Shown: positions 1 to 64,000 of the stretch, one piece after another
How the letters are laid out: each line of letters begins with the position of its first letter
How positions within the stretch are numbered: position 1 is the first letter of the stretch
Assembly: GCA_021413825.1 (NCBI GenBank)
Contig: JAIOPQ010000001.1
Location: forward strand, 24,319 to 88,318
DNA: 64,000 nt
DNA from: Spirochaetia bacterium
GTDB lineage: Bacteria; Spirochaetota; Leptospiria; Leptospirales; Leptonemataceae
Direction of reading: 5' to 3'
Translations under genes and position numbers: made by a program
Notes under the pieces: generated by a model
The model's database searches: none
Told to the model about the DNA's origin: nothing
Seen by the model: only the letters and a program-made list of their open reading frames with translations

Positions 1-1433
1 GGGACAGCCTTTACGGTCAAATGATCACGCAACGCCATCGAAAGAATTTCCCCTGCATCTGGAATGCGCGGAAACGGACTCTCTGATCTAAAATCAAAAA
101 CCAGGATGCGATGGGGTGTTCGAATCACGTTTGCGCGTGACCCGTTATTCGATATTGTAAGTAAATTTTCCCGCATTGCCAGATCGCGGTTCTTCTGACG
201 AAGAGCTTCATCGATTCTAAATTGAACGGATGGACTGTCATCCAATTCACGCAGCCTAAGCAACCCGTCCAGGTAACCTTCATAATTGCCCTCGCGCATT
301 GCTCGATCGATTTCAATATTCAATGATTCTTTACCAGGCATGAATTCTAAGGCTCTTCTGGCGTGGAAATCGCGTAGATCAGTACGACCGGCTCTGGTTG
401 CAAAGGACATAAGGTTCAAATGAAATCGACCAACGCTTCGTCGGGCTTCCAGACCACCGGTTCCTTCATTTGAAGCCAGGAACTGTTCGTATCTGTAGCG
501 AATGAGGGAATCTTCCGGTGCAAGGCGCAATGCCTGTTGAAATCCATGCAGCGCCTCGGCAGGCTGCTTGCCACCGCTGAGCACCGCACTCAAATACTGC
601 CACTGAGCATTCTGTGGTTCCTGCTCGATTAGGGAACGAACACGGCCGAGAGTGTCACCTGTCTGACCTGAGTACATTTCAAGCAGAATCAGGTTCTTCT
701 GTGCTGGAACATTGTCTTCGGAAATATCGAGTGCGGTGCGATAGGAACGTTTTCCAATTTCAACGAGACGCCTGCGCTCGACTGGATCCTTTTCAGTGAG
801 CAGTCGCCTAAAAGCTATGTCCCCTTCAGCCAGATGAACTTCAGGATTTTCTGGATCAATCCGACGCGCCCGCGCAATGTAGCTTGCTGCTTTCTGTGTT
901 CTACTTCTGTCCGTCTCAAGAACCGCAAGTGAAAGCAAGCTTGGCAAATGGAGTGGATTTTTTTTAAGCGCGCGATCAAAATATCCGGCTGCAAGATCTT
1001 TTCTGCCAAGGCGCCAGTGCAAATCACCTCTGGCGTGCAGCGCATTTTCGTTGGAGGGATCACGGGCTTCCGCTTTCTTGAGTACCACGTCTGCCGCTGC
1101 TAGATTGCCACTTAACGTCAAAACCCTGGCATTCCCAATCAGTGCTCGAGTATTTTCAGCTTCCTGTGTTAGAACGCGTTCGTAGCTTTGCCTGGCGCGC
1201 GCAAGATCGCCTAACTGTAGACTCAAATCCCCATCTGCAAGCGCAGCTTCGCGATAGGATGGGTTAATTTCAAGGGCTCGCCTAAAATAGAATCGCGCAT
1301 TCTCCCGATCACCGCGCGCAAGGGCGCTCACTCCATCCTGATACACCTTTGAAGCACTCTCAGCCTGGAGCTGGCCCATTGCCAGAAACAGCGTCAGACA
1401 GATCAGGGATCTATTCAGCCCTTGACGGAACAA
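1..1433 (-). CDS. TPR-repeat protein with signal peptide, truncated by the left window edge
   Basis: Manual minus-strand translation from TTG at 1433 (ILFRQGLNRSLICLTLFLAMGQLQAESASKVYQDGVSALARGDRENARFYFRRALEINPSYREAALADGDL...). AAGGAGG lies just upstream of the TTG. Open to position 1. Confidence 0.75.
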   Translation of the reverse strand, partial: MFRQGLNRSLICLTLFLAMGQLQAESASKVYQDGVSALARGDRENARFYFRRALEINPSYREAALADGDLSLQLGDLARARQSYERVLTQEAENTRALIGNARVLTLSGNLAAADVVLKKAEARDPSNENALHARGDLHWRLGRKDLAAGYFDRALKKNPLHLPSLLSLAVLETDRSRTQKAASYIARARRIDPENPEVHLAEGDIAFRRLLTEKDPVERRRLVEIGKRSYRTALDISEDNVPAQKNLILLEMYSGQTGDTLGRVRSLIEQEPQNAQWQYLSAVLSGGKQPAEALHGFQQALRLAPEDSLIRYRYEQFLASNEGTGGLEARRSVGRFHLNLMSFATRAGRTDLRDFHARRALEFMPGKESLNIEIDRAMREGNYEGYLDGLLRLRELDDSPSVQFRIDEALRQKNRDLAMRENLLTISNNGSRANVIRTPHRILVFDFRSESPFPRIPDAGEILSMALRDHLTVKAV

Positions 1434-3453
1434 AATACCCTCCTTCTGCAGAACCCGTCATTCCCTGATGTGCCACGTCCACTCTTAGCTCAATATAACG
1501 ATCAGCAAGATCTGCCGTAAGGTTTGAATGATAGGTAAGAATATAGCGTTCATCACGTCTGGCTCGGATCTTGGGATATAGATCCCGAATGGCTGTATCA
1601 TCGTAGGCCCTGATGTATTCCCCTCCCGTAGCTGTTGCAAGGGACTTGTATGTTTCAGTAACGTCAGGCGACTGCCCCATCTCAAAGGAGATCACATAGA
1701 TTGGAATCCCTTGCGCCCGGGCAAAAAATTCAATTCTTTCCGATGGATATTGATGAAACGGATGCCGCTCAGCTCCTGAAACAAGAACAATCACAGCACG
1801 CGGTCCCATGGCTGTGACAAGCCTGGAAAGGCTTTCAACAATGCCCTTACCCACATCTGGCCTATCTATAACTTCACCCTCTGTAATTGATCTGATAATC
1901 TCACGCCGCTGTAAGCCCTCATAGACTGAGCGCACCGTTTCCCCCGCCCGAATGACGGCAATTCGATCTGAAATTCTAATTGGCGCCAGGATCTTGCCAA
2001 GTAGCGAGCTCAGGATTTCCTTTTGTTCCGGCTCCGCAAGAGTAGCATCGCTTTCTTTGACGAACATCAGGTTTACGCGGCTCTGATAGTTATCCATACT
2101 ATCCGTGCTTGTCCCACGGATGAAGCGATCGTTTTCAAAGATCCTAATTTCATTTCTAGTCAGCCCAGGCATCTGCGATCCAAGACGATTTCGCATCTGA
2201 ACGAAGATAGCAATGTCCGGAAATGAACTGGTATCCACACGCTCCACGCGACAGTCAAGGTTGCTGATTCGCAATGCTTCCGGCATAAACACATGAATGC
2301 GCCCGGATCCAAATTCTGAAACATACAACACACCATTGGAATCCGTGCGCGCTGAAAATGGCCTGGTCCAGCTCAGGGGTTGATCGTCTTTGGTGCGAAC
2401 TTCCAGTTTATTCCAGCTCTTTTCCACCAGATCGTAGAATAGGACGCCCGCTTCTTCGTCTGCGACGATTAGCCGCCTATCAGCAAATGAAACACCGCGC
2501 GGTTTAGACATTAGATTGGACTCGATCTGGTCCTGGTAATTTCCATCTTCATCAAAAACAAGAATGCGCGATGAGTTACGATCTGCAATATAGAGCAACC
2601 CTTGATCGAGTGCAACACCAGCTGGAAAGGTAAGACCAGCATCTTCAGCGAGGAATGTTAAGAGATATTTCCCGGTTAGATCAAATTTCTGAACGCGTTT
2701 GTTTCCACTATCAGTTACAAAAATTGCATTTGAACTCACAACCACACCGGCTGGTCCGCGAAATTGTCCGGGGCCGCTACCGGTTCCCCCAAATGACAGC
2801 AGTTCGGAGCCGTCCAGATCCATGATGCGAATTCTATCGTCGCTGTAGTCTGCAATATATACTTTATCGCCGACTAACGTCAGTCCAACGGGACCCTTAA
2901 AGCGATCGAATAACCTTCCCCGAATCTGACGAAACGCCGTTGTGCCGGGGTTTGATACAATTAGATTGGCACTTCCGGAAAACAGAAAATACAGATTGCC
3001 CTGTGAATCCACGGCACTATCAACCGGACGCTCTGCGCTCATCTCCGGAAAATCCAGTTTTCCAAACGAGCGGTAGTGAATGTAAGGACCAACGTTCTTA
3101 AATCCATTCAGCTTGAAGCGAAGTAAATCGCTGCGCATCCGAATCAGTGGATAAGAACCCTCTGAAACTCGATCGAGAAACTCCCATTGTTCAAGTGCGC
3201 TATTCCATTCACCTGAATAATAGTTGGCATCTCCCAGGTATCTGCGCGCCAAATGAAAATACGAAACCTTGTTCAGGGATTTGTAAAAGAACTCGCGGGC
3301 TGCAGCATATTGACCTGCATTATAAAACGTGATTCCTTTTCTAAATGAGTCGCGTGCTTCCTCTTCTTTGATTCTTAGAGACGGCAAATTCTGGGAAAAT
3401 GCCGGGGAAAACAACAGAAAGGCAATGCACAGATACTGCACTTTAGGAGACAT
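1411..3453 (-). CDS. Exported TPR / NHL-type beta-propeller / VWA-like protein
   Basis: ORF 1411..3573. Likely start at MSPKVQYLCIAFLLFSPAFSQ (signal peptide). TPR-like FRKGITFYNAGQYAAAREFF, repeated NHL-like blades, C-terminal VWA-like segment (RAVIVLVSGAE...IPIYVISFEMG). Confidence 0.7.
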   Translation of the reverse strand: MSPKVQYLCIAFLLFSPAFSQNLPSLRIKEEEARDSFRKGITFYNAGQYAAAREFFYKSLNKVSYFHLARRYLGDANYYSGEWNSALEQWEFLDRVSEGSYPLIRMRSDLLRFKLNGFKNVGPYIHYRSFGKLDFPEMSAERPVDSAVDSQGNLYFLFSGSANLIVSNPGTTAFRQIRGRLFDRFKGPVGLTLVGDKVYIADYSDDRIRIMDLDGSELLSFGGTGSGPGQFRGPAGVVVSSNAIFVTDSGNKRVQKFDLTGKYLLTFLAEDAGLTFPAGVALDQGLLYIADRNSSRILVFDEDGNYQDQIESNLMSKPRGVSFADRRLIVADEEAGVLFYDLVEKSWNKLEVRTKDDQPLSWTRPFSARTDSNGVLYVSEFGSGRIHVFMPEALRISNLDCRVERVDTSSFPDIAIFVQMRNRLGSQMPGLTRNEIRIFENDRFIRGTSTDSMDNYQSRVNLMFVKESDATLAEPEQKEILSSLLGKILAPIRISDRIAVIRAGETVRSVYEGLQRREIIRSITEGEVIDRPDVGKGIVESLSRLVTAMGPRAVIVLVSGAERHPFHQYPSERIEFFARAQGIPIYVISFEMGQSPDVTETYKSLATATGGEYIRAYDDTAIRDLYPKIRARRDERYILTYHSNLTADLADRYIELRVDVAHQGMTGSAEGGYFVPSRAE

Positions 3454-3499
3454 AATACAGACCCAGCGTCCACGCCCGAACGTGGTCAGCAATACTTTT

Positions 3500-4354
3500 T
3501 TAAGGGCTTCCGAAGGCTTTAGGAGGCAATCCCAGCTGCTCGCGCAGGCGCTGATTCTCGTTAAACAGGTCAATCAGCTCCTTGTCTGTGTAATTTCTGA
3601 GCCTCTCCATTGCAACGATCACCTTCTCGCGTTCAATGCCCTCTCTGCGACTGAACTCAAGGGCAGTCTCGGTGGCTGAAACCTGCTCTTTCATCTGGAA
3701 TAGTTCCTGGTCGCGGAATTGACTCAGCCGCTCATATGCAGCAAGAGTTGTCTTTAGCTCCAGCATCTCATGATCTTTGAGATTGAGGGTCTTTTCCATT
3801 GCCTCCATGACACTGTGCTCGAACCGCTTTTGCGAACGCTCGAATTCGAGGAGGGCTTCATATGCTTTGGATGACTCCTGCGCCGATTTCAGCTCTGCGC
3901 GGGTAAGGTTTAGCATCTTATCGAACAGACCAGATTGTTCGCGCACGTCTTCTGAAAGCCGAAAGACCACCTGGCGGTAATATTCGATCCTTAGAACCAG
4001 CTCGAGAATCAGCTTCAAATGCCCGGGACGAACTGAATCATCCAGCACAAGCAGGTTCATGCTGTGACGATCGGGCCTGTAGTCCTGATAATCAGTCTGG
4101 GAAAGAATTAGAATACGTGGGAAATCGCGCAACTGCGGCGTAGATTCGATTAGATTTCGCATTGCAGCGAGGCCGCCCCGTTCCCCCTGAATCAGGAATA
4201 CATGCAGAAACTCTGGCTCTGGCTGGACTGTGGAAAGGGCTGCCGGGGCAATTTCAACCAGCTCGAAGGCGATTGAATCCTGTTTACGAAAATCGAGTGG
4301 AAACCTGCGCCCCTCAGATACATGCCAGATTTTCTGCGATTTCATTCGGGTCAT
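3500..4354 (-). CDS. Unknown protein, receiver-like N-terminus plus long coiled coil
   Basis: 284 aa ORF; N-terminal half alternates hydrophobic strands (FLHVFLIQGERGG, FPRILILSQTDYQ), C-terminal half is heptad-rich and charged. Confidence 0.5.
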   Translation of the reverse strand: MTRMKSQKIWHVSEGRRFPLDFRKQDSIAFELVEIAPAALSTVQPEPEFLHVFLIQGERGGLAAMRNLIESTPQLRDFPRILILSQTDYQDYRPDRHSMNLLVLDDSVRPGHLKLILELVLRIEYYRQVVFRLSEDVREQSGLFDKMLNLTRAELKSAQESSKAYEALLEFERSQKRFEHSVMEAMEKTLNLKDHEMLELKTTLAAYERLSQFRDQELFQMKEQVSATETALEFSRREGIEREKVIVAMERLRNYTDKELIDLFNENQRLREQLGLPPKAFGSP

Positions 4355-4387
4355 TGTCCTTCATTTTTGAACCTTGAAAACAATTAT

Positions 4388-6184
4388 TCACGTTGTTTTT
4401 GATTTCCTGAAGAGTCTGCTTATCCGGTTCTGGACGATAGACTTGAACGCCTGCGCTACGCGCCCCACGGGCCTAAAGAGCGGAGCTGCCTTTCCAAGGA
4501 CGTTTCCAATGCGTACAAGCTGCCTTTCAACGATAGGTGGCCGGAGTTTGCGGAGAGTTTTTCGCAGTCGTTGCTTGAACCCCTCCGTTCGTGAGGCCAT
4601 TACGTACATTCCCATGAACGCAACAGCTACATTTGGCGCCCAGCCTCCAACAGCAGCGCTGACTTTTCCGGATTCTGCAAAATTGGTTCCCACGGCCACA
4701 AGCCCGAAGTAGCCCACGCAGACCGAAAGGGCCAGGCCAAAGCTCATTCCGCGACCAGATCGCTTTACAACCAGTCCAAGTGGAAACGATATGAAGAAGA
4801 AAATCATGCAGGCAACTGCCTTTGCAATCCTGGTCTGAATCTCAAGCTTGAATTTGCGTTCAGAAACAGCAGCGTTCTCAATGAAGAATCTCAATTGAAA
4901 TGTAAGGGTAATTGTATTCTGCCATTGATCGGGTGTTGGTCCACCCGGTTTGCCTACGTTATTTCCATTGATCATCATCCAGGTCATATTCTGCTGTAAC
5001 AACTGCTTCATCTGTTCCATGGCAGGCAGTTTGATTGTCATTCCGGGCTGCATCTTGTCCATCTTTGCTGCACCAGCAGCGGGACCAATGATCTGCATTG
5101 GATCTATCTCAGTTCCACCTTCCTCAAGCTTACGAATAAATTCAAAGAGTTCAAAGAATGTGTAATTCTCCGGCCGTACGTTCAGCTGCCCAAGGGCGCG
5201 CGGCGGCGGTGGGATTACATAGTCCATACTACCGTTTGTAAAATTTGTTGTCTGGACGCGCGATAGATCCTCTGAAATTTCTATGATGAAACCCTTATTC
5301 AAACGCAGCAGCGATTCTTTATTGCTGTCCTCGTTTTGAACTTCTTGCGGCTTCATTGGAAGCTGCGACGGATCAATGCCTGGCGGAAGGTCACTTACGG
5401 GCTCTGGTTCGGCCGGTTCGACTGGCTCCGGAGTTTTCTCGCGCTCGATTAGCTGGCCGGTCTCTGCATGCACAATCTGCGTAATAAATCCATCTCCAAT
5501 GGGAATAAACATATTTCGCACTGCAATCCGCTCAGAGTTCTGATCGTTTACGCTGTTTACCCATTCGCGGATATGAACTTCCTTTAGAATCTCATTTTCG
5601 CGTTGGCCTGCGTAGATGTCCTGGCCTTTCAGGCTGACTCCGTCCATCTTTGCATTTCCCAGGAATCGGCCCGTCTTAACGAGCGTGAGGCTATGATACG
5701 ACTTCAGCCAGTTTTCAAAATTCTCGCGCGCTTTTGCACTGACTGGTCCATAATACAAATTCATAAACGCGACCAGGCATGTGGTCAAAAATCCAGTGAA
5801 CAGAAACACTACGTAAATGCGGGGAAAGCTGACCCCTGCGGAGCGCATTGCTACGATTTCAGAATCGCCAGAAAGCCTGCCTGCAGCCAGGATCCCACCA
5901 AATAGACATGCGATCGGAATTGCCTGCGTGATCTTTTCTGAAATCAGATTGAATAGATAAAACAGAACCTTATGAATTGCAATTCCCTTACCCAACAGTT
6001 CTACAACTATGTCTTTCAAAACGATCGACATAAAAAGCGTGGTTAGAATAAGCAAACATACCAGAAACGGTACAAGGATTTCCAGGAATATATAACGATC
6101 CAGAATCCGCGGTTTTAGTTTTCCGATGACCCGTAAAAAGGATGCAGGTAAACTGCGCAAAGTAGCAGAATTAATGAAACTCAA
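4388..6184 (-). CDS. LptF/LptG family permease with enlarged periplasmic region
   Basis: RILDRYIFLEILVPFLVCLLILTTLFMSIVL N-terminal helix, C-terminal TM bundle FPLGLVVKRSGRGMSFGLALSVCVGYFGL. TTG start. Confidence 0.8.
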   Translation of the reverse strand: MSFINSATLRSLPASFLRVIGKLKPRILDRYIFLEILVPFLVCLLILTTLFMSIVLKDIVVELLGKGIAIHKVLFYLFNLISEKITQAIPIACLFGGILAAGRLSGDSEIVAMRSAGVSFPRIYVVFLFTGFLTTCLVAFMNLYYGPVSAKARENFENWLKSYHSLTLVKTGRFLGNAKMDGVSLKGQDIYAGQRENEILKEVHIREWVNSVNDQNSERIAVRNMFIPIGDGFITQIVHAETGQLIEREKTPEPVEPAEPEPVSDLPPGIDPSQLPMKPQEVQNEDSNKESLLRLNKGFIIEISEDLSRVQTTNFTNGSMDYVIPPPPRALGQLNVRPENYTFFELFEFIRKLEEGGTEIDPMQIIGPAAGAAKMDKMQPGMTIKLPAMEQMKQLLQQNMTWMMINGNNVGKPGGPTPDQWQNTITLTFQLRFFIENAAVSERKFKLEIQTRIAKAVACMIFFFISFPLGLVVKRSGRGMSFGLALSVCVGYFGLVAVGTNFAESGKVSAAVGGWAPNVAVAFMGMYVMASRTEGFKQRLRKTLRKLRPPIVERQLVRIGNVLGKAAPLFRPVGRVAQAFKSIVQNRISRLFRKSKTT

Positions 6185-6199
6185 AAAGAGACTCCGTCA

Positions 6200-7246
6200 T
6201 TGAAAGCCGTCATAATTCAAACAGCATTCCTCGGCGATGCAATACTGACTACACCGATGTTCGCCGCATTCAAGCGTTTTTTTAAGGATTCAAAACTTAC
6301 AGCCGTACTCAGGCCAGACGGAGCACAATTACTTCAGGGATTGCCAGCACTCGATGAAATTATTGCCTACGACAAAAAGAAAAAGCATCGCGGCATTTCT
6401 GGAATTCGAAAGCTCGCAACTGAGCTGCGCGAACGAGAATTTGATGTTCTGCTCTCCCCTCATGATTCGCATCGCACAAGCTTTGTGGCAATGTTTTCAA
6501 AAATTCCAGAACGCTACGGATTCAAGGATGCAGGTTTCGCGCGGCTCGCTTATAACCGCAGACTGGAACGCCACGGCGGCCTTCCTGAAATAAAACGACT
6601 GTTGCATTTTCTCGATGATTCAATCGCGCCTGGAGCCGCTGAATTCTCCACACAACTGTCCCTGGTGGAAGACAAGGCTTCCATTCAAGAAGCTGAGGCG
6701 CTCCTTCGCAAACACGAAGCGCTCAGGCCAATTCTACTCGCCCCTTCATCCGTCTGGCCAACCAAACGCTGGACTCCCTACGGCTTTGCGGAGCTTGCAG
6801 CCAAACTGGTTCGCAGGTATAAGACAAAAATTCTCCTCGTTGGTGCGCCTGGAGATCGTGAAATCTGTGATTCGGTTCAATCGTTTTTGAAAGAACTGCA
6901 GCCGCACTTTGTTCAGGAAAAAGTTGAAACCGTTGCCGGAGACACAAGCCTGCGGGGCTTCTACAGCCTCGTCAAGCGCTCAAGGCTACTCATCTCAAAC
7001 GATTCAGCTCCCGTCCACTATGCCTGTGCTGCTGGCATTCCACTGGTTGCAGTCTTTGGTCCGACTACACAATCCCTGGGATACGCACCTATCACTAAAA
7101 ACTCGCGCATAGCCGAACTCGACCTGGCGTGCCGGCCTTGCGGAACGCACGGCGGACTTGTGTGTCCGCTCGGCCATTTTAGGTGCATGAAGGAACTCAC
7201 TGCTGATTCAATTATGGAACAGGTGCAGGCTCTAATAGACCAGTGA
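6200..7246 (+). CDS. Glycosyltransferase family 9 (heptosyltransferase-like)
   Basis: MKAVIIQTAFLGDAILTTPMFAAFKRFF; LLISNDSAPVHYACAAGIPLVAVFGPTTQSLGYAP is the GT9 signature. TTG start. Confidence 0.85.
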   Translation: MKAVIIQTAFLGDAILTTPMFAAFKRFFKDSKLTAVLRPDGAQLLQGLPALDEIIAYDKKKKHRGISGIRKLATELREREFDVLLSPHDSHRTSFVAMFSKIPERYGFKDAGFARLAYNRRLERHGGLPEIKRLLHFLDDSIAPGAAEFSTQLSLVEDKASIQEAEALLRKHEALRPILLAPSSVWPTKRWTPYGFAELAAKLVRRYKTKILLVGAPGDREICDSVQSFLKELQPHFVQEKVETVAGDTSLRGFYSLVKRSRLLISNDSAPVHYACAAGIPLVAVFGPTTQSLGYAPITKNSRIAELDLACRPCGTHGGLVCPLGHFRCMKELTADSIMEQVQALIDQ

Positions 7247-7266
7247 TTCAAAAACAGGGGATTGAG

Positions 7267-7333
7267 CCACAGATGGATAGGGATAGAGCTGATCAGGAAT
7301 AAACCATCGGCGCGCATTTGCGTCCATCTGTGG
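7267..7333. repeat. Imperfect palindromic intergenic element with CCACAGATGGA / TCCATCTGTGG ends
   Basis: 11-bp perfect inverted repeat, 7267-7277 versus 7323-7333, between convergent genes. Confidence 0.7.
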
Positions 7334-7368
7334 TCAAGTCCTTCGTGGCCTATTTGTTTTAAACCGAA

Positions 7369-8190
7369 TCAAAAAACCAGGAAATCACCCGGATCAATTA
7401 CTTTTCCCTTCATCCGAATTTCATAGTGAAGATGCGGCCCGTTAGACGCTCCTGTGCTGCCTGAATATCCAAGCAGTTGACCTGCCCGGATCTCCTGACC
7501 CGTCTTTACAGAGAGAGCGCGAAGATGTCCGTACAACGTCTCATAGCCCGAAGAATGCAGAAGTATTACGTGATTTCCGTAGCCATAAGGCGACTGGACT
7601 GCAGCCTTCACAACACCATCTGCAGACGCAATCACAGGTGTCCCAAAGTTGGCGCGTAAATCGACCCCTGGATGGAATTCACGCGATCCAAAAACTCCAA
7701 ACACTGCACCACGCGTCCCATAACCGGAATTCAAAAATAGTGCGTCAAGTTTTAGCGGCCATGCATGTGGAATCTCTCGAAAAAAGCCCGAGTATACCCC
7801 GGAATAATCCGCATTCGATCTGAGCGTGCTCAATACACGATGGATAGGTTTTTGCTGCACGGGGGCCTGGTCGTCCATATAGAACTGGCGAATGCCTGAA
7901 GGCTGATCCTGGAAAATGGTATGGATTTCACGCTGGCGCGATTCTAGAAGGACCAGCAATTGAACATTGTCCTTTACATCCCGGAAGAGCGCGCGCTTTT
8001 TAGGATCGGTAATCGTGTCTTCCTGCGAGGCTGCTTCGTTTTCAAACAGGCTGAACAATACAAGAATGGTCAGAGAAACCACAAACAGGCCGATTGCATG
8101 GCCCAGGTATCTGGAAAACTGCGGCAGGCGAATGCGAATAACGTGCGATGAATTAGCGATGTACGATCGGGGTTTCTGAGCGGACACCAT
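7369..8190 (-). CDS. M23-family metallopeptidase with N-terminal TM helix
   Basis: FGSREFHPGVDLRANFGTPVIASADGVV...GNHVILLHSSGYETLYGHL...GSTGASNGPHLHYEIRMKGKVIDP. Likely start MVSAQKP at 8190 within the longer ORF. Confidence 0.85.
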   Translation of the reverse strand: MVSAQKPRSYIANSSHVIRIRLPQFSRYLGHAIGLFVVSLTILVLFSLFENEAASQEDTITDPKKRALFRDVKDNVQLLVLLESRQREIHTIFQDQPSGIRQFYMDDQAPVQQKPIHRVLSTLRSNADYSGVYSGFFREIPHAWPLKLDALFLNSGYGTRGAVFGVFGSREFHPGVDLRANFGTPVIASADGVVKAAVQSPYGYGNHVILLHSSGYETLYGHLRALSVKTGQEIRAGQLLGYSGSTGASNGPHLHYEIRMKGKVIDPGDFLVF

Positions 8191-8860
8191 CTTTGTAATT
8201 GGATTCCACGTAGACCCGCCCGTCCGGATAGAAGCTCCGGAGCTTGCCGTCGAGCGCCCCGTTAACATAGTTCTCTTCTCTAAGTAAAGTGCCATCGGGG
8301 TAGTAGTATAGCCATCGACCAACAACGGTGTCTTTTTGATACTGACCGCGTAAAAGCGGACGGCCATTTGGATGGTATCGTGTCACCGGTCCCTCATAAT
8401 AGCCAGCCTTAAATCCCCCCTCTTCTTCCAGCCTGCCATCCGGATAATAACGCCTGTAGGTGCCATTTTCATTCCCGTAATCATGGGTTACGAGGAATAT
8501 GAAGTCCCGTTTAGGCTCCTGCGCATACGTCATGCTCAGATATAGCCGACCCTTTTCGTCGTAGAAATTCCAGATTCCATCCCGCCAATCGCGTACGAAT
8601 TCACCCTGCGAAAGCGTTTGTTTGGCCCCAGGAGAGTAGTAAGCCCAGTGACCGGTCCGTTCGCCCAATGGCCCCACTGGACCCTTGGAATAGAGCGACC
8701 CATCAGAATAATACGTAACTGATTCCTGGGCTGTCTTCAGACTCCACAGGCCAGTCCGGCGATCGCGATCTGCTTCGGCTGGAATCGAGGCTGGCCTCGG
8801 TGGTTCTTTGAGCCGCTGGCAGGCCAGAACTGCAAGCAAACAAGCGGCGAACATTCGCAT
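8153..8860 (-). CDS. MORN-repeat (YwqK-like) lipoprotein
   Basis: Repeated YYPDGRLEEEGGFKAGYYEGPVTRYHPNGRPLLRGQY; lipobox MRMFAACLLAVLAC. Confidence 0.7.
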   Translation of the reverse strand: MRMFAACLLAVLACQRLKEPPRPASIPAEADRDRRTGLWSLKTAQESVTYYSDGSLYSKGPVGPLGERTGHWAYYSPGAKQTLSQGEFVRDWRDGIWNFYDEKGRLYLSMTYAQEPKRDFIFLVTHDYGNENGTYRRYYPDGRLEEEGGFKAGYYEGPVTRYHPNGRPLLRGQYQKDTVVGRWLYYYPDGTLLREENYVNGALDGKLRSFYPDGRVYVESNYKDGVRSETPIVHR

Positions 8861-9660
8861 CAGTGAACCCGGAACTCTTTGTCCTTGAGGGTTGTGCCGG
8901 ATTCATCAAGCACTTCCACATGATACTGACCCGGATCGAGCGGGCCTTTGAAATAAACATAGTTTGCTGTGCGTGGTGGCTTCTGTCCCAGGATTGCCTG
9001 CTCTTCAGCCTGCCCCCCGTCAACGCGATCGACCTTTACTTTGATATAGGTTGCTTTGAGCTTTTCTTCCGGCCACTGAAAGCGAATATGAACGTCATGG
9101 CCTGCACTCAGGGTTGGCTCAGTTCCCGCAAGGTCCTCGACATTTTCTGCAGTGATTTCCTGCGAGGAAACAGCTAACATGTATTTTGGTCCAAACAACC
9201 AGCCGCCAGCATAGTACACGCCGAAGCCAAGGACAACGACCAATAGCCCACCGGCTATTAGCCTGGCTTTTCCGCCAACTCCACCGCCAGAAGTTCCACC
9301 ACCATCGGTGTAATCTTCCAGACGAATATCGCTAGAAATATTATAGATGGAATCTCTTCGGGATTTCTTCAGCTCCATGCGAGAGTGCTCCTTCTGCCCA
9401 GATTCTGATGGCTGGATACCGGGGGAAACGCTTTTTATTTGCTGTCTTTCCGGTATATGTTCTGACCGGTCTTCCTGGGTGTCTGCCGGAGGAGTTTGTG
9501 CCGACGCCTGGGGCGACTCTTGAACTGGCCCGGAAGTCGTTTCCGATCCGCGCATCTCGCGCACAAATTCCTGCATGTTAGACCGGGCTTCTTTTGCGCC
9601 CATCGATTCATCCAGACGCTTGCGCGCTGCTTCACCCAATTTATCCTTTTTCGATGCCAC
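8860..9660 (-). CDS. Single-TM protein with charged, low-complexity N-terminal region; unknown function
   Basis: 266 aa; MASKKDKLGEAARKRLDESMGAKEARSNMQEFVREMRG..., TM ARLIAGGLLVVVLGFGVYYAGGWLFG. Overlaps the end of the ParA gene by 20 nt. Confidence 0.6.
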   Translation of the reverse strand: MASKKDKLGEAARKRLDESMGAKEARSNMQEFVREMRGSETTSGPVQESPQASAQTPPADTQEDRSEHIPERQQIKSVSPGIQPSESGQKEHSRMELKKSRRDSIYNISSDIRLEDYTDGGGTSGGGVGGKARLIAGGLLVVVLGFGVYYAGGWLFGPKYMLAVSSQEITAENVEDLAGTEPTLSAGHDVHIRFQWPEEKLKATYIKVKVDRVDGGQAEEQAILGQKPPRTANYVYFKGPLDPGQYHVEVLDESGTTLKDKEFRVH

Positions 9661-10402
9661 GCAGCACTTCCTCCGTTAGCGCCAGATATTCCTGCGCAAC
9701 TCGATTGCTCGGCTCATATTCAAAGACAGTTTGCTTCATTAGAAATGCTTCCTCTACTGCAACCAGTCTTGATATCTTTGTCTCAAAGATTGAAATATAT
9801 TCCTGAATCGGTTCTATCATAGCATGCGTAATTGCAGTGCGCGGATTGTACATTGTCAAAACGCCACCCAAAATTCTCAACTTTGTATTATAACGACCCT
9901 GCACGGCCTTCAACGTAGAAGAGAGTGCTGCAAGTCCATCGAGCGAGAACTTTGCGGTTTGCAAAGGTACAATTACATGCGTGGAAGCAACGAACGCATT
10001 GACCGTAATCATTCCCAGATTTGGCGGACAATCAATGATTACAAACTCATGTGGAAGTGGTTGCGCCGTCATAGCCTCAGATAGTCTGAAGAATCCATCG
10101 ATTGCCCCGGAAATTAAGCTGTCGATTTCTGCCAGGTGAATAGTGGCTGGAATCACATCCAGATTTGCATTTCGAGTTTCATGAACTAGTTGGGCTAATG
10201 GACGTTTTTCTTTGAGTGCTGCATATACTGTTCGTTCAAGTGGAAGGTCGCCCTCAAGAAAGATGGAGCTTGCGTTCGCCTGAACATCGACATCGATTAG
10301 CAGGACTTTATTCTTCCGTGAAAGTGAATCTGCAATATGAACGGCTGTTGTAGTCTTCCCCACTCCGCCTTTAGAATTTGCAACAGCAATGACTGCTTTC
10401 AC
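9641..10402 (-). CDS. ParA/MinD-family ATPase
   Basis: Deviant Walker A MKAVIAVANSKGGVGKTTTAVHIADSL; FVIIDCPPNLGMITVNAF; LLIDVDVQANAS. Confidence 0.9.
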   Translation of the reverse strand: MKAVIAVANSKGGVGKTTTAVHIADSLSRKNKVLLIDVDVQANASSIFLEGDLPLERTVYAALKEKRPLAQLVHETRNANLDVIPATIHLAEIDSLISGAIDGFFRLSEAMTAQPLPHEFVIIDCPPNLGMITVNAFVASTHVIVPLQTAKFSLDGLAALSSTLKAVQGRYNTKLRILGGVLTMYNPRTAITHAMIEPIQEYISIFETKISRLVAVEEAFLMKQTVFEYEPSNRVAQEYLALTEEVLRGIEKG

Positions 10403-12318
10403 GGACGTTCCACCGCAGTTGGCTCAACACCGAACATTGCCTTCCATTTTGAATCCACGAGTCGAATGGTCGCATCGTCCATTAGATTCTCTTCCGGCCA
10501 TTCACGTTCGTATCCGTCTGCCCTGTTCTTTGAGGTTGCGTCCAGAATTGCAATTGTTCCGGCCTTCTTATTTGAAATCAGTTTCAAGTCCCGGAGCACA
10601 TCCGTATTTCCAAATAATTTCCAGAGCACAAGCGACCCATTTGTAGGCGAATCTTTGCCGTCAATTAGAAGTATAACAGTGCACGGAAGCTCCTCGACCT
10701 CAGCGAGGCTCAAGGCGTTTGCTATCCGTTCTGGGAGCTTACCACTTTCGCCCTTGTCAATGGCGAGTATCAGCACCGGATTGCGCAGATTCTCACCAAA
10801 CAAACTAGAATGGGTCACAGATACACCGCTGGCCGTGAGTTTTGTTATCCAATCCGAAACGATCCCGGCACGCCTGTCCAATGGCGCATAACGTATGTTG
10901 ATGGTTTCAGTTATTTCTTCCGGGGTTTTTGTCGTAACGTCTATTCCAAGCTTTCCGCCAAATAGAGGACGAATTCCGCTGTGATCAAGCTGATCAAGAA
11001 CACCTTCCGTAATCATAAGATCCGTTTGCAGATCAAGTCTGTCCAGGATGTGCTCTAACAGAGCCGGTTGATTCTTGTGCAAATCAACATCTGCATCCAC
11101 TACAATGAGCATCTTTGAAAAACTCATCTGGGAAAATCCCCAGAGATGACTCATTAGCTTGCGACCTTGAAATGGAAATGTCTTTTCCATTGCAAGCACA
11201 GCACAATTATGAAAGCAACCATCCCAGGGAAGCATCTGATCTTTGACTTCCGGTGCAATAAATGCAAGCATCGGTAAAAACAAACGCTCCACTGCGCGTG
11301 CTAAATAACAATCCTCCTGCGGACTGCGGCCCACAACGGTGGCCGGGAAAATTGCATTCTTGCGCATTGTTACAGCGGTTATGTGAAAACGTGGGAACGG
11401 TTCGATTGGAGTATAGTATCCTGTATGGTCCCCGAATGGACCTTCCGGGACCAAATCATCTGGATCGACGTATCCCTCTAAAATGATTTCAGCGTCCGCT
11501 GGAACTTCAAGATCATTTGTTTTGCATTTTACAACTGGAACACCACTACCGCGAACAAACCCGGCCATCAGAAGTTCATAGAGTCCAGGCGGGAGCGGAG
11601 CAATCGCAGAAAAAGGAATCGACGGATCCCCACCGAATACGACCGCAACGGGCATACGTTGCTTAGCCTTGCGATACTGTCCAAAAAAGTGCGATCCATC
11701 CTTGTGAATCTGCCAGTGCATGATTGCGGTTTTTTTGTCCAGGATCTGAATGCGATAGAGTCCTAGATTCTTTGTTTGTTCATGGAGGGAACGGGTGAGC
11801 GTCATTCCGAATGTGATAAATCGGCCCCCATCTTTGGGCCAGGATTTCAGAATAGGCAGTGCATCCAGATCTATCTGATCGCCAGTCCATACAATCTCCT
11901 GGCATGCAGCTTTCCCGAATCGTTTTTTCTTGGGTGGGAATTTTAGGATGCGATTGGCCTGGCCTGCAAGCGCGGCAAACGCGCCCAGGCTTGCAGGAGG
12001 CTTCAATTGCAATAGCTTCATGAGTTCGCGCAGTTCAGATGCAATTTCAACGAGCATTCCTTTACTTTCAGGCGTCCGTCTACGATTCAGTGAAAGCTCA
12101 AGTCGTTTATCAGACCCATATGCATTGATTAAAACTGGAAGCGAACTGCCTTCTACGTTCTCGAATAGCAATGCCTTCCCGCCTCCGGGTGAGCGAATCT
12201 GACGAAAATAGATTTCCGAAATTTCAAGATCACGCGACACGGGCGTTTGTATCCGCACCAATTCGTTTTCTGCCTCGAGCACTTTGATGAAGTCCGTTAA
12301 GTTTCGGTATGATTGCAT
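10399..12318 (-). CDS. UbiD-family decarboxylase
   Basis: MQSYRNLTDFIKVLEAENELVRIQTPVSRDLEISEI; EGPFGDHTGYYTPIEPFPRFHITAVTMRKNAIFPATVVGRSPQED. Confidence 0.9.
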   Translation of the reverse strand: MQSYRNLTDFIKVLEAENELVRIQTPVSRDLEISEIYFRQIRSPGGGKALLFENVEGSSLPVLINAYGSDKRLELSLNRRRTPESKGMLVEIASELRELMKLLQLKPPASLGAFAALAGQANRILKFPPKKKRFGKAACQEIVWTGDQIDLDALPILKSWPKDGGRFITFGMTLTRSLHEQTKNLGLYRIQILDKKTAIMHWQIHKDGSHFFGQYRKAKQRMPVAVVFGGDPSIPFSAIAPLPPGLYELLMAGFVRGSGVPVVKCKTNDLEVPADAEIILEGYVDPDDLVPEGPFGDHTGYYTPIEPFPRFHITAVTMRKNAIFPATVVGRSPQEDCYLARAVERLFLPMLAFIAPEVKDQMLPWDGCFHNCAVLAMEKTFPFQGRKLMSHLWGFSQMSFSKMLIVVDADVDLHKNQPALLEHILDRLDLQTDLMITEGVLDQLDHSGIRPLFGGKLGIDVTTKTPEEITETINIRYAPLDRRAGIVSDWITKLTASGVSVTHSSLFGENLRNPVLILAIDKGESGKLPERIANALSLAEVEELPCTVILLIDGKDSPTNGSLVLWKLFGNTDVLRDLKLISNKKAGTIAILDATSKNRADGYEREWPEENLMDDATIRLVDSKWKAMFGVEPTAVERP

Positions 12319-12331
12319 TGTGACCGATTTA

Positions 12332-12763
12332 CTATTTGCGCGCGAGCACGCCAGAGAATTGAAGCACGGCCCTTGATTGTTTTTGGTCCTGCTCTTCCAG
12401 TGAAATATGGCATCTGCTGTCGTCCATTGCCTGGAGGACTATTTTATGCGTTCCAGAGGCAATAGTAGCAAGGTCAGCTTCAAACCTTGCCTCTTCCAAC
12501 CCCAGATTGAAATCCGGAAATGCATCCGGCAATCGGGCGAATGGTGACCGAATCATTGAGATCAACTTTTCCTTGAACGGCAGTCTGCGTGTGCGAAGCG
12601 CGCTAATTGCAAGGCCCTCCGATTTGCAGCGAATCTTGAGTTTGATCTGCGCATCTTCTGGCCAGTCTACGTAACCATGCGTGCCGATTCCTTTCCAGCT
12701 TCCATTGAAGTAATCTGAAAATCCAGAAGCATCTTTAAAATGGCGAAAGATGGTTTCAGTCAT
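12332..12763 (-). CDS. Hypothetical protein
   Basis: ORF between two operon genes; likely start MTETIFRHFKDASG at 12763, overlapping the LptF/G gene end. Confidence 0.55.
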   Translation of the reverse strand: MTETIFRHFKDASGFSDYFNGSWKGIGTHGYVDWPEDAQIKLKIRCKSEGLAISALRTRRLPFKEKLISMIRSPFARLPDAFPDFNLGLEEARFEADLATIASGTHKIVLQAMDDSRCHISLEEQDQKQSRAVLQFSGVLARK

Positions 12764-13857
12764 TTGCGATTCTTCCATACCATGTAGGCGGCCGCAGTTA
12801 AGAATCCAAGGGTTGGTGTCCAGGCAGCAACTGAGGGCCAGACTACGCCGTTGTTTCCCATGCTGGACATGAGTCCCGCACCCAGGTAATAAATCAAGAT
12901 TGTAATAACAGAAAGTAGTAGAGCCCGGACCAGCGGACCTGCAGACCTATGATTCCCCCCTGCACCAGCAATCGATGCAATGACCGCAACTATGAAACAG
13001 AAAAACGGAAATGCTATGAGCGAGTGAAACTGAACCTCATATGTTGTTACAGTAAAACCAAGCCTGGTTTTTTTTCTGATTTCACGAAATAGTTCAAATA
13101 CATTCAGCTCTGTTGGGTCGCGCAGCGGATTTTCAAAGAAGTCATAGTCATCTGGAAACTTCTCTGTCAGTTCATCATGCATCACAATGGAAGCTATGCT
13201 AATATCCGGGTTGAATTTCATCTCTCTGACGTTCTTAAATTTCCATGAATCGGTTTCAGGCGAGTACTGACCGGAATTTGCCTGGATCATTCGTACAGGT
13301 TTTCCATCTGTAATCTTGATGTAGTTAAAACCGCCTTTAATAGCCTTCTCTTTGCGATCCAGATAGTAGATAAAATAATATCCTTCCCGCCCACGCAGGT
13401 TTCTTTGCCACACTAAATCTTTAACAGTTGCAGTGTCCTTCTTGAAGATAGCCTGTTCTTCTGCTGCGAGTCGATTGGATGGCGTTACAACAAAATTCTG
13501 AAATAAGAATAATGTTACAACCAGACCGCCTGCAAAAATCCATATGGGAGCAACCGCTCGATAGAATGAAACGCCGGCCGAAAAAATGGCCACAAGCTCG
13601 CGCGACACACTGAACTGTGAAACTATAAAGCAAACCGCAAACATCACAGCCATCGGCAATACAAATGCTACTACAGAAGGCACTGAATACAAAAGGTACA
13701 GATAAATATGATACTTTGGAACGCGCGTTTCGATTTTAACTGTGTCAAGGGCCAGGAAGATCAGCCAGAACAACGCAAGACCGGTCAGCGAAAATACAAA
13801 CGATTTCAGGAATTCAAAGAATAGATAGCGGTCAAGGATCGAGAGTCTTTTAAACAT
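12760..13857 (-). CDS. LptF/LptG family permease
   Basis: LSILDRYLFFEFLKSFVFSLTGLALFWLIFLALDTV; six-TM layout with internal periplasmic domain. Confidence 0.85.
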   Translation of the reverse strand: MFKRLSILDRYLFFEFLKSFVFSLTGLALFWLIFLALDTVKIETRVPKYHIYLYLLYSVPSVVAFVLPMAVMFAVCFIVSQFSVSRELVAIFSAGVSFYRAVAPIWIFAGGLVVTLFLFQNFVVTPSNRLAAEEQAIFKKDTATVKDLVWQRNLRGREGYYFIYYLDRKEKAIKGGFNYIKITDGKPVRMIQANSGQYSPETDSWKFKNVREMKFNPDISIASIVMHDELTEKFPDDYDFFENPLRDPTELNVFELFREIRKKTRLGFTVTTYEVQFHSLIAFPFFCFIVAVIASIAGAGGNHRSAGPLVRALLLSVITILIYYLGAGLMSSMGNNGVVWPSVAAWTPTLGFLTAAAYMVWKNRK

Positions 13858-14651
13858 CAGGCTCGAGCAAATAATTGCGTGGGATCAAATAGAATAGCGT
13901 CAACTGGAAACCCAAGTAACCAGGCCGCAGTTGCCATGGCCACTCCAGCAAGAATTGGGACTTCAAGATTATCATCCAGAAAACCGTTTAAGCGATTGTT
14001 GGAAAAAAATTCAGTTACGGCCGCAACCACTCCGCCAGCGAAAAGAATTGAAAGGAATGACCATTTAACTTCACCCACTAACGAATAGGCTGCAAGTCGG
14101 AGTGCATTTGGGAAATGCAAACTGATAAGCCAGGTGTGCAATGCAGAAAACAAGAATGCGGCCAAAAATCCCACCAGGAAAAATCCAAACATCCCTTCCA
14201 GGGATTTCGAATTCCAAAAACGAATCCGGCCAAACCGCCCACCAATGTAGGCTGCGGCTGGATCTCCAAGCATCAAGAAGGTGCAGGCACAACCGGCGAT
14301 TAGATCCTGCGTAAAAGTAAACAGCAATAGCGTTGCAGTCAGGTAAGGGACGGTTGCATTCATGCGACCCTTCTCCTGCTCTTTGAGGAGTGGGCCTGCA
14401 AAACGAATAAACAGATCGTTCATGCCATCGTATTTGAAGCGAAGCAGATCTACTATAATCAAAGTTGCAAGCATGATTACATTGAGCGACAGACCAACAA
14501 TCCTGGTTGCATGGATGTACCTGGAGTCAAGTAACACCATTGGATCAAAGTAGAAGAAGGCTGGCACGAGTAGTCCCAGCATATGCCAGAGTTTTCGCTT
14601 GAAGTTAAACGAGAATTGGACCGCTCTGGGCTGCACGCTGATCCATTTCAT
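13857..14651 (-). CDS. Polyprenol/dolichol/phytol kinase-like or CDP-DAG synthase-like membrane protein
   Basis: FKRKLWHMLGLLVPAFFYF; LGDPAAAYIGGRFGRIRFWNSKSLEGMFGFFLVGFLAAF; VAAVTEFFSNNRLNGFLDDNLEVPILAG. Confidence 0.75.
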   Translation of the reverse strand: MKWISVQPRAVQFSFNFKRKLWHMLGLLVPAFFYFDPMVLLDSRYIHATRIVGLSLNVIMLATLIIVDLLRFKYDGMNDLFIRFAGPLLKEQEKGRMNATVPYLTATLLLFTFTQDLIAGCACTFLMLGDPAAAYIGGRFGRIRFWNSKSLEGMFGFFLVGFLAAFLFSALHTWLISLHFPNALRLAAYSLVGEVKWSFLSILFAGGVVAAVTEFFSNNRLNGFLDDNLEVPILAGVAMATAAWLLGFPVDAILFDPTQLFARA

Positions 14652-14699
14652 TCGCGCCAGTGTACCGTCAGCCCTGCATTCTTCCAGAACAATTCAAGC

Positions 14700-14729
14700 T
14701 TGACAGAGTCTCTTCGCAGAACGTATATT
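14700..14729 (+). promoter_or_regulatory. Sigma70-type promoter: TTGACA, 18-nt spacer, TATATT
   Basis: -35 TTGACA 14700-14705, -10 TATATT 14724-14729, directly upstream of the GTG at 14737. Confidence 0.65.
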
Positions 14730-14736
14730 TCGAATT

Positions 14737-15138
14737 GTGAAGCTTCGCGCCGTACATCTAATTCGCCATGTAGAGCGCGTCGACCGCGACCTTGAAGAAT
14801 TACGTCGCCTGGAACAAAGCCTCAAAGAGGATCGCGGTTATGCTGCGCGCCTGCGCGATTCCTTGATCGATGAAACCATGCGGCTTGAGCAAATCAAGAA
14901 TCGCATTATGTCCCAGGTTGTTAAAGCCCCGCTTGAACTCCCTTCAGAAGATCCCGTAGAACGCCAACTTGCAGCCATCGAAGCTGGAACCCGTAAGCCA
15001 GAGCTTGTCATTCCGGCAGCGTCCAATCGCGCTGAGAAACATGCAGAAGAGAAGCGGCTGCCCCGGGCTAAAGATGAGAAGAAAGTCGTAGCAGACTCAG
15101 GTAAGAAGCGCGCCTCCTTCGATTTCAAATACGACTGA
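14737..15138 (+). CDS. Coiled-coil hypothetical protein
   Basis: MKLRAVHLIRHVERVDRDLEELRRLEQSLKEDRG..., GTG start. Confidence 0.55.
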   Translation: MKLRAVHLIRHVERVDRDLEELRRLEQSLKEDRGYAARLRDSLIDETMRLEQIKNRIMSQVVKAPLELPSEDPVERQLAAIEAGTRKPELVIPAASNRAEKHAEEKRLPRAKDEKKVVADSGKKRASFDFKYD

Positions 15139-15197
15139 ACCGTCAGGATAGCCTGGGATTCTGGTTGCCGCCCAGGGCACCAGGGCGAAAGCATGCA

Positions 15198-16607
15198 ATG
15201 CCTCAATTTTCCCGTTCCGTTTTTGTACTCACAATACTTGCACTTTCACTCTCCGTATCTGCCTGCAGGAATGACTGGCAGGTGCTATCCGAATTCGACG
15301 GCGGAAAAGTGACCCGTGGTGAAATCCGCAGCGCCTTTAAACTCATGGATGGCCAGGCCGGCCTTGAGATGCAGGATCGCGTTCTAACTGATCTTTCCCT
15401 CTTAAAAATTACAGCCCTTGAAGCAAGCAAGCAGGGGCTTGATAAGGGTGACGAATTTCAAAAACGCATGCAGGTTTTTGAAAAACTTGCATACATGGGC
15501 GCGCTTGAGCAAGAGCTCATTGGCCAGAGCAAGAAAAAGAAGTTCAAGCTAATGGAACTTCAATTTGCATATTTGCAAGAACCAACCAAGCCACAGAAGC
15601 GCAAAGAAGAAGCGGAAGATCTGGCAAAAAAGCTAAATGCAGCTTCCGATTCTGACGCACAAAAACTAATTCTCCAGAAAACTGAAAACAAGCGCTATGG
15701 AATCCTGGGCGGATACGTTGATCCACTCTGCGTTTCCTGTAATCCAAATCCGTATGCCTTCATTACAGACGCTGCGGCCAAAGCAGATGGTAAGTTCGTA
15801 GTAGTGGAAGATCCAAACGGTTTTTGGATCGTGCGTCGCATAAATGAGAAAGAATACTCTGGCGATGATGTGCGTGCCGTATTTGAAGCCTACTGGAAGA
15901 AGACAATGCGAATCGCTCGCGCAACTCTTCCTACGCTTCCAGACAACCAGGAACGCAAAGAATTCGAAAGTGCACTACTTGGAGAACCTCAGATAGAACA
16001 AATGGCCAAACAACAATCTGAACAACTCGTTAAACGCGAGTCGCAAGGCCTTTTGCAAAAGCGTATTGAAGAAAGAAAAACTAAACTGGGTTATGAAGCT
16101 CTGCCGGGCATGCGCGCATACTTTGAAAACAAAGATGCCAAAGCCCTGCCTGGGCCAGATGCGGGATTCAAGCTCTCAGGCAAAACAATTCTTTTGAGCG
16201 ACCTGATGGTTGGTCTACCAGATGACCTTTCTCCGGACAAACGCCCCATTATTCAACAAGTCCTGCTCCCGTACGAAGTGCTAAAAGATGACGAACTGCA
16301 AAAGGACACGTTGAACTCTGCTCAGTATTCTTTCCTGAAAGACTGGAATCGCAATAACCAGCTTGCAATCCTGTTTCTCGGAAAACAAAAAATACCGGAA
16401 GTAACAGAACAAGAAATCATGGATCGCTTTAAGCTGCGTCAGTTTGACGAATTCAAAAACCAATCTCTGGGTGCAGTGCGCGATCGCCTGAAAGCAGAGA
16501 TTGAATCAGGAAACCGTCAGGCGTTCATGAAAAAGACCCAGGAAGAACTTTCCAAGAAGTACAACCTGAAAATGTACAAAGACAAACTGAAAGGTGGCGA
16601 ACTGTAG
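15198..16607 (+). CDS. Lipoprotein, SurA/PpiC-like chaperone or peptidyl-prolyl isomerase
   Basis: VFVLTILALSLSVSAC lipobox; VLSEFDGGKVTRGEIRSAFKLMDGQ; conserved layout of SurA-like chaperones. Confidence 0.6.
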   Translation: MPQFSRSVFVLTILALSLSVSACRNDWQVLSEFDGGKVTRGEIRSAFKLMDGQAGLEMQDRVLTDLSLLKITALEASKQGLDKGDEFQKRMQVFEKLAYMGALEQELIGQSKKKKFKLMELQFAYLQEPTKPQKRKEEAEDLAKKLNAASDSDAQKLILQKTENKRYGILGGYVDPLCVSCNPNPYAFITDAAAKADGKFVVVEDPNGFWIVRRINEKEYSGDDVRAVFEAYWKKTMRIARATLPTLPDNQERKEFESALLGEPQIEQMAKQQSEQLVKRESQGLLQKRIEERKTKLGYEALPGMRAYFENKDAKALPGPDAGFKLSGKTILLSDLMVGLPDDLSPDKRPIIQQVLLPYEVLKDDELQKDTLNSAQYSFLKDWNRNNQLAILFLGKQKIPEVTEQEIMDRFKLRQFDEFKNQSLGAVRDRLKAEIESGNRQAFMKKTQEELSKKYNLKMYKDKLKGGEL

Positions 16608-16615
16608 TCGGGCCA

Positions 16616-17065
16616 ATGCCCATTCAGGAATGCCTTACCGACGCATACCCTCTGGACCTGCTCTTGCTTGCAGATCCGGAGGAGTCTGTGGTCCGGTCGT
16701 ATCTCAACCGAAGCTCCTGCTTCACCTTAGTAACTGAAGATAAAGTCGTTGGTGGGTATTTGCTTTTGCCTACGCGACCCAGGACCATTGAACTTGTAAA
16801 TATTGCGGTGTATGAGGAATATCAACGCCGTGGGTTTGCGAAACAAATGATTGAGCATGCCAAAGAGCAGGCGAGAATCACAGGCTATCACACAATGGAA
16901 GTCGGCACAGCTACAACGAGTTTTGGACCGCTTGCCCTGTATCAGAGAATGGGGTTTCGGATCACTGGAATCGACTATGATTTCTTTGTGCGTCATTACA
17001 AGGAATCCATCTACGACGATGGAGTCCTCTGCAGAGATATGTTGCGGCTTTCACTCGATCTTTGA
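16616..17065 (+). CDS. GNAT-family N-acetyltransferase
   Basis: IELVNIAVYEEYQRRGFAKQMIEHAKEQARITGYHTMEVGTATTSFGPLALYQRMGFRITG. Confidence 0.85.
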   Translation: MPIQECLTDAYPLDLLLLADPEESVVRSYLNRSSCFTLVTEDKVVGGYLLLPTRPRTIELVNIAVYEEYQRRGFAKQMIEHAKEQARITGYHTMEVGTATTSFGPLALYQRMGFRITGIDYDFFVRHYKESIYDDGVLCRDMLRLSLDL

Positions 17066-17086
17066 AGATTGATCCAGGCATCTTGG

Positions 17087-17118
17087 GCCGGACATTCCTA
17101 AAATTTAGAATCTCCGGC
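17087..17118. terminator. Hairpin between convergent genes
   Basis: GCCGGACATTCCTAAA / TTTAGAATCTCCGGC near-perfect inverted repeat between the GNAT and DsbD-like genes. Confidence 0.5.
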
Positions 17119-17123
17119 TAACG

Positions 17124-18299
17124 TTAGTCGATCTTGATCTCTTTTAGTTCATCCAGAACAATTGACGGCGTTAGAATTTGCGGAAGGACCCTGGGTTCTT
17201 TTCCAGGGCCAGGATAGAATACATATAGCGGCACGCTGTTTCGATCGAATGCTGCAAGCGCGTTTGTAATCTCTGGGCTTTCAACCGTCCAGTCAGCCCG
17301 AAACAGAGCAACGCGCTTTGACTTGAATGCATCCATTACTTCGCGCTTGTCCAGCGCAACTCGTTCATTTACTTTGCAGGAAAGACACCAGTCCGCAGTA
17401 AAATCGACAAAAACTGGCCCGCGCAATCTTGCAGCTTCAAGACTCCTTGCGTCATAAGGCAACCAGGCTCCGTACGATATCTCAACATTGGATCGAGGAA
17501 TCGAATACTGAAACGCTACAAAGCCGGACGCAATCAGAAGCAGTAGAGCAACGATGCGCAAACGATTCCCGGTTGCAATTCCGTAGAAAAATGCAGCCCC
17601 TCCAGCGAACCAGAGAGCAACAAATAACCATGCAAGCGATGTGCGATCCGAGGCTCCAGAGAAAATCCAGATGATCCAGAATACGGCCGCAACCATGCAT
17701 AGCCCCAGAAATTGTTTGAGACGAATCATCCATGTTCCAGGCCTGGGGAGAAACCGAACGGATCCGGGAACCAGGCTTACAACCAGAAAGGGAAAAGCAA
17801 GTCCAAGACCGAGTGCTGTAAAGATCACGAAGCCTGCCAGAGGGCCTTCCGCTAGAGCAAAAGCAATTGCTGGACCCATAAAAGGAGCGCTGCATGGAGA
17901 AGCCACAAACACAGCTAGAACACCTGAGAAGAAGGCCTGGCCTACGCCGGGCGATGTTGCCTGCGATCCAGCTACACGCTGGACCCAGTAGCCCCATTCA
18001 AACACACCAAACAGATTGAGAGAGAGAATCAAGAATGCAATGGAAGTAAATGCCAGAAACACCGGCGATTGGAGCTGAAAGCCCCAGCCCAGTGCATGCC
18101 CCTGGGCACGTAAGACTGCCAGCAATCCAAACAGTAGCCAGAATGAAACTAGAATCCCAAAGAGATAAACTATCCCGTGGCTCCGTTTCTGTCCGCCCTC
18201 AAGAACATGTAGAATCTTAATGGAAAGTACTGGAAGTACGCATGGCATCAGGTTGAGCAGGATTCCGCCCAGAAATGCAAACAGGATATTTAATGCCAC
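17124..18299 (-). CDS. DsbD/CcdA-type membrane domain fused to thioredoxin-like domain
   Basis: FLGGILLNLMPCVLPVLSIKIL; ASPCSAPFMGPAIAFAL; FVDFTADWCLSCKVNERVAL. Confidence 0.85.
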   Translation of the reverse strand: MALNILFAFLGGILLNLMPCVLPVLSIKILHVLEGGQKRSHGIVYLFGILVSFWLLFGLLAVLRAQGHALGWGFQLQSPVFLAFTSIAFLILSLNLFGVFEWGYWVQRVAGSQATSPGVGQAFFSGVLAVFVASPCSAPFMGPAIAFALAEGPLAGFVIFTALGLGLAFPFLVVSLVPGSVRFLPRPGTWMIRLKQFLGLCMVAAVFWIIWIFSGASDRTSLAWLFVALWFAGGAAFFYGIATGNRLRIVALLLLIASGFVAFQYSIPRSNVEISYGAWLPYDARSLEAARLRGPVFVDFTADWCLSCKVNERVALDKREVMDAFKSKRVALFRADWTVESPEITNALAAFDRNSVPLYVFYPGPGKEPRVLPQILTPSIVLDELKEIKID

Positions 18300-18312
18300 C
18301 TAACGTAACTCC

Positions 18313-19626
18313 TCAAACTGCAAGCCCGCATTTGTTATTCCAGGCCTTCCACTGCAAATTGTATATCAAGCTCATCAACCCGGGATCTCTGGTTTCAAGT
18401 TTGAGCATTCGCGCAAGCACAAGGTCACCTTCATGGAATGCATTTTTTGTCAGATCGCCCGTATCTTTTGTCTGGTGCGCCTCGATATCCTTACGCATAA
18501 AATCATTTTCCAGTCTGTCGTATTCTTCACGAATCAGCTGGTGCATGCGGGGATAGTCGCGCAGGGCCCGTCTGTGCAATAGTTCATGGCGCCACCAGAG
18601 CGATGCATCTGGCGCGGCAGTTGGAACCCCGGCCAGAACTCCTGGATCGGCCGATCCAAAATAAACAGGCTTGAAGAGCGACAGACAGGGTGCAGCACTT
18701 CCAGTCAACCAGACTGTATGTTTTCCATTAGGTCTGAGCTCTGCAACCATTGAACCAGTAGTCTGACTGGGCGTGACCGGTCCTTTCGCATGCAAACACA
18801 CCGAGCCCATGCTCGATATTGTTGGAGAGAAACCAGGGCCATCATGTGCTCCGTGGCTGCGCAGTATTCCCATGGCAGTCCTGGCATCCAATTTTGAATT
18901 TGCCCGAACTCCCCCTTCCGTGGTTTGCCGACGAACCGTACACTTACTCATGTAGGTGAAGAATCGATCCGAAAACGCCTCGCGAAAACTCAAGTTAGCC
19001 CCGTGCTTCAGGCGCCCACTCTTCTCAGAAAACTCTCTGAGCCCTTTGGAAGAATCATCGAAGTCGGATTCAAGCGTTAGCCCATTTGAAATAGAACGAT
19101 AGTCCTTAACTTTCTTCAATGCCCAGTGTCTATCTACCGTTTCAAGTACGATAGCTGAAGTTGGATCTGCGATCAAAAATGAATTATGATAATAGAAATT
19201 CTTATCGTGATACCCACTCATAGCATCCTGACCGTATGTCTCGAGGTGATCGGTTATGCACTTTGCCGCTGCAGTTGCTGAGTCTGCGCGTTCAAGGGCT
19301 ATGCGAAGTAGATCCATGCCCAATAGCCCATTATTCTTTTTTGCGAACGGGATTCTGGTGAATACAGCCTCATTCCCGATTGCAACTCCCTTTTCATTTA
19401 CACCCATTTCAGCGCCCCAGATCCAGAAGGGTTTTGAAAGTATTACTTCAAAGGTGTGTTTTGCCTGGGGAATTTCAATGTAGGTAGCTTTGAGAGTTTT
19501 TTCTGAATGGTCTGCTGCACCAAATCGGACAATTGCCTGGGCCTCATTGGGTTCACGGTCAGAATTCTTTGCAAGGATGGTGTTTCCGGATGTTACGGAA
19601 GGAAGGGCGACGAAAGTATCACACAT
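18313..19626 (-). CDS. Secernin / C69-like peptidase family protein
   Basis: MCDTFVALPSVTSGNTILAKNSDREPNEAQ with Cys2 as the potential nucleophile; WIWGAEMGVNEKGVAIGNEAVFTR. Start at 19626 preferred. Confidence 0.8.
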   Translation of the reverse strand: MCDTFVALPSVTSGNTILAKNSDREPNEAQAIVRFGAADHSEKTLKATYIEIPQAKHTFEVILSKPFWIWGAEMGVNEKGVAIGNEAVFTRIPFAKKNNGLLGMDLLRIALERADSATAAAKCITDHLETYGQDAMSGYHDKNFYYHNSFLIADPTSAIVLETVDRHWALKKVKDYRSISNGLTLESDFDDSSKGLREFSEKSGRLKHGANLSFREAFSDRFFTYMSKCTVRRQTTEGGVRANSKLDARTAMGILRSHGAHDGPGFSPTISSMGSVCLHAKGPVTPSQTTGSMVAELRPNGKHTVWLTGSAAPCLSLFKPVYFGSADPGVLAGVPTAAPDASLWWRHELLHRRALRDYPRMHQLIREEYDRLENDFMRKDIEAHQTKDTGDLTKNAFHEGDLVLARMLKLETRDPGLMSLIYNLQWKAWNNKCGLAV

Positions 19627-19706
19627 GGACGAATCCTGGAGCATGCCTGCTTTTTTACACGCAGGATTTTGGTTTCCAGGGGTCGATCTTCAAGGTTTCT
19701 GACAGA

Positions 19707-20594
19707 ATGTCCCTGCGCATTCTCAAAACGGCCGCTGATTATCTAATCGTGTACAAGCCAGCAGGACTCCCATTCCATGAGGACAGTGAACAGCCCGGAG
19801 TAATGCAACTTTTGCGAGCCATGGAAGAGGCAGGGCAGATCCCGGAAGGGGAAAGAATATTTCCAGTTCACCGATTGGATACTATGACCTCTGGCATTCT
19901 GGTATTTGCGCGCGGCCGCAAAGCTGCAAATCAACTGGGGAATGAGTTCCGGTTCAGCCGCGTTGAAAAAATCTATGCTGCAATTTCTGACAGAGCACCA
20001 ACGCGCGTCATGGGAACGATTTCTGGAGATATGGAAAAGTCGCGGGATGGATCGTGGAAATTGCTTCGCACTACCAATTCACCGTCAATCACGCATTTCT
20101 TGAGTTATCCATACAAGCACGGTCGTAACCTGCGTTTGTTTCTGTTGCGGCCAAGAACAGGTAAAACGCATCAAATCCGCGTGGTTCTAAAATCAATCGG
20201 GTCGCCGGTGCTAGGAGATGGCAGATATGGTGGCTACGCTGCAGCCCGCAGCGAGAAGCGCGGCTATCTGCATGCAATTGGCATTCGTTTCAAGATCGGA
20301 GAGAAAACTGTTACCTGGATTGAACCTCCAACGGAAGGCGAAGAATTCCTTACCCCTGAATTCCGGATGACGTTGCACAATGCCGGGAATCTTTTTGAAA
20401 TCAAGTGGCCTGGCCTCAAGCCCAAATGGAAAGAAATCGAAGAACGGGCTGCAGCAAAGAAGGAAGCCGCTGAGGGCCGCGGCAAACGAGGCAGCAGAAA
20501 GCCAGGCGACAGCGATAAACCGGCCAAACGTAAGAAGAAGCGCCCCTCAAAACGCCGTGGAAACGAGGATACTCTCAAGCCCCGCGGGGCCTAA
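19707..20594 (+). CDS. RluA-family pseudouridine synthase with basic C-terminal tail
   Basis: ADYLIVYKPAGLPFHED; VHRLDTMTSGILVFARG; RPRTGKTHQIRVVLKSIGSPVLGDGRYGG. Confidence 0.9.
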   Translation: MSLRILKTAADYLIVYKPAGLPFHEDSEQPGVMQLLRAMEEAGQIPEGERIFPVHRLDTMTSGILVFARGRKAANQLGNEFRFSRVEKIYAAISDRAPTRVMGTISGDMEKSRDGSWKLLRTTNSPSITHFLSYPYKHGRNLRLFLLRPRTGKTHQIRVVLKSIGSPVLGDGRYGGYAAARSEKRGYLHAIGIRFKIGEKTVTWIEPPTEGEEFLTPEFRMTLHNAGNLFEIKWPGLKPKWKEIEERAAAKKEAAEGRGKRGSRKPGDSDKPAKRKKKRPSKRRGNEDTLKPRGA

Positions 20595-20625
20595 TGGAAG
20601 TTCTAAAATCGACCGAAGTACAGGT

Positions 20626-21387
20626 ATGCGAGGGCTTTCTAGACTGGAAAAGGTTGCCCTGATCGCTGTCTGCCTGCTGGGTGTTTCAGCTGAGATTCCT
20701 CGCCCTTACGATCCTGACGGCCAGGTAAAACTGTTCCAGGGAATTCTCAACATCAAACCCGAACGCTATCGCGCTCACCTGCTTGAATCGTTTGAAGGTG
20801 AGCGTTTGTATGAGCCGCGTGCTGCAACCAATCAGCTATCTGATATTCGCTTTCTTGAAGTTCCGCCAAAACTTCCAGCGTTCGATGCAGAAATCGAATT
20901 GTTAAAAACCCGTAACATCGATGCAAGCTCGAGCAAGGTACTATTCTTGAACTTTGGATTTCAGTTTCCCGGGAGAGACCATTTCTGGCTCCGTCCAGCG
21001 CAACCCGTTGGAATTGCCGGACAGCCATTCAAAATTAGTTTATGGGTACATAGTAAGCGTTATCTCCATACACTCACGCTGCTTTTTGAAAATTCAAACG
21101 GCAAAGAGATTCGCCTATCGGCTGGACGACTAGACTGGGACGGTTGGCGAAGAATCGACTTGCAGGCTCCAGCGAATCTTACTGAGCGTGGTCGTAGGCT
21201 CGAACGCCGTTATTCTTCAAAGTTCACCGGATTTCTGATTGATTCAAGTCCGCTTGAAGAATCAGGTCCAGTTTGCATCATGATCGATAACCTGATTGCG
21301 ATTTCTGATATGACTGACCTTATGTTTCCAGGTTCAGAAATACCGGACTCATGGACGTACGATAGAAGGGTGCAAATCCGCAAATAA
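20626..21387 (+). CDS. FlaA-like (flagellar filament outer-layer family) protein
   Basis: Signal peptide EKVALIAVCLLGVSAEIPRP; PVGIAGQPFKISLWVHSKRYLHTLTLLFENSNGKEIRLSAGRLDWDGWRRIDLQAPANL resembles spirochaete FlaA. Confidence 0.6.
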   Translation: MRGLSRLEKVALIAVCLLGVSAEIPRPYDPDGQVKLFQGILNIKPERYRAHLLESFEGERLYEPRAATNQLSDIRFLEVPPKLPAFDAEIELLKTRNIDASSSKVLFLNFGFQFPGRDHFWLRPAQPVGIAGQPFKISLWVHSKRYLHTLTLLFENSNGKEIRLSAGRLDWDGWRRIDLQAPANLTERGRRLERRYSSKFTGFLIDSSPLEESGPVCIMIDNLIAISDMTDLMFPGSEIPDSWTYDRRVQIRK

Positions 21388-21423
21388 GGCTGGCTAGATT
21401 CCCCGGCGGACACTGGATGGACC

Positions 21424-22932
21424 ATGCCATCGTCTTCTCCCGCCTTCCAATTCACGCGCAGCGCCCTCGCCGATTCAACGGCCGAACTCGCCATTTTTGG
21501 CGTCTTGCAACATCCCACTTCAGATGAAATACTCAAAGATACCTGGCTTGATGGCCTCGAATCCCTTAGTCCCGGTGCAACTGAAATCCTGGCCCAGGAG
21601 AAGTTTGATGGATCACGCGACAAAGTAATTCTTCTGAGGAACCCAAAGGGAACCAGCGGACCTGCTAGAATTATCGTAACAGGTCTTGGCCGAGCGGCCA
21701 GGTTGCGTCCAGCAGGGCTAACCACCGCACTCAAGGCTGCATTCGATCGAGCGTTCGGCGTGCGCGATGTAAGCACAGTTGCCCTTGCACTTCCTGAATT
21801 GGAACTTGCAGCAGATTCAGTAATTCTTGCGGCCGTTGACGCAACTCACGATGCGGGCTATGCGTCGCGCGAGGCCAAGAAACCTGGCCGTTCAGTTGCA
21901 AAAGTAGACCTCCTAGTGAAGGGAGGAATCGAAGAGAAGCCGCAGGCCCTTAAAGAATCAATTGCCATCGCAACGGCTCGCGCCGCAGCTCGGGATCTGA
22001 CGAATATGCCGCCTAACGTCAAACGCACATCCACACTCAGCGAAAGAGCGCAAGGTCTGGCCGGTCTTGCCAATGTTTCTGTGGACGTGATTTCAGATCC
22101 TGAATGGATTCAAAAAAACATGCCCTGTTTTTATACAGTAGCAATGGGTTCGCTGGTAACTGATCCACCTAAATTCATTCGAGTTCACTACAAGCCTGCA
22201 AATGCTAAGAAGAGGATAATCCTGGTCGGCAAGAGTGTCATTTTTGATACCGGGGGATATCAAGTCAAAACAGACGATTACATGAACACAATGAAAGCAG
22301 ATATGACCGGTGGGTCCATGGTTCTGGCAGCCATCGAAGCTTTCGCAAAGCTTGAGATTCAAGGAATCGAACTGGCTGCCTATCTTGCGGCTACACCAAA
22401 CATGATCGATGCATATGCAATGCTTCCAGATTCCATTGTTGATACCACCTGTGGCAAAAAGGTCGAGATTCGGCATACAGATGCAGAAGGTCGCCTGACG
22501 TTAATTGATGCGGTTGCAAAAGCCTGCGAAGAATCACCTGACCTGATTATCACAATCGCTACGCTTACTGGCTCAGCTGCGCGTGCAGTCGGAGAAGCGA
22601 TTGCCCTCATGGGAAACAATGATCCTTTACGCGATCGCCTGCGCGATGCTGCGAAGCTTGCCGGCGATCCCGTGCAGACCCTTGACATCTGGGACGAAGA
22701 TTTTGAAGATATCAAGAGCAAACTCGATGGCGCTGATATAATCAATACCAGCCAGAACAAGAACCGCGGTGCACAATCTGCGTGCGCATTCGTGATGAGT
22801 GGCCTGACCAGGGAAATCCCATTGTTGCACCTGGATATTGCGGGAGCAGATATGACAAAGGACGAAAAGGCTACTGGCATCGGTATAAAAGCAGTCTTAA
22901 AGTTCCTGATTGCGGAAAGTCAATTGATATGA
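21424..22932 (+). CDS. pepA: Leucyl aminopeptidase (M17)
   Basis: ARDLTNMPPNVKRTSTLSERA; VGKSVIFDTGGYQVKTDDYMNTMKADMTGGSMVL; IRHTDAEGRLTLIDAV. Confidence 0.85.
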   Translation: MPSSSPAFQFTRSALADSTAELAIFGVLQHPTSDEILKDTWLDGLESLSPGATEILAQEKFDGSRDKVILLRNPKGTSGPARIIVTGLGRAARLRPAGLTTALKAAFDRAFGVRDVSTVALALPELELAADSVILAAVDATHDAGYASREAKKPGRSVAKVDLLVKGGIEEKPQALKESIAIATARAAARDLTNMPPNVKRTSTLSERAQGLAGLANVSVDVISDPEWIQKNMPCFYTVAMGSLVTDPPKFIRVHYKPANAKKRIILVGKSVIFDTGGYQVKTDDYMNTMKADMTGGSMVLAAIEAFAKLEIQGIELAAYLAATPNMIDAYAMLPDSIVDTTCGKKVEIRHTDAEGRLTLIDAVAKACEESPDLIITIATLTGSAARAVGEAIALMGNNDPLRDRLRDAAKLAGDPVQTLDIWDEDFEDIKSKLDGADIINTSQNKNRGAQSACAFVMSGLTREIPLLHLDIAGADMTKDEKATGIGIKAVLKFLIAESQLI

Positions 22933-24284
22933 AATTGATGGATCTAGTATTTCCAGAGCGGAAGGAACTTCCGTATTCAATCTATCTGGAAAAGCTGGAT
23001 GAACAAATTCGCTTCGCCCTGCCATTTGCGGGATTTCTGGGATTTTTTGCCTGGATTCCGTATCTGGTAATCGACCCACTCCTCCATCCTGAAGTTGCGG
23101 CCAAACTCATTCCACTTCGCATTGGACTGACGGCCTGCGGGCTAATCGTCATTTGCGCAGCTCATATAAGAATGCTTCGATCCTTTGCAATGCCATCTTA
23201 CTATTTAATTGCGAACTATCTGCTTCAAGCAACTCCAATCATTACCAATCTCTCCGGAAACGATCCTGAGTATCTGACCGGTTATCAGCTCTCTTTGCTC
23301 GTCGTATGTGTGTTTCCCCTGCGATTTACGCATGGCCTTCTCTCAATCGCGTCGTCCATGGTTACGTTTCATGTTTTGGCCGCTGTTCTTGATCCAGGTT
23401 TTTTCACCAGGAAATACTACTCCTGGGGGAACCTTGCGATCTCATTTTTTGTGTCGGCTTTGATAATGTACATCAGCGAAAGAAACCGTCTTCAATCCGA
23501 AGTACGCAAACGCAAACTGGAAGAAACTCGTCTGACTTTGAAGCGACGTACTGAGCAAATTGAAAACGACATGAGCATAGCGCGGCTGGTGCAGAATAAT
23601 CTGCTACCGGCTTCATTTCCAGTCACCCCGAATGTAGAGATGGGTGGGTTCTATCAGAGCATGGAACTGATTGGTGGGGATTTCTACGACATCCATCAGC
23701 TCGATGAACAACGTCATCTGCTCTTCATTGCTGATGCGTCAGGTCACGGGGTTTCAGCAGCGCTCGTAGCCGGAATGGCCAAGCTCTCATTCTATCATGC
23801 TATGGAAGCAGGCTGTCAGCGGCCAGACGAACTTCTAAAATTCATGAATCGAGAGATCAAAAAGTTCCTGCGCACTGAACATTTCCTTACCGGTTTTGCC
23901 CTTTTAATTGATACCAACGAACGCGTAATTGAATACTGCAATGCAGGACACAGGCCAGCGCTCTGCATAGATTCAGAAGGGAATATGCGCGAGCTTGATA
24001 CGCCAGGAACCATTCTGGGTGTCGTAGATGATCCAGGGTATGAGCTCACTACAGCGCATATAGAGAATACTGAGTTCTTCATGCTCTACACAGATGGAAT
24101 TGTTGAAGCCAGGAATCGCAAAGGAGAAGAGTTCGGCCCTGGTCGCCTGGTTCAGGCCTTGCTCAACTATCGTAAAGAATCGATTACGCGAATTCCAACC
24201 CTGATTTTTTCTGATTTGCGCGCATTCTCTGACGGAATTGTTCCAGGAGACGACCTTACCCTTCTTCTGGCCAGACTGAAATAG
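22929..24284 (+). CDS. Membrane PP2C/SpoIIE-type phosphatase (RsbU-like)
   Basis: N-terminal TM helices, then MSIARLVQNNLLPASFP...GGDFYDIHQLDEQRHLLFIADASGHGVSAALVAGM...FFMLYTDGIVEARN. ATGA overlap with pepA. Confidence 0.85.
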   Translation: MKLMDLVFPERKELPYSIYLEKLDEQIRFALPFAGFLGFFAWIPYLVIDPLLHPEVAAKLIPLRIGLTACGLIVICAAHIRMLRSFAMPSYYLIANYLLQATPIITNLSGNDPEYLTGYQLSLLVVCVFPLRFTHGLLSIASSMVTFHVLAAVLDPGFFTRKYYSWGNLAISFFVSALIMYISERNRLQSEVRKRKLEETRLTLKRRTEQIENDMSIARLVQNNLLPASFPVTPNVEMGGFYQSMELIGGDFYDIHQLDEQRHLLFIADASGHGVSAALVAGMAKLSFYHAMEAGCQRPDELLKFMNREIKKFLRTEHFLTGFALLIDTNERVIEYCNAGHRPALCIDSEGNMRELDTPGTILGVVDDPGYELTTAHIENTEFFMLYTDGIVEARNRKGEEFGPGRLVQALLNYRKESITRIPTLIFSDLRAFSDGIVPGDDLTLLLARLK

Positions 24285-24318
24285 AATACTGAATAGAATA
24301 CTGAGCCTGGCCTCAAAC

Positions 24319-25008
24319 TCAGCGCTCTTCGCGTTCATCAAACCAGAAACAATCACCTTTAAAAAACCCGTCAGGATATTTCTCTAAATATTTCCAGATA
24401 CCGCCTTCAATCTGAAGAACGTTCTTGTATCCTATGGATTGTAAATACGGAACGGCCTTCTCGCATCTAATTCCGCCCGTGCAAAAAGTTACGACGGGCT
24501 TTTCCCGGTCCAGTTCAAGCTTGCTCATGGCCTCGGGGAATTCCTGGAAGGTATCCACTCCAGGATCCACAGCGCCTGCGAATGTTCCTACCTGCATCTC
24601 ATAGCGATTGCGAACATCTAGCATTGTTATTTTCTCGCCCGCTTGCAATCTGGAATGCAGTTCCTCTGCAGTAACATAGGTACTGGCTGATTGACTGCGA
24701 TCAACTGGAATACCCAGCTTGATTATCTCAGTCTTGATCTTGCGCGCAAGTTTTCTGAAAGGCTGTGCGGAAACTTCCATGCGCTTGATTTCATTTTGAG
24801 TTGGTACAAATTCGGGCTTATCCTTCAGCCTCTGTAAATACAAATCGAGTAGCTGTGACTCAGCCCATAGATTGACATTCCAGCCCTCCTCTGCAACCAG
24901 AACCGTGCCAAGCAAACCCAATTCAACCGCAGGTGCATAGAAAGCATCGGCACAGACAACAGGGTCTGTAATTTGGAAACGATAGAAACTCAGGATCTCC
25001 CTTGGCAT
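24319..25008 (-). CDS. trhO: Rhodanese-domain tRNA uridine hydroxylase
   Basis: GLLGTVLVAEEGWNVNLWAES; LDVRNRYEMQVGTFAGAVDPGVDTFQEFP; VTFCTGGIRCEKAVPYLQSIGYKNVLQIEGGIWKYLE. Confidence 0.85.
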   Translation of the reverse strand: MPREILSFYRFQITDPVVCADAFYAPAVELGLLGTVLVAEEGWNVNLWAESQLLDLYLQRLKDKPEFVPTQNEIKRMEVSAQPFRKLARKIKTEIIKLGIPVDRSQSASTYVTAEELHSRLQAGEKITMLDVRNRYEMQVGTFAGAVDPGVDTFQEFPEAMSKLELDREKPVVTFCTGGIRCEKAVPYLQSIGYKNVLQIEGGIWKYLEKYPDGFFKGDCFWFDEREER

Positions 25009-25646
25009 CAGTTGGCGTCAGCGTCGATCTTCTCGAGTTTCTCCTCATCACCCAGTTCAGGATTCGGGAGGCTGTCAAATAATTTCGCAATCAGACGATA
25101 GAAAGGCGCGCTATACGTTTTTGCCGCTTCACCAAACCGCTTAACGTCCCCGGCAATGAGTGTTCCAAAATCCGAATCATTCATCTCGTACGAAACGCTG
25201 GCCGTTGCTTCCCAGAGTCGCTCACCGGTTTTACAATCGTATAAACCGGTTACGAGGCCAAGCTTCAGATCCGATCCGTCTTTCTTTAGACTAGAAATCC
25301 GGTGAAGGAATATTCCATTGAGTTTCTTTTCAGCTTTGCAAACGTCCAAAATAGGTCCCGGTTTTGCCGGGTAACCAATGAACTCAGAATGATGAATCAA
25401 GTGCTCACGCGTGCGGAATACTAACATTTTGTCCCGGACAGGCTGATCGGCAGTAACAGTCGAGCCTTGATCCACAATCACCGCGACACGTTTCATGTAC
25501 TTCAATTCATGGGTTTCAAATCCAGGCTTTTGATATACGCTCTTTACGGCACTTGCGCAATTCGCCGCCGCAAGCGCTGCGATTAAAGCGCCAAGGGCTA
25601 CAGGACGTGACACGTGTCTCATTGATCTTTCCTCAGTTTGTACCAT
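25008..25646 (-). CDS. Putative lipoprotein, unknown function
   Basis: ALGALIAALAAANCASAVKS lipobox-like; overlaps the end of the RND gene. Confidence 0.55.
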   Translation of the reverse strand: MVQTEERSMRHVSRPVALGALIAALAAANCASAVKSVYQKPGFETHELKYMKRVAVIVDQGSTVTADQPVRDKMLVFRTREHLIHHSEFIGYPAKPGPILDVCKAEKKLNGIFLHRISSLKKDGSDLKLGLVTGLYDCKTGERLWEATASVSYEMNDSDFGTLIAGDVKRFGEAAKTYSAPFYRLIAKLFDSLPNPELGDEEKLEKIDADAN

Positions 25647-28420
25647 CCCTTCTCAACCAGCAGTTCAATAAGCGACGGAAGGAAGGTTAGGGAGACTGTG
25701 AGTGTGGCTGCAAGCCCAATACAGGCTACAATTCCCATGGACCGTACTCCCGGATGCACCGCAATCAGTAAAGCACCCCAGCCTACAAACGTGGTCAGAT
25801 TAGATGCAAAGATCGGAGGACCAATTCTCCCAAGTGCCTGAACCGCAGATCCAAGCTCCAGAGATCTGAACAACATGAAAATGCCGCTATTGATGCCATA
25901 ACCAATGATAATTGGAAATACGATGATGTTAAAGTAATTTAACTTTACGTTTCCGATGACCATGAGTCCACACATGGCAAGCATCCCTGTAATCAGGGGA
26001 ATTAATGCAATCAGACAGGACTTGAGGTTACGGAAACTGACGAGCAACAGAAGCATTACCAGCACAGACGTTCCTATGATAATCCAGCGCGACTCTCGCT
26101 GGATTATGTAGGTAAACTCCGCAACAAGCATGGTAGAGCCGGTAGCTCGCGCCACCTTCGTTGTTTTTTGAACGTCTTCCAAACTCTTGAAGGGTCGCGA
26201 TTTGAGAATCTCCTGATTCACCATGTCAGAAAACCCAAGACTCTTCAGGCTTTTCTCATCGATCCTGTTGAGTATCTCAACTGTGCCATTGATTTCATGT
26301 TCGCTTAAGTCCATTGCAAGTACGCGTTTCTTCACGTCGCTTCCTGGGAAACGCTTGCGAAGCTTCTTTTCCCAGTTGGGAATTTCGTATGCTATGCGTT
26401 GGATTGTTAGCCGCCCGATTATCGGATAGTGCATTTCACCAACCAGATTGTCCAGGCGGGCCAGGTCCTGGGCAAAATACATGCGATCTACTTCCGGATA
26501 GATGAACGTCAGCCATCCTTTAATGGGAGAAGAATCAACATTCTGAAACTGATCGCGCATACGTGGCGGAAGGTCGTTTAGAACGAACGGCTTCTCACGC
26601 GTAATTTGTAGATATTGTCCGTAGTACTGTTTAAACTCCGCGGGAATCAGGGCAGCTGGAATGTTGGTCTGTCCTGCAAAATTCTGAATCAGGGCCGCAT
26701 TCCTGAGTTGCTGCACGGCTGGCGGAACAAATGAAAATGGAGAAACGATTTGAGCTACAGTTCCCCGCAAGCGCTCATCCGGCGGTTCAAGATATTCATA
26801 GAGGGATGAAGCTTCGTCGATTGTATCCGTTGCAACTGCAAGCGGATCCCCTGCAATGTCATACCGCAGATCCATCTCTTCGCGCAGGTATTCTGAAGGA
26901 ATATCTGAGGAAAGCATGTTGCGCGAATCGTGATCGAACCCAACTCCGCGTGCAAGGATTCCAAAAAGTACCGTCAATCCAAGACTGGTGATTACAACAA
27001 TTCTTGACACTCGCGGAACATTGAATCGCGGTTTAAAAGAATCCGGTTCTGGTGAGCCTTTGCCCAGGGATTTTACAAATCCGGGAAACCATTTTTCAAA
27101 CATTACGATTTGAAGCGGCGTGAGAATGAACATGGAAAGCATAGTTACAACGATTCCGTAAGCAGAAATCGCGCCAAACTCCGAGAAACCCTTGAAATCA
27201 GATAGGATCAAGGCGAGGAATGCGGCCGCAACCGTTGCAGCTGAAAACAAAGCGGCCGGACCAGTGCGGAGCACTGTCGTTTTGATCGCGTCCATTGTAT
27301 CTTCTGATTGCCAGTATTCTTGTTTGAAACGGAATACGAAATGGATTCCAAAATCGATTCCAAAACCCGCGAGGATTCCCCCAAAAATTGCGGTGATCAA
27401 GTTCAACTTTCCAATCACGAAATACGTCAAACCGTAGGTAAGAATGATTGCATAGACCAATGAAACAAGCAGGGCCAGAATCAACCTGAATCTACGGATG
27501 AAAAATCCTAGAACGCCGGCTATTCCTAGCAGAGAAAGCACAAGAGTTGGTCTGAGCGAACTATCGATTGAATCGTATTGATCCACGTAGGTTGGATAGA
27601 GCCCGGTGAATCCAACTTCAATCCCGCGGTCCTTAAACTTCATTTCCTCGATGTGCTTTGAGATTCCAGCCATCAATTCGCGGCTTTTATTAATTTCATT
27701 CATCGAGAATGCTGGTTTTACAAGCAGCACCATCATCCTGCGGTCTGGCGAAACATAATAATCATCAATGATTTCTTTTTTGCCTACGCGGAGATACTTG
27801 GCTAGAAGATCGGACAGATCAAGATTCACCTGTCCCTGGCCCAGATCGATGAAGAACGGGTCAGCCCTCTTGATTAAATCGTCGCGCTTGATTGAAACAC
27901 GTCGTATAGCCTCTTTAAGGTCCTCTGTCTTCCAGAACAATAGGAACTTACGCTTTAGAAATTCCAGAGAAAACTTATACTGAACAAAGCGCACGTCTGG
28001 ATTTTTCTTGAGTTCGTCTGCAATTTCATCTGAAGCTTTCTTAAGCACTTGTGCTCGTGCAATATCCGCTGTTCTGGTTTTTGCGTACTCAACGTTTGCT
28101 TTCTTTACCAGAGCCTTGGCGCCAGGATCATCACCGGAACGTTTTAGCTGCCGAGCCTGCTCAACGAGCTTGTCCCCTTCATTTCGCTCAGTGTTCTTAA
28201 GCGTGATAATCAGAAAACCAGTCCCACCAACCATCGTTGTAATCTTTTTTGCGTCCTGGACGTGCGGGAGATTCTCAGGCAAAAGTTCGAGTTGATTCGA
28301 GTTAATGCTGAGCTTTGAAGTTCCGTATACAGCTACGAGGAAAAGTGCAAGCGCTACGAGCGCGCTTGCAGTGGTATGTTTAAGATAGAAATCGTAAAAG
28401 CGAATTACATACTTGGACAT
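25619..28420 (-). CDS. RND/MMPL-family transporter (HpnN-like layout)
   Basis: 933 aa; two TM sets (TLVLSLLGIAGVLGFFIRRFRLILALLVSLVYAIILTYGLTYFVIGKLNLITAIFGGILAGFGIDFGIH; IIVFPIIIGYGINSGIFMLFRS). Confidence 0.8.
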   Translation of the reverse strand: MSKYVIRFYDFYLKHTTASALVALALFLVAVYGTSKLSINSNQLELLPENLPHVQDAKKITTMVGGTGFLIITLKNTERNEGDKLVEQARQLKRSGDDPGAKALVKKANVEYAKTRTADIARAQVLKKASDEIADELKKNPDVRFVQYKFSLEFLKRKFLLFWKTEDLKEAIRRVSIKRDDLIKRADPFFIDLGQGQVNLDLSDLLAKYLRVGKKEIIDDYYVSPDRRMMVLLVKPAFSMNEINKSRELMAGISKHIEEMKFKDRGIEVGFTGLYPTYVDQYDSIDSSLRPTLVLSLLGIAGVLGFFIRRFRLILALLVSLVYAIILTYGLTYFVIGKLNLITAIFGGILAGFGIDFGIHFVFRFKQEYWQSEDTMDAIKTTVLRTGPAALFSAATVAAAFLALILSDFKGFSEFGAISAYGIVVTMLSMFILTPLQIVMFEKWFPGFVKSLGKGSPEPDSFKPRFNVPRVSRIVVITSLGLTVLFGILARGVGFDHDSRNMLSSDIPSEYLREEMDLRYDIAGDPLAVATDTIDEASSLYEYLEPPDERLRGTVAQIVSPFSFVPPAVQQLRNAALIQNFAGQTNIPAALIPAEFKQYYGQYLQITREKPFVLNDLPPRMRDQFQNVDSSPIKGWLTFIYPEVDRMYFAQDLARLDNLVGEMHYPIIGRLTIQRIAYEIPNWEKKLRKRFPGSDVKKRVLAMDLSEHEINGTVEILNRIDEKSLKSLGFSDMVNQEILKSRPFKSLEDVQKTTKVARATGSTMLVAEFTYIIQRESRWIIIGTSVLVMLLLLVSFRNLKSCLIALIPLITGMLAMCGLMVIGNVKLNYFNIIVFPIIIGYGINSGIFMLFRSLELGSAVQALGRIGPPIFASNLTTFVGWGALLIAVHPGVRSMGIVACIGLAATLTVSLTFLPSLIELLVEKGWYKLRKDQ

Positions 28421-28426
28421 AGTCGG

Positions 28427-29029
28427 CTATCTTCCAGCCGCTTTCTTAACTTGCGCAACCGCACTGTCCATGACTGAAAGCAGGCCAGGAATGCCTTTGG
28501 TTTTCAGCGTTGGCTGGACCTGTGCTTCTTTGTTCACCTGCATGCTTGAAGCTTGCTTCTCGTTTAGGAAATCCGTGATCACGTAATTCTCCCCAACCTT
28601 AGTCAATATCCAGGAGAATGTTAGGCGTTCTGAACCGGAATACACAACTGAAGACTGAACGCGGGCCTGATCACCGTTGATTACTGGCGGTTCATAGGTC
28701 AGGTCAATATCCTTAAAATACTTATGAACAAGGGGAAATGCTTTGTAACGAATATATTCACGAAGTTGTTTGGAAAATTTGTCCTTTTGGTCTGGTGTTG
28801 CGCGTTTTGCAAAATCACCCAGGAGAAATTCAGCCATCTGCATGGAGCCGATGCTTTCAAGCGCTCTATCCTCAAGGGCGACGCGCTCTGCTGGAGTCTT
28901 AGCTTTATCGCTGTATCTCACATTTCCAATCAAACGTTTGATTGGAGCGAGGACCTTTTGCTCGGTTTCTTCTTGAGCGTGAACTGAGATTGAAAAGATA
29001 CAAATTGCAAATACCAGGAACTTCTTCAT
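28427..29029 (-). CDS. MlaC/Ttg2D-like periplasmic lipid-binding protein
   Basis: Signal peptide MKKFLVFAICIFSISVHAQ; KDKFSKQLREYIRYKAFPLVHKYFKDIDLTYEPPVINGDQARVQSSVVYSG; ENYVITDFLNE. Confidence 0.7.
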   Translation of the reverse strand: MKKFLVFAICIFSISVHAQEETEQKVLAPIKRLIGNVRYSDKAKTPAERVALEDRALESIGSMQMAEFLLGDFAKRATPDQKDKFSKQLREYIRYKAFPLVHKYFKDIDLTYEPPVINGDQARVQSSVVYSGSERLTFSWILTKVGENYVITDFLNEKQASSMQVNKEAQVQPTLKTKGIPGLLSVMDSAVAQVKKAAGR

Positions 29030-29140
29030 GTGTCTCCCTCTACGGAATCTAATATTGGATTGGACGATTCTGCAGAGAATCTAGCTCTTATTTTTGCACG
29101 CGAAAGGCTGTGGCAATCAAATTCCGTTCTAATTACAATT

Positions 29141-29974
29141 CTATCTTTTAGCCAGGAAGAGGTATCTTAGAGGGACTTCGTATCCTTCAATCGTTTTGTC
29201 GCCTGTGTCGTTGTAGAATTCTTTCATGCAAGGGAGATCTGCGAATTCAGTCCTGCTCTGTTCGTCTCTAGCATCCCAGACATCCATCATCCGGTTGGTT
29301 CCGAATCCGGAGCGTCTCAGCATGTTCTGTATGGCCACGGGTCCCGGCACCATCCAGATTCCGCCCTGCCCTGCATACTTTCCAGCGGGCACAATCATTC
29401 GTTCACCCAGATCGGCACCAAGGGTTTCAAGCACTACATATCCGCCGGGTGCAAGCGATTCGCGAAGGGCGTCCAGTAACTCGTATGGATTTTTCTGATG
29501 ATACACCACACCCATGCAAAAAATCACATCAAAGACTTGCTTTTCTTCAAGCAACCACTGATAGCCTGCACGCTTAAACGAAATTCGCGAATCTCCTAAA
29601 TCCCGCGTAATAAATTCAAATTGCTTCTCAAAGTTGACTGCAGGATCCAATCCAAGTGCCGAGGTGGCACCGGCCTCGATGGCGCGGAATAGGTAGTATC
29701 CGTTGTTACAACCTACATCGCAGACTCGCCTTCCCTTTAGCCCACCTTGCGAATCGGCAACGGCTAATGCACGTTTCCATTTTAGACTACTGTCCCATTG
29801 ACCATCGATTCGAAGTCCATGCAACTCAAATGGGCCCTTGCGCCAGGGTGCGAGTGATTTGGCCTCAATTGTGAGGCGTGAAAAATCCGCTGCATTCAGA
29901 TCGGACGGATTTCCAATCCGAATGCAGTCACCGTACTGATTACTCTTGTTTACTCTTGAGTCCAAGGCCACCAA
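29141..29974 (-). CDS. cmoB: tRNA uridine carboxymethyltransferase CmoB-like
   Basis: LAPWRKGPFELHGLRIDGQWDSSLKWKRAL; VCDVGCNNGYYLFRAIEAGA; FCMGVVYHQKNPYELLDALRESLAPGGYVVLETL. Confidence 0.85.
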   Translation of the reverse strand: MVALDSRVNKSNQYGDCIRIGNPSDLNAADFSRLTIEAKSLAPWRKGPFELHGLRIDGQWDSSLKWKRALAVADSQGGLKGRRVCDVGCNNGYYLFRAIEAGATSALGLDPAVNFEKQFEFITRDLGDSRISFKRAGYQWLLEEKQVFDVIFCMGVVYHQKNPYELLDALRESLAPGGYVVLETLGADLGERMIVPAGKYAGQGGIWMVPGPVAIQNMLRRSGFGTNRMMDVWDARDEQSRTEFADLPCMKEFYNDTGDKTIEGYEVPLRYLFLAKR

Positions 29975-30857
29975 GCGTTTCTTTTAGATCAGCCATGTTA
30001 AGGGGTAACACAACGCGTGTGCTTGATTTGGCGAGACCTTCCATCTGCCGCAGATATTCCTGAATCAGACTGAGTCTCATGGCCTCGGCACCTCCAGGCT
30101 GACCCACTGCCTCTGCAATTTTCTTGAGTCCGGTTGCAGTTGCAATAGCGAGCGCTTTTATTTCAGATGCTTCCCCTTCCGCCTGGTTAACTGTTTTCTG
30201 TCTTTCACCTTCGGATTTATTGATCAGCTCCTGCTTCATACCTTCTGATTTGTTAATGCGCGAGGTTTTCTCACCTTCTGAACGCGCAATAGTGGCGCGT
30301 TTCTCCCGCTCTGCCGTCATTTGCTTTTCCATACTCTGTAGAATTGATTTGGGTGGAGCGATATTTTGAATTTCATATCTCAAAATATTAATTCCCCACG
30401 GTTCAGCTGCATCATCTACAATCTTGACAATCTTAGCATTGAGGGTTTCGCGTTCTTCAAACGTCTTGTCAAGTTCCAGATGGCCCAGGGCCGCTCGCAT
30501 CGCAGTTTGCGCCAGTTGAATGAGCGCATAACGGTAGTTGGAAACGTTGTATGCTGCGCGATATGGATCTTCTACCTTCATGTAGATTACACCGTCTACC
30601 TGAATCTGAACGTTATCACCTGTAATACAGACCTGAGCTGGAACATCGATTGCCTCTTCTTTAAGAGTAAGCTTGTAGGTGATTCGATCCAGGAACGGGA
30701 TCAATGAATGAAAGCCAGATCCCAGCGCCTTATGAAACTTACCAAGTCGTTCAACTAGATACACTTCCTGGGCCGGAACGATCCGGATGGAAAGTGCAAA
30801 CTTTATAAACACATAGATTCCAAAAATAATGAATATGACCATTCCTACAGTATCCAT
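29940..30857 (-). CDS. SPFH/band-7 (stomatin/paraslipin-like) protein
   Basis: IRIVPAQEVYLVERLGKFHKALGSGFHSLIPFLDRITYKLTLKEEAIDVPAQVCITGDNVQIQVDGVIYMKVEDPYRAAY; INKSEG repeats. Confidence 0.9.
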   Translation of the reverse strand: MDTVGMVIFIIFGIYVFIKFALSIRIVPAQEVYLVERLGKFHKALGSGFHSLIPFLDRITYKLTLKEEAIDVPAQVCITGDNVQIQVDGVIYMKVEDPYRAAYNVSNYRYALIQLAQTAMRAALGHLELDKTFEERETLNAKIVKIVDDAAEPWGINILRYEIQNIAPPKSILQSMEKQMTAEREKRATIARSEGEKTSRINKSEGMKQELINKSEGERQKTVNQAEGEASEIKALAIATATGLKKIAEAVGQPGGAEAMRLSLIQEYLRQMEGLAKSSTRVVLPLNMADLKETLGGLGLKSKQE

Positions 30858-30858
30858 T

Positions 30859-31709
30859 TCAACCTCCCTGTCCTTGATTCGTAGTGGCGCCGCTTGGTGG
30901 TGCGGCTTTGGTCATTAACTCGGAGAATCCGGCCATGAATCCCTGGATATTTGCAAGTCCAACTGGAACGACAGACGTCTGCGCTTCCGTGATGATCTGG
31001 CCAAATTGTTTAATATATTCTTCTACTATACGCATCTGAACCGCGCGCGCTCCGGAAGGATGTTGCATTGCAGATGCAACCTCGCGCAGGGCTGTGGCCG
31101 TCGCTTCCGCGACCAGTTCGATTCGCCTTGCATTTCCTTCTGCTTCGTTGATCTGGCGTTGCTTATGCCCCTCTGATATGTTGATAGCTTCCGTTTTCTC
31201 ACCTTCGGAAAGATTGATCAGCGCCGCGCGCTCGCCTTCAGAATGCGCAATGTCAGCGCGCTTGTCACGCTCAGCCGTCATTTGCTTTTCCATGGTCTGC
31301 AGAATAGTTTTGGGCGGGATGATGTTTTTGATTTCGTAACGCGTTATTTTTACGCCCCAGGGAGCGCTTGCATGATCAATGGCCCTGACGATTGCATCGT
31401 TAATTCGAACCCTGTCCACAAACGTGCGGTCCAGTTCCAGCTTACCTACTTCTGAACGCATGCTCGTCTGCGCCAATTGAATCGATGCAAACTTATAGTC
31501 TTGAATTCCGTAGCTTGCAAGTTTAGGATCGAGGACCCTCATATAGAGAATTCCATCCACTTCAACTTGCACGTTGTCCTTTGTAATACAAATCTGCGGC
31601 GCAACGTCGATGACTTCTTCCATTATAACTGCTGCTGCGGCACAATAATCAGCGTGAGCCGCATAAAGAACAAAACTACGATTAGGCCAACGGCCAGAAG
31701 AAAGATCAT
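30859..31709 (-). pseudogene. SPFH/band-7 paralogue with N-terminal internal deletion and frameshift, now two ORFs
   Basis: MIFLLAVGLIVVLFFMRLTLIIVPQQQL* (31623-31709, SD TGGAGG) then MEEVIDVAPQICITKDNVQVEVDGILYMRV... (30859-31623); stop and start overlap as TAATG. About 36 aa (EVYLVERLGKFHKALGSGFHSLIPFLDRITYKLTLK in the paralogue) are missing. Confidence 0.75.
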
Positions 31710-31794
31710 AGGACCTCCAGGGAATCTCGTCAATATAAGCCGAACGATTCAGTGTCAACGAATTTTGAGCTAGTTTAGCGACGGAAAAAATGAG

Positions 31795-32229
31795 TCAGTT
31801 TGCGCGTTCTACATTGAGTGTCATCTGATCACGCCTGACAATGCGAACCTTCTCACCAACAGCAATGCTTTGCGTTGCAACTGCCTTCCACGAACTCTGA
31901 TGAACATGCACACGACCAGGATTATCCGGTTCGATTGCTTCTACAACTTCCACAATCTTCCCGAGCATAACATCGTCTTCAGTGATTGCATCTTTCCGTT
32001 CAAAAGCAGGAAAGTATTTATAGACCTGGCCTCTGAAAAGCAGAAACAATCCCAGCGAGATTATGATCCAGGCGAAAATCTGAGTCACCAGATCCTGTAG
32101 CCACCCTGCGGCTATGAGAAGTCCCGTTATCACGGCGCCCACTCCAAGAAAGAGTGATACGAGGCCGGGAACCAGTATTTCTAAGAGGGCAAGCCCAACG
32201 CCGCCCACAACCCAAATAATCCAGTGCAT
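31795..32229 (-). CDS. NfeD-like protein (short form)
   Basis: WIIWVVGGVGLALLEILVPGLVSLFLGVGAVITGLL; C-terminal OB-like domain LGKIVEVVEAIEPDNPGRVHVHQSSWKAVATQSIAVGEKVRIVRRDQMTLNVE. Confidence 0.85.
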   Translation of the reverse strand: MHWIIWVVGGVGLALLEILVPGLVSLFLGVGAVITGLLIAAGWLQDLVTQIFAWIIISLGLFLLFRGQVYKYFPAFERKDAITEDDVMLGKIVEVVEAIEPDNPGRVHVHQSSWKAVATQSIAVGEKVRIVRRDQMTLNVERAN

Positions 32230-33425
32230 TATCGCTTACGCAAGTAAGCAGGTATCTCCAGATTATTCAAATCTATTTTTCCGGAATTTCCGTACTGACG
32301 AACCACTTCTTCTGATTCATCCGGCTCTGCCTGGGTCTGAGGCAGGTAGTCTTCTGCTCCGGCCTGGCGCCTAACTGGTTGCGCAGATGGAAAATATGGC
32401 TTTCTTCCTTGCTCCGGCTTGCCTGTCTCCGGGCTTCCAGGGAAGATTGGTTTCTTGCCGGGAGCCGCTGCACGCCTAAAGCCGGTTGCAATTACTGTCA
32501 CGCGAATCTTTTCACGCAGGGCTGGATCAATAGTCATGCCAATAATAATATTTGCTGCCGGGTCCACTTTTTGTGTGATTAGCTCGCTTACATCTTTCCA
32601 TTCTTTCATGGCCATGTCTTCGCCACCGCAAACGTTGATCAGTACTCCGGTAGCGCCCTCTACGCTTTGTTCTTCAAGGAGGGCATTGTTGATAGCCTGG
32701 TGGACTGCATCGCCTACACGATTGTCGCCCATTCCTTCGCCCGCGCCCATGATTGCATCACCGGTCTCCTTCATTACAGCCTGAACGTCTGCGAAATCCA
32801 CATTGATTAGCCCGGCTTCGTTTACCAGATCGGAAATTCCGCGGACTGCACCAAGCAAAACGTCGTCTACAATTCTAAACGCAACATCCACTGGTGTGTT
32901 CTGTTCTATGACTTTGAAAATCGAATCGTTTTTGATTGTAATGAGCGTATCCACTTTATCGCGCAGACTTGAAAGTCCTTTCAATGCAAACTCGCGTCTG
33001 CGCTTGCCTTCCACCTCAAATGGAACGGTAACTACAGCAACAGTCAGGGCCTTGAGTTCGCGCGCTACCTCTGCAATCACTGGAGCTGCGCCCGTTCCTG
33101 TCCCGCCGCCCATTCCGGCCGTAATAAACACCATATCAGCACCTTTGAGCGCTTGTAAGATTCGATCGCGATCTTCTTGAGCTGCGCGTGTTCCAATTTC
33201 TGGATCGCCACCCGCTCCCATTCCACGCGTTGTCTTCTGTCCAATAGCAATGCGGATTTCTGCACGAGATTTCTTGAGAACCTGTTCATCGGTATTGATT
33301 ACAATGAAATCTACACCGCGCAGGTTTGCATCGATCATGCGATTGACTGCGTTCATTCCGCCACCACCAACTCCAACTACCTTGATCAGGGCCGGTGATG
33401 TTTTTTCGTCTACTAGCTGCATCAT
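32229..33425 (-). CDS. ftsZ: Cell division protein FtsZ
   Basis: [50 protein letters not shown]-terminal [10 protein letters not shown]. Confidence 0.98.
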
Positions 33426-33455
33426 ATTTATTCCCTCTGAATCGTTACTAATTAC

Positions 33456-34673
33456 TTATAAATTCTCAGAAACCCAGTCCTTGAATTTCCGAACCCAGCC
33501 CGTACCGCTTGATTGTTTACGGCCTGGCTCGCGCTTCTCCATGGAGGCGGCTGATAGTAAGAGTCCAACTGCGGTTGCAAACTCAGGGCCTTCCACTCGT
33601 TCCGAAAATCCGCCCGGTGTTTGCGGCAGACCTTTGCGGGCTGCAAGTGCGAATACTTCTTCTGCAAGACCCACAGCACCCTCGACACGACTTCCGCCAC
33701 CTGTAAGAACAACTCCACCCGACAGGGAAGACTTCTTTCCGGATCGTTTGAGTTCTGCATCGACAAGTTCGAATATCTCACGCATCCGCGGCTCTATTAT
33801 AGAGGCGATTTCCTGTCTGAGCACCCAGCGTGGTGGCCGCCCGGCTAGCGCTGGTAATTCAATTTTCTCGATTGGATCGACTGCGGCGACCTGCGCTGAA
33901 CCTGAATTCTTCTTGATTGCTTCTGCAGTTTCCATTGGAATTTTAAGCCCAATGGAAAGATCCTGCGTTACATGAGTACCGCCGAGTGCAACCACGCTTG
34001 AAAACTGAACGCCACCTTCGACGAACATAATGATATCTGTGCTTCCGCTTCCAATGTCCAGGACTGCTACACCCAGATCTTTTTCACCAGGCGTCAAGAC
34101 TGCTTCTGAAGAAGCGAGGGACGACATCACCATGTTCACGATTCGAATCCCGGCCCCGTTAACTGCCTTTTTAAGATTGGTAACAGCTGTCCTTCCAGCA
34201 GTTACTATATGAACTTCAGCTTCCAGCCTAACACCCGTCATTCCGATTGGATCGCGGATTCCTGACTGATCATCCACAATGAATTCGCGCGAAAGCACAT
34301 GCAGGATATCTTGATCCGCAGGGATGCGAATGTTTTGCGCGCCCTCGATTACTCGCAGCACGTCGCTTTCAGTTACCACGCGATCTCGATTTGTGACTGC
34401 TACAACTCCGCGTGAATTCTCGCCTCGCAGATGCTTTCCTGTCACATTCACTACCGCGTCTTCTACTACAAGTCCACTCATTAGTTCGGCTTCGCGTGCT
34501 GCTTCTTGAATCGACTGAACAGTCCCTTCAATATTTACAATTGCTCCGTTTCTTACACCGCGCGATGGAGCAACACCTACGCCGTTTACCTGGATTTCAT
34601 TTTCATCGCCACGCCGCCCCATAAGGACTCGCACGTAGCTTGAACCGATATCGATTGCAGAAAATTCCCTCAT
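33456..34673 (-). CDS. ftsA: Cell division protein FtsA
   Basis: FSAIDIGSSYVRVLMGRRG; VAVLDIGSGSTDIIMFVEGGVQFSSVVALGGTHVTQDLS; GVVLTGGGSRVEGAV. Confidence 0.95.
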   Translation of the reverse strand: MREFSAIDIGSSYVRVLMGRRGDENEIQVNGVGVAPSRGVRNGAIVNIEGTVQSIQEAAREAELMSGLVVEDAVVNVTGKHLRGENSRGVVAVTNRDRVVTESDVLRVIEGAQNIRIPADQDILHVLSREFIVDDQSGIRDPIGMTGVRLEAEVHIVTAGRTAVTNLKKAVNGAGIRIVNMVMSSLASSEAVLTPGEKDLGVAVLDIGSGSTDIIMFVEGGVQFSSVVALGGTHVTQDLSIGLKIPMETAEAIKKNSGSAQVAAVDPIEKIELPALAGRPPRWVLRQEIASIIEPRMREIFELVDAELKRSGKKSSLSGGVVLTGGGSRVEGAVGLAEEVFALAARKGLPQTPGGFSERVEGPEFATAVGLLLSAASMEKREPGRKQSSGTGWVRKFKDWVSENL

Positions 34674-35392
34674 GATTGCGGCTGATAGAGCGCGTTCTTG
34701 CCGCGAAGATCGATTCTGCCTTTCTGGCGCCCCTCCTTCTCAAAATATGCAAGGGATACCGTTATGCGCTCTACTGTGCTCGTGGTTAGATCCGGAACGT
34801 CCATTTGAATCGGCGGACGAATCATAAATAACGTGTAATAGCCTTTGCGGATAAGTATCTCAGAAATCCTTTTTTCCAAATCCGGCGCCTGTTCGCGAAT
34901 ACTGCGGAGCGAAATCAATGTCTCGTTTAGACCTTCACCAGATGCGTTGTTCCCCTGGATTCTAAACGCCCCGCTTACAATCGGAGAAGCTGTGCAGCGT
35001 CCATCGTAATGCAGAATTCGACCTGTTTCATCCACATCGATCATACTTCCATCGAGTCTGAGCACAGCAGAGCAAAGCCTTTCGTGTACGCGAATCACGA
35101 TTTCTCCGCTTTCATCTTCCATGATAACAGAATTAATTGCAGGCACAGCAAGAAGCCGATTACGTGCAGCGAATAAATCACCGCGCGTCAAAGGGGCATC
35201 CGCTTTGAGACCTGATGCAAGTAGAATCTCCGCTGACGTAAGGTACGAATTTCCTGTCACGCGAATCTGCTTGACATTTGTATAGCTCTTTCCATAATAG
35301 AATGCGATACCGGCGCCAGCCACAACCAGCAGTACAGAAGATAGAATCAGGAATACAAAGAGGTTACGTCGCTCTGACGCAGGCTCCACCAT
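34670..35392 (-). CDS. ftsQ: Cell division protein FtsQ/DivIB (POTRA domain)
   Basis: Single TM then YTNVKQIRVTGNSYLTSAEILLASGLKADAPL; position upstream of ftsA. Confidence 0.8.
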   Translation of the reverse strand: MVEPASERRNLFVFLILSSVLLVVAGAGIAFYYGKSYTNVKQIRVTGNSYLTSAEILLASGLKADAPLTRGDLFAARNRLLAVPAINSVIMEDESGEIVIRVHERLCSAVLRLDGSMIDVDETGRILHYDGRCTASPIVSGAFRIQGNNASGEGLNETLISLRSIREQAPDLEKRISEILIRKGYYTLFMIRPPIQMDVPDLTTSTVERITVSLAYFEKEGRQKGRIDLRGKNALYQPQS

Positions 35393-35443
35393 GAGCGATG
35401 GAATATATTATGTCTCATTGCGGCGCAACCAAAAATTGAAATA

Positions 35444-36772
35444 TCAGGTTTCCTGAGCACGTTTCAAGGCAGCATGTGCCATGCTGGACACATCGCCTGC
35501 TCCCTGAAATAGAATTATGTCACCTGATTGTGCGGTCTTGAACAAAACCTGAAGCTCAGAGGCAGATGTCATCCGAGCACGATTCCCGGTCAATTGCACA
35601 ATCCACTCTGAATCTACTCCAGGGATTGGCTGTTCCCCTGCAGAATACAGGGGAAGAATCCAGCACTCATCGGCTAACGCCAGAACGTTCGCAAACCCGA
35701 CCCCATGCTCCTTTGTGCGGGTAAAACGATGGGGTTGAAATACAATTCGAATCCGCTTGCCTGGATTTCTGATCCGAAGGGCACTGAGAACCGCTGCAAT
35801 TTCTGACGGATGATGCCCGTAGTCATCGTATACTTCAGCACCATTCACAGTGCCAATGAGCTCCATGCGTCGCTCCACGCCGGGAAAGGTTTCAAATGCA
35901 GCAAGCAGCGTCCCGCGTTCAAAGTTGATGAGTCCATTGCTGCGCAGAGTATCGAGCAGTGCAAAAAGGCCCAGAGCATTCGATGCAAAATGCCTGCCAG
36001 GTAGCGACACCGAAAGCGCACCGATTCGCTCCTTGCCTCGAAACACTTCTAGATCGTCCGTCTGGCCCATGAACCTGCCCTGGTAGTCCGCCGGAAAATC
36101 GGCATTTGTTGAGTAGTAGACAGCACCATCGATTCCTCGCAGGACAGGATCCTCAGCATTGAGCACTGCAATCTCGCCTTCGATAGCAAATTGGCGAAAC
36201 GCCTCGTGTAAAGCCAGCTCATTGCCATAATGATCTAAATGATCTCTATCTACATTGAGAGCCAATCGAACATTTGCCCCGCTTTTCAGGAACGATCCAT
36301 CTGATTCGTCCGTTTCAAATACGGCAGGGCCATTGCCCTTTCGCATTCCCTGTTCCAGGTATTTCGGTCTCCCACCCGCAAAGATTGTAGGATCAAGCCC
36401 GATCTGTAACAGAACCCAACCGGCAATCGAAGTAGTTGAAGTCTTCCCATGGGTTCCAGCAATCCCAATGCGAATCGGATTTTGGGCCAGAAGCTCCCGC
36501 AAGAAATCCATGCGATGATACAGTTTCAATTCTCCCTTGCTATTGCGGTTCTTCGCGACCACCAGCTCAGGATGATCCGCAGGAATCGCCGAACTAAACA
36601 CTACTGCATCAACGGAGGCTATGCGACCTGGATCAATATCATTGTAAACAATCAGCCCCGCCTGTGCTCTGGCCTTTGGATCACATCCGTAGACTTCGTG
36701 CCCCGATTCTGCTGCAAGATGCGCAAGCGGAAGCATACCCGATCCGCCAATTCCAATAAAATAAACTTTCAT
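35444..36772 (-). CDS. murC: UDP-N-acetylmuramate--L-alanine ligase
   Basis: MKVYFIGIGGSGMLPLAHLAAESGHEVYGCD; GIAGTHGKTSTTSIAGWVL; YDDYGHHPSEIAAVLSALR. Confidence 0.93.
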   Translation of the reverse strand: MKVYFIGIGGSGMLPLAHLAAESGHEVYGCDPKARAQAGLIVYNDIDPGRIASVDAVVFSSAIPADHPELVVAKNRNSKGELKLYHRMDFLRELLAQNPIRIGIAGTHGKTSTTSIAGWVLLQIGLDPTIFAGGRPKYLEQGMRKGNGPAVFETDESDGSFLKSGANVRLALNVDRDHLDHYGNELALHEAFRQFAIEGEIAVLNAEDPVLRGIDGAVYYSTNADFPADYQGRFMGQTDDLEVFRGKERIGALSVSLPGRHFASNALGLFALLDTLRSNGLINFERGTLLAAFETFPGVERRMELIGTVNGAEVYDDYGHHPSEIAAVLSALRIRNPGKRIRIVFQPHRFTRTKEHGVGFANVLALADECWILPLYSAGEQPIPGVDSEWIVQLTGNRARMTSASELQVLFKTAQSGDIILFQGAGDVSSMAHAALKRAQET

Positions 36773-37806
36773 CCAGCTTCGATCGCCTCTGCAATCCGAA
36801 GCGCAGCATTATCATGAAACAGTTTCCTGGATGCCAGAGCCATCGCAGCCGTTGTGGCCTCGTTCTCCAGGAGCTCACGCAGAATGTTTGCGAGTCCCGC
36901 AGGATCGCTATCTGTTTGATTTAAAACGCGAGCAGCCCCGCCGCTTTCACAGATTCTCGCATTCGCAAGTTGATGGCCATCTTTGGAACTGGCCAGAGGC
37001 ACCAGAATCATTGGCAGCCCAAACAGCATGGCCTCAGTCAGGATCCCGGCACCGGAGCGTGAAACAAGAACATGTGCCTGTTTATATAAATCTTGAATAT
37101 TTGAATGAAAACCGAATAACGTTACGTTCTCTCTCTCTCCGAGCTTTGCTCGAACACTTTCCAGATTGTTCTCTCCGCATTGTAAAAACCATCGATACGT
37201 TTCACTCCATGCTTGATCAAGTAAAAGCCCAACCACCATTTCATTCAACTGCCTGGCACCCTGGCTTCCGCCCAAAATCAGGATGGACTTTGAACTACTG
37301 GGCCATTCATGCCCTGCTGCTGCAGAACGTAGCTTAGCCCGAACGGGGTTACCGACAAGAGAAACATTTGATAGCCGAGAAATCGGAAAGGTTGCAAAAA
37401 TGTGCCTGGCAAACCGAGCAAAAAATCGCGTTACCTGGCCTGGAACAGCATTCTGTTCGCAAAGATAGATCTTCTTGCGAAAGAAGACCGCAGCCAACAA
37501 GGCCGGAAGTGTAGGATACCCGCCGAGACCAAGCACAATGTCTGCCCGGCGCACTGGAATAATCGCATCCAGCAATGCGCTCATCAATTTAAATGGATAC
37601 GGTATAAGCGACCCGATTCCGGATGGAAATGGTGGCGCAGCATACGAATGAACTTTGAATGCAGCCGATTTCAAATCAGCGTACGCCTCGTTCCGGACTA
37701 AAGTCAAGAATTCCACGTCGTGCTTGCGCAATCGAAGCTCTTCCGCCATCGCACAACCAGGAGAAATATGACCACCGGTACCTCCGGCCACAACCAGTAC
37801 TTTCAT
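36769..37806 (-). CDS. murG: Undecaprenyl-PP-MurNAc-pentapeptide GlcNAc transferase
   Basis: VVAGGTGGHISPGCAMAEELRLR; ILGGSQGARQLNEMV; VSRSGAGILTEAMLFGLPMILVPLASSKDGHQ. Confidence 0.95.
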   Translation of the reverse strand: MKVLVVAGGTGGHISPGCAMAEELRLRKHDVEFLTLVRNEAYADLKSAAFKVHSYAAPPFPSGIGSLIPYPFKLMSALLDAIIPVRRADIVLGLGGYPTLPALLAAVFFRKKIYLCEQNAVPGQVTRFFARFARHIFATFPISRLSNVSLVGNPVRAKLRSAAAGHEWPSSSKSILILGGSQGARQLNEMVVGLLLDQAWSETYRWFLQCGENNLESVRAKLGERENVTLFGFHSNIQDLYKQAHVLVSRSGAGILTEAMLFGLPMILVPLASSKDGHQLANARICESGGAARVLNQTDSDPAGLANILRELLENEATTAAMALASRKLFHDNAALRIAEAIEAG

Positions 37807-38942
37807 TCAGCCTCACTCTGACCGCATGCATTGAGCAATAGACCGGCCATACAAAAACTCGCAACTAAAGACGATCCGCCGTAGCTAAAAAATGGCAAAC
37901 TTACGCCAGTGGTTGGAACGACTCCCGTCACAACTGCAACGTTAAGCAGACTTTGAACAATCAGCATTACCAGACAACCAGCACCAAGCATGAAATAGAA
38001 GGGCTGATTCACGCGCCCGAGCAGATGAATACTTCGCCAGATAAACAGTACGTAGAGTAAGAACAAAATTCCGACGCCGACTATTCCAAAATCCTCGGCA
38101 AACAATGCCAGGATAAAATCGGTATGACCGAATGTCAAATAACGGTGCGCGAATCCCGTTCCGATGTCTGTTCCAGTGATATTGCCTTCTTGAAACGCGC
38201 GAAAGGCAGTGACGAGTTGATATCCGCCCTCATGTCTGTACGAATATGGATCCAGCCAGACCCAGAACCGCTCCATACGATAGTTGACCAGGAAAATTCC
38301 AAGAAGGAGTAGCGGAATAGAAGAAATTCCAACGAGCACCAGGCGAAGCATCGGAAAACCGGACAAATAGATCATGATAGCAAGCACTGTGAGAGTACAG
38401 ATAGTCGTGCCATATTGCGGCCCAATCAGGATCAAGAGTAGTACTGCACCCATCAGCGTGAATGGAAGGATGAGCCTTCTGAAATCGGCTTCGCCAGCGT
38501 TCAGGTTCACTTTCCCAAGAATATGCGCGGCATAAATCAGCAGCGTAATTTTGGCAAACTCAGATGGCTGAAAGCGAAATGGACCAATTGCCAGCCAGCG
38601 ATGAAAGCTTTCAGTTTTGGACGAGACCTTCTGCCCAAGACCAGGTACAAACACAAGGAGCAAGCTGAAAGTAGTGAGGATGAGAAAAAGAAGCGCATAA
38701 CGTCTAAGAAAATCCAAACGAACATACGCGCACACGAACAGGCCCAAAATTCCGGGCACAGACCAGAGCATCTGTTTGATAAAATAATAATCCGGATCCC
38801 CCTGATCAATTCTTGCCTGCAGGGATGATGCCGGATTCAGAGCATACAGCCCCATTCCGGCAATACAGAGGATCACGCCAAACAAAAACAGATCTCGTTT
38901 GCGTTCCAGAAGTTCGAAAATGAAACTCAGATCCTTCTTCAT
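37803..38942 (-). CDS. ftsW: SEDS-family FtsW/RodA protein
   Basis: FHRWLAIGPFRFQPSEFAKITLLIYAAHIL; GTGFAHRYLTFGHTDFILALFAEDFGIVG; GVSLPFFSYGGSSLVASFCMAGLLLN. Confidence 0.93.
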   Translation of the reverse strand: MKKDLSFIFELLERKRDLFLFGVILCIAGMGLYALNPASSLQARIDQGDPDYYFIKQMLWSVPGILGLFVCAYVRLDFLRRYALLFLILTTFSLLLVFVPGLGQKVSSKTESFHRWLAIGPFRFQPSEFAKITLLIYAAHILGKVNLNAGEADFRRLILPFTLMGAVLLLILIGPQYGTTICTLTVLAIMIYLSGFPMLRLVLVGISSIPLLLLGIFLVNYRMERFWVWLDPYSYRHEGGYQLVTAFRAFQEGNITGTDIGTGFAHRYLTFGHTDFILALFAEDFGIVGVGILFLLYVLFIWRSIHLLGRVNQPFYFMLGAGCLVMLIVQSLLNVAVVTGVVPTTGVSLPFFSYGGSSLVASFCMAGLLLNACGQSEAE

Positions 38943-40273
38943 CCGGCAAAGAGCGTGGCGCAGAGTTTTCGAAAATGCTCCCCCCTCTCCTCATACGAGT
39001 TGTATTGATCGTAGGACGCGCAGGCAGGCCCCAGATACACAACACCACCGGCTCGGCAAACCTCAAGACCTGCAGCAAATGCTTCCCGGAGATCCATGTA
39101 TGTCCTGGCGGTATTTGTATCTGCAGCTATCTTTGCTGCCGCCGCTCCAAACGGTAGTATACTGGCTCCAAAGTCTGCAAGGGGCTTATAGCTCAATCCC
39201 TTGTCATACCCTCCAGCCAGGAGTGCTACGCGCTTCCCCTTGAAAGCAGTCAGACCAGAACAGACTGCTTGCACGGTAGTTGCTTTAGAGTCATTGATGA
39301 ATTCAATCCCTTTCCAGTTACCTACAATCTCCATACGATGCGGCAGGCCGCGAAACGATCGTATAACGGCTGCAAGACGCTCAACACTAACCTCTTTGTT
39401 AGCCCGGCGAGCCAGATCATCGATAGCTGCCAGAGCACACTCCAGGTTAGATATATTATGCAATCCTGGAAGTTGAAATTCATCTCTGGCACAAACGCGC
39501 TTGTCCCTGAAATAGATCCCGTCTGACTTTACAGATTGAAGAGATTCGAGGGCTATGCGTCGTGCGGCACCTCCATTTGAAGTCAGAATCTCTCCGGGTG
39601 CCATGAATAGATCTTCCAGGGTTTGCTTGTTCGTGATTTTGAGCTTAGCCGAAAGGTATTCCTCTATGCTTGCATACCGATCCAGATGATCTTGATTGAG
39701 ATTCAGAATAAATGCAATATGCGCATGCAGGAAATGAGCAGGCTCAAGCTGAAAGGAAGAGCATTCAAGCGCTAGCAATGATTCTTGTTCTGATACGGGT
39801 GAAAGAACCAATGACGACAATGGAATTCCAAAGTTGCCACATGCAATCGAACTAAATCCGGCAGCCTCGCCCAATTTTTCAACGAGTGCTGTCGTTGTGG
39901 ATTTTCCGTCTGTGCCAGTAATCGCACAAATCCATGGCGGATCTTTCCAGTGCTTGCGTATCAATTCTGCCGCAAGATCGTTCTCCCCAAAAATTGGAAT
40001 ACCCTTTGCACGGGCCAAAGCAAACACAGGAAGGCTTAAGGGAACTCCCGGAGCTGTCACAAGAAAGTCGGGATTTTCTGCAAGGAGTTCCGGGCCGTCG
40101 GTCGGCCTGACGTCAATTAGCCCTGCACTTCCCAGAAACGGGAGTTTTTTCTCCGCATCAGAGTCGGAAAGTATTACCGTTGCACCGAGCTTCAGATAAA
40201 GCTCAGCTGCGGCAGCACCGGATTTACCCGCACCACCCAGAACAAGAATTCGTTTCCCAGAAATTTCTATCAC
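38939..40273 (-). CDS. murD: UDP-N-acetylmuramoylalanine--D-glutamate ligase
   Basis: ICAITGTDGKSTTTALVEKLGEAAG; LNLNQDHLDRYASIEEYLSAKLKI; FINDSKATTVQAVCSGLTAF. Confidence 0.95.
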   Translation of the reverse strand: MIEISGKRILVLGGAGKSGAAAAELYLKLGATVILSDSDAEKKLPFLGSAGLIDVRPTDGPELLAENPDFLVTAPGVPLSLPVFALARAKGIPIFGENDLAAELIRKHWKDPPWICAITGTDGKSTTTALVEKLGEAAGFSSIACGNFGIPLSSLVLSPVSEQESLLALECSSFQLEPAHFLHAHIAFILNLNQDHLDRYASIEEYLSAKLKITNKQTLEDLFMAPGEILTSNGGAARRIALESLQSVKSDGIYFRDKRVCARDEFQLPGLHNISNLECALAAIDDLARRANKEVSVERLAAVIRSFRGLPHRMEIVGNWKGIEFINDSKATTVQAVCSGLTAFKGKRVALLAGGYDKGLSYKPLADFGASILPFGAAAAKIAADTNTARTYMDLREAFAAGLEVCRAGGVVYLGPACASYDQYNSYEERGEHFRKLCATLFAG

Positions 40274-41376
40274 TGAATCCGCAGAGTAGAAAGTGAGATG
40301 AGCGCCAGGATTACTCCAACCAGCCAGAATCGGATCACTACCCGCGTTTCAGGCCAACCAGACAATTCAAAATGATGATGTAACGGCGACATCTTGAAGA
40401 TTCGCTTTCCAGTAGATTTGAAACTGGCCACTTGCAGGATCACAGACACTGCCTCAGCAACGAATACTCCGCCCATGAGCGCCAGGAGAATTTCTTTCTT
40501 GAGTAAGATGGCGGCCATTCCAATGGATCCGCCCAGAGCTAGCGATCCAGTATCACCCATAAATACCATAGCGGGCGCCGCATTGTACCAAAGGAAGCCC
40601 ACGCCAGCACCCGTAAGGGCGGCAAGGAATACAGAGATTTCATGCGCCCCGTCAGCTGCGGGAACATTCAAATAGTTTGCAACCTTTGGAGTGCCAGTAA
40701 TATACGCAAGAACGCCTAACGTCACGGCGACGATTGCAACATTGCCAATTGCCAGGCCATCCAAACCATCTGTCAGATTTACGGCATGGGCCGAACCAAC
40801 CACAACTACCATCCAGAACGGCAGAGCGAACCAGGGGGTAAGATCCACTACCTGACCTTTCACAAATGGAAGGAACAATCCCGTCTTAGCATACTCGATC
40901 TTACGAAGCACACTGGGCTCAGGCATGAGAAAGTTGTAACACAGACAGAAAAACAGCGCTACTATCAGCGTTAATCCCATCTTCATCCGGGCATTCATAC
41001 CACCTTTCTTCTTCAGCACGACTTTTGAATAATCGTCCATGAACCCAATCATTCCAAGCGCCAGAGTACACACGAGCATCAGCACAAAACCGGTGTTGCG
41101 AAGGTTGCCGAATAACAAACAGGATATAGTGAGACTGAGCAGAATCATAATTCCGCCCATAGTTGGCGTGCCTGCTTTGTTTTGATGCGACTGCGGACCG
41201 TCCGTGCGCACGCGTTCACCAAATTTCAATTGCTTCAGCCAGGAAATGATCATTGGCCCAAAGATAAAACAGAATGCCATCGATCCAAGGCCAGCAAGCA
41301 CTGCGCGGAAGCTCACGTATCCGAATAGCCGAAAAAATCCAGGCATATGACCCGAAGAGTATAAATATTCAAACAT
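40270..41376 (-). CDS. mraY: Phospho-N-acetylmuramoyl-pentapeptide transferase
   Basis: DGPQSHQNKAGTPTMGGIMIL; GFMDDYSKV; NLTDGLDGLAIG; FMGDTGSLALGG; MSPLHHHFELSGW. Confidence 0.97.
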   Translation of the reverse strand: MFEYLYSSGHMPGFFRLFGYVSFRAVLAGLGSMAFCFIFGPMIISWLKQLKFGERVRTDGPQSHQNKAGTPTMGGIMILLSLTISCLLFGNLRNTGFVLMLVCTLALGMIGFMDDYSKVVLKKKGGMNARMKMGLTLIVALFFCLCYNFLMPEPSVLRKIEYAKTGLFLPFVKGQVVDLTPWFALPFWMVVVVGSAHAVNLTDGLDGLAIGNVAIVAVTLGVLAYITGTPKVANYLNVPAADGAHEISVFLAALTGAGVGFLWYNAAPAMVFMGDTGSLALGGSIGMAAILLKKEILLALMGGVFVAEAVSVILQVASFKSTGKRIFKMSPLHHHFELSGWPETRVVIRFWLVGVILALISLSTLRIQ

Positions 41377-42772
41377 CGCTTTCCGCCTGGTTTACGAATC
41401 CGTTCTTTTTGATTGCATCGCTCACAAGATCCATTCGCGCGCGCCTTGAGCCCTTTACAAGAATTCCATCAAACTTATCCGGGGTAAAGCCATCGAGAAG
41501 TTTGAGCGGATCGATTTCAAGGACTGTCCTGCCCTCTTTGAAATGGGCGCGGTATCCATCGAGCAAAATCTGTGCGTCCTTTGTTCCGGAAGCAAATACC
41601 TCGGCAAATGCCATCTCACCCGCTGAATTTCCAACCGAGGCATGGGCAGACGGACTCACGTTACCGAGTTCCGCCATTTCGCCAGCAAACAGGGCAAGCC
41701 TGCCTTCCGGCAGGATCTCGCGCATTGATCGGATTGCAGCTAGAAAAGATGCCTCGTTTGCATTGTACGAATCATCGATCAGCAAGATCTCACGATTGTT
41801 CTGCTTCTTTCGAAATACTTGAAAGCGCCTCTGTGCCTCCGGTTTAACCCGGCCTGCAGCTCGAATCAACTCCGGGACTGGAACACCGGCTGAAGCAAGC
41901 AACAGAATCGACCCATACAAATTCTCAGCCATTACACGACTAAAATAGTTGGGATTATTTACTAACTGTCCTTTAAAACCAAATGAAATCCCCGCAGCGT
42001 CCAGCCGGACGGATCCCTCAGCCTGGTATTGTTCCAACGTCAGTTTGCGATTTTTTGCAGTTTGAACTGCAATTTCCTGGCACGGACTACCTGCATGATA
42101 CAAAAGCGTTCCACCAGACATGCCTTCTGTAATTTCAAGTTCAGCGCGCGCAATCTCTTCTATAGAAGAAAAGAATTCAGCATGCTCAAGAGCTATGGAT
42201 GTTACGATAGAATGATGAGGCCTTGCGATCTTTGAGAGTTCAGCCAGCTCACCTGCGTGATTCATACCCATTTCAAGAATTACGATTTCCGCGTCTTCTG
42301 GAATGTTTGCCAGAGTTAAGGGCAAACCAATGTGGTTATTCAGATTTCCGCGCGTTGCATAGCTGCGTTTGAATATCTGGCGTCCCATGCCTGCAAGCAT
42401 GTCTTTGGTTGATGTTTTTCCATTGGATCCGGCAACACCAAGCACGGGACATGAAAGTGAATCCCGTGCATGCGCCCCCAGTTTTAAAAGCGCCGTGAGA
42501 GTATCTTCAACCAGGTAGAGATTTATTTCCGGGGGAATGGCTTCTTTCAGAAGCTCGCCTTGCATGCGGTTTGCAATAATTCCCGTCGCACCCTTTTGGC
42601 AGGCAGTAGTGGCGTACTCATGCCCGTCAAAGTTATCGCCAATCAGGCAGACAAAAATATTCCCGGGCGCAAGAGTGCGTGTGTCCGTTGAGACACCGCT
42701 TGCATTCTGTGGCTTTCCCTGGACAGGAAGTCCGAGAACACGATTCAGTTCGTCGCTTTTCCAGACTCTCAT
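41369..42772 (-). CDS. murF: UDP-MurNAc-tripeptide--D-Ala-D-Ala ligase
   Basis: GVAGSNGKTSTKDMLAGM; RGNLNNHIGLPLTLANIPEDAEIVILEMGMNHAGEL; IDDSYNANEASFLAAIRSM. Confidence 0.95.
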   Translation of the reverse strand: MRVWKSDELNRVLGLPVQGKPQNASGVSTDTRTLAPGNIFVCLIGDNFDGHEYATTACQKGATGIIANRMQGELLKEAIPPEINLYLVEDTLTALLKLGAHARDSLSCPVLGVAGSNGKTSTKDMLAGMGRQIFKRSYATRGNLNNHIGLPLTLANIPEDAEIVILEMGMNHAGELAELSKIARPHHSIVTSIALEHAEFFSSIEEIARAELEITEGMSGGTLLYHAGSPCQEIAVQTAKNRKLTLEQYQAEGSVRLDAAGISFGFKGQLVNNPNYFSRVMAENLYGSILLLASAGVPVPELIRAAGRVKPEAQRRFQVFRKKQNNREILLIDDSYNANEASFLAAIRSMREILPEGRLALFAGEMAELGNVSPSAHASVGNSAGEMAFAEVFASGTKDAQILLDGYRAHFKEGRTVLEIDPLKLLDGFTPDKFDGILVKGSRRARMDLVSDAIKKNGFVNQAESDV

Positions 42773-44196
42773 AGATTCCTGTGCCCAATGACGCTTATCG
42801 CATGTTTGATCTCTTCTGCGTCGGAGAAAACTTCGGTGCGATCTGAAAGAATCTGAACCGTTTCATGTCCTTTTCCTGCAATCACCACAAGACATTTCTG
42901 TGATCGATCGCATGTCTCCTCCAGGGCACGAATAATCGCGGCTCTCCTGTCACCGATTTCAAGAACCTCACCGCGGATTTCTCCAATTCCTGAACGCATT
43001 TGATTTCTGATTTCCTTTGGATCTTCCTTTCTCGGATTGTCGTCTGAAATGATAAATAGATCAGATTCGCGCGCGCCAATTTCGCCCATCAAAGGTCGCT
43101 TGCCCGGATCACGATTTCCGCCGCAACCGCAAACTGTTATCACGAAATCAGAGTTCGCACGGGCTTCTTTGAGCAATACCAGAAGCGCGTCCGGAGAGTG
43201 CGCATAATCCACAACTGCGATCGAGTCCTTGTTCTTGCTGATCGCAGCGAGGGAAATCGGTTCAAATCGACCCGGCACAGCTGGCAGCGTAGATAGACTG
43301 TTTAGAAACGCCTCTGATTCCTGTATTGAAAAGGACGCGGCCTCAATGGCAACCCTTGCATTGATTCGCTGAAAACTGGCAGGAAGATTAAGGTCGACTG
43401 GCCGAGATACTACAATTGCTTCTGAATCCAGTGAGCGAGCGTATTCGCTCATTTTGTTCGCATAACCTTCTGAATCGAGTCCATCGTCATAGACAATGAG
43501 TCTACCTCTGTTTGCAGCAGTTCGGGCGAATAAAAGTTTCTTTGCTTCAAAATAGTTTTCCATGCTCCCATGAAAATCCAGGTGATCGCGTGTAAGGTTC
43601 GTGAAAGCAGCCGCAACAAAGCGCGTGCCATGCAATCTTCCCAGGGCCAGAGCTTCTGAGGAGACTTCCATTGCTACTCGTTCAACTCCGGCGCGCACCA
43701 TATCTGCAAAGAGCGATTGCAATTGATAGGAGCGCGGTGTTGTGTAGCCTGTCTTGATTTCCATTTCACCTGATGGAGTGACGTATCGAACTCCAAGAGT
43801 TCCAATGAGGCCTGCGCGAATCCCAGCGTTCTTCCAGAGATGATAGACCATCCAGCTAACAGATGTTTTTCCGTTTGTGCCAGTTATGCCCACAACTGAT
43901 AGCCGCTCAGTAGGTCGTCCATGGAGGGCGGCTGCGATATCACCCATGCACCTGGCAACGCTGTTAACCCTGATCCATCCGCGCGAGTAAGGGCTTGCCG
44001 ATTCGTCAGGTCCGATTAACAGAATCGAACCGTTTTCAAATGCATGATTTGCAAATGGTCTGCCCTGTTCGCTCAGACAGAAAAGCACTCCATGGCCCGT
44101 TTCACGCGAGTCATCGGTGATTCGATGAAACTCGAAGTCTGCGCTCGATTCGATTAGCCTGGGATCGCCTGGGGCAAAAATTTCACTCAGTTTCAC
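42769..44196 (-). CDS. murE: UDP-MurNAc-L-Ala-D-Glu ligase MurE
   Basis: VVGITGTNGKTSVSWMVYHL; TNLTRDHLDFHGSMENYFEAKKLLF; VDYAHSPDALLVLLKEAR; SDDNPRKEDPKEI. Confidence 0.95.
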   Translation of the reverse strand: MKLSEIFAPGDPRLIESSADFEFHRITDDSRETGHGVLFCLSEQGRPFANHAFENGSILLIGPDESASPYSRGWIRVNSVARCMGDIAAALHGRPTERLSVVGITGTNGKTSVSWMVYHLWKNAGIRAGLIGTLGVRYVTPSGEMEIKTGYTTPRSYQLQSLFADMVRAGVERVAMEVSSEALALGRLHGTRFVAAAFTNLTRDHLDFHGSMENYFEAKKLLFARTAANRGRLIVYDDGLDSEGYANKMSEYARSLDSEAIVVSRPVDLNLPASFQRINARVAIEAASFSIQESEAFLNSLSTLPAVPGRFEPISLAAISKNKDSIAVVDYAHSPDALLVLLKEARANSDFVITVCGCGGNRDPGKRPLMGEIGARESDLFIISDDNPRKEDPKEIRNQMRSGIGEIRGEVLEIGDRRAAIIRALEETCDRSQKCLVVIAGKGHETVQILSDRTEVFSDAEEIKHAISVIGHRNL

Positions 44197-44202
44197 AAGT
44201 AG

Positions 44203-44559
44203 TTAGGGAAGGTTCGCTCTGCTCGCGCCTGAATCAGCCGCTTCGCTGTCCCCACTCAGCCTGAGCCTCACGATTCGATTGTTCTCAGAAAACGGCAAAC
44301 CATCTGACGGTAGAACGAGATCCTTGCCGGTGAGCTTGCCCAGGGCCTCTTTGAGGGCCAGATTTTTTTTGAGGAGTTGCTCTTTCTTAAGGCCTGCCAT
44401 ATGAATATCTCTGCGCAACAGGGCAGCCGAGACCAGATTGCGGGTATAGAGATGAACCAGGCCAAATGGAATCAAAAGGGTCAAAAAGACCAGGAATAAT
44501 CCTCCGATTCCACTCTTTGGGCCACGCATTGCTTCCTTATTATCGGTCCGAATCAGCAA
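44203..44559 (-). CDS. ftsL: FtsL-like single-TM protein
   Basis: Position between rsmH and murE; GLFLVFLTLLIPFGLVHLYTRNLVSAALLRRDIHMAGLKKEQLLKKNLALKEALGKL. Start uncertain. Confidence 0.65.
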   Translation of the reverse strand: MLIRTDNKEAMRGPKSGIGGLFLVFLTLLIPFGLVHLYTRNLVSAALLRRDIHMAGLKKEQLLKKNLALKEALGKLTGKDLVLPSDGLPFSENNRIVRLRLSGDSEAADSGASRANLP

Positions 44560-45478
44560 GTTTCTCGATTACTCTCAGTTTCGCGCTACGAGAAGCCGGA
44601 TTTCCTGAAACTTCGGCCTCCCCGGCCATGGTTGGCTTTGGCGTAAGGATCTTGAATCTCTCCCGACCAAGCGCGCGAAAGCCATGTTTGACGCATCTAT
44701 CTTCTAATGAATGAAACGATATAATAGCCAATCTTCCATTGGGAGCTAAGACCTCGGCCAGATGGGGAATTGAACCCTCGATTTCCTCCAGTTCGCGGTT
44801 TACAACAATCCGGAGCGCCTGGAACACGCGCGTAGCTGGATGGATTCCGGACTTACCCTTTCCTGGAACTGCGGCAAGTATCAGGGCTGCCAGTTGCTGG
44901 GCTGAATGGACGGGTCTTTTCTCAAAGATCGTCCGGGCAATTCTGCCTGCAAATCGCTCCTCGCCATACTCTTGAAAGATCAGCTTTAGCTCACGTTCGG
45001 TCTTACGGTTCAACAAATCAGCGGCCGTAAGGGGTAAATCCGGATCCAGACGCATGTCGAGCAGCTCATCTTGATACGAAAATCCACGCTTTGCCCCCTT
45101 GAAATGAAACATAGAAACACCCAGATCGAGCAGGATGAAATCCGCATGACGGCCGGCCAGGACCTCAGGCGTCAGGCGATATGGCTTTCTATGTAACTCA
45201 ATCCAGGTAGCGCCGCCCAGGGTTGGGCGCAAACGATCCAGCATTTCGGGATCACGATCGAGTCCGATTATGCGCGCCTCAGGATATTTCGCATGGAAAA
45301 GCTTGCTATGCCCTGCTTCGCCCAGGGTTCCGTCTACTATGATGCGCGGCGATGCGGGAACGAATGCAAGTATCTCTTCCGGGAGAACGGGTGTATGGGT
45401 TGATTCCAGGCGCGCTCTTTTGCGGACGAGCCGCACTTTGGATTGACACAGGATTTGCACGCGCCGCTTTTTATACAA
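44540..45478 (-). CDS. rsmH: 16S rRNA (cytosine1402-N4)-methyltransferase
   Basis: THTPVLPEEILAF; VDGTLGEAGHSKLFHAKYPEARIIGLDRDPEML; FILLDLGVSMFHFKGAKRGFSYQDELLDMRLDP; ISFHSLEDRCVKHGFR. Start (TTG 45478 or an internal GTG) uncertain. Confidence 0.93.
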   Translation of the reverse strand: MYKKRRVQILCQSKVRLVRKRARLESTHTPVLPEEILAFVPASPRIIVDGTLGEAGHSKLFHAKYPEARIIGLDRDPEMLDRLRPTLGGATWIELHRKPYRLTPEVLAGRHADFILLDLGVSMFHFKGAKRGFSYQDELLDMRLDPDLPLTAADLLNRKTERELKLIFQEYGEERFAGRIARTIFEKRPVHSAQQLAALILAAVPGKGKSGIHPATRVFQALRIVVNRELEEIEGSIPHLAEVLAPNGRLAIISFHSLEDRCVKHGFRALGRERFKILTPKPTMAGEAEVSGNPASRSAKLRVIEKLADSDR

Positions 45479-46449
45479 TGAAAAAGGGCACTCTGGTATT
45501 CAATCCGAACAGCGGTAAAGGTAAGGCGAAGGAGCGTGCCCAGGACTTTGCCTCGGTCTGGAAGGCTGAATTCGGAAACGATCTAACCCTTCGCCCGACT
45601 AAGTCCCTGGCTGACATTCGCGTGGCTGCTGTTGAGACCATTCAGGATCCGGACAATGTCCCGATTTTCATGGGTGGCGATGGAACCCTTTCAGAAAGCG
45701 TCCAGGGACTTGCAGAACACTCTGACTTTAAACCCCTCGATCGACCCGTAGGCCTATTACCTGGAGGAACCGGCAATAGCTTTCTGCGCGATTTTTTGAT
45801 CACAGATTATGAAAGCGCGCGCGATAGCCTGATCAGTGCGCTCAGATCTAATTCTGTGCAGAATTCTGATCTTGCAGTTATCAAATACCAGGCGTTGAAA
45901 ATGGATCGCGAGGAGCAACCAGGCGCGTCGGTTCGCCGCATAACGTTCAATATTTTTGGGGTTGGTTTGATTGCCGATATTACGGAACTTGCAGTTCAAA
46001 TGCGCTGGATGGGTGCTGCCAACTATACAGTTGCAAGTTTGTGGAAGCTGCTGTTTCATAAACCATACGGATTTGAAGTTACAATCGATGGAAAGCGCAC
46101 GGACGTTGATTGCAACATGATCACAATTCACAATTCGCAATACACCGGTGGTTCAATGCATATTGCGCCTGCGGTGCGCGTAAATGATGGTCAGTTATTC
46201 TATCTTGTACCAATGTTCAAAAGCAGGCCGCGCCTTTTTAAAATGTTTCCAACGCTCTTCAAGGGATCGCATCTTGGATCTGAAGAAATCCTGACTGGAT
46301 TTGTAAAAAACATTGGAATTAGACATCCTGCACCAGTTTGGATGAATGTGGATGGAGAGCTGGAACGCGGTTGGAACCCTGATCTTTCCATTCAACCTGG
46401 CTTCTGGAAGATTTATTTACCCAAAGACCGTCTCCTGGCCACACACTAG
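45478..46449 (+). CDS. Diacylglycerol/lipid kinase family protein
   Basis: MKKGTLVFNPNSGKGKAKERA; FMGGDGTLSESVQGL; GLLPGGTGNSFLRDFLI. Confidence 0.88.
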   Translation: MKKGTLVFNPNSGKGKAKERAQDFASVWKAEFGNDLTLRPTKSLADIRVAAVETIQDPDNVPIFMGGDGTLSESVQGLAEHSDFKPLDRPVGLLPGGTGNSFLRDFLITDYESARDSLISALRSNSVQNSDLAVIKYQALKMDREEQPGASVRRITFNIFGVGLIADITELAVQMRWMGAANYTVASLWKLLFHKPYGFEVTIDGKRTDVDCNMITIHNSQYTGGSMHIAPAVRVNDGQLFYLVPMFKSRPRLFKMFPTLFKGSHLGSEEILTGFVKNIGIRHPAPVWMNVDGELERGWNPDLSIQPGFWKIYLPKDRLLATH

Positions 46450-46489
46450 TCAGAAAGGCGCGATGAGATCAGCATAATCGGACAAGAAA

Positions 46490-46852
46490 ATGCCATATTC
46501 AATCTCCTGGTTTGATCCAGACAAGATTCTGTTTATGCAGGCTCCGGGATCCATTTCAGAAGCGGACGTCTTTGACGCAGATCGCGAGCTACGCGAAACG
46601 TTGACTCGCGCAAAAAGCAATCGGATTCATCTCATTATTGATGATAGCAAAATGCTCAGTATGCCCGGCGTGTCAGTTACTATGAAAATCAAAACACTCG
46701 ATCATCCGAAGATGGGTTGGACTGTAGTGATCGGTCAATCGGACAAAGTTTATAGGATGCTCTACACGATCACATGCCATTTGCGAAAGTTGCCGTTGTA
46801 TTTTGCTCTGAATATGGACGAAGCTGCAACGTTCCTTTCAAAAACACAATAG
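46490..46852 (+). CDS. STAS/SpoIIAA-like hypothetical protein
   Basis: 120 aa; MPYSISWFDPDKILFMQAPGSISEADVFDADRELRETLTRAKSNRIHLIIDDSKML. Confidence 0.5.
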   Translation: MPYSISWFDPDKILFMQAPGSISEADVFDADRELRETLTRAKSNRIHLIIDDSKMLSMPGVSVTMKIKTLDHPKMGWTVVIGQSDKVYRMLYTITCHLRKLPLYFALNMDEAATFLSKTQ

Positions 46853-46870
46853 TTGATCTGGAGCGGCCAA

Positions 46871-47281
46871 ATGAATATTTTCAGGAACATCCTCTCAGTG
46901 CTCGCAGGTGCAGTAGCCGGAAGCATTGTGAATATGGGGCTAATCATCGCAGGGGGTTCTGTTATTCCATTGCCGGCCGGCGTCGATCCCTCAGATGCAG
47001 AAAGCTTGAGGGCAGCCATGCCGCTTTTCCAGCCAGAGCATTTCATATTCCCCTTCCTGGCCCATGCACTTGGAACGTTTGCAGGTGCCGGTGTCGCAGC
47101 TCTGGTAGCCGCGACTCACAAACTCAAATTCGCACTGGTAATTGGCGCACTCTTTCTTGCTGGTGGAATCGCAAACACGTTCATGCTTCCCGCGCCTGCA
47201 TGGTTTGTGGTTCTGGACCTTGCTGCATACCTGCCTGCAGCGTATCTGGCCGGAAAAGTTCTACAAAGCAAGGTGGCATAG
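46871..47281 (+). CDS. Four-TM hypothetical membrane protein
   Basis: MNIFRNILSVLAGAVAGSIVNMGLIIAGGSVIPLPAGVDPSDAESLRAAMPLFQPEHFIFPFLAHALGTFAGAGVAALVAA. Confidence 0.65.
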   Translation: MNIFRNILSVLAGAVAGSIVNMGLIIAGGSVIPLPAGVDPSDAESLRAAMPLFQPEHFIFPFLAHALGTFAGAGVAALVAATHKLKFALVIGALFLAGGIANTFMLPAPAWFVVLDLAAYLPAAYLAGKVLQSKVA

Positions 47282-47312
47282 ACGCGGATGAGATAGCGCC
47301 GTTTAACGTTCG

Positions 47313-48905
47313 TTAAATTACGCGCTTGTACTGGGAAAGGTCCTGGTTCCAGACGGGAACACCACAGAACTTATCACCTTCTGGACAGAATGGACGAACG
47401 CCCGCCTCTTTTCTGATTCTACAGGGAGCATGGACCCAGCGTCCAATGGCAGGATGCACATCGCGTACCTGCGAGAGCTCGTCTACGGACGCCTGGAATA
47501 TTTCTTCCTGGGCATTATAGCACGTGCGAATCTTCCATTTATGATGCAGATTCAGCAAATCACCTGATTCAAAGAATCGGATTGGAAATGCATTGGGCAG
47601 CAGATAAACAGCCTCTTCTTCGCTACCGCCAGCATCAAGGAATCGATTGATCTTCTCAAAAAGCACGTTCATCGCGGCCTGATACTTTTCAAACGATGCT
47701 GCATGCTCGCGAATCAGGGCCGGGGTTACATAGTCAGGATGTCCCGTAAAATGCTTCATGAGCATGGGCCTTGCACCGGGAACAAGGCGATGCCTCTGGT
47801 CCTGCGAATCAGCAGTATGTGAGATTTTCTTTTGAAAGGTATAGTGAACGTTCAGTAGACTACGCGAAATGCGCGAAAGGGTGGTCTCGTTCAGGGCACT
47901 GGACAGGTGAGAATTGCGCGCGGGATTCAGGACAAGATCAACTGCAACCTCATCTGAAAGCATTTCACGCGTTGCACCCAGCACTGCGCGAACCGAAGAT
48001 GCAAGCACCTCGACTGCATTGCTCTCAAATGAAACAAGGCGCGACGTTCTCCTGCCAAGATCCTGATCAAACTCGCGAATGAAATTCCTGGATGCCACCT
48101 CTGGATTTGGATCAAAGAACTCTTTAAAGAAACGATATTCCGTTGTGTCTTCCAAGGGAATTGAATCCGGAATCTCAGCTGCAAACAATGGGTCAGCTGC
48201 AATTGCGGCTTCCATCATGCTTTCAACCAGGTTTCTTGCTTCCTCTGGAACATCGCAGGCCAGACAGAGCCTTCTATAGCGATGGAGCGTCAGTCCGTTG
48301 ATTGTATGATAAAAATACGTGTGCATTCCAACCGGAAGAATGTAACGCGCAGCCTCCATGGACTTCTTATGCGTTGTCTTTTTCCATGTTTCATGCTTTG
48401 TTTTTCTGGCAGGAAATATTTTATAAAACTCGGCTTCGGCAGGTGCATCCAGGTCACCTAGAAGTTCGCGGTAGACTCCTACAGAATACGTAACTGCATC
48501 CAGATAAAAGCCAAGTTCACGTTCGCGACCAGCGGCTCTGAGCGACGATGGAACATAGAATCGATCTGACTTAACTTCAACGTAGCGCTGACTTACCTGC
48601 TCTGAATTATAAAACGGATGTGAATGCAGAAAACTCCAGACCAGGTGACGGCTTACATTATCGATTGCAAAGACAAAGTGAACATGCTGGCGAGTAGTCA
48701 GATGACCGGCCTGCAAAGTTGATTTTGCAATACGATCGCGAATGGCTCGCGCCTCTGGTGTGCGCGAAACATCCTCCGGAGAAATAATTCCTTTGCCCGA
48801 ATAGCACGTGCGCGCCGTAGCGATGCTCAAATCAAAAGGTACGTCAGTTACGTCGACGAGTTTGACAGCAGGAGCGCTTCCTGGAAGTGTATCCATGACT
48901 GGCAT
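47313..48905 (-). CDS. Two-domain ThyX-like FAD-dependent thymidylate synthase family protein
   Basis: SRHLVWSFLHSHPFYNSEQVSQRYVEV in the N-terminal half; SHTADSQDQRHRLVPGARP and LHHKWKIRTCYNAQEEI in the C-terminal half. Confidence 0.75.
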   Translation of the reverse strand: MPVMDTLPGSAPAVKLVDVTDVPFDLSIATARTCYSGKGIISPEDVSRTPEARAIRDRIAKSTLQAGHLTTRQHVHFVFAIDNVSRHLVWSFLHSHPFYNSEQVSQRYVEVKSDRFYVPSSLRAAGRERELGFYLDAVTYSVGVYRELLGDLDAPAEAEFYKIFPARKTKHETWKKTTHKKSMEAARYILPVGMHTYFYHTINGLTLHRYRRLCLACDVPEEARNLVESMMEAAIAADPLFAAEIPDSIPLEDTTEYRFFKEFFDPNPEVASRNFIREFDQDLGRRTSRLVSFESNAVEVLASSVRAVLGATREMLSDEVAVDLVLNPARNSHLSSALNETTLSRISRSLLNVHYTFQKKISHTADSQDQRHRLVPGARPMLMKHFTGHPDYVTPALIREHAASFEKYQAAMNVLFEKINRFLDAGGSEEEAVYLLPNAFPIRFFESGDLLNLHHKWKIRTCYNAQEEIFQASVDELSQVRDVHPAIGRWVHAPCRIRKEAGVRPFCPEGDKFCGVPVWNQDLSQYKRVI

Positions 48906-48924
48906 ACAATGCCAGCCTTACCTT

Positions 48925-49953
48925 ATGTCTCCCGAAAGCAAGTACAATGCAGTTCAGATTGCCGGGATCGGCTGCTATGTTCCAGAACGCAGGATTACCA
49001 ACGATCACTGGGAAAAACTGGCCCAAACGAGCTCGGAGTGGATTCTAAAGAATGTAGGGATTCACGAGAGAAGTAGGATTGGCGCAAACGAAACCACATC
49101 CGATATGGGTGCCGCAGCCTCGCGCCAGGCCCTTGCAATGGCTGGAATTTCAGCAGATCGCGTGGACTGGATTTTATGCGGAACTAATTCCCAGGATGAT
49201 TTGTGGCCTTCCACCGCTTCTAAAATCCAGGAACAAATTGGTGCAATAAATGCTGCTAGCATGGATTTGCAGGCTGGATGTTCAGGCTGGGTATTTGGAA
49301 TGCGCCAGGCGCAGGGACTACTGTTATCGGGAGAAGCCAGCTGCGTGCTCGTGGTTGGAAGCGATGCACTTTCCCGTTTCTTGAATTATTATGATCGAGA
49401 TAACTTGTTGTTTGGTGATGGAGCAGGCGCTGCGGTTCTGATACTGAGTCCAGATCCCAAACGATTAAAACGAATTCTATTTAGCACAGGAACTGTGCCT
49501 TCGCGCGCCCTGGCACTTGAAACAATTTATACAGAATCACAAAATGCAATGGAATTCTATCTAGATGGCCGAGACATGAGCACAGCGGCAAGGCCCAAAC
49601 CTTCCATGGATGGTCGCCTATCGTTAAAACTGGCCCTTACTAAATGCAAAGAAAGCATGACACGCGTTCTGGAAGAAGCAAAGACTATCGGAATAGACAA
49701 GAAAGATATTACTTACTACGTTCCACACCAGACGAACGCCCTGATTTTAAAAGCACTGGCAGACTTTCTGGAATTCCCAATGGAAAGAGTGGAAGTGATC
49801 GTGGATAAATATGGTGGGATAAGCACGGCTTCCATTCCAACGGCGCTCAGCGAAATGAATACAGCCGGCAAACTCAAAAAAGGTGATCTAATCTTGTCGA
49901 GCGTGTACGGTGCAGGATTTACTTACGGGGCAATGCTTTACGAATGGGGCTGA
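48925..49953 (+). CDS. 3-oxoacyl-ACP synthase III (FabH-like)
   Basis: VQIAGIGCYVPERRITNDHWEKL; INAASMDLQAGCSGWVFGMRQAQ; DNLLFGDGAGAAVLI; YYVPHQTNALILKALADFL; DKYGGISTASIPTALSEM. Confidence 0.88.
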   Translation: MSPESKYNAVQIAGIGCYVPERRITNDHWEKLAQTSSEWILKNVGIHERSRIGANETTSDMGAAASRQALAMAGISADRVDWILCGTNSQDDLWPSTASKIQEQIGAINAASMDLQAGCSGWVFGMRQAQGLLLSGEASCVLVVGSDALSRFLNYYDRDNLLFGDGAGAAVLILSPDPKRLKRILFSTGTVPSRALALETIYTESQNAMEFYLDGRDMSTAARPKPSMDGRLSLKLALTKCKESMTRVLEEAKTIGIDKKDITYYVPHQTNALILKALADFLEFPMERVEVIVDKYGGISTASIPTALSEMNTAGKLKKGDLILSSVYGAGFTYGAMLYEWG

Positions 49954-49983
49954 CTGTGAAATCACAAATAGTGTATCCCCCGT

Positions 49984-50493
49984 TCACAAATTCAATTCTT
50001 CCCTGGCATCTTGGTAGACTTTGAGATCCTTTGCTGAAAAGCAAATAACGCGAACTTCATCAAACGTTTCAAGAGCTCCGGCGATTTCCTTGAGTGCGAT
50101 CCTCGATGCCTCGGCAATCGGGTAGCCGTAAATGCCAGTACTGATAGAGGGAAAAGAAATTGTCCGGATCTTATTCTCAATCGCAAGCGCAAGACTATTA
50201 CGATAACACGAGGCTAGAAGCTCAGCTTCTCCGCGCTTGCCACCGCTGTAGATGGGTCCAACTGTGTGAATTACAAACCGGGCTGGAAGCTTATATCCCT
50301 TTGTAATCCGCGCCTGCCCCGTAGGGCAGCCGCCGAGTGTCCGGCATTCCGCCAGCAAATCCGAGCCAGCGGCGCGATGAATTGCACCATCCACTCCCCC
50401 TCCACCCAGTAACGACTCATTTGCGGCGTTAACAATCGCATCCGTTTCTTGATGCGTGATATCGCCTTGCAGTAACTGAAGTTTCCTGTTCAC
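49984..50493 (-). CDS. Macro-domain ADP-ribose deacetylase (YmdB-like)
   Basis: LLQGDITHQETDAIVNAANESLLGGGGVDGAIHRAAG; RFVIHTVGPIYSGG; ISFPSISTGIYGYP. Confidence 0.93.
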   Translation of the reverse strand: MNRKLQLLQGDITHQETDAIVNAANESLLGGGGVDGAIHRAAGSDLLAECRTLGGCPTGQARITKGYKLPARFVIHTVGPIYSGGKRGEAELLASCYRNSLALAIENKIRTISFPSISTGIYGYPIAEASRIALKEIAGALETFDEVRVICFSAKDLKVYQDAREELNL

Positions 50494-50537
50494 AGATTTG
50501 ATTCAGTCGCCGCCGCAATTCCAGTCCACATTTTTAA

Positions 50538-51545
50538 CTATTTCGAAACGGCAAGCGACAGTCTGTCGCGCACATGCGCTGCAATCTCAAGCGATCGAAG
50601 TCGAGCTTCTTGCTCATATACATGCGTTGTGATCATTAGCTCATCCATGCCAGTCGCTTCTATGAATTCCCCAATTCCTGCTTGAATGGTGTCAGTGGTC
50701 CCTATAAATGCATACGTCAAAAATCGATCCGCCCCGGCTTTTTCAGCGGGCGACCAGAAGGTCTCAATGTCGTCTATCGGTGCTGGCCATTTACCTGGCG
50801 TTCCTCGCTGCAGCATTACGACTGCTTGCTGAAGCGAAGTAAAGAGTCGTTTAGCCTCGCGTTCTGAATCTGCGGCAATCACATTTGCACATAGCATGAC
50901 GTAGGGTTTGTCCAGTTTGCTGGAAGGTTTAAATCGTTCGCGGTAGATCTGAATCGCTTGCATCATAAGCTCGGGTGCAAAATGCGAAGCAAATGCAAAA
51001 GGTAATCCAAGCATGGCTGCAACCTGAGCACTGTACAGGCTCGATCCAAGGAGCCAGATTGGAACCTGCAAACCCGCCCCGGGAATCGCGCGAATCTTCT
51101 GGCCAGGCTGAACCGGTTCAAAGTAGAATTGTAACTCCTGCACATCGGTGGGAAATTGATCCGCATTTGTCGCAAGATCACGTCTGAGTGCTCGCGCTGT
51201 AAACATGTCAGTACCAGGTGCCCGACCCAGTCCCAGATCGATTCGATCCGGATAGAGGGACGCCAGGGTTCCAAACTGCTCTGCAATCACGAGTGGTGCA
51301 TGGTTCGGAAGCATTACGCCACCCGAGCCTACGCGGATGGTCTGAGTACCCGCAGCCACGTGTGCAATTACAACCGCCGTTGCAGCGCTCGCAATTCCGG
51401 GATTATTATGATGCTCTGCCAACCAGAATCGCTTATATCCCAGCGACTCTGCATGCCTGGCCATTGCCAGGCTGTTCTGAAAGGCGTTAGCGGGTGTGGA
51501 ACCTTCCGCCACAGGCGCAAGGTCCAGGATTGAGAAAGGAACCAT
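50538..51545 (-). CDS. LLM-class (luciferase-like) flavin-dependent oxidoreductase
   Basis: [91 protein letters not shown]. Confidence 0.92.
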
Positions 51546-51684
51546 ACATTAGTCACGTTCAAAAACTGCATTTCGGCGACTCCAGAATGGATCGAAATAA
51601 ATGCGAATATAGGATCATAAAGGAGCCTGATAGACCAGATTCTGGTGGCAGTTAGAGCCAGTAAACGACCCTCCGATTCCGGGC

Positions 51685-53910
51685 ATGGTAATGCCGCCTA
51701 ACGTTCCATCCATTTCACTTTGCCTGAATTCTCTTTTACATGATTTACGCAATGTTATTAAATACCAGGGCGCCAGACTCAGTTCTAAAAACCGGTTGCC
51801 CCTGGCACTCTTTTTGGACCTTATGGGTCTGAGGAATCGAATGGGAATCAAGCAGGGTTGGAAAGCAAAAGCAGCGGCAAACGTTCTGCGCGGAATCAAG
51901 AAGGCAGTGAGCAATGCCGGCCCTCTGAGTAAGAATTTCCGCGCCATGCGCGAGGCTCGCGCCGTTCCCTCCGCTGCCAGGCCAACTCCAATAGCATCTC
52001 GGGGCGGAAAATACATCCCAGAACAAATCGCCATTGAACCCCTGGAAAACGAAAGCCTGGATGTCTGGGGTTTTAAGGATACAAGTTTTATTATCAACGA
52101 ACGGGGCAACGTGGAGCTATCTGGAACACGTTATGAACTGAGCGGCCAGGATCTGCCACGTTTACTGCCCTGGATCAATCGCACGCTTGGGCATACAATC
52201 GACGGGAAAGACATCAAGACCTCGCATTATCCAACCTTCATCGCAGAACCATTGTTAAACGCTGGCTTCATGAACGAAATTCGGACAGCGCTCGCGGAAG
52301 ACCAGGTTGTATTGGATGGCCCAATTCGCCTCCGCCATGGCCACGGACATACGCAGGAAGAAATGTACCTAATCAAGTACGGAAAGATGTTACGAATTCC
52401 TGATGCCGTACTGTTTCCCACGGAAGAATCGCACGTAACTAGAATCGTCGAGGCTGCACAAAGACACAACGTTTGCATTATTCCATTCGGCGGCGGCACA
52501 AACGTAACCGACGCCCTGCGCTGCCCGGAAAATGAAACACGCATGATCGTGTCTGTGGATATGCGCAAGATGAACCGTGTGCTCTGGATTGATCCTGTCA
52601 ATCGTATGGCATGCATTGAAGCCGGTGCCGTGGGCCGCCATATTACTGAATCCCTTTCAAAGCATGGATTTACCATGGGCCATGAGCCTGACAGCATGGA
52701 ATTCTCCACTCTGGGCGGCTGGATAGCCACACATGCAAGTGGAATGAAGAAAAATAAGTACGGGAATATTGAAGGAATCGTACTGGATGTTCGAGTGGTA
52801 ACGACGTCTGGAATCCTTTCGCGGCCGTCCGCACTACCTCGCGAGTCTATCGGCATCGATCCCAGGCTCTGGTTGCTGGGTTCTGAGGGAAGCCTTGGAA
52901 TCGTTACATCAGCAATTGTAAAACTCTTCCCACTTCCCCCGGAACGCCATTATGGCTCGGTTGTGTTCTCTGAATTTGAACACGGCGTAGAATTCATGTA
53001 TGAGCTGGCACAGCAAAGCACACGCCCGGCAAGCGTACGCCTTATGGATAATGTTCAGTTTCAACTGGGCCAGGCGTTGAAGCCCGCTGCAGAGGAAACC
53101 CAATGGGAAATTAGAAAAGCCAAGTTACAGAAATTCTTTGTTACAACCGTGAAAGGATTCGATCCGGATCGAATGGTTGCATGTACACTCGTGTTCGAAG
53201 GCACTCAAGAGGAAGTGGCGGCTCAGGAGCAAATGGTTTACTCCATTGCAAGAAAGCATGCCGGGTTAAAGGGTGGGTCGGAAAACGGACAGCGAGGATA
53301 TCAGCTAACGTTTGGGATTGCCTATATTCGCGATTTCATGATGAATCATCATCTGATTGCAGAATCATTTGAAACATCAGTCCCGTGGACCAACGTTGTA
53401 AAACTCTGTGCAAACGTTAAACGGCGTATCAATGAAGAACACGCAAAAAGAAACCTCCCAGGTCGTCCTGTCGTCACATGCCGCGTTACCCAGATTTACG
53501 ATACTGGTGCCTGCATTTACTTCTATTTTGCATTTTATGCAAAGGGAGTAAACGATCCATCCGAAGTCTTCAAGGAAATCGAACATGCGGCCCGCGAGGA
53601 AATTCTAAACTCAGGCGGATCTTTATCGCATCATCACGGCATCGGCAAGCATCGCCGGGATTTTATTCCTGAAATCATGTCTGATGCAATGGTAGAATGG
53701 AAACGTTTGCAAAAAACCGCTCTCGATCCCATGAATATCTTTGGTTCCCGAAACGGTCTTCCTGATATAGAACCATCATCCGCTTCGCGTTCTGTTGAAA
53801 CATTTTCGCCCAATCCAGTCACATCTGCTGCTGGATCCCATTCTCCTGGAATCTGGGCCAGATTTGTCCTTTTCATTAAGCGGATTTTTAGCAAGCGAGG
53901 TAACGCATGA
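51685..53910 (+). CDS. FAD-binding oxidase, alkyldihydroxyacetonephosphate synthase (AGPS)-like
   Basis: VWGFKDTSFIINERGNVELSGTRYELSG; GHEPDSMEFSTLGGWIATHASGMKKNKYGNIEG; DTGACIYFYFAFYAKG; AAREEILNSGGSLSHHHGIGKHRRDF. True start may be downstream of 51685. Confidence 0.88.
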   Translation: MVMPPNVPSISLCLNSLLHDLRNVIKYQGARLSSKNRLPLALFLDLMGLRNRMGIKQGWKAKAAANVLRGIKKAVSNAGPLSKNFRAMREARAVPSAARPTPIASRGGKYIPEQIAIEPLENESLDVWGFKDTSFIINERGNVELSGTRYELSGQDLPRLLPWINRTLGHTIDGKDIKTSHYPTFIAEPLLNAGFMNEIRTALAEDQVVLDGPIRLRHGHGHTQEEMYLIKYGKMLRIPDAVLFPTEESHVTRIVEAAQRHNVCIIPFGGGTNVTDALRCPENETRMIVSVDMRKMNRVLWIDPVNRMACIEAGAVGRHITESLSKHGFTMGHEPDSMEFSTLGGWIATHASGMKKNKYGNIEGIVLDVRVVTTSGILSRPSALPRESIGIDPRLWLLGSEGSLGIVTSAIVKLFPLPPERHYGSVVFSEFEHGVEFMYELAQQSTRPASVRLMDNVQFQLGQALKPAAEETQWEIRKAKLQKFFVTTVKGFDPDRMVACTLVFEGTQEEVAAQEQMVYSIARKHAGLKGGSENGQRGYQLTFGIAYIRDFMMNHHLIAESFETSVPWTNVVKLCANVKRRINEEHAKRNLPGRPVVTCRVTQIYDTGACIYFYFAFYAKGVNDPSEVFKEIEHAAREEILNSGGSLSHHHGIGKHRRDFIPEIMSDAMVEWKRLQKTALDPMNIFGSRNGLPDIEPSSASRSVETFSPNPVTSAAGSHSPGIWARFVLFIKRIFSKRGNA

Positions 53911-54701
53911 GATTCTTTTACAAGGACAAAACATTTGTTGTGACCGGCGCAAGCTCCGGGATTGGTCGCGAACTGACAAGTCTGCTGATTTCAATGGGCG
54001 CAAAGGTAATCGCTGTGGCCAGATCGCAGGATAAGCTTGAATCACTTAAAGAGGACGTAGATTCCTCCAATCTGATAATTATGACAGGCGACGTAACCAT
54101 TGAAGCAGACTGCAAGAAAGCAATCGACCTGTGCCTGCCAAACTTTGGAAAGCTGGATGGGATTATTCACAATGCAGGGGTTAGTATGCGCGCAACCGCA
54201 GAAGAAGCGGATATGAAAGTGTATGAATCCTTGATGGCCATTAACTTCTATTCAATGGTTTACCTCTATAAGAACGGAATTCAGTTACTCAGGCAATCCC
54301 AGGGGCACCTGGTTGGCGTTTCAAGCATGATGGGGCTTTTCTCCACGCATTTACGCTCGGCGTATTGCGCAAGCAAGCATGCATTGCATGGATATCTCGA
54401 TAGCATCCGCCTTGAAAACATGGAATCAGGTGTCCATGTCATGACCGTAGTTCCGGGATTTGTCAAAACTAATATCACCAAGAACGCACTCACAGCCAAC
54501 GGAAGCGTTCGCGGCGAAGACAGCACAAATACGGAAGGTGGACTGGAGCCGGAAGAAGTAGCAATGAGTATCCTTGAAGGCCTCGTGAAACGCAAGCGCG
54601 ATGTAATCGCCTCCAGACCAAAGGAAAAAGTCGGATTATTCCTCAGCAAGTGGGCGCCTAACGTTCTGGACAAGATTCTTTCAAGTTCGCATGTAACCTG
54701 A
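53907..54701 (+). CDS. Short-chain dehydrogenase/reductase, DHRS7B-like
   Basis: VVTGASSGIGRELTSLLISMGAKVIAVARS; SAYCASKHALHGYLDSIRLENM; VVPGFVKTNITKNALTANGSVRG. ATGA overlap with the AGPS-like gene. Confidence 0.88.
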   Translation: MRFFYKDKTFVVTGASSGIGRELTSLLISMGAKVIAVARSQDKLESLKEDVDSSNLIIMTGDVTIEADCKKAIDLCLPNFGKLDGIIHNAGVSMRATAEEADMKVYESLMAINFYSMVYLYKNGIQLLRQSQGHLVGVSSMMGLFSTHLRSAYCASKHALHGYLDSIRLENMESGVHVMTVVPGFVKTNITKNALTANGSVRGEDSTNTEGGLEPEEVAMSILEGLVKRKRDVIASRPKEKVGLFLSKWAPNVLDKILSSSHVT

Positions 54702-54820
54702 AGCTCAAGCGACCGGGTTGTTCGGCAGCCGCAGGCGAAATTGAGCTGCCCCGATCTGTTCGCTTACGGGTCGAGAACGCGGCCGGCTGGCGGCCCTCCC
54801 CTCCGAATACTGTGTATCGC

Positions 54821-55660
54821 CTAACGTCCGTATTTCTTGATAAACTTGAATATTTCTTCGTATACTTTGAGGCGGCTGGTTTCGTTTAGAATTTCGTGGT
54901 AGAGGCCCGGGTATGGTACCCAGAATTTCTTTTCAGACCCAATATCTTCGTAGAAGCGACGAGAGGCGTCAATGTTTACAATTCTATCGGCCATACCCTG
55001 GAGCACGATTGCCGGGAGCTTGATGAGCGGGGCTCGCGAGAGCGCGCGCGAATGCGCGAGGGTTACTTCAGAAAACCAACCACTCGTTGCAGTCTTGAAT
55101 ACTGTGGGATCGTTTGCGTAGAGCTGCGCAATCTTCTGATCGTGTGTGAGTAAATTCGAATCAATTCCAGTTGGAATTGAAAGTGTGGGAGCAATGCGGG
55201 CGACAAAATTCCCCATATTACGCTTCCAGTTTGGAAAGTCCGGAGGCAGTCCCAGGAATGGCGCACTAAAGACGGCGCATTTCAGTTTGATGGGAGATGG
55301 ATTTTCCTCAAGGAAGCGAGCGGCTATGAGCCCACCATGTGAATGGCTGCCCAATGTGGTTGGCAACTTTGAAAAATTCTGCCTGGCCCAATGCAAGAAT
55401 GTAGAACAATCGAGCGAATACTCGGAGAAATCGCTTACATGGCCCCGTCGACCCTCTGAATCTCCATGGCCGCGAACGTCGATGGCTGCAAACGCAACGC
55501 GCTCCTCATTCATCCATTTGGCAAAATGTGCGTATCGGCGGCGATGCTCGGCAAATCCATGAATCCACAGCAGCAACTGTTTGGGTCGTTTGGGCTCCCA
55601 GATTGTTCCTGTGAGCTTCAGCCCATCCTGAGCCTTGATATGAATTGTAGTTTCCGCCAT
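54821..55660 (-). CDS. Alpha/beta hydrolase, monoacylglycerol lipase-like
   Basis: LLLWIHGFAEHRRRYAHFAKWMNEERVAFAAIDVRGHGDSEGRRGHVSDFSEYSLD; LGSHSHGGLIAARFLEE. Confidence 0.88.
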   Translation of the reverse strand: MAETTIHIKAQDGLKLTGTIWEPKRPKQLLLWIHGFAEHRRRYAHFAKWMNEERVAFAAIDVRGHGDSEGRRGHVSDFSEYSLDCSTFLHWARQNFSKLPTTLGSHSHGGLIAARFLEENPSPIKLKCAVFSAPFLGLPPDFPNWKRNMGNFVARIAPTLSIPTGIDSNLLTHDQKIAQLYANDPTVFKTATSGWFSEVTLAHSRALSRAPLIKLPAIVLQGMADRIVNIDASRRFYEDIGSEKKFWVPYPGLYHEILNETSRLKVYEEIFKFIKKYGR

Positions 55661-55686
55661 ACGTCGGATTGAAATCGTTTCACCTC

Positions 55687-56814
55687 ATGACAAGCAAACT
55701 TCGAGTCGCAGTAGTCCATGACTGGCTTACTGGTATGCGTGGGGGCGAGGCTGTCCTTGAAGGAATACTTAAACTCTATCCGGATGCAGATCTCTTTACT
55801 CTGTTGCACAACAAAGGAAGCGTGAGTGAATTCATAGAGAATCGTGTCATACGCACATCATTCATTGATCGTTTACCGTTCAAAAAATCCAGCTATAGGA
55901 ACTATCTTCCATTGTTCCCTACTGCAATTGAAACATTTGAGTTTAGAAACTATGATCTAGTAATCTCAAGCTCGCATTGTGTTGCCAAGGGTGTACTCGT
56001 ACCCCCTGGAGTTCCCCATATTTGTTTTGTTCACAGCCCCATGCGATACGTCTGGGATATGACGGGCGATTATTTTCCTTATACTAACATGGACGGGAGT
56101 CCAGGCGGATTCTTTAGCCGTTGGGTATTTCCCTTTTTTGCAAACTACCTTCGCATGTGGGACTCTGCGAGCGCTCCACGCGTCGATCGGTACATTTGCA
56201 ATAGCCAGTTCGTTGCAGAACGCCTCCGCCGATATTATGGTATGCCAGCCGGAGTTGTGCATCCACCTTGCTTTGCCTCGGCACCCAGAATTCCAAAGTC
56301 ACAACGCGAAGACTTCTTCCTGGTCGTTAGTGCGCTGGTGCCATATAAGCGAATCGATTTAGCCCTTGATGCGTTTAAACATCTGGGTCCTGATTTCAAA
56401 TTAAAGATCGTGGGAAAGGGACCAGAATTGAAGCGACTGAAAACACAGGCTCCGACAAACGTAGAATTCCTGGGATCGGTGTCGCGCGAAGAGATTTCCA
56501 GGCTTTATGCCAGCGCAAAGGGCCTTATATTTCCAGGAGTTGAAGATTTTGGAATTGTTCCGGTGGAAGCGCAGTACTACGGATGTCCGGTGGTGGCGCT
56601 TGCAAAAGGTGGAGCACTTGAGACTGTAACTGCGAAGACGGGGATTTTCTTCAACGAGCAGTCCATAGAATCGCTGAGCGAGGCAGTTCGTCGCTGCGCC
56701 GATAACAAATTCATCCCTGCGGACTTCCAAAAAAACGTATCCCATTTCAGCGAAGCTGTGTTCCTTACGAAAATGAGGCAGGAGATTGGAAAACTTCTGC
56801 GCCAGAGAAAATGA
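55687..56814 (+). CDS. GT4-family glycosyltransferase
   Basis: VAVVHDWLTGMRGGEAVLEGILKLYPDADLFTLLH; FLVVSALVPYKRIDLALDAFKHLG; GLIFPGVEDFGIVPVEAQYYGCPVVALAKGGALETV. Confidence 0.9.
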   Translation: MTSKLRVAVVHDWLTGMRGGEAVLEGILKLYPDADLFTLLHNKGSVSEFIENRVIRTSFIDRLPFKKSSYRNYLPLFPTAIETFEFRNYDLVISSSHCVAKGVLVPPGVPHICFVHSPMRYVWDMTGDYFPYTNMDGSPGGFFSRWVFPFFANYLRMWDSASAPRVDRYICNSQFVAERLRRYYGMPAGVVHPPCFASAPRIPKSQREDFFLVVSALVPYKRIDLALDAFKHLGPDFKLKIVGKGPELKRLKTQAPTNVEFLGSVSREEISRLYASAKGLIFPGVEDFGIVPVEAQYYGCPVVALAKGGALETVTAKTGIFFNEQSIESLSEAVRRCADNKFIPADFQKNVSHFSEAVFLTKMRQEIGKLLRQRK

Positions 56815-57875
56815 AGATCATTTACGTAACCGACATTCACGATGCGCTCAAAGAATTGCGCGTCCTACTTTCCACCACAGAGGCTGACCTGTATTTACTT
56901 TCCGGCGACATCTTGTACAAAGCATTCTATGATGAGACCAACACCTACGATTTTGTCTGTCTCCAGGAAGACTTCTACACTCTGTTGAAATCCATTCCCG
57001 AGAAGTTGTATCCCTATGATTTCGCGACCGATATACTCCGTTTCCCGGACAGGTACGCAGAATTCGCAAAAACACCACGCGGTGAGCCAATCGACCTCGT
57101 AGCAAAGGCTTCAGAGTATCGCAGGCTTTTTCAGATAGCAACAAAGACAATGAAAGAGAAGTACGATTTAATCGAAGGTCTCATTCAAAAATACGGAAAC
57201 GCTGAATGCCTATTACTTCCTGGAAATTACGACATCGACTTACGTTATACGGCATTGAGTGGACGGTCAATCCATCATGCGCAACGAGGCTTCCAGGGTC
57301 TTAGAATTGCTGGATACGGCGGGGCACCTGTTGCAACGTCAGGGATCCCGGAGAAACTGGCAGTTGTTTTTCATGAACGCATTGTAGATGGCGTCCTGTA
57401 TTCCGATCCAGAAACGTATTTCGATGAGGTGAAACCGGAAATTTGTGTGATCCACAATCCAGCTTACGGTTACTTTGATCGAATTCCTGCCATGGGCCAC
57501 ATGGGTTCGCAAGGAATTCGTAATCATCTTGACTCACACTCTCCTCTACTTGTCGTTTCAGGCCACGTGCACGAGGACTACGGAATTGCGCGCAAGAACG
57601 GAACAATTCTTTTGAACCCTTCCAATTTCGGTGGGGTCGATTCGCTTGAAGGCTATCAGGCTGGTGGAACCTACGCGGAAGTGTATCTGGAAGATAAAGT
57701 AATCAAACAGGTTCGGCTCATGCACTTAAATGATCAAACCAATCGTGCTCTCATTGATGTTAAGGTCGATGAAGAAGGTCTACACGAAACAATTCTTCCA
57801 GGTGCACAGGATGGTTGTCCGCTCGACCTTTCTGTGTTTATCCGCGACAGTAGCGGAAGGCCGGCGCAAAGATGA
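56811..57875 (+). CDS. Calcineurin-like metallophosphoesterase
   Basis: MKIIYVTDIHDALKELRVLL...LYLLSGDILY; LLLPGNYDIDLRY; LLVVSGHVHEDYGIARKNGTILLNPSNFGG. ATGA overlap with the upstream gene. Confidence 0.85.
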   Translation: MKIIYVTDIHDALKELRVLLSTTEADLYLLSGDILYKAFYDETNTYDFVCLQEDFYTLLKSIPEKLYPYDFATDILRFPDRYAEFAKTPRGEPIDLVAKASEYRRLFQIATKTMKEKYDLIEGLIQKYGNAECLLLPGNYDIDLRYTALSGRSIHHAQRGFQGLRIAGYGGAPVATSGIPEKLAVVFHERIVDGVLYSDPETYFDEVKPEICVIHNPAYGYFDRIPAMGHMGSQGIRNHLDSHSPLLVVSGHVHEDYGIARKNGTILLNPSNFGGVDSLEGYQAGGTYAEVYLEDKVIKQVRLMHLNDQTNRALIDVKVDEEGLHETILPGAQDGCPLDLSVFIRDSSGRPAQR

Positions 57876-58573
57876 TTCCTCCATTTGCAGATCATCCGCT
57901 GGTCAATGAATTCAATGACCTCAAGAAGTATTTTCGCCAGCATGAAACAGTCGCTTCCAGAAATAGAATTTTACAGTTCAGATCCTTTGCGCGAGTGATT
58001 GCAGAGGCCGGTCTTCCCGTCGGCTTCGATGTGATGGGGTCGGTCAACTTTGGCCTTGCGACTGAAACATCAGACGTGGACCTTGTACTCTATATTATTT
58101 GCGAAGATGGATACGACGGTGAGTGCCCATCACCTAAATGCAGAACACAGCAGCACGTTGAGAATCTCCTGATTCACACGTGGATTCGCGGCATGTCAGA
58201 ATCGCCCTATCCTGTTCAGATCGTTGACTGCATTAACCTCAATCTGCTTGAGCGTGATCTCAAGCGCGGAGATCCTGAATCGCCAGTCTTGCTGCGTTTT
58301 GCTTTCTATCGCAGCGTTTGTCGGGGCGTGAATGCTAGATTGCTCCGTCCCTATCACACGGCCTTAATGGACAACCCTGAACTTGTGGAAAAGATGAAGC
58401 CCTATCTTTGGAGTCTTTTTGACGAACTCGTAAAGAGCTCCAAACATAATTATTCCATCCAGAAATATCAAGAGCGCCTAACGCAGCTCGGCGTGCGAAT
58501 TCCTGCCAGCATGATATCGACCATTCGTGTTCACCTGGACCAAAGTCGTAAACACCTGGGAGATGGAATTTAA
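57872..58573 (+). CDS. Pol-beta-like nucleotidyltransferase-domain protein
   Basis: [20 protein letters not shown] (G-S...DxD signature). ATGA overlap with the metallophosphoesterase gene. Confidence 0.75.
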
Positions 58574-60024
58574 AGAATGTAGCGGGATAGGTCACGATCT
58601 TCGGTGATCGGCCGCATACGCTCTTGTACAAACGTTCGGTCGATTCGAATGTTGCGTTTATCTGCTGCTAGATCCGGGGCGTTAAACGAAATCTCTTCGA
58701 GCAATCGCTCCATGATCGTATGCAGGCGACGCGCTCCGATATTCTCTGTTTCTTCGTTTATGCGATGCGCAAAGAGTGCCAGCTCATCAAGCCCATCCTC
58801 TGCAAATTCAATATGAACGCCTTCTGTATCAAGGAGAGAAACAGCTTGCTGCGTGAGCGAATTGCGCGGACCAACAAGGATCTGTCTAAAATCTGATTCA
58901 GTAAGCTTCTCCAGTTCAACTCGGATCGGGAAACGACCCTGTAACTCCGGAATTAGATCTGATGGCTTGGATTGATGGAATGCACCGGCGGCAATGAAGA
59001 GAACGTGATCTGTTTTCACTGGACCGTGCCGCGTTGTAATAGTTGCACCTTCAACGATTGGAAGAAGGTCACGCTGCACACCTTCGCGCGATACATCAGG
59101 GCCTGCGCCAGAATGCTTTCCACAGATCTTGTCCATCTCATCGATAAATACAATTCCAGTCTGCTCCGTGCGGCGAATGGCTTCACTGATTACCCGATCC
59201 TGATCGACGAGCCTTTCAATTTCTTCATTCAGCAAAATCTTTCTGGCTTCAGAGATTGGGATGCGACGCTTCTTGTTTTTCTTTGGCATCAGGTCGCCGA
59301 GCATATTCTGCATCTGCATATCGATCTCTTCCATGTTATGGCCCGACAATACCTGAACCATGGGCGACGGAGCAGAAGCAACATCCAGTTCGACTTCGCG
59401 GTCTTCGAGGGATCCCTCGGTTAGTTTCTGCCGCATCAATTCGCGCGCGCGATTTCTACGATCGCTCTCTTCCGGATCAACCGGCTGCGATTTAACTTTT
59501 TCTTCTTCAATTCCGGTTTGAACGCGCGAACCAAGCGATGACAGATTTGCTACTAGATCAGAGAATCCGCCAGAGTTAGAATCTGATTTACTGTTTCCGG
59601 AAGGAAGTAGCAAATCAAGCAAACGATCCTGGGCTGCAGTTTGAGCCTCCGTTTCAACCCTGGCTCTGAATTCTTTTTTAACGAGCGAAATGGCCGTGTT
59701 CAATAGATCGCGCACCATTGATTCCACATCGCGACCAACGTAACCAACCTCGGTGTACTTTGTAGCTTCCACCTTGATAAAAGGAGCATGCATTAGCCGC
59801 GACATGCGGCGGGCAATTTCAGTTTTTCCACAGCCAGTAGGACCTATCATCAAAATATTCTTTGGCACAATTTCTTCCTGCATGTCTTCCGGAAGTTTTC
59901 TGCGACGGATACGATTGCGAATCGCAATCGCAACTGCTTTCTTGGCCTGGGTCTGCCCTACAATATACCGGTCCAGCTCTGCTACGATTTGCGAAGGGGT
60001 AAGTTGGTCAAGATCGCCTGTCAT
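58570..60024 (-). CDS. hslU: HslU ATPase subunit
   Basis: [57 protein letters not shown]-terminal DRDLSRYIL. Confidence 0.97.
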
Positions 60025-60557
60025 AGTTCCTCAATTGTGAGATTTCTGTTTGTGTAAATGCATATGTCGGCCGCAATTTCAAGCGAGCGTTGCACAATCT
60101 CTCGCGCATTCAAACTACTTGAAGTCATGAGCGCTCGAGCGGCGGAGAGTGCGTAGTTTCCGCCAGATCCAACCGCCAGAACCCCGTCATCCGGGGCTAT
60201 TACATCACCTGTGCCGCTAATCAAATACATTTCTTTCTGATCGGCAACGACAAGCATTGCTTCCAGGCGTCGTAGCATCCGATCCGTCCGCCATTCGCGA
60301 GCGAGTTCAACGGAGGCCCGACCGACATTATTTTGAAACTGCTCGATTTTCTTTTCAAATAGTTCCAGGAGCGTAAAGGCGTCTGCTGCCGCACCGGCAA
60401 AGCCGGTTACAATATCTCGCCCTGCAATTCTGCGCACTTTCTTGGCGCCGCTTTTCATAACCGTTGGCCCCAGGCTTACCTGACCGTCGCCTCCGATTAC
60501 AGTTTTGTTGTCCTTGCGCACGCAAAGAATCGTGGTGGAATGAAACTCAGTGGCCAT
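60021..60557 (-). CDS. hslV: HslV protease subunit
   Basis: [68 protein letters not shown]. Confidence 0.97.
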
Positions 60558-60646
60558 AATCCTTTTTCTTTAACCACACGGACGGGAAAACCGTTTTCTG
60601 GATTCGCTTCGCAAATGAAGTAAGGCAAAAGTCCGGGAACCGGGAT

Positions 60647-61639
60647 TCAGGAACCCCTCGATTCCTGCGGAGTTTCTGAAGGTGTCTGGTGTTCGGCAGG
60701 ATTCGACCTGCCATGCGGATGTGATTGTCTGTACACATCTTTTAAGCGATCCTTCGAAACCCCGGTATAAATCTGCGTGCTTGCAAGGCTCTTGTGACCG
60801 AGCAATTCCTGAACTGCCCTGATATCCGCGCCTTCATTTAACAGATCGGTGGCCATGCTATGGCGAAACCTGTGCGGATGCAAATGCCTGGCCAGGCCAA
60901 GCTCGCGCTCAAGTCTCACCATATTTTTCCTAACGCCACGATCGCTCAGCTCTGTCCCATCTCGATTCACAAACAGCCGTGCAGTAACGGGATGAAATTC
61001 AGGACGGACTTCAAGATATTCGCGCAGGGCCTTTTGCGCCTGCACTCCGAGAAACACAATTCGTTCTCGCCTACCCTTCCCGAGTATCCTGAGGGCACTC
61101 AGGTCCTGGTTTGCTGAAATGTTTTCAAGGGAAAGCAATTCTGAAATCCGCATACCAGAAGAATACAGAATCTCCATGATAGCTCGATCTCTAATGAGCC
61201 GCTCATGCGCCAGATGACCCGTTGGTTTTGCTTCTTCAAGCAGACGACGCATTTCATCATACGGAACAAATCCAGGTAATTTGCGTTTGATGCGCGGCGG
61301 TCTAACATCCTTTGCCGGACTCTCCTGTAAGTGACCACGCAGGACAAGCATTGAATAGAAGGTACGGATGCTTGCGAGCTTTCTGCGCTGCGAACGTGCG
61401 TCTAGTTTGCGTTTCCTGATCTTTCCATCGGGACGCATACCGGCCCCGGTAATCTCAGCAAAGAAGCCTCGCAACTCGCGTTGCTGGATTCTATCGTAGA
61501 GTAGTTTGTTCGCTTCAAGATACAGAAAATACTCGCGCAAATCTGCCAGATACGCCCGCAAGGTATGAGGAGAGCGATTTCGCTCGATCGCCAGGTAATC
61601 CTCGAACTGTACAAGTAAGTTCAAATGCTCCGGGTGCAC
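60647..61639 (-). CDS. xerC: XerC-like tyrosine recombinase
   Basis: [103 protein letters not shown]. Confidence 0.92.
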
Positions 61640-61689
61640 ATTTTATCATCGGCAGATTTGATGTTGACGACAGAGGCAAAGCCGATGCC

Positions 61690-62955
61690 GTGAAAGCAAT
61701 GCAGGACAAGAAACCCGGAGCCGGGCCAGAAGAACCCCAGCCAAAAAAACTTTCGCCATCTGTTCAATCCGCCATTGACAGGATCAAACGCGGCGCGGAG
61801 GAACTTCTACCGGAAGGTGCACTTGTTGAAAGACTGATTGAATCAGAGAAGACTGGCGTTCCTCTCAAGATCAAGGCAGGGTTTGATCCAACCGCTCCCG
61901 ATCTCCATTTGGGGCATACAGTACTTCTGCGTAAGATGAAGCATTTCCAGGAACTGGGGCATGAGGTTATCTTTCTCATCGGTGATTTTACCGGAATGAT
62001 CGGCGATCCAACCGGTCGCTCAAGCACCAGAAAGCAAATGACACGTGAAGATATTAAGAAGAACGCGCAAACCTATGCAGATCAGGTTTTCAAAATCCTG
62101 GACAAGAACAAGACAACCGTGCGTTTCAATTCAGAATGGTGCGACAAAATGAATTTCTACGATGTGCTTGGCCTGATGGCTCAGGTTACAGTAGCTCGCA
62201 TGGTTGAAAGAGATGATTTCACCAAAAGACTCAAGGCCGGTGATCCGGTCAGCTTGCTTGAGTTTATGTATCCGCTTGTGCAGGGATACGACTCAGTCGC
62301 ATTGAATTCCGATGTTGAGCTGGGCGGTACAGATCAGAAGTTCAATATTCTAATGGGCCGTGATTTGCAGGAAAAGTTCGGCAAGCCTGCACAGAGCATC
62401 CTAACTGTGCCACTGCTCGTTGGTTTGGACGGACAAAAGAAAATGTCCAAATCATTTGATAACTACGTTGGGATTTCAGAAGCTCCCTATACCATGTTTG
62501 CAAAGATAATGTCAATCCCGGATACAATATTAAAGAATTACTTTGTACTACTTACTGACTTTACCCTGGATCAGATCGATGATTGGATTAAGACAGATCC
62601 ATTTGAGGCCAAAAAGAAACTTGCAGCATCGGTCATAAACGACTATCATCCAGCCGGATCCGGTGAAGAAGCGCGTAAAATTTGGGAACAGGAAAAGAGC
62701 ACCCGTAAGGGTCTTGTTCTTCCGCCTGAAACGCCAGAGCTTAAGGTTTCGGCAAAAGAGATTCTACTCGTTCAGGCGTTGGTGGATTCAAATACTGAAA
62801 CAAGCCTGACCGCTGCCCGTAAACTGATCGAACAGGGAGCCGTTAAGATCGGGGACAATCTGGAAACCGTAACCAGCCGCGATCATATGCTTACATTCCC
62901 TGGAGAATACGCAATCAAAGTCGGTAAAAAGAAGTATCTGATCGTTAAGGGCTGA
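61690..62955 (+). CDS. tyrS: Tyrosyl-tRNA synthetase
   Basis: [68 protein letters not shown]-terminal S4 domain. Confidence 0.95.
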
Positions 62956-62966
62956 GGGCTGGTTTC

Positions 62967-64000
62967 GTGAAATCCGGGACTTTCGCTGAGACCCTGGTTC
63001 CTGCACAAATCGAATGGAATGGAAATGAACCTAGATCAACGTTACACGACGATATCTACTTCATGCCAGGGTCCGGCATCGAAGAAAGCAATTTTGTCTT
63101 CCTTGAAAGCAACCGACTGCCGGAACGGTTCGCCAATCTAACAGGCACATTCAATATTCTCGAAACGGGTTTTGGAACAGGGTTGAATTTCATCCTTACT
63201 TGTGCGATGTTTCAAGATAAGGCTGCAAATGGTTTTCTGAATTTTGTCTCCCTGGAAAAGCATCCGCTTCGTCCGGAAGACCTGCGCCGTGCTCTAGAAT
63301 CAATTGGAACTACAGAACGTTTCAAACCCTGGGTCCATCGTCTGTTAGAACGCTATCCACCCCTGGTTCCAGGCTTTCACCATTGTTATATCGAACAAAA
63401 CATTCGCCTAACGCTGATTCTTGGTGAGGCAAAGGAAATGCTTCCCCTTCTTCAGGGACAATTCGATGCATTCTACCTCGATGGATTTGCCCCGGCGAGA
63501 AACGCAGACTTCTGGGGTATGGAGATACTTGAGCCCCTTGGACGAGTTGCAAAGAAACATGCAACCCTTGCAACGTTCACAGCGGCAGGAAGCGTACAGA
63601 GGAATTTGAAGCAGGTCGGATTCGAGGTAGAAAAAGCGCAGGGATTTGGTTCCAAGCGTGAGATGATTCACGCCATTTTCCGCGGAGCGAGCCCAGAAGC
63701 TGAACAGGACTCAGTAAATCAAGGAGAAGCATCCGGCCAGCCTTCAGCAAACAGTGATTCGTTTCAGCGTTCAGTACATGCGACCGGACGGGCTTTGATA
63801 GTAGGTGCTGGTCTTGCGGGGAGTGCTGTAGGATTTGCCCTCGCAAAACGAGGAATTTCGGTAACGGTTGTGGATCAGAATGCAATCACTTACCCGGATG
63901 AATTTCGTGCGCTACATCAGCGCATTCGTAAAACAGACGACGCCGTTCAAGCCGTTCAAGCAACGGCTTCCGCCCGTCCGGCACCGAACGGGGTGGTGGA
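62967..64000 (+). CDS. mnmC: Bifunctional tRNA (mnm5s2U34) methyltransferase/FAD oxidoreductase MnmC, truncated at right edge
   Basis: Manual translation from GTG 62967: MKSGTFAETLVPAQIEWNGNEPRSTLHDDIYFMPGSGIEESNFVFLESNRLPERF...ILETGFGTGLNF; downstream FAD motif ALIVGAGLAGSAVGFALAKRGISVTVVDQ. Open to the window end. Confidence 0.88.
   Translation, partial: MKSGTFAETLVPAQIEWNGNEPRSTLHDDIYFMPGSGIEESNFVFLESNRLPERFANLTGTFNILETGFGTGLNFILTCAMFQDKAANGFLNFVSLEKHPLRPEDLRRALESIGTTERFKPWVHRLLERYPPLVPGFHHCYIEQNIRLTLILGEAKEMLPLLQGQFDAFYLDGFAPARNADFWGMEILEPLGRVAKKHATLATFTAAGSVQRNLKQVGFEVEKAQGFGSKREMIHAIFRGASPEAEQDSVNQGEASGQPSANSDSFQRSVHATGRALIVGAGLAGSAVGFALAKRGISVTVVDQNAITYPDEFRALHQRIRKTDDAVQAVQATASARPAPNGVV

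Follow-up and report, generated by a model that had tools for sequence, protein, structure and literature searches.

An alkylglycerone-phosphate synthase coupled to a putative DHRS7B-type reductase in a Leptospirales bacterium, and a predicted aerobic DHAP-based route to ether lipids

The window, a stretch of 64,000 nucleotides from the genome (4.49 Mb in 134 contigs, here termed G000) of a Leptospirales bacterium, carries two adjoining genes that an earlier note had likened to alkylglycerone-phosphate synthase (AGPS) and to the mammalian reductase DHRS7B/PexRAP, which raises the question of whether a bacterium might make 1-alkyl-glycerol-3-phosphate by a route of the peroxisomal type. Judged from sequence and gene order, it is highly probable that the two genes act one after the other in an aerobic, DHAP-based pathway to alkyl ethers and plasmalogens.

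The mechanically called open reading frame (ORF) of the first gene covers positions 51685-53910 of the plus strand (741 aa), and its limits, like the motifs quoted from it and from the following gene, were confirmed. In a sister species (G001; JAEUSB01, 'Leptospirales bacterium MAG-292') three stop codons occur in the stretch that matches the first approximately 26 codons of this ORF, while the first ATG common to both genomes is codon 53, at 51841. The 741-aa reading thus appears over-extended and the protein probably measures about 689 aa (51841..53910, plus strand), the first 52 called codons (51685-51840) probably being non-coding. Guinea-pig AGPS (4bby) was the best match in a phmmer search of the PDB, at 597 bits (E 3e-178), with 586 residues aligned at 47% identity, followed by Dictyostelium AGPS at 296 bits, whereas the next family, that of the nearest oxidase relative, reached 84 bits. 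Equivalents of the catalytic residues are present as R452, R549 and Y612, together with HHH649-651 (741-aa numbering); the former three align with R419, R515 and Y578 of the guinea-pig enzyme and with R352, R447 and Y508 of the Dictyostelium enzyme (the chain numbering of the latter row being offset by 3 at all three), for which mutagenesis has indicated an important role (PMC3509576). These three residues and the HHH motif are invariant in 80/80 true AGPS rows. The likeness to AGPS is therefore borne out by the scores, the identity and the catalytic residues, and the product of the 51685-53910 ORF is, on these sequence criteria, a true AGPS (EC 2.5.1.26). The predicted folds of this protein and of the neighbouring reductase are already fixed by sequence identity. 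An amphipathic C-terminal anchor was considered for AGPS and is not claimed, as the hydrophobic moment of 0.49 is unexceptional against a maximum of 0.64 within the protein.

In a maximum-likelihood tree the window's AGPS grouped with those of G001 and of G008, which represents another genus of the family. The three belong to a large clade of bacterial proteins in which guinea-pig AGPS is also found (SH-aLRT 100); this clade of 80 rows leaves out Dictyostelium AGPS and the AGPS-like paralogues, about 30% identical, of other Leptospiria. Neither the PDB scores nor the tree placed the protein among the D-lactate/glycolate oxidases, the outcome that the earlier note had named as contrary to its proposal. 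The description 'eukaryote-like' is misleading, given the position of the gene within this large clade of bacterial AGPS; as bacterial AGPS is widespread, the term does not imply derivation from a eukaryote. Bacteria outside the genus reach up to 65% identity to the window's AGPS, compared with 47% for the guinea pig, and a recent transfer from an animal is ruled out by the nesting of the gene among about 80 bacterial AGPS. True AGPS was found in three of 48 Leptospiria genomes (G001, G008 and the window's own), for which reason horizontal transfer across phyla into Leptospirales was considered; it is not claimed, since a single clade of spirochaete AGPS is not rejected by the AU test (p 0.755). 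The guinea-pig protein is placed among bacterial rows, on a long branch, and from one guinea-pig and one Dictyostelium row on such branches no direction between animals and bacteria is claimed. The family of AGPS-like paralogues at about 30% identity is common in Leptospiria (L012-L038) and keeps the three catalytic residues, which are thus necessary and not sufficient for AGPS. This family probably accounts for the AGPS annotations in Leptospira; being so distant and on a separate branch, the L. interrogans type of 'AGPS' was not merged with the true family.

The AGPS gene and the following gene, which encodes a short-chain dehydrogenase/reductase (SDR), share an ATGA stop/start overlap at 53907..53910 (plus strand), suggestive of translational coupling. 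Gene order and overlap are kept in G001 (locus L058), where AGPS ends at 3095 and the SDR starts at 3092. The proteins of the two species are about 90% (AGPS) and about 92% (SDR) identical, with pS 0.76 and pN 0.068 for the former and pS 0.71 and pN 0.040 for the latter; synonymous sites are near saturation, and the strong excess of synonymous changes indicates that both genes are under strong constraint. In G008 the two are fused into one uninterrupted ORF of 1016 aa (L059:9392-12442), which is strong evidence that AGPS and SDR act on one route. Directly upstream of this fusion lies a 1028-aa ORF that combines a fatty-acyl reductase (FAR; PF07993, PF03015) with an acyltransferase (AT; PF01553), with a LarA-like ORF and a HAD phosphatase further upstream. 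No second AGPS-SDR fusion was seen in about 80 other AGPS loci. Among the 69 bacterial AGPS loci for which 1.5 kb or more of downstream sequence was available, the next gene on the same strand was a FAR in 37 and an SDR in 18, and a FAR, an SDR or an acyltransferase in 57. The functional coupling of AGPS and SDR, as proposed from their overlap, accordingly held in the overlapping ORFs of G000 and G001 and in the fusion of G008. The convergent gene next door, which resembles monoacylglycerol lipase (54821-55660, minus strand), is present as described and also adjoins the pair in G001; it lies beside AGPS in these two genomes and at no other AGPS locus examined, on which ground it was set aside as a member of the module. 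This lipase is probably unrelated to the ether-lipid pair.

The SDR itself (53907..54701, plus strand, 264 aa) appears to be DHRS7B/PexRAP-like and is the predicted alkyl-DHAP reductase, as indicated by Pfam, NCBIfam and the fusion in G008. It matches Pfam adh_short (E 2e-46) and carries the glycine-rich NADP motif TGASSGIG at 13-20 and a catalytic triad S140-Y153-K157. Its best NCBIfam model is PRK06181 (241.5 bits, cut-off 215), which is also passed by the fused SDR of G008 (228) and by AGPS-adjacent SDRs of Poribacteria (290), Latescibacterota (292 and 298) and Marinimicrobia (219), while three other SDRs of the window's genome (200, 185 and 146) and an acidobacterial AGPS-neighbour SDR (141) fall below the cut-off. 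Membership of the model is not confined to ether-lipid loci, since a 48% identical paralogue located away from AGPS in the same genome also passes it (247). An approximate sequence of human DHRS7B, which serves here as a lead only, likewise has PRK06181 as its best model (221.5 bits), and its best matches among 39 SDRs are mostly AGPS-linked, DHRS7 and 11beta-HSD lying outside this comparison. DHRS7B has been described as an alkylglycerone phosphate reductase (PMC13200781; PMC7827237). The assignment as a DHRS7B-like SDR is thus tentatively supported by PRK06181 and by the fusion to AGPS in G008, and the latter, together with the failure of the three other SDRs of the genome to pass the model, speaks against a generic SDR.

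The genome search proposed in the earlier note, for a DHAP acyltransferase and a fatty acyl-CoA reductase, yielded a candidate FAR and a candidate acyltransferase, the latter PlsC-like and not of the GNPAT type. In G000 the FAR gene is cut off by the end of contig C112, and the acyltransferase ORF enters from the end of contig C117; these contigs have no overlapping sequence in common. In G001 the FAR and AT halves form one intact ORF of 958 aa with the same flanking genes. Comparisons with the PDB and NCBIfam placed the acyltransferase domain closest to PlsC/AGPAT and did not assign it to the GNPAT/PlsB type, so that a role of the AT half as DHAP acyltransferase is possible and is unsupported by its family, making the source of acyl-DHAP the weakest step of the scheme. 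Two further relatives, G002 and G013, contain FAR-AT and CarF without a true AGPS; either these assemblies are incomplete, or the paralogue at about 30% identity does the job.

A homologue of the plasmanyl desaturase CarF/PEDS1 is encoded on contig C32 of G000 (PF10520, E 1e-50). Its identity to M. xanthus CarF is 39%, and of the 12 histidines of the latter it has 10, the two missing ones occupying variable columns. The nine histidines essential in CarF, one of which is confined to the animal, myxobacterial and Leptospira proteins (PMC9131029), are probably among these ten, as judged from conservation and not from residue numbers. The protein scores below the equivalog cut-off of NF045946 (189 versus 500 bits, E 9e-56); it is a CarF homologue, and the same function would be expected of it. 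CarF was detected in 14 of 30 AGPS-bearing genomes and in none of 14 control genomes, as well as in 13 of 41 relatives, most of which had no AGPS. These absences, and the FAR-AT genes of G002 and G013 without true AGPS, indicate that the ether-lipid modules are not strictly linked. The CarF of L. interrogans complements an M. xanthus carF mutant (PMC9131029).

With regard to enzyme activities, acyltransferase substrate and final lipid, the pathway that we infer would begin with the FAR half, converting a fatty acyl thioester to a fatty alcohol, while the AT half (probably) or another acyltransferase would convert DHAP to 1-acyl-DHAP. AGPS would then form 1-alkyl-DHAP from 1-acyl-DHAP and the fatty alcohol, exchanging the acyl chain via a flavin adduct, and the SDR would reduce this product with NADPH to 1-alkyl-glycerol-3-phosphate. 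Ordinary phospholipid enzymes would provide sn-2 acylation and the head group, whereupon the CarF/PEDS1-type desaturase would convert the completed alkyl lipid to a plasmalogen in an oxygen-dependent step. The suggestion that the pair could make 1-alkyl-glycerol-3-phosphate by a peroxisome-type route is therefore supported by the AGPS-SDR fusion, by the catalytic residues and by the FAR, AT and CarF candidates in the genome.

Several other readings of these genes were weighed against this pathway. The FAD_binding_4 and FAD-oxidase_C domains that Pfam recognises in the AGPS ORF are common to the lactate/glycolate/2-hydroxyglutarate dehydrogenase family, and GlcD is among the weak NCBIfam matches, so that the protein might be a diverged member of that family whose redox function has nothing to do with ether lipids, situated beside a generic SDR. 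This is extremely improbable: the GlcD model reaches 156 bits against a cut-off of 568, and the reading is contradicted by the gap between the AGPS and oxidase scores, by the well-supported AGPS clade that joins the protein with guinea-pig AGPS, and by the neighbours seen in 57/69 AGPS loci. The AGPS could alternatively be an ether-lipid synthase whose partner SDR acts chiefly on acyl-DHAP, yielding lysophosphatidic acid (or on 3-ketoacyl substrates), the pair thus serving ester phospholipids as much as ether lipids. Mammalian DHRS7B reduces acyl- and alkyl-DHAP alike (PMC7827237; PMC13200781) and the PRK06181 paralogue located away from AGPS shows that the subfamily is not confined to ether lipids, but it is the SDR of the AGPS locus that is fused in G008 and overlapping in G000 and G001, and we consider this reading improbable.

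Compatible with the proposed roles of AGPS and SDR, and somewhat less improbable, is the idea that the alkyl ethers go into something other than plasmalogens, for instance alkyl-diacylglycerol for storage or a membrane core of an unusual kind, with CarF acting elsewhere. M. xanthus makes the alkyl-diacylglycerol TG-1 besides plasmalogen (PMC9131029), and CarF is unlinked to the AGPS locus and occurs in relatives that lack AGPS; the complementation by L. interrogans CarF and the conserved histidines of the C32 homologue argue in the other direction, and we regard this outcome as unlikely. Against the plasmalogen pathway as the best explanation count the loose linkage of the modules among relatives, the score of the CarF homologue below the equivalog cut-off, the PlsC-like nature of the acyltransferase, and the finding that the ether lipids of M. 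xanthus were little affected when its AGPS gene was disrupted (PMC9131029).

Compared with the animal peroxisomal pathway (FAR1, GNPAT, AGPS, DHRS7B/PexRAP, then TMEM189/PEDS1), the window's genome resembles it in an AGPS 47% identical and with the catalytic residues, in an SDR that passes the curated model also passed by the approximate DHRS7B sequence, and in its FAR and PEDS1/CarF homologues. It differs in that there is no peroxisome, AGPS and SDR form one operon (one protein in G008), and FAR is joined to a PlsC-like acyltransferase in one protein. The operon MXAN_1676-1675-1674 of M. xanthus, encoding AGPS, a FAR-GNPAT-like protein and an NAD-dependent epimerase/dehydratase, is likewise accompanied by CarF and shows similar parts (AGPS 55% identical, L163; a FAR-acyltransferase protein); here, in contrast, AGPS is paired with a classical SDR of the DHRS7B/PRK06181 type and FAR-AT occupies a separate locus in G000. 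L. interrogans, of the same class, has the same kind of CarF and an annotated AGPS and no FAR1 (PMC9131029), whereas the window's genome adds a true AGPS, FAR-AT and the predicted reductase, Leptospiria outside G000, G001 and G008 possessing at most the AGPS-like paralogue. The anaerobic PlsA/PlsR and Ger route leads to the same product class but reduces finished diacyl lipids, without DHAP, by proteins unrelated to those described here (PMC9702350, PMC11868695).

Bacterial AGPS is already known, from M. xanthus (MXAN_1676, with its FAR-GNPAT-like neighbour) alongside CarF in Leptospira (PMC9131029) and from many Black Sea MAGs (PMC11868695). A 2022 review left open the source of the ether bond in CarF bacteria and called the myxobacterial steps from fatty acid to alkyl ether unknown (PMC9131029). 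In the literature searched, of which coverage was partial, we found neither a DHRS7B-type SDR as the partner of a bacterial AGPS, nor an AGPS-SDR fusion, nor, in a spirochaete, a predicted aerobic route to plasmalogens that is nearly complete, which is not to say that they have never been reported; nor did that literature assign the bacterial alkyl-DHAP reductase step. The partner reductase, the natural fusion and the near-complete predicted spirochaete pathway are thus apparently new. The fusion points to the DHRS7B-type SDR as the bacterial alkyl-DHAP reductase, and a spirochaete is described in which each step has a candidate gene, a demonstrated DHAP acyltransferase excepted, such that this little-known relative of Leptospira can probably make plasmalogens much as animals do. 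Such genes could serve as a compact set for producing plasmalogens in E. coli, and as bacterial models for the enzymes behind the human disease RCDP. More speculatively, and less probably than not, the animal 'peroxisomal' route (FAR, AGPS, DHRS7B-type reductase, PEDS1) may be a bacterial invention, linked or fused in bacteria and inherited by animals from bacteria of this kind, in which a fused AGPS-reductase would channel alkyl-DHAP directly.

A number of further genes were observed at these loci and elsewhere. Rieske ferredoxin and HAD phosphatase genes lie directly upstream of FAR-AT (L053:16520-17568, C112) and are kept in G001 and G002. A HAD protein (ElbB) is likewise among the products of the M. 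xanthus elb operon. In G002, G013 and G008 the HAD phosphatase is separated from FAR-AT by a LarA-like gene (lactate racemase N-domain; L081:3875-5560, L082:10842-12533, L059:4720-6351), which is absent from G000 and G001 and has a 55% identical homologue in M. xanthus (L182); it is possibly an unrecognised ether-lipid gene. Elsewhere in G000, contig C14 encodes a 748-aa protein (L007:121-2367) with glycerol-3-phosphate dehydrogenase C-terminal and acyltransferase domains, an apparent fusion of a glycerol-3-phosphate dehydrogenase with an acyltransferase. Within the window, positions 47313-48905 (minus strand) encode a 530-aa protein that contains two Thy1/ThyX stretches and is about twice the usual length.
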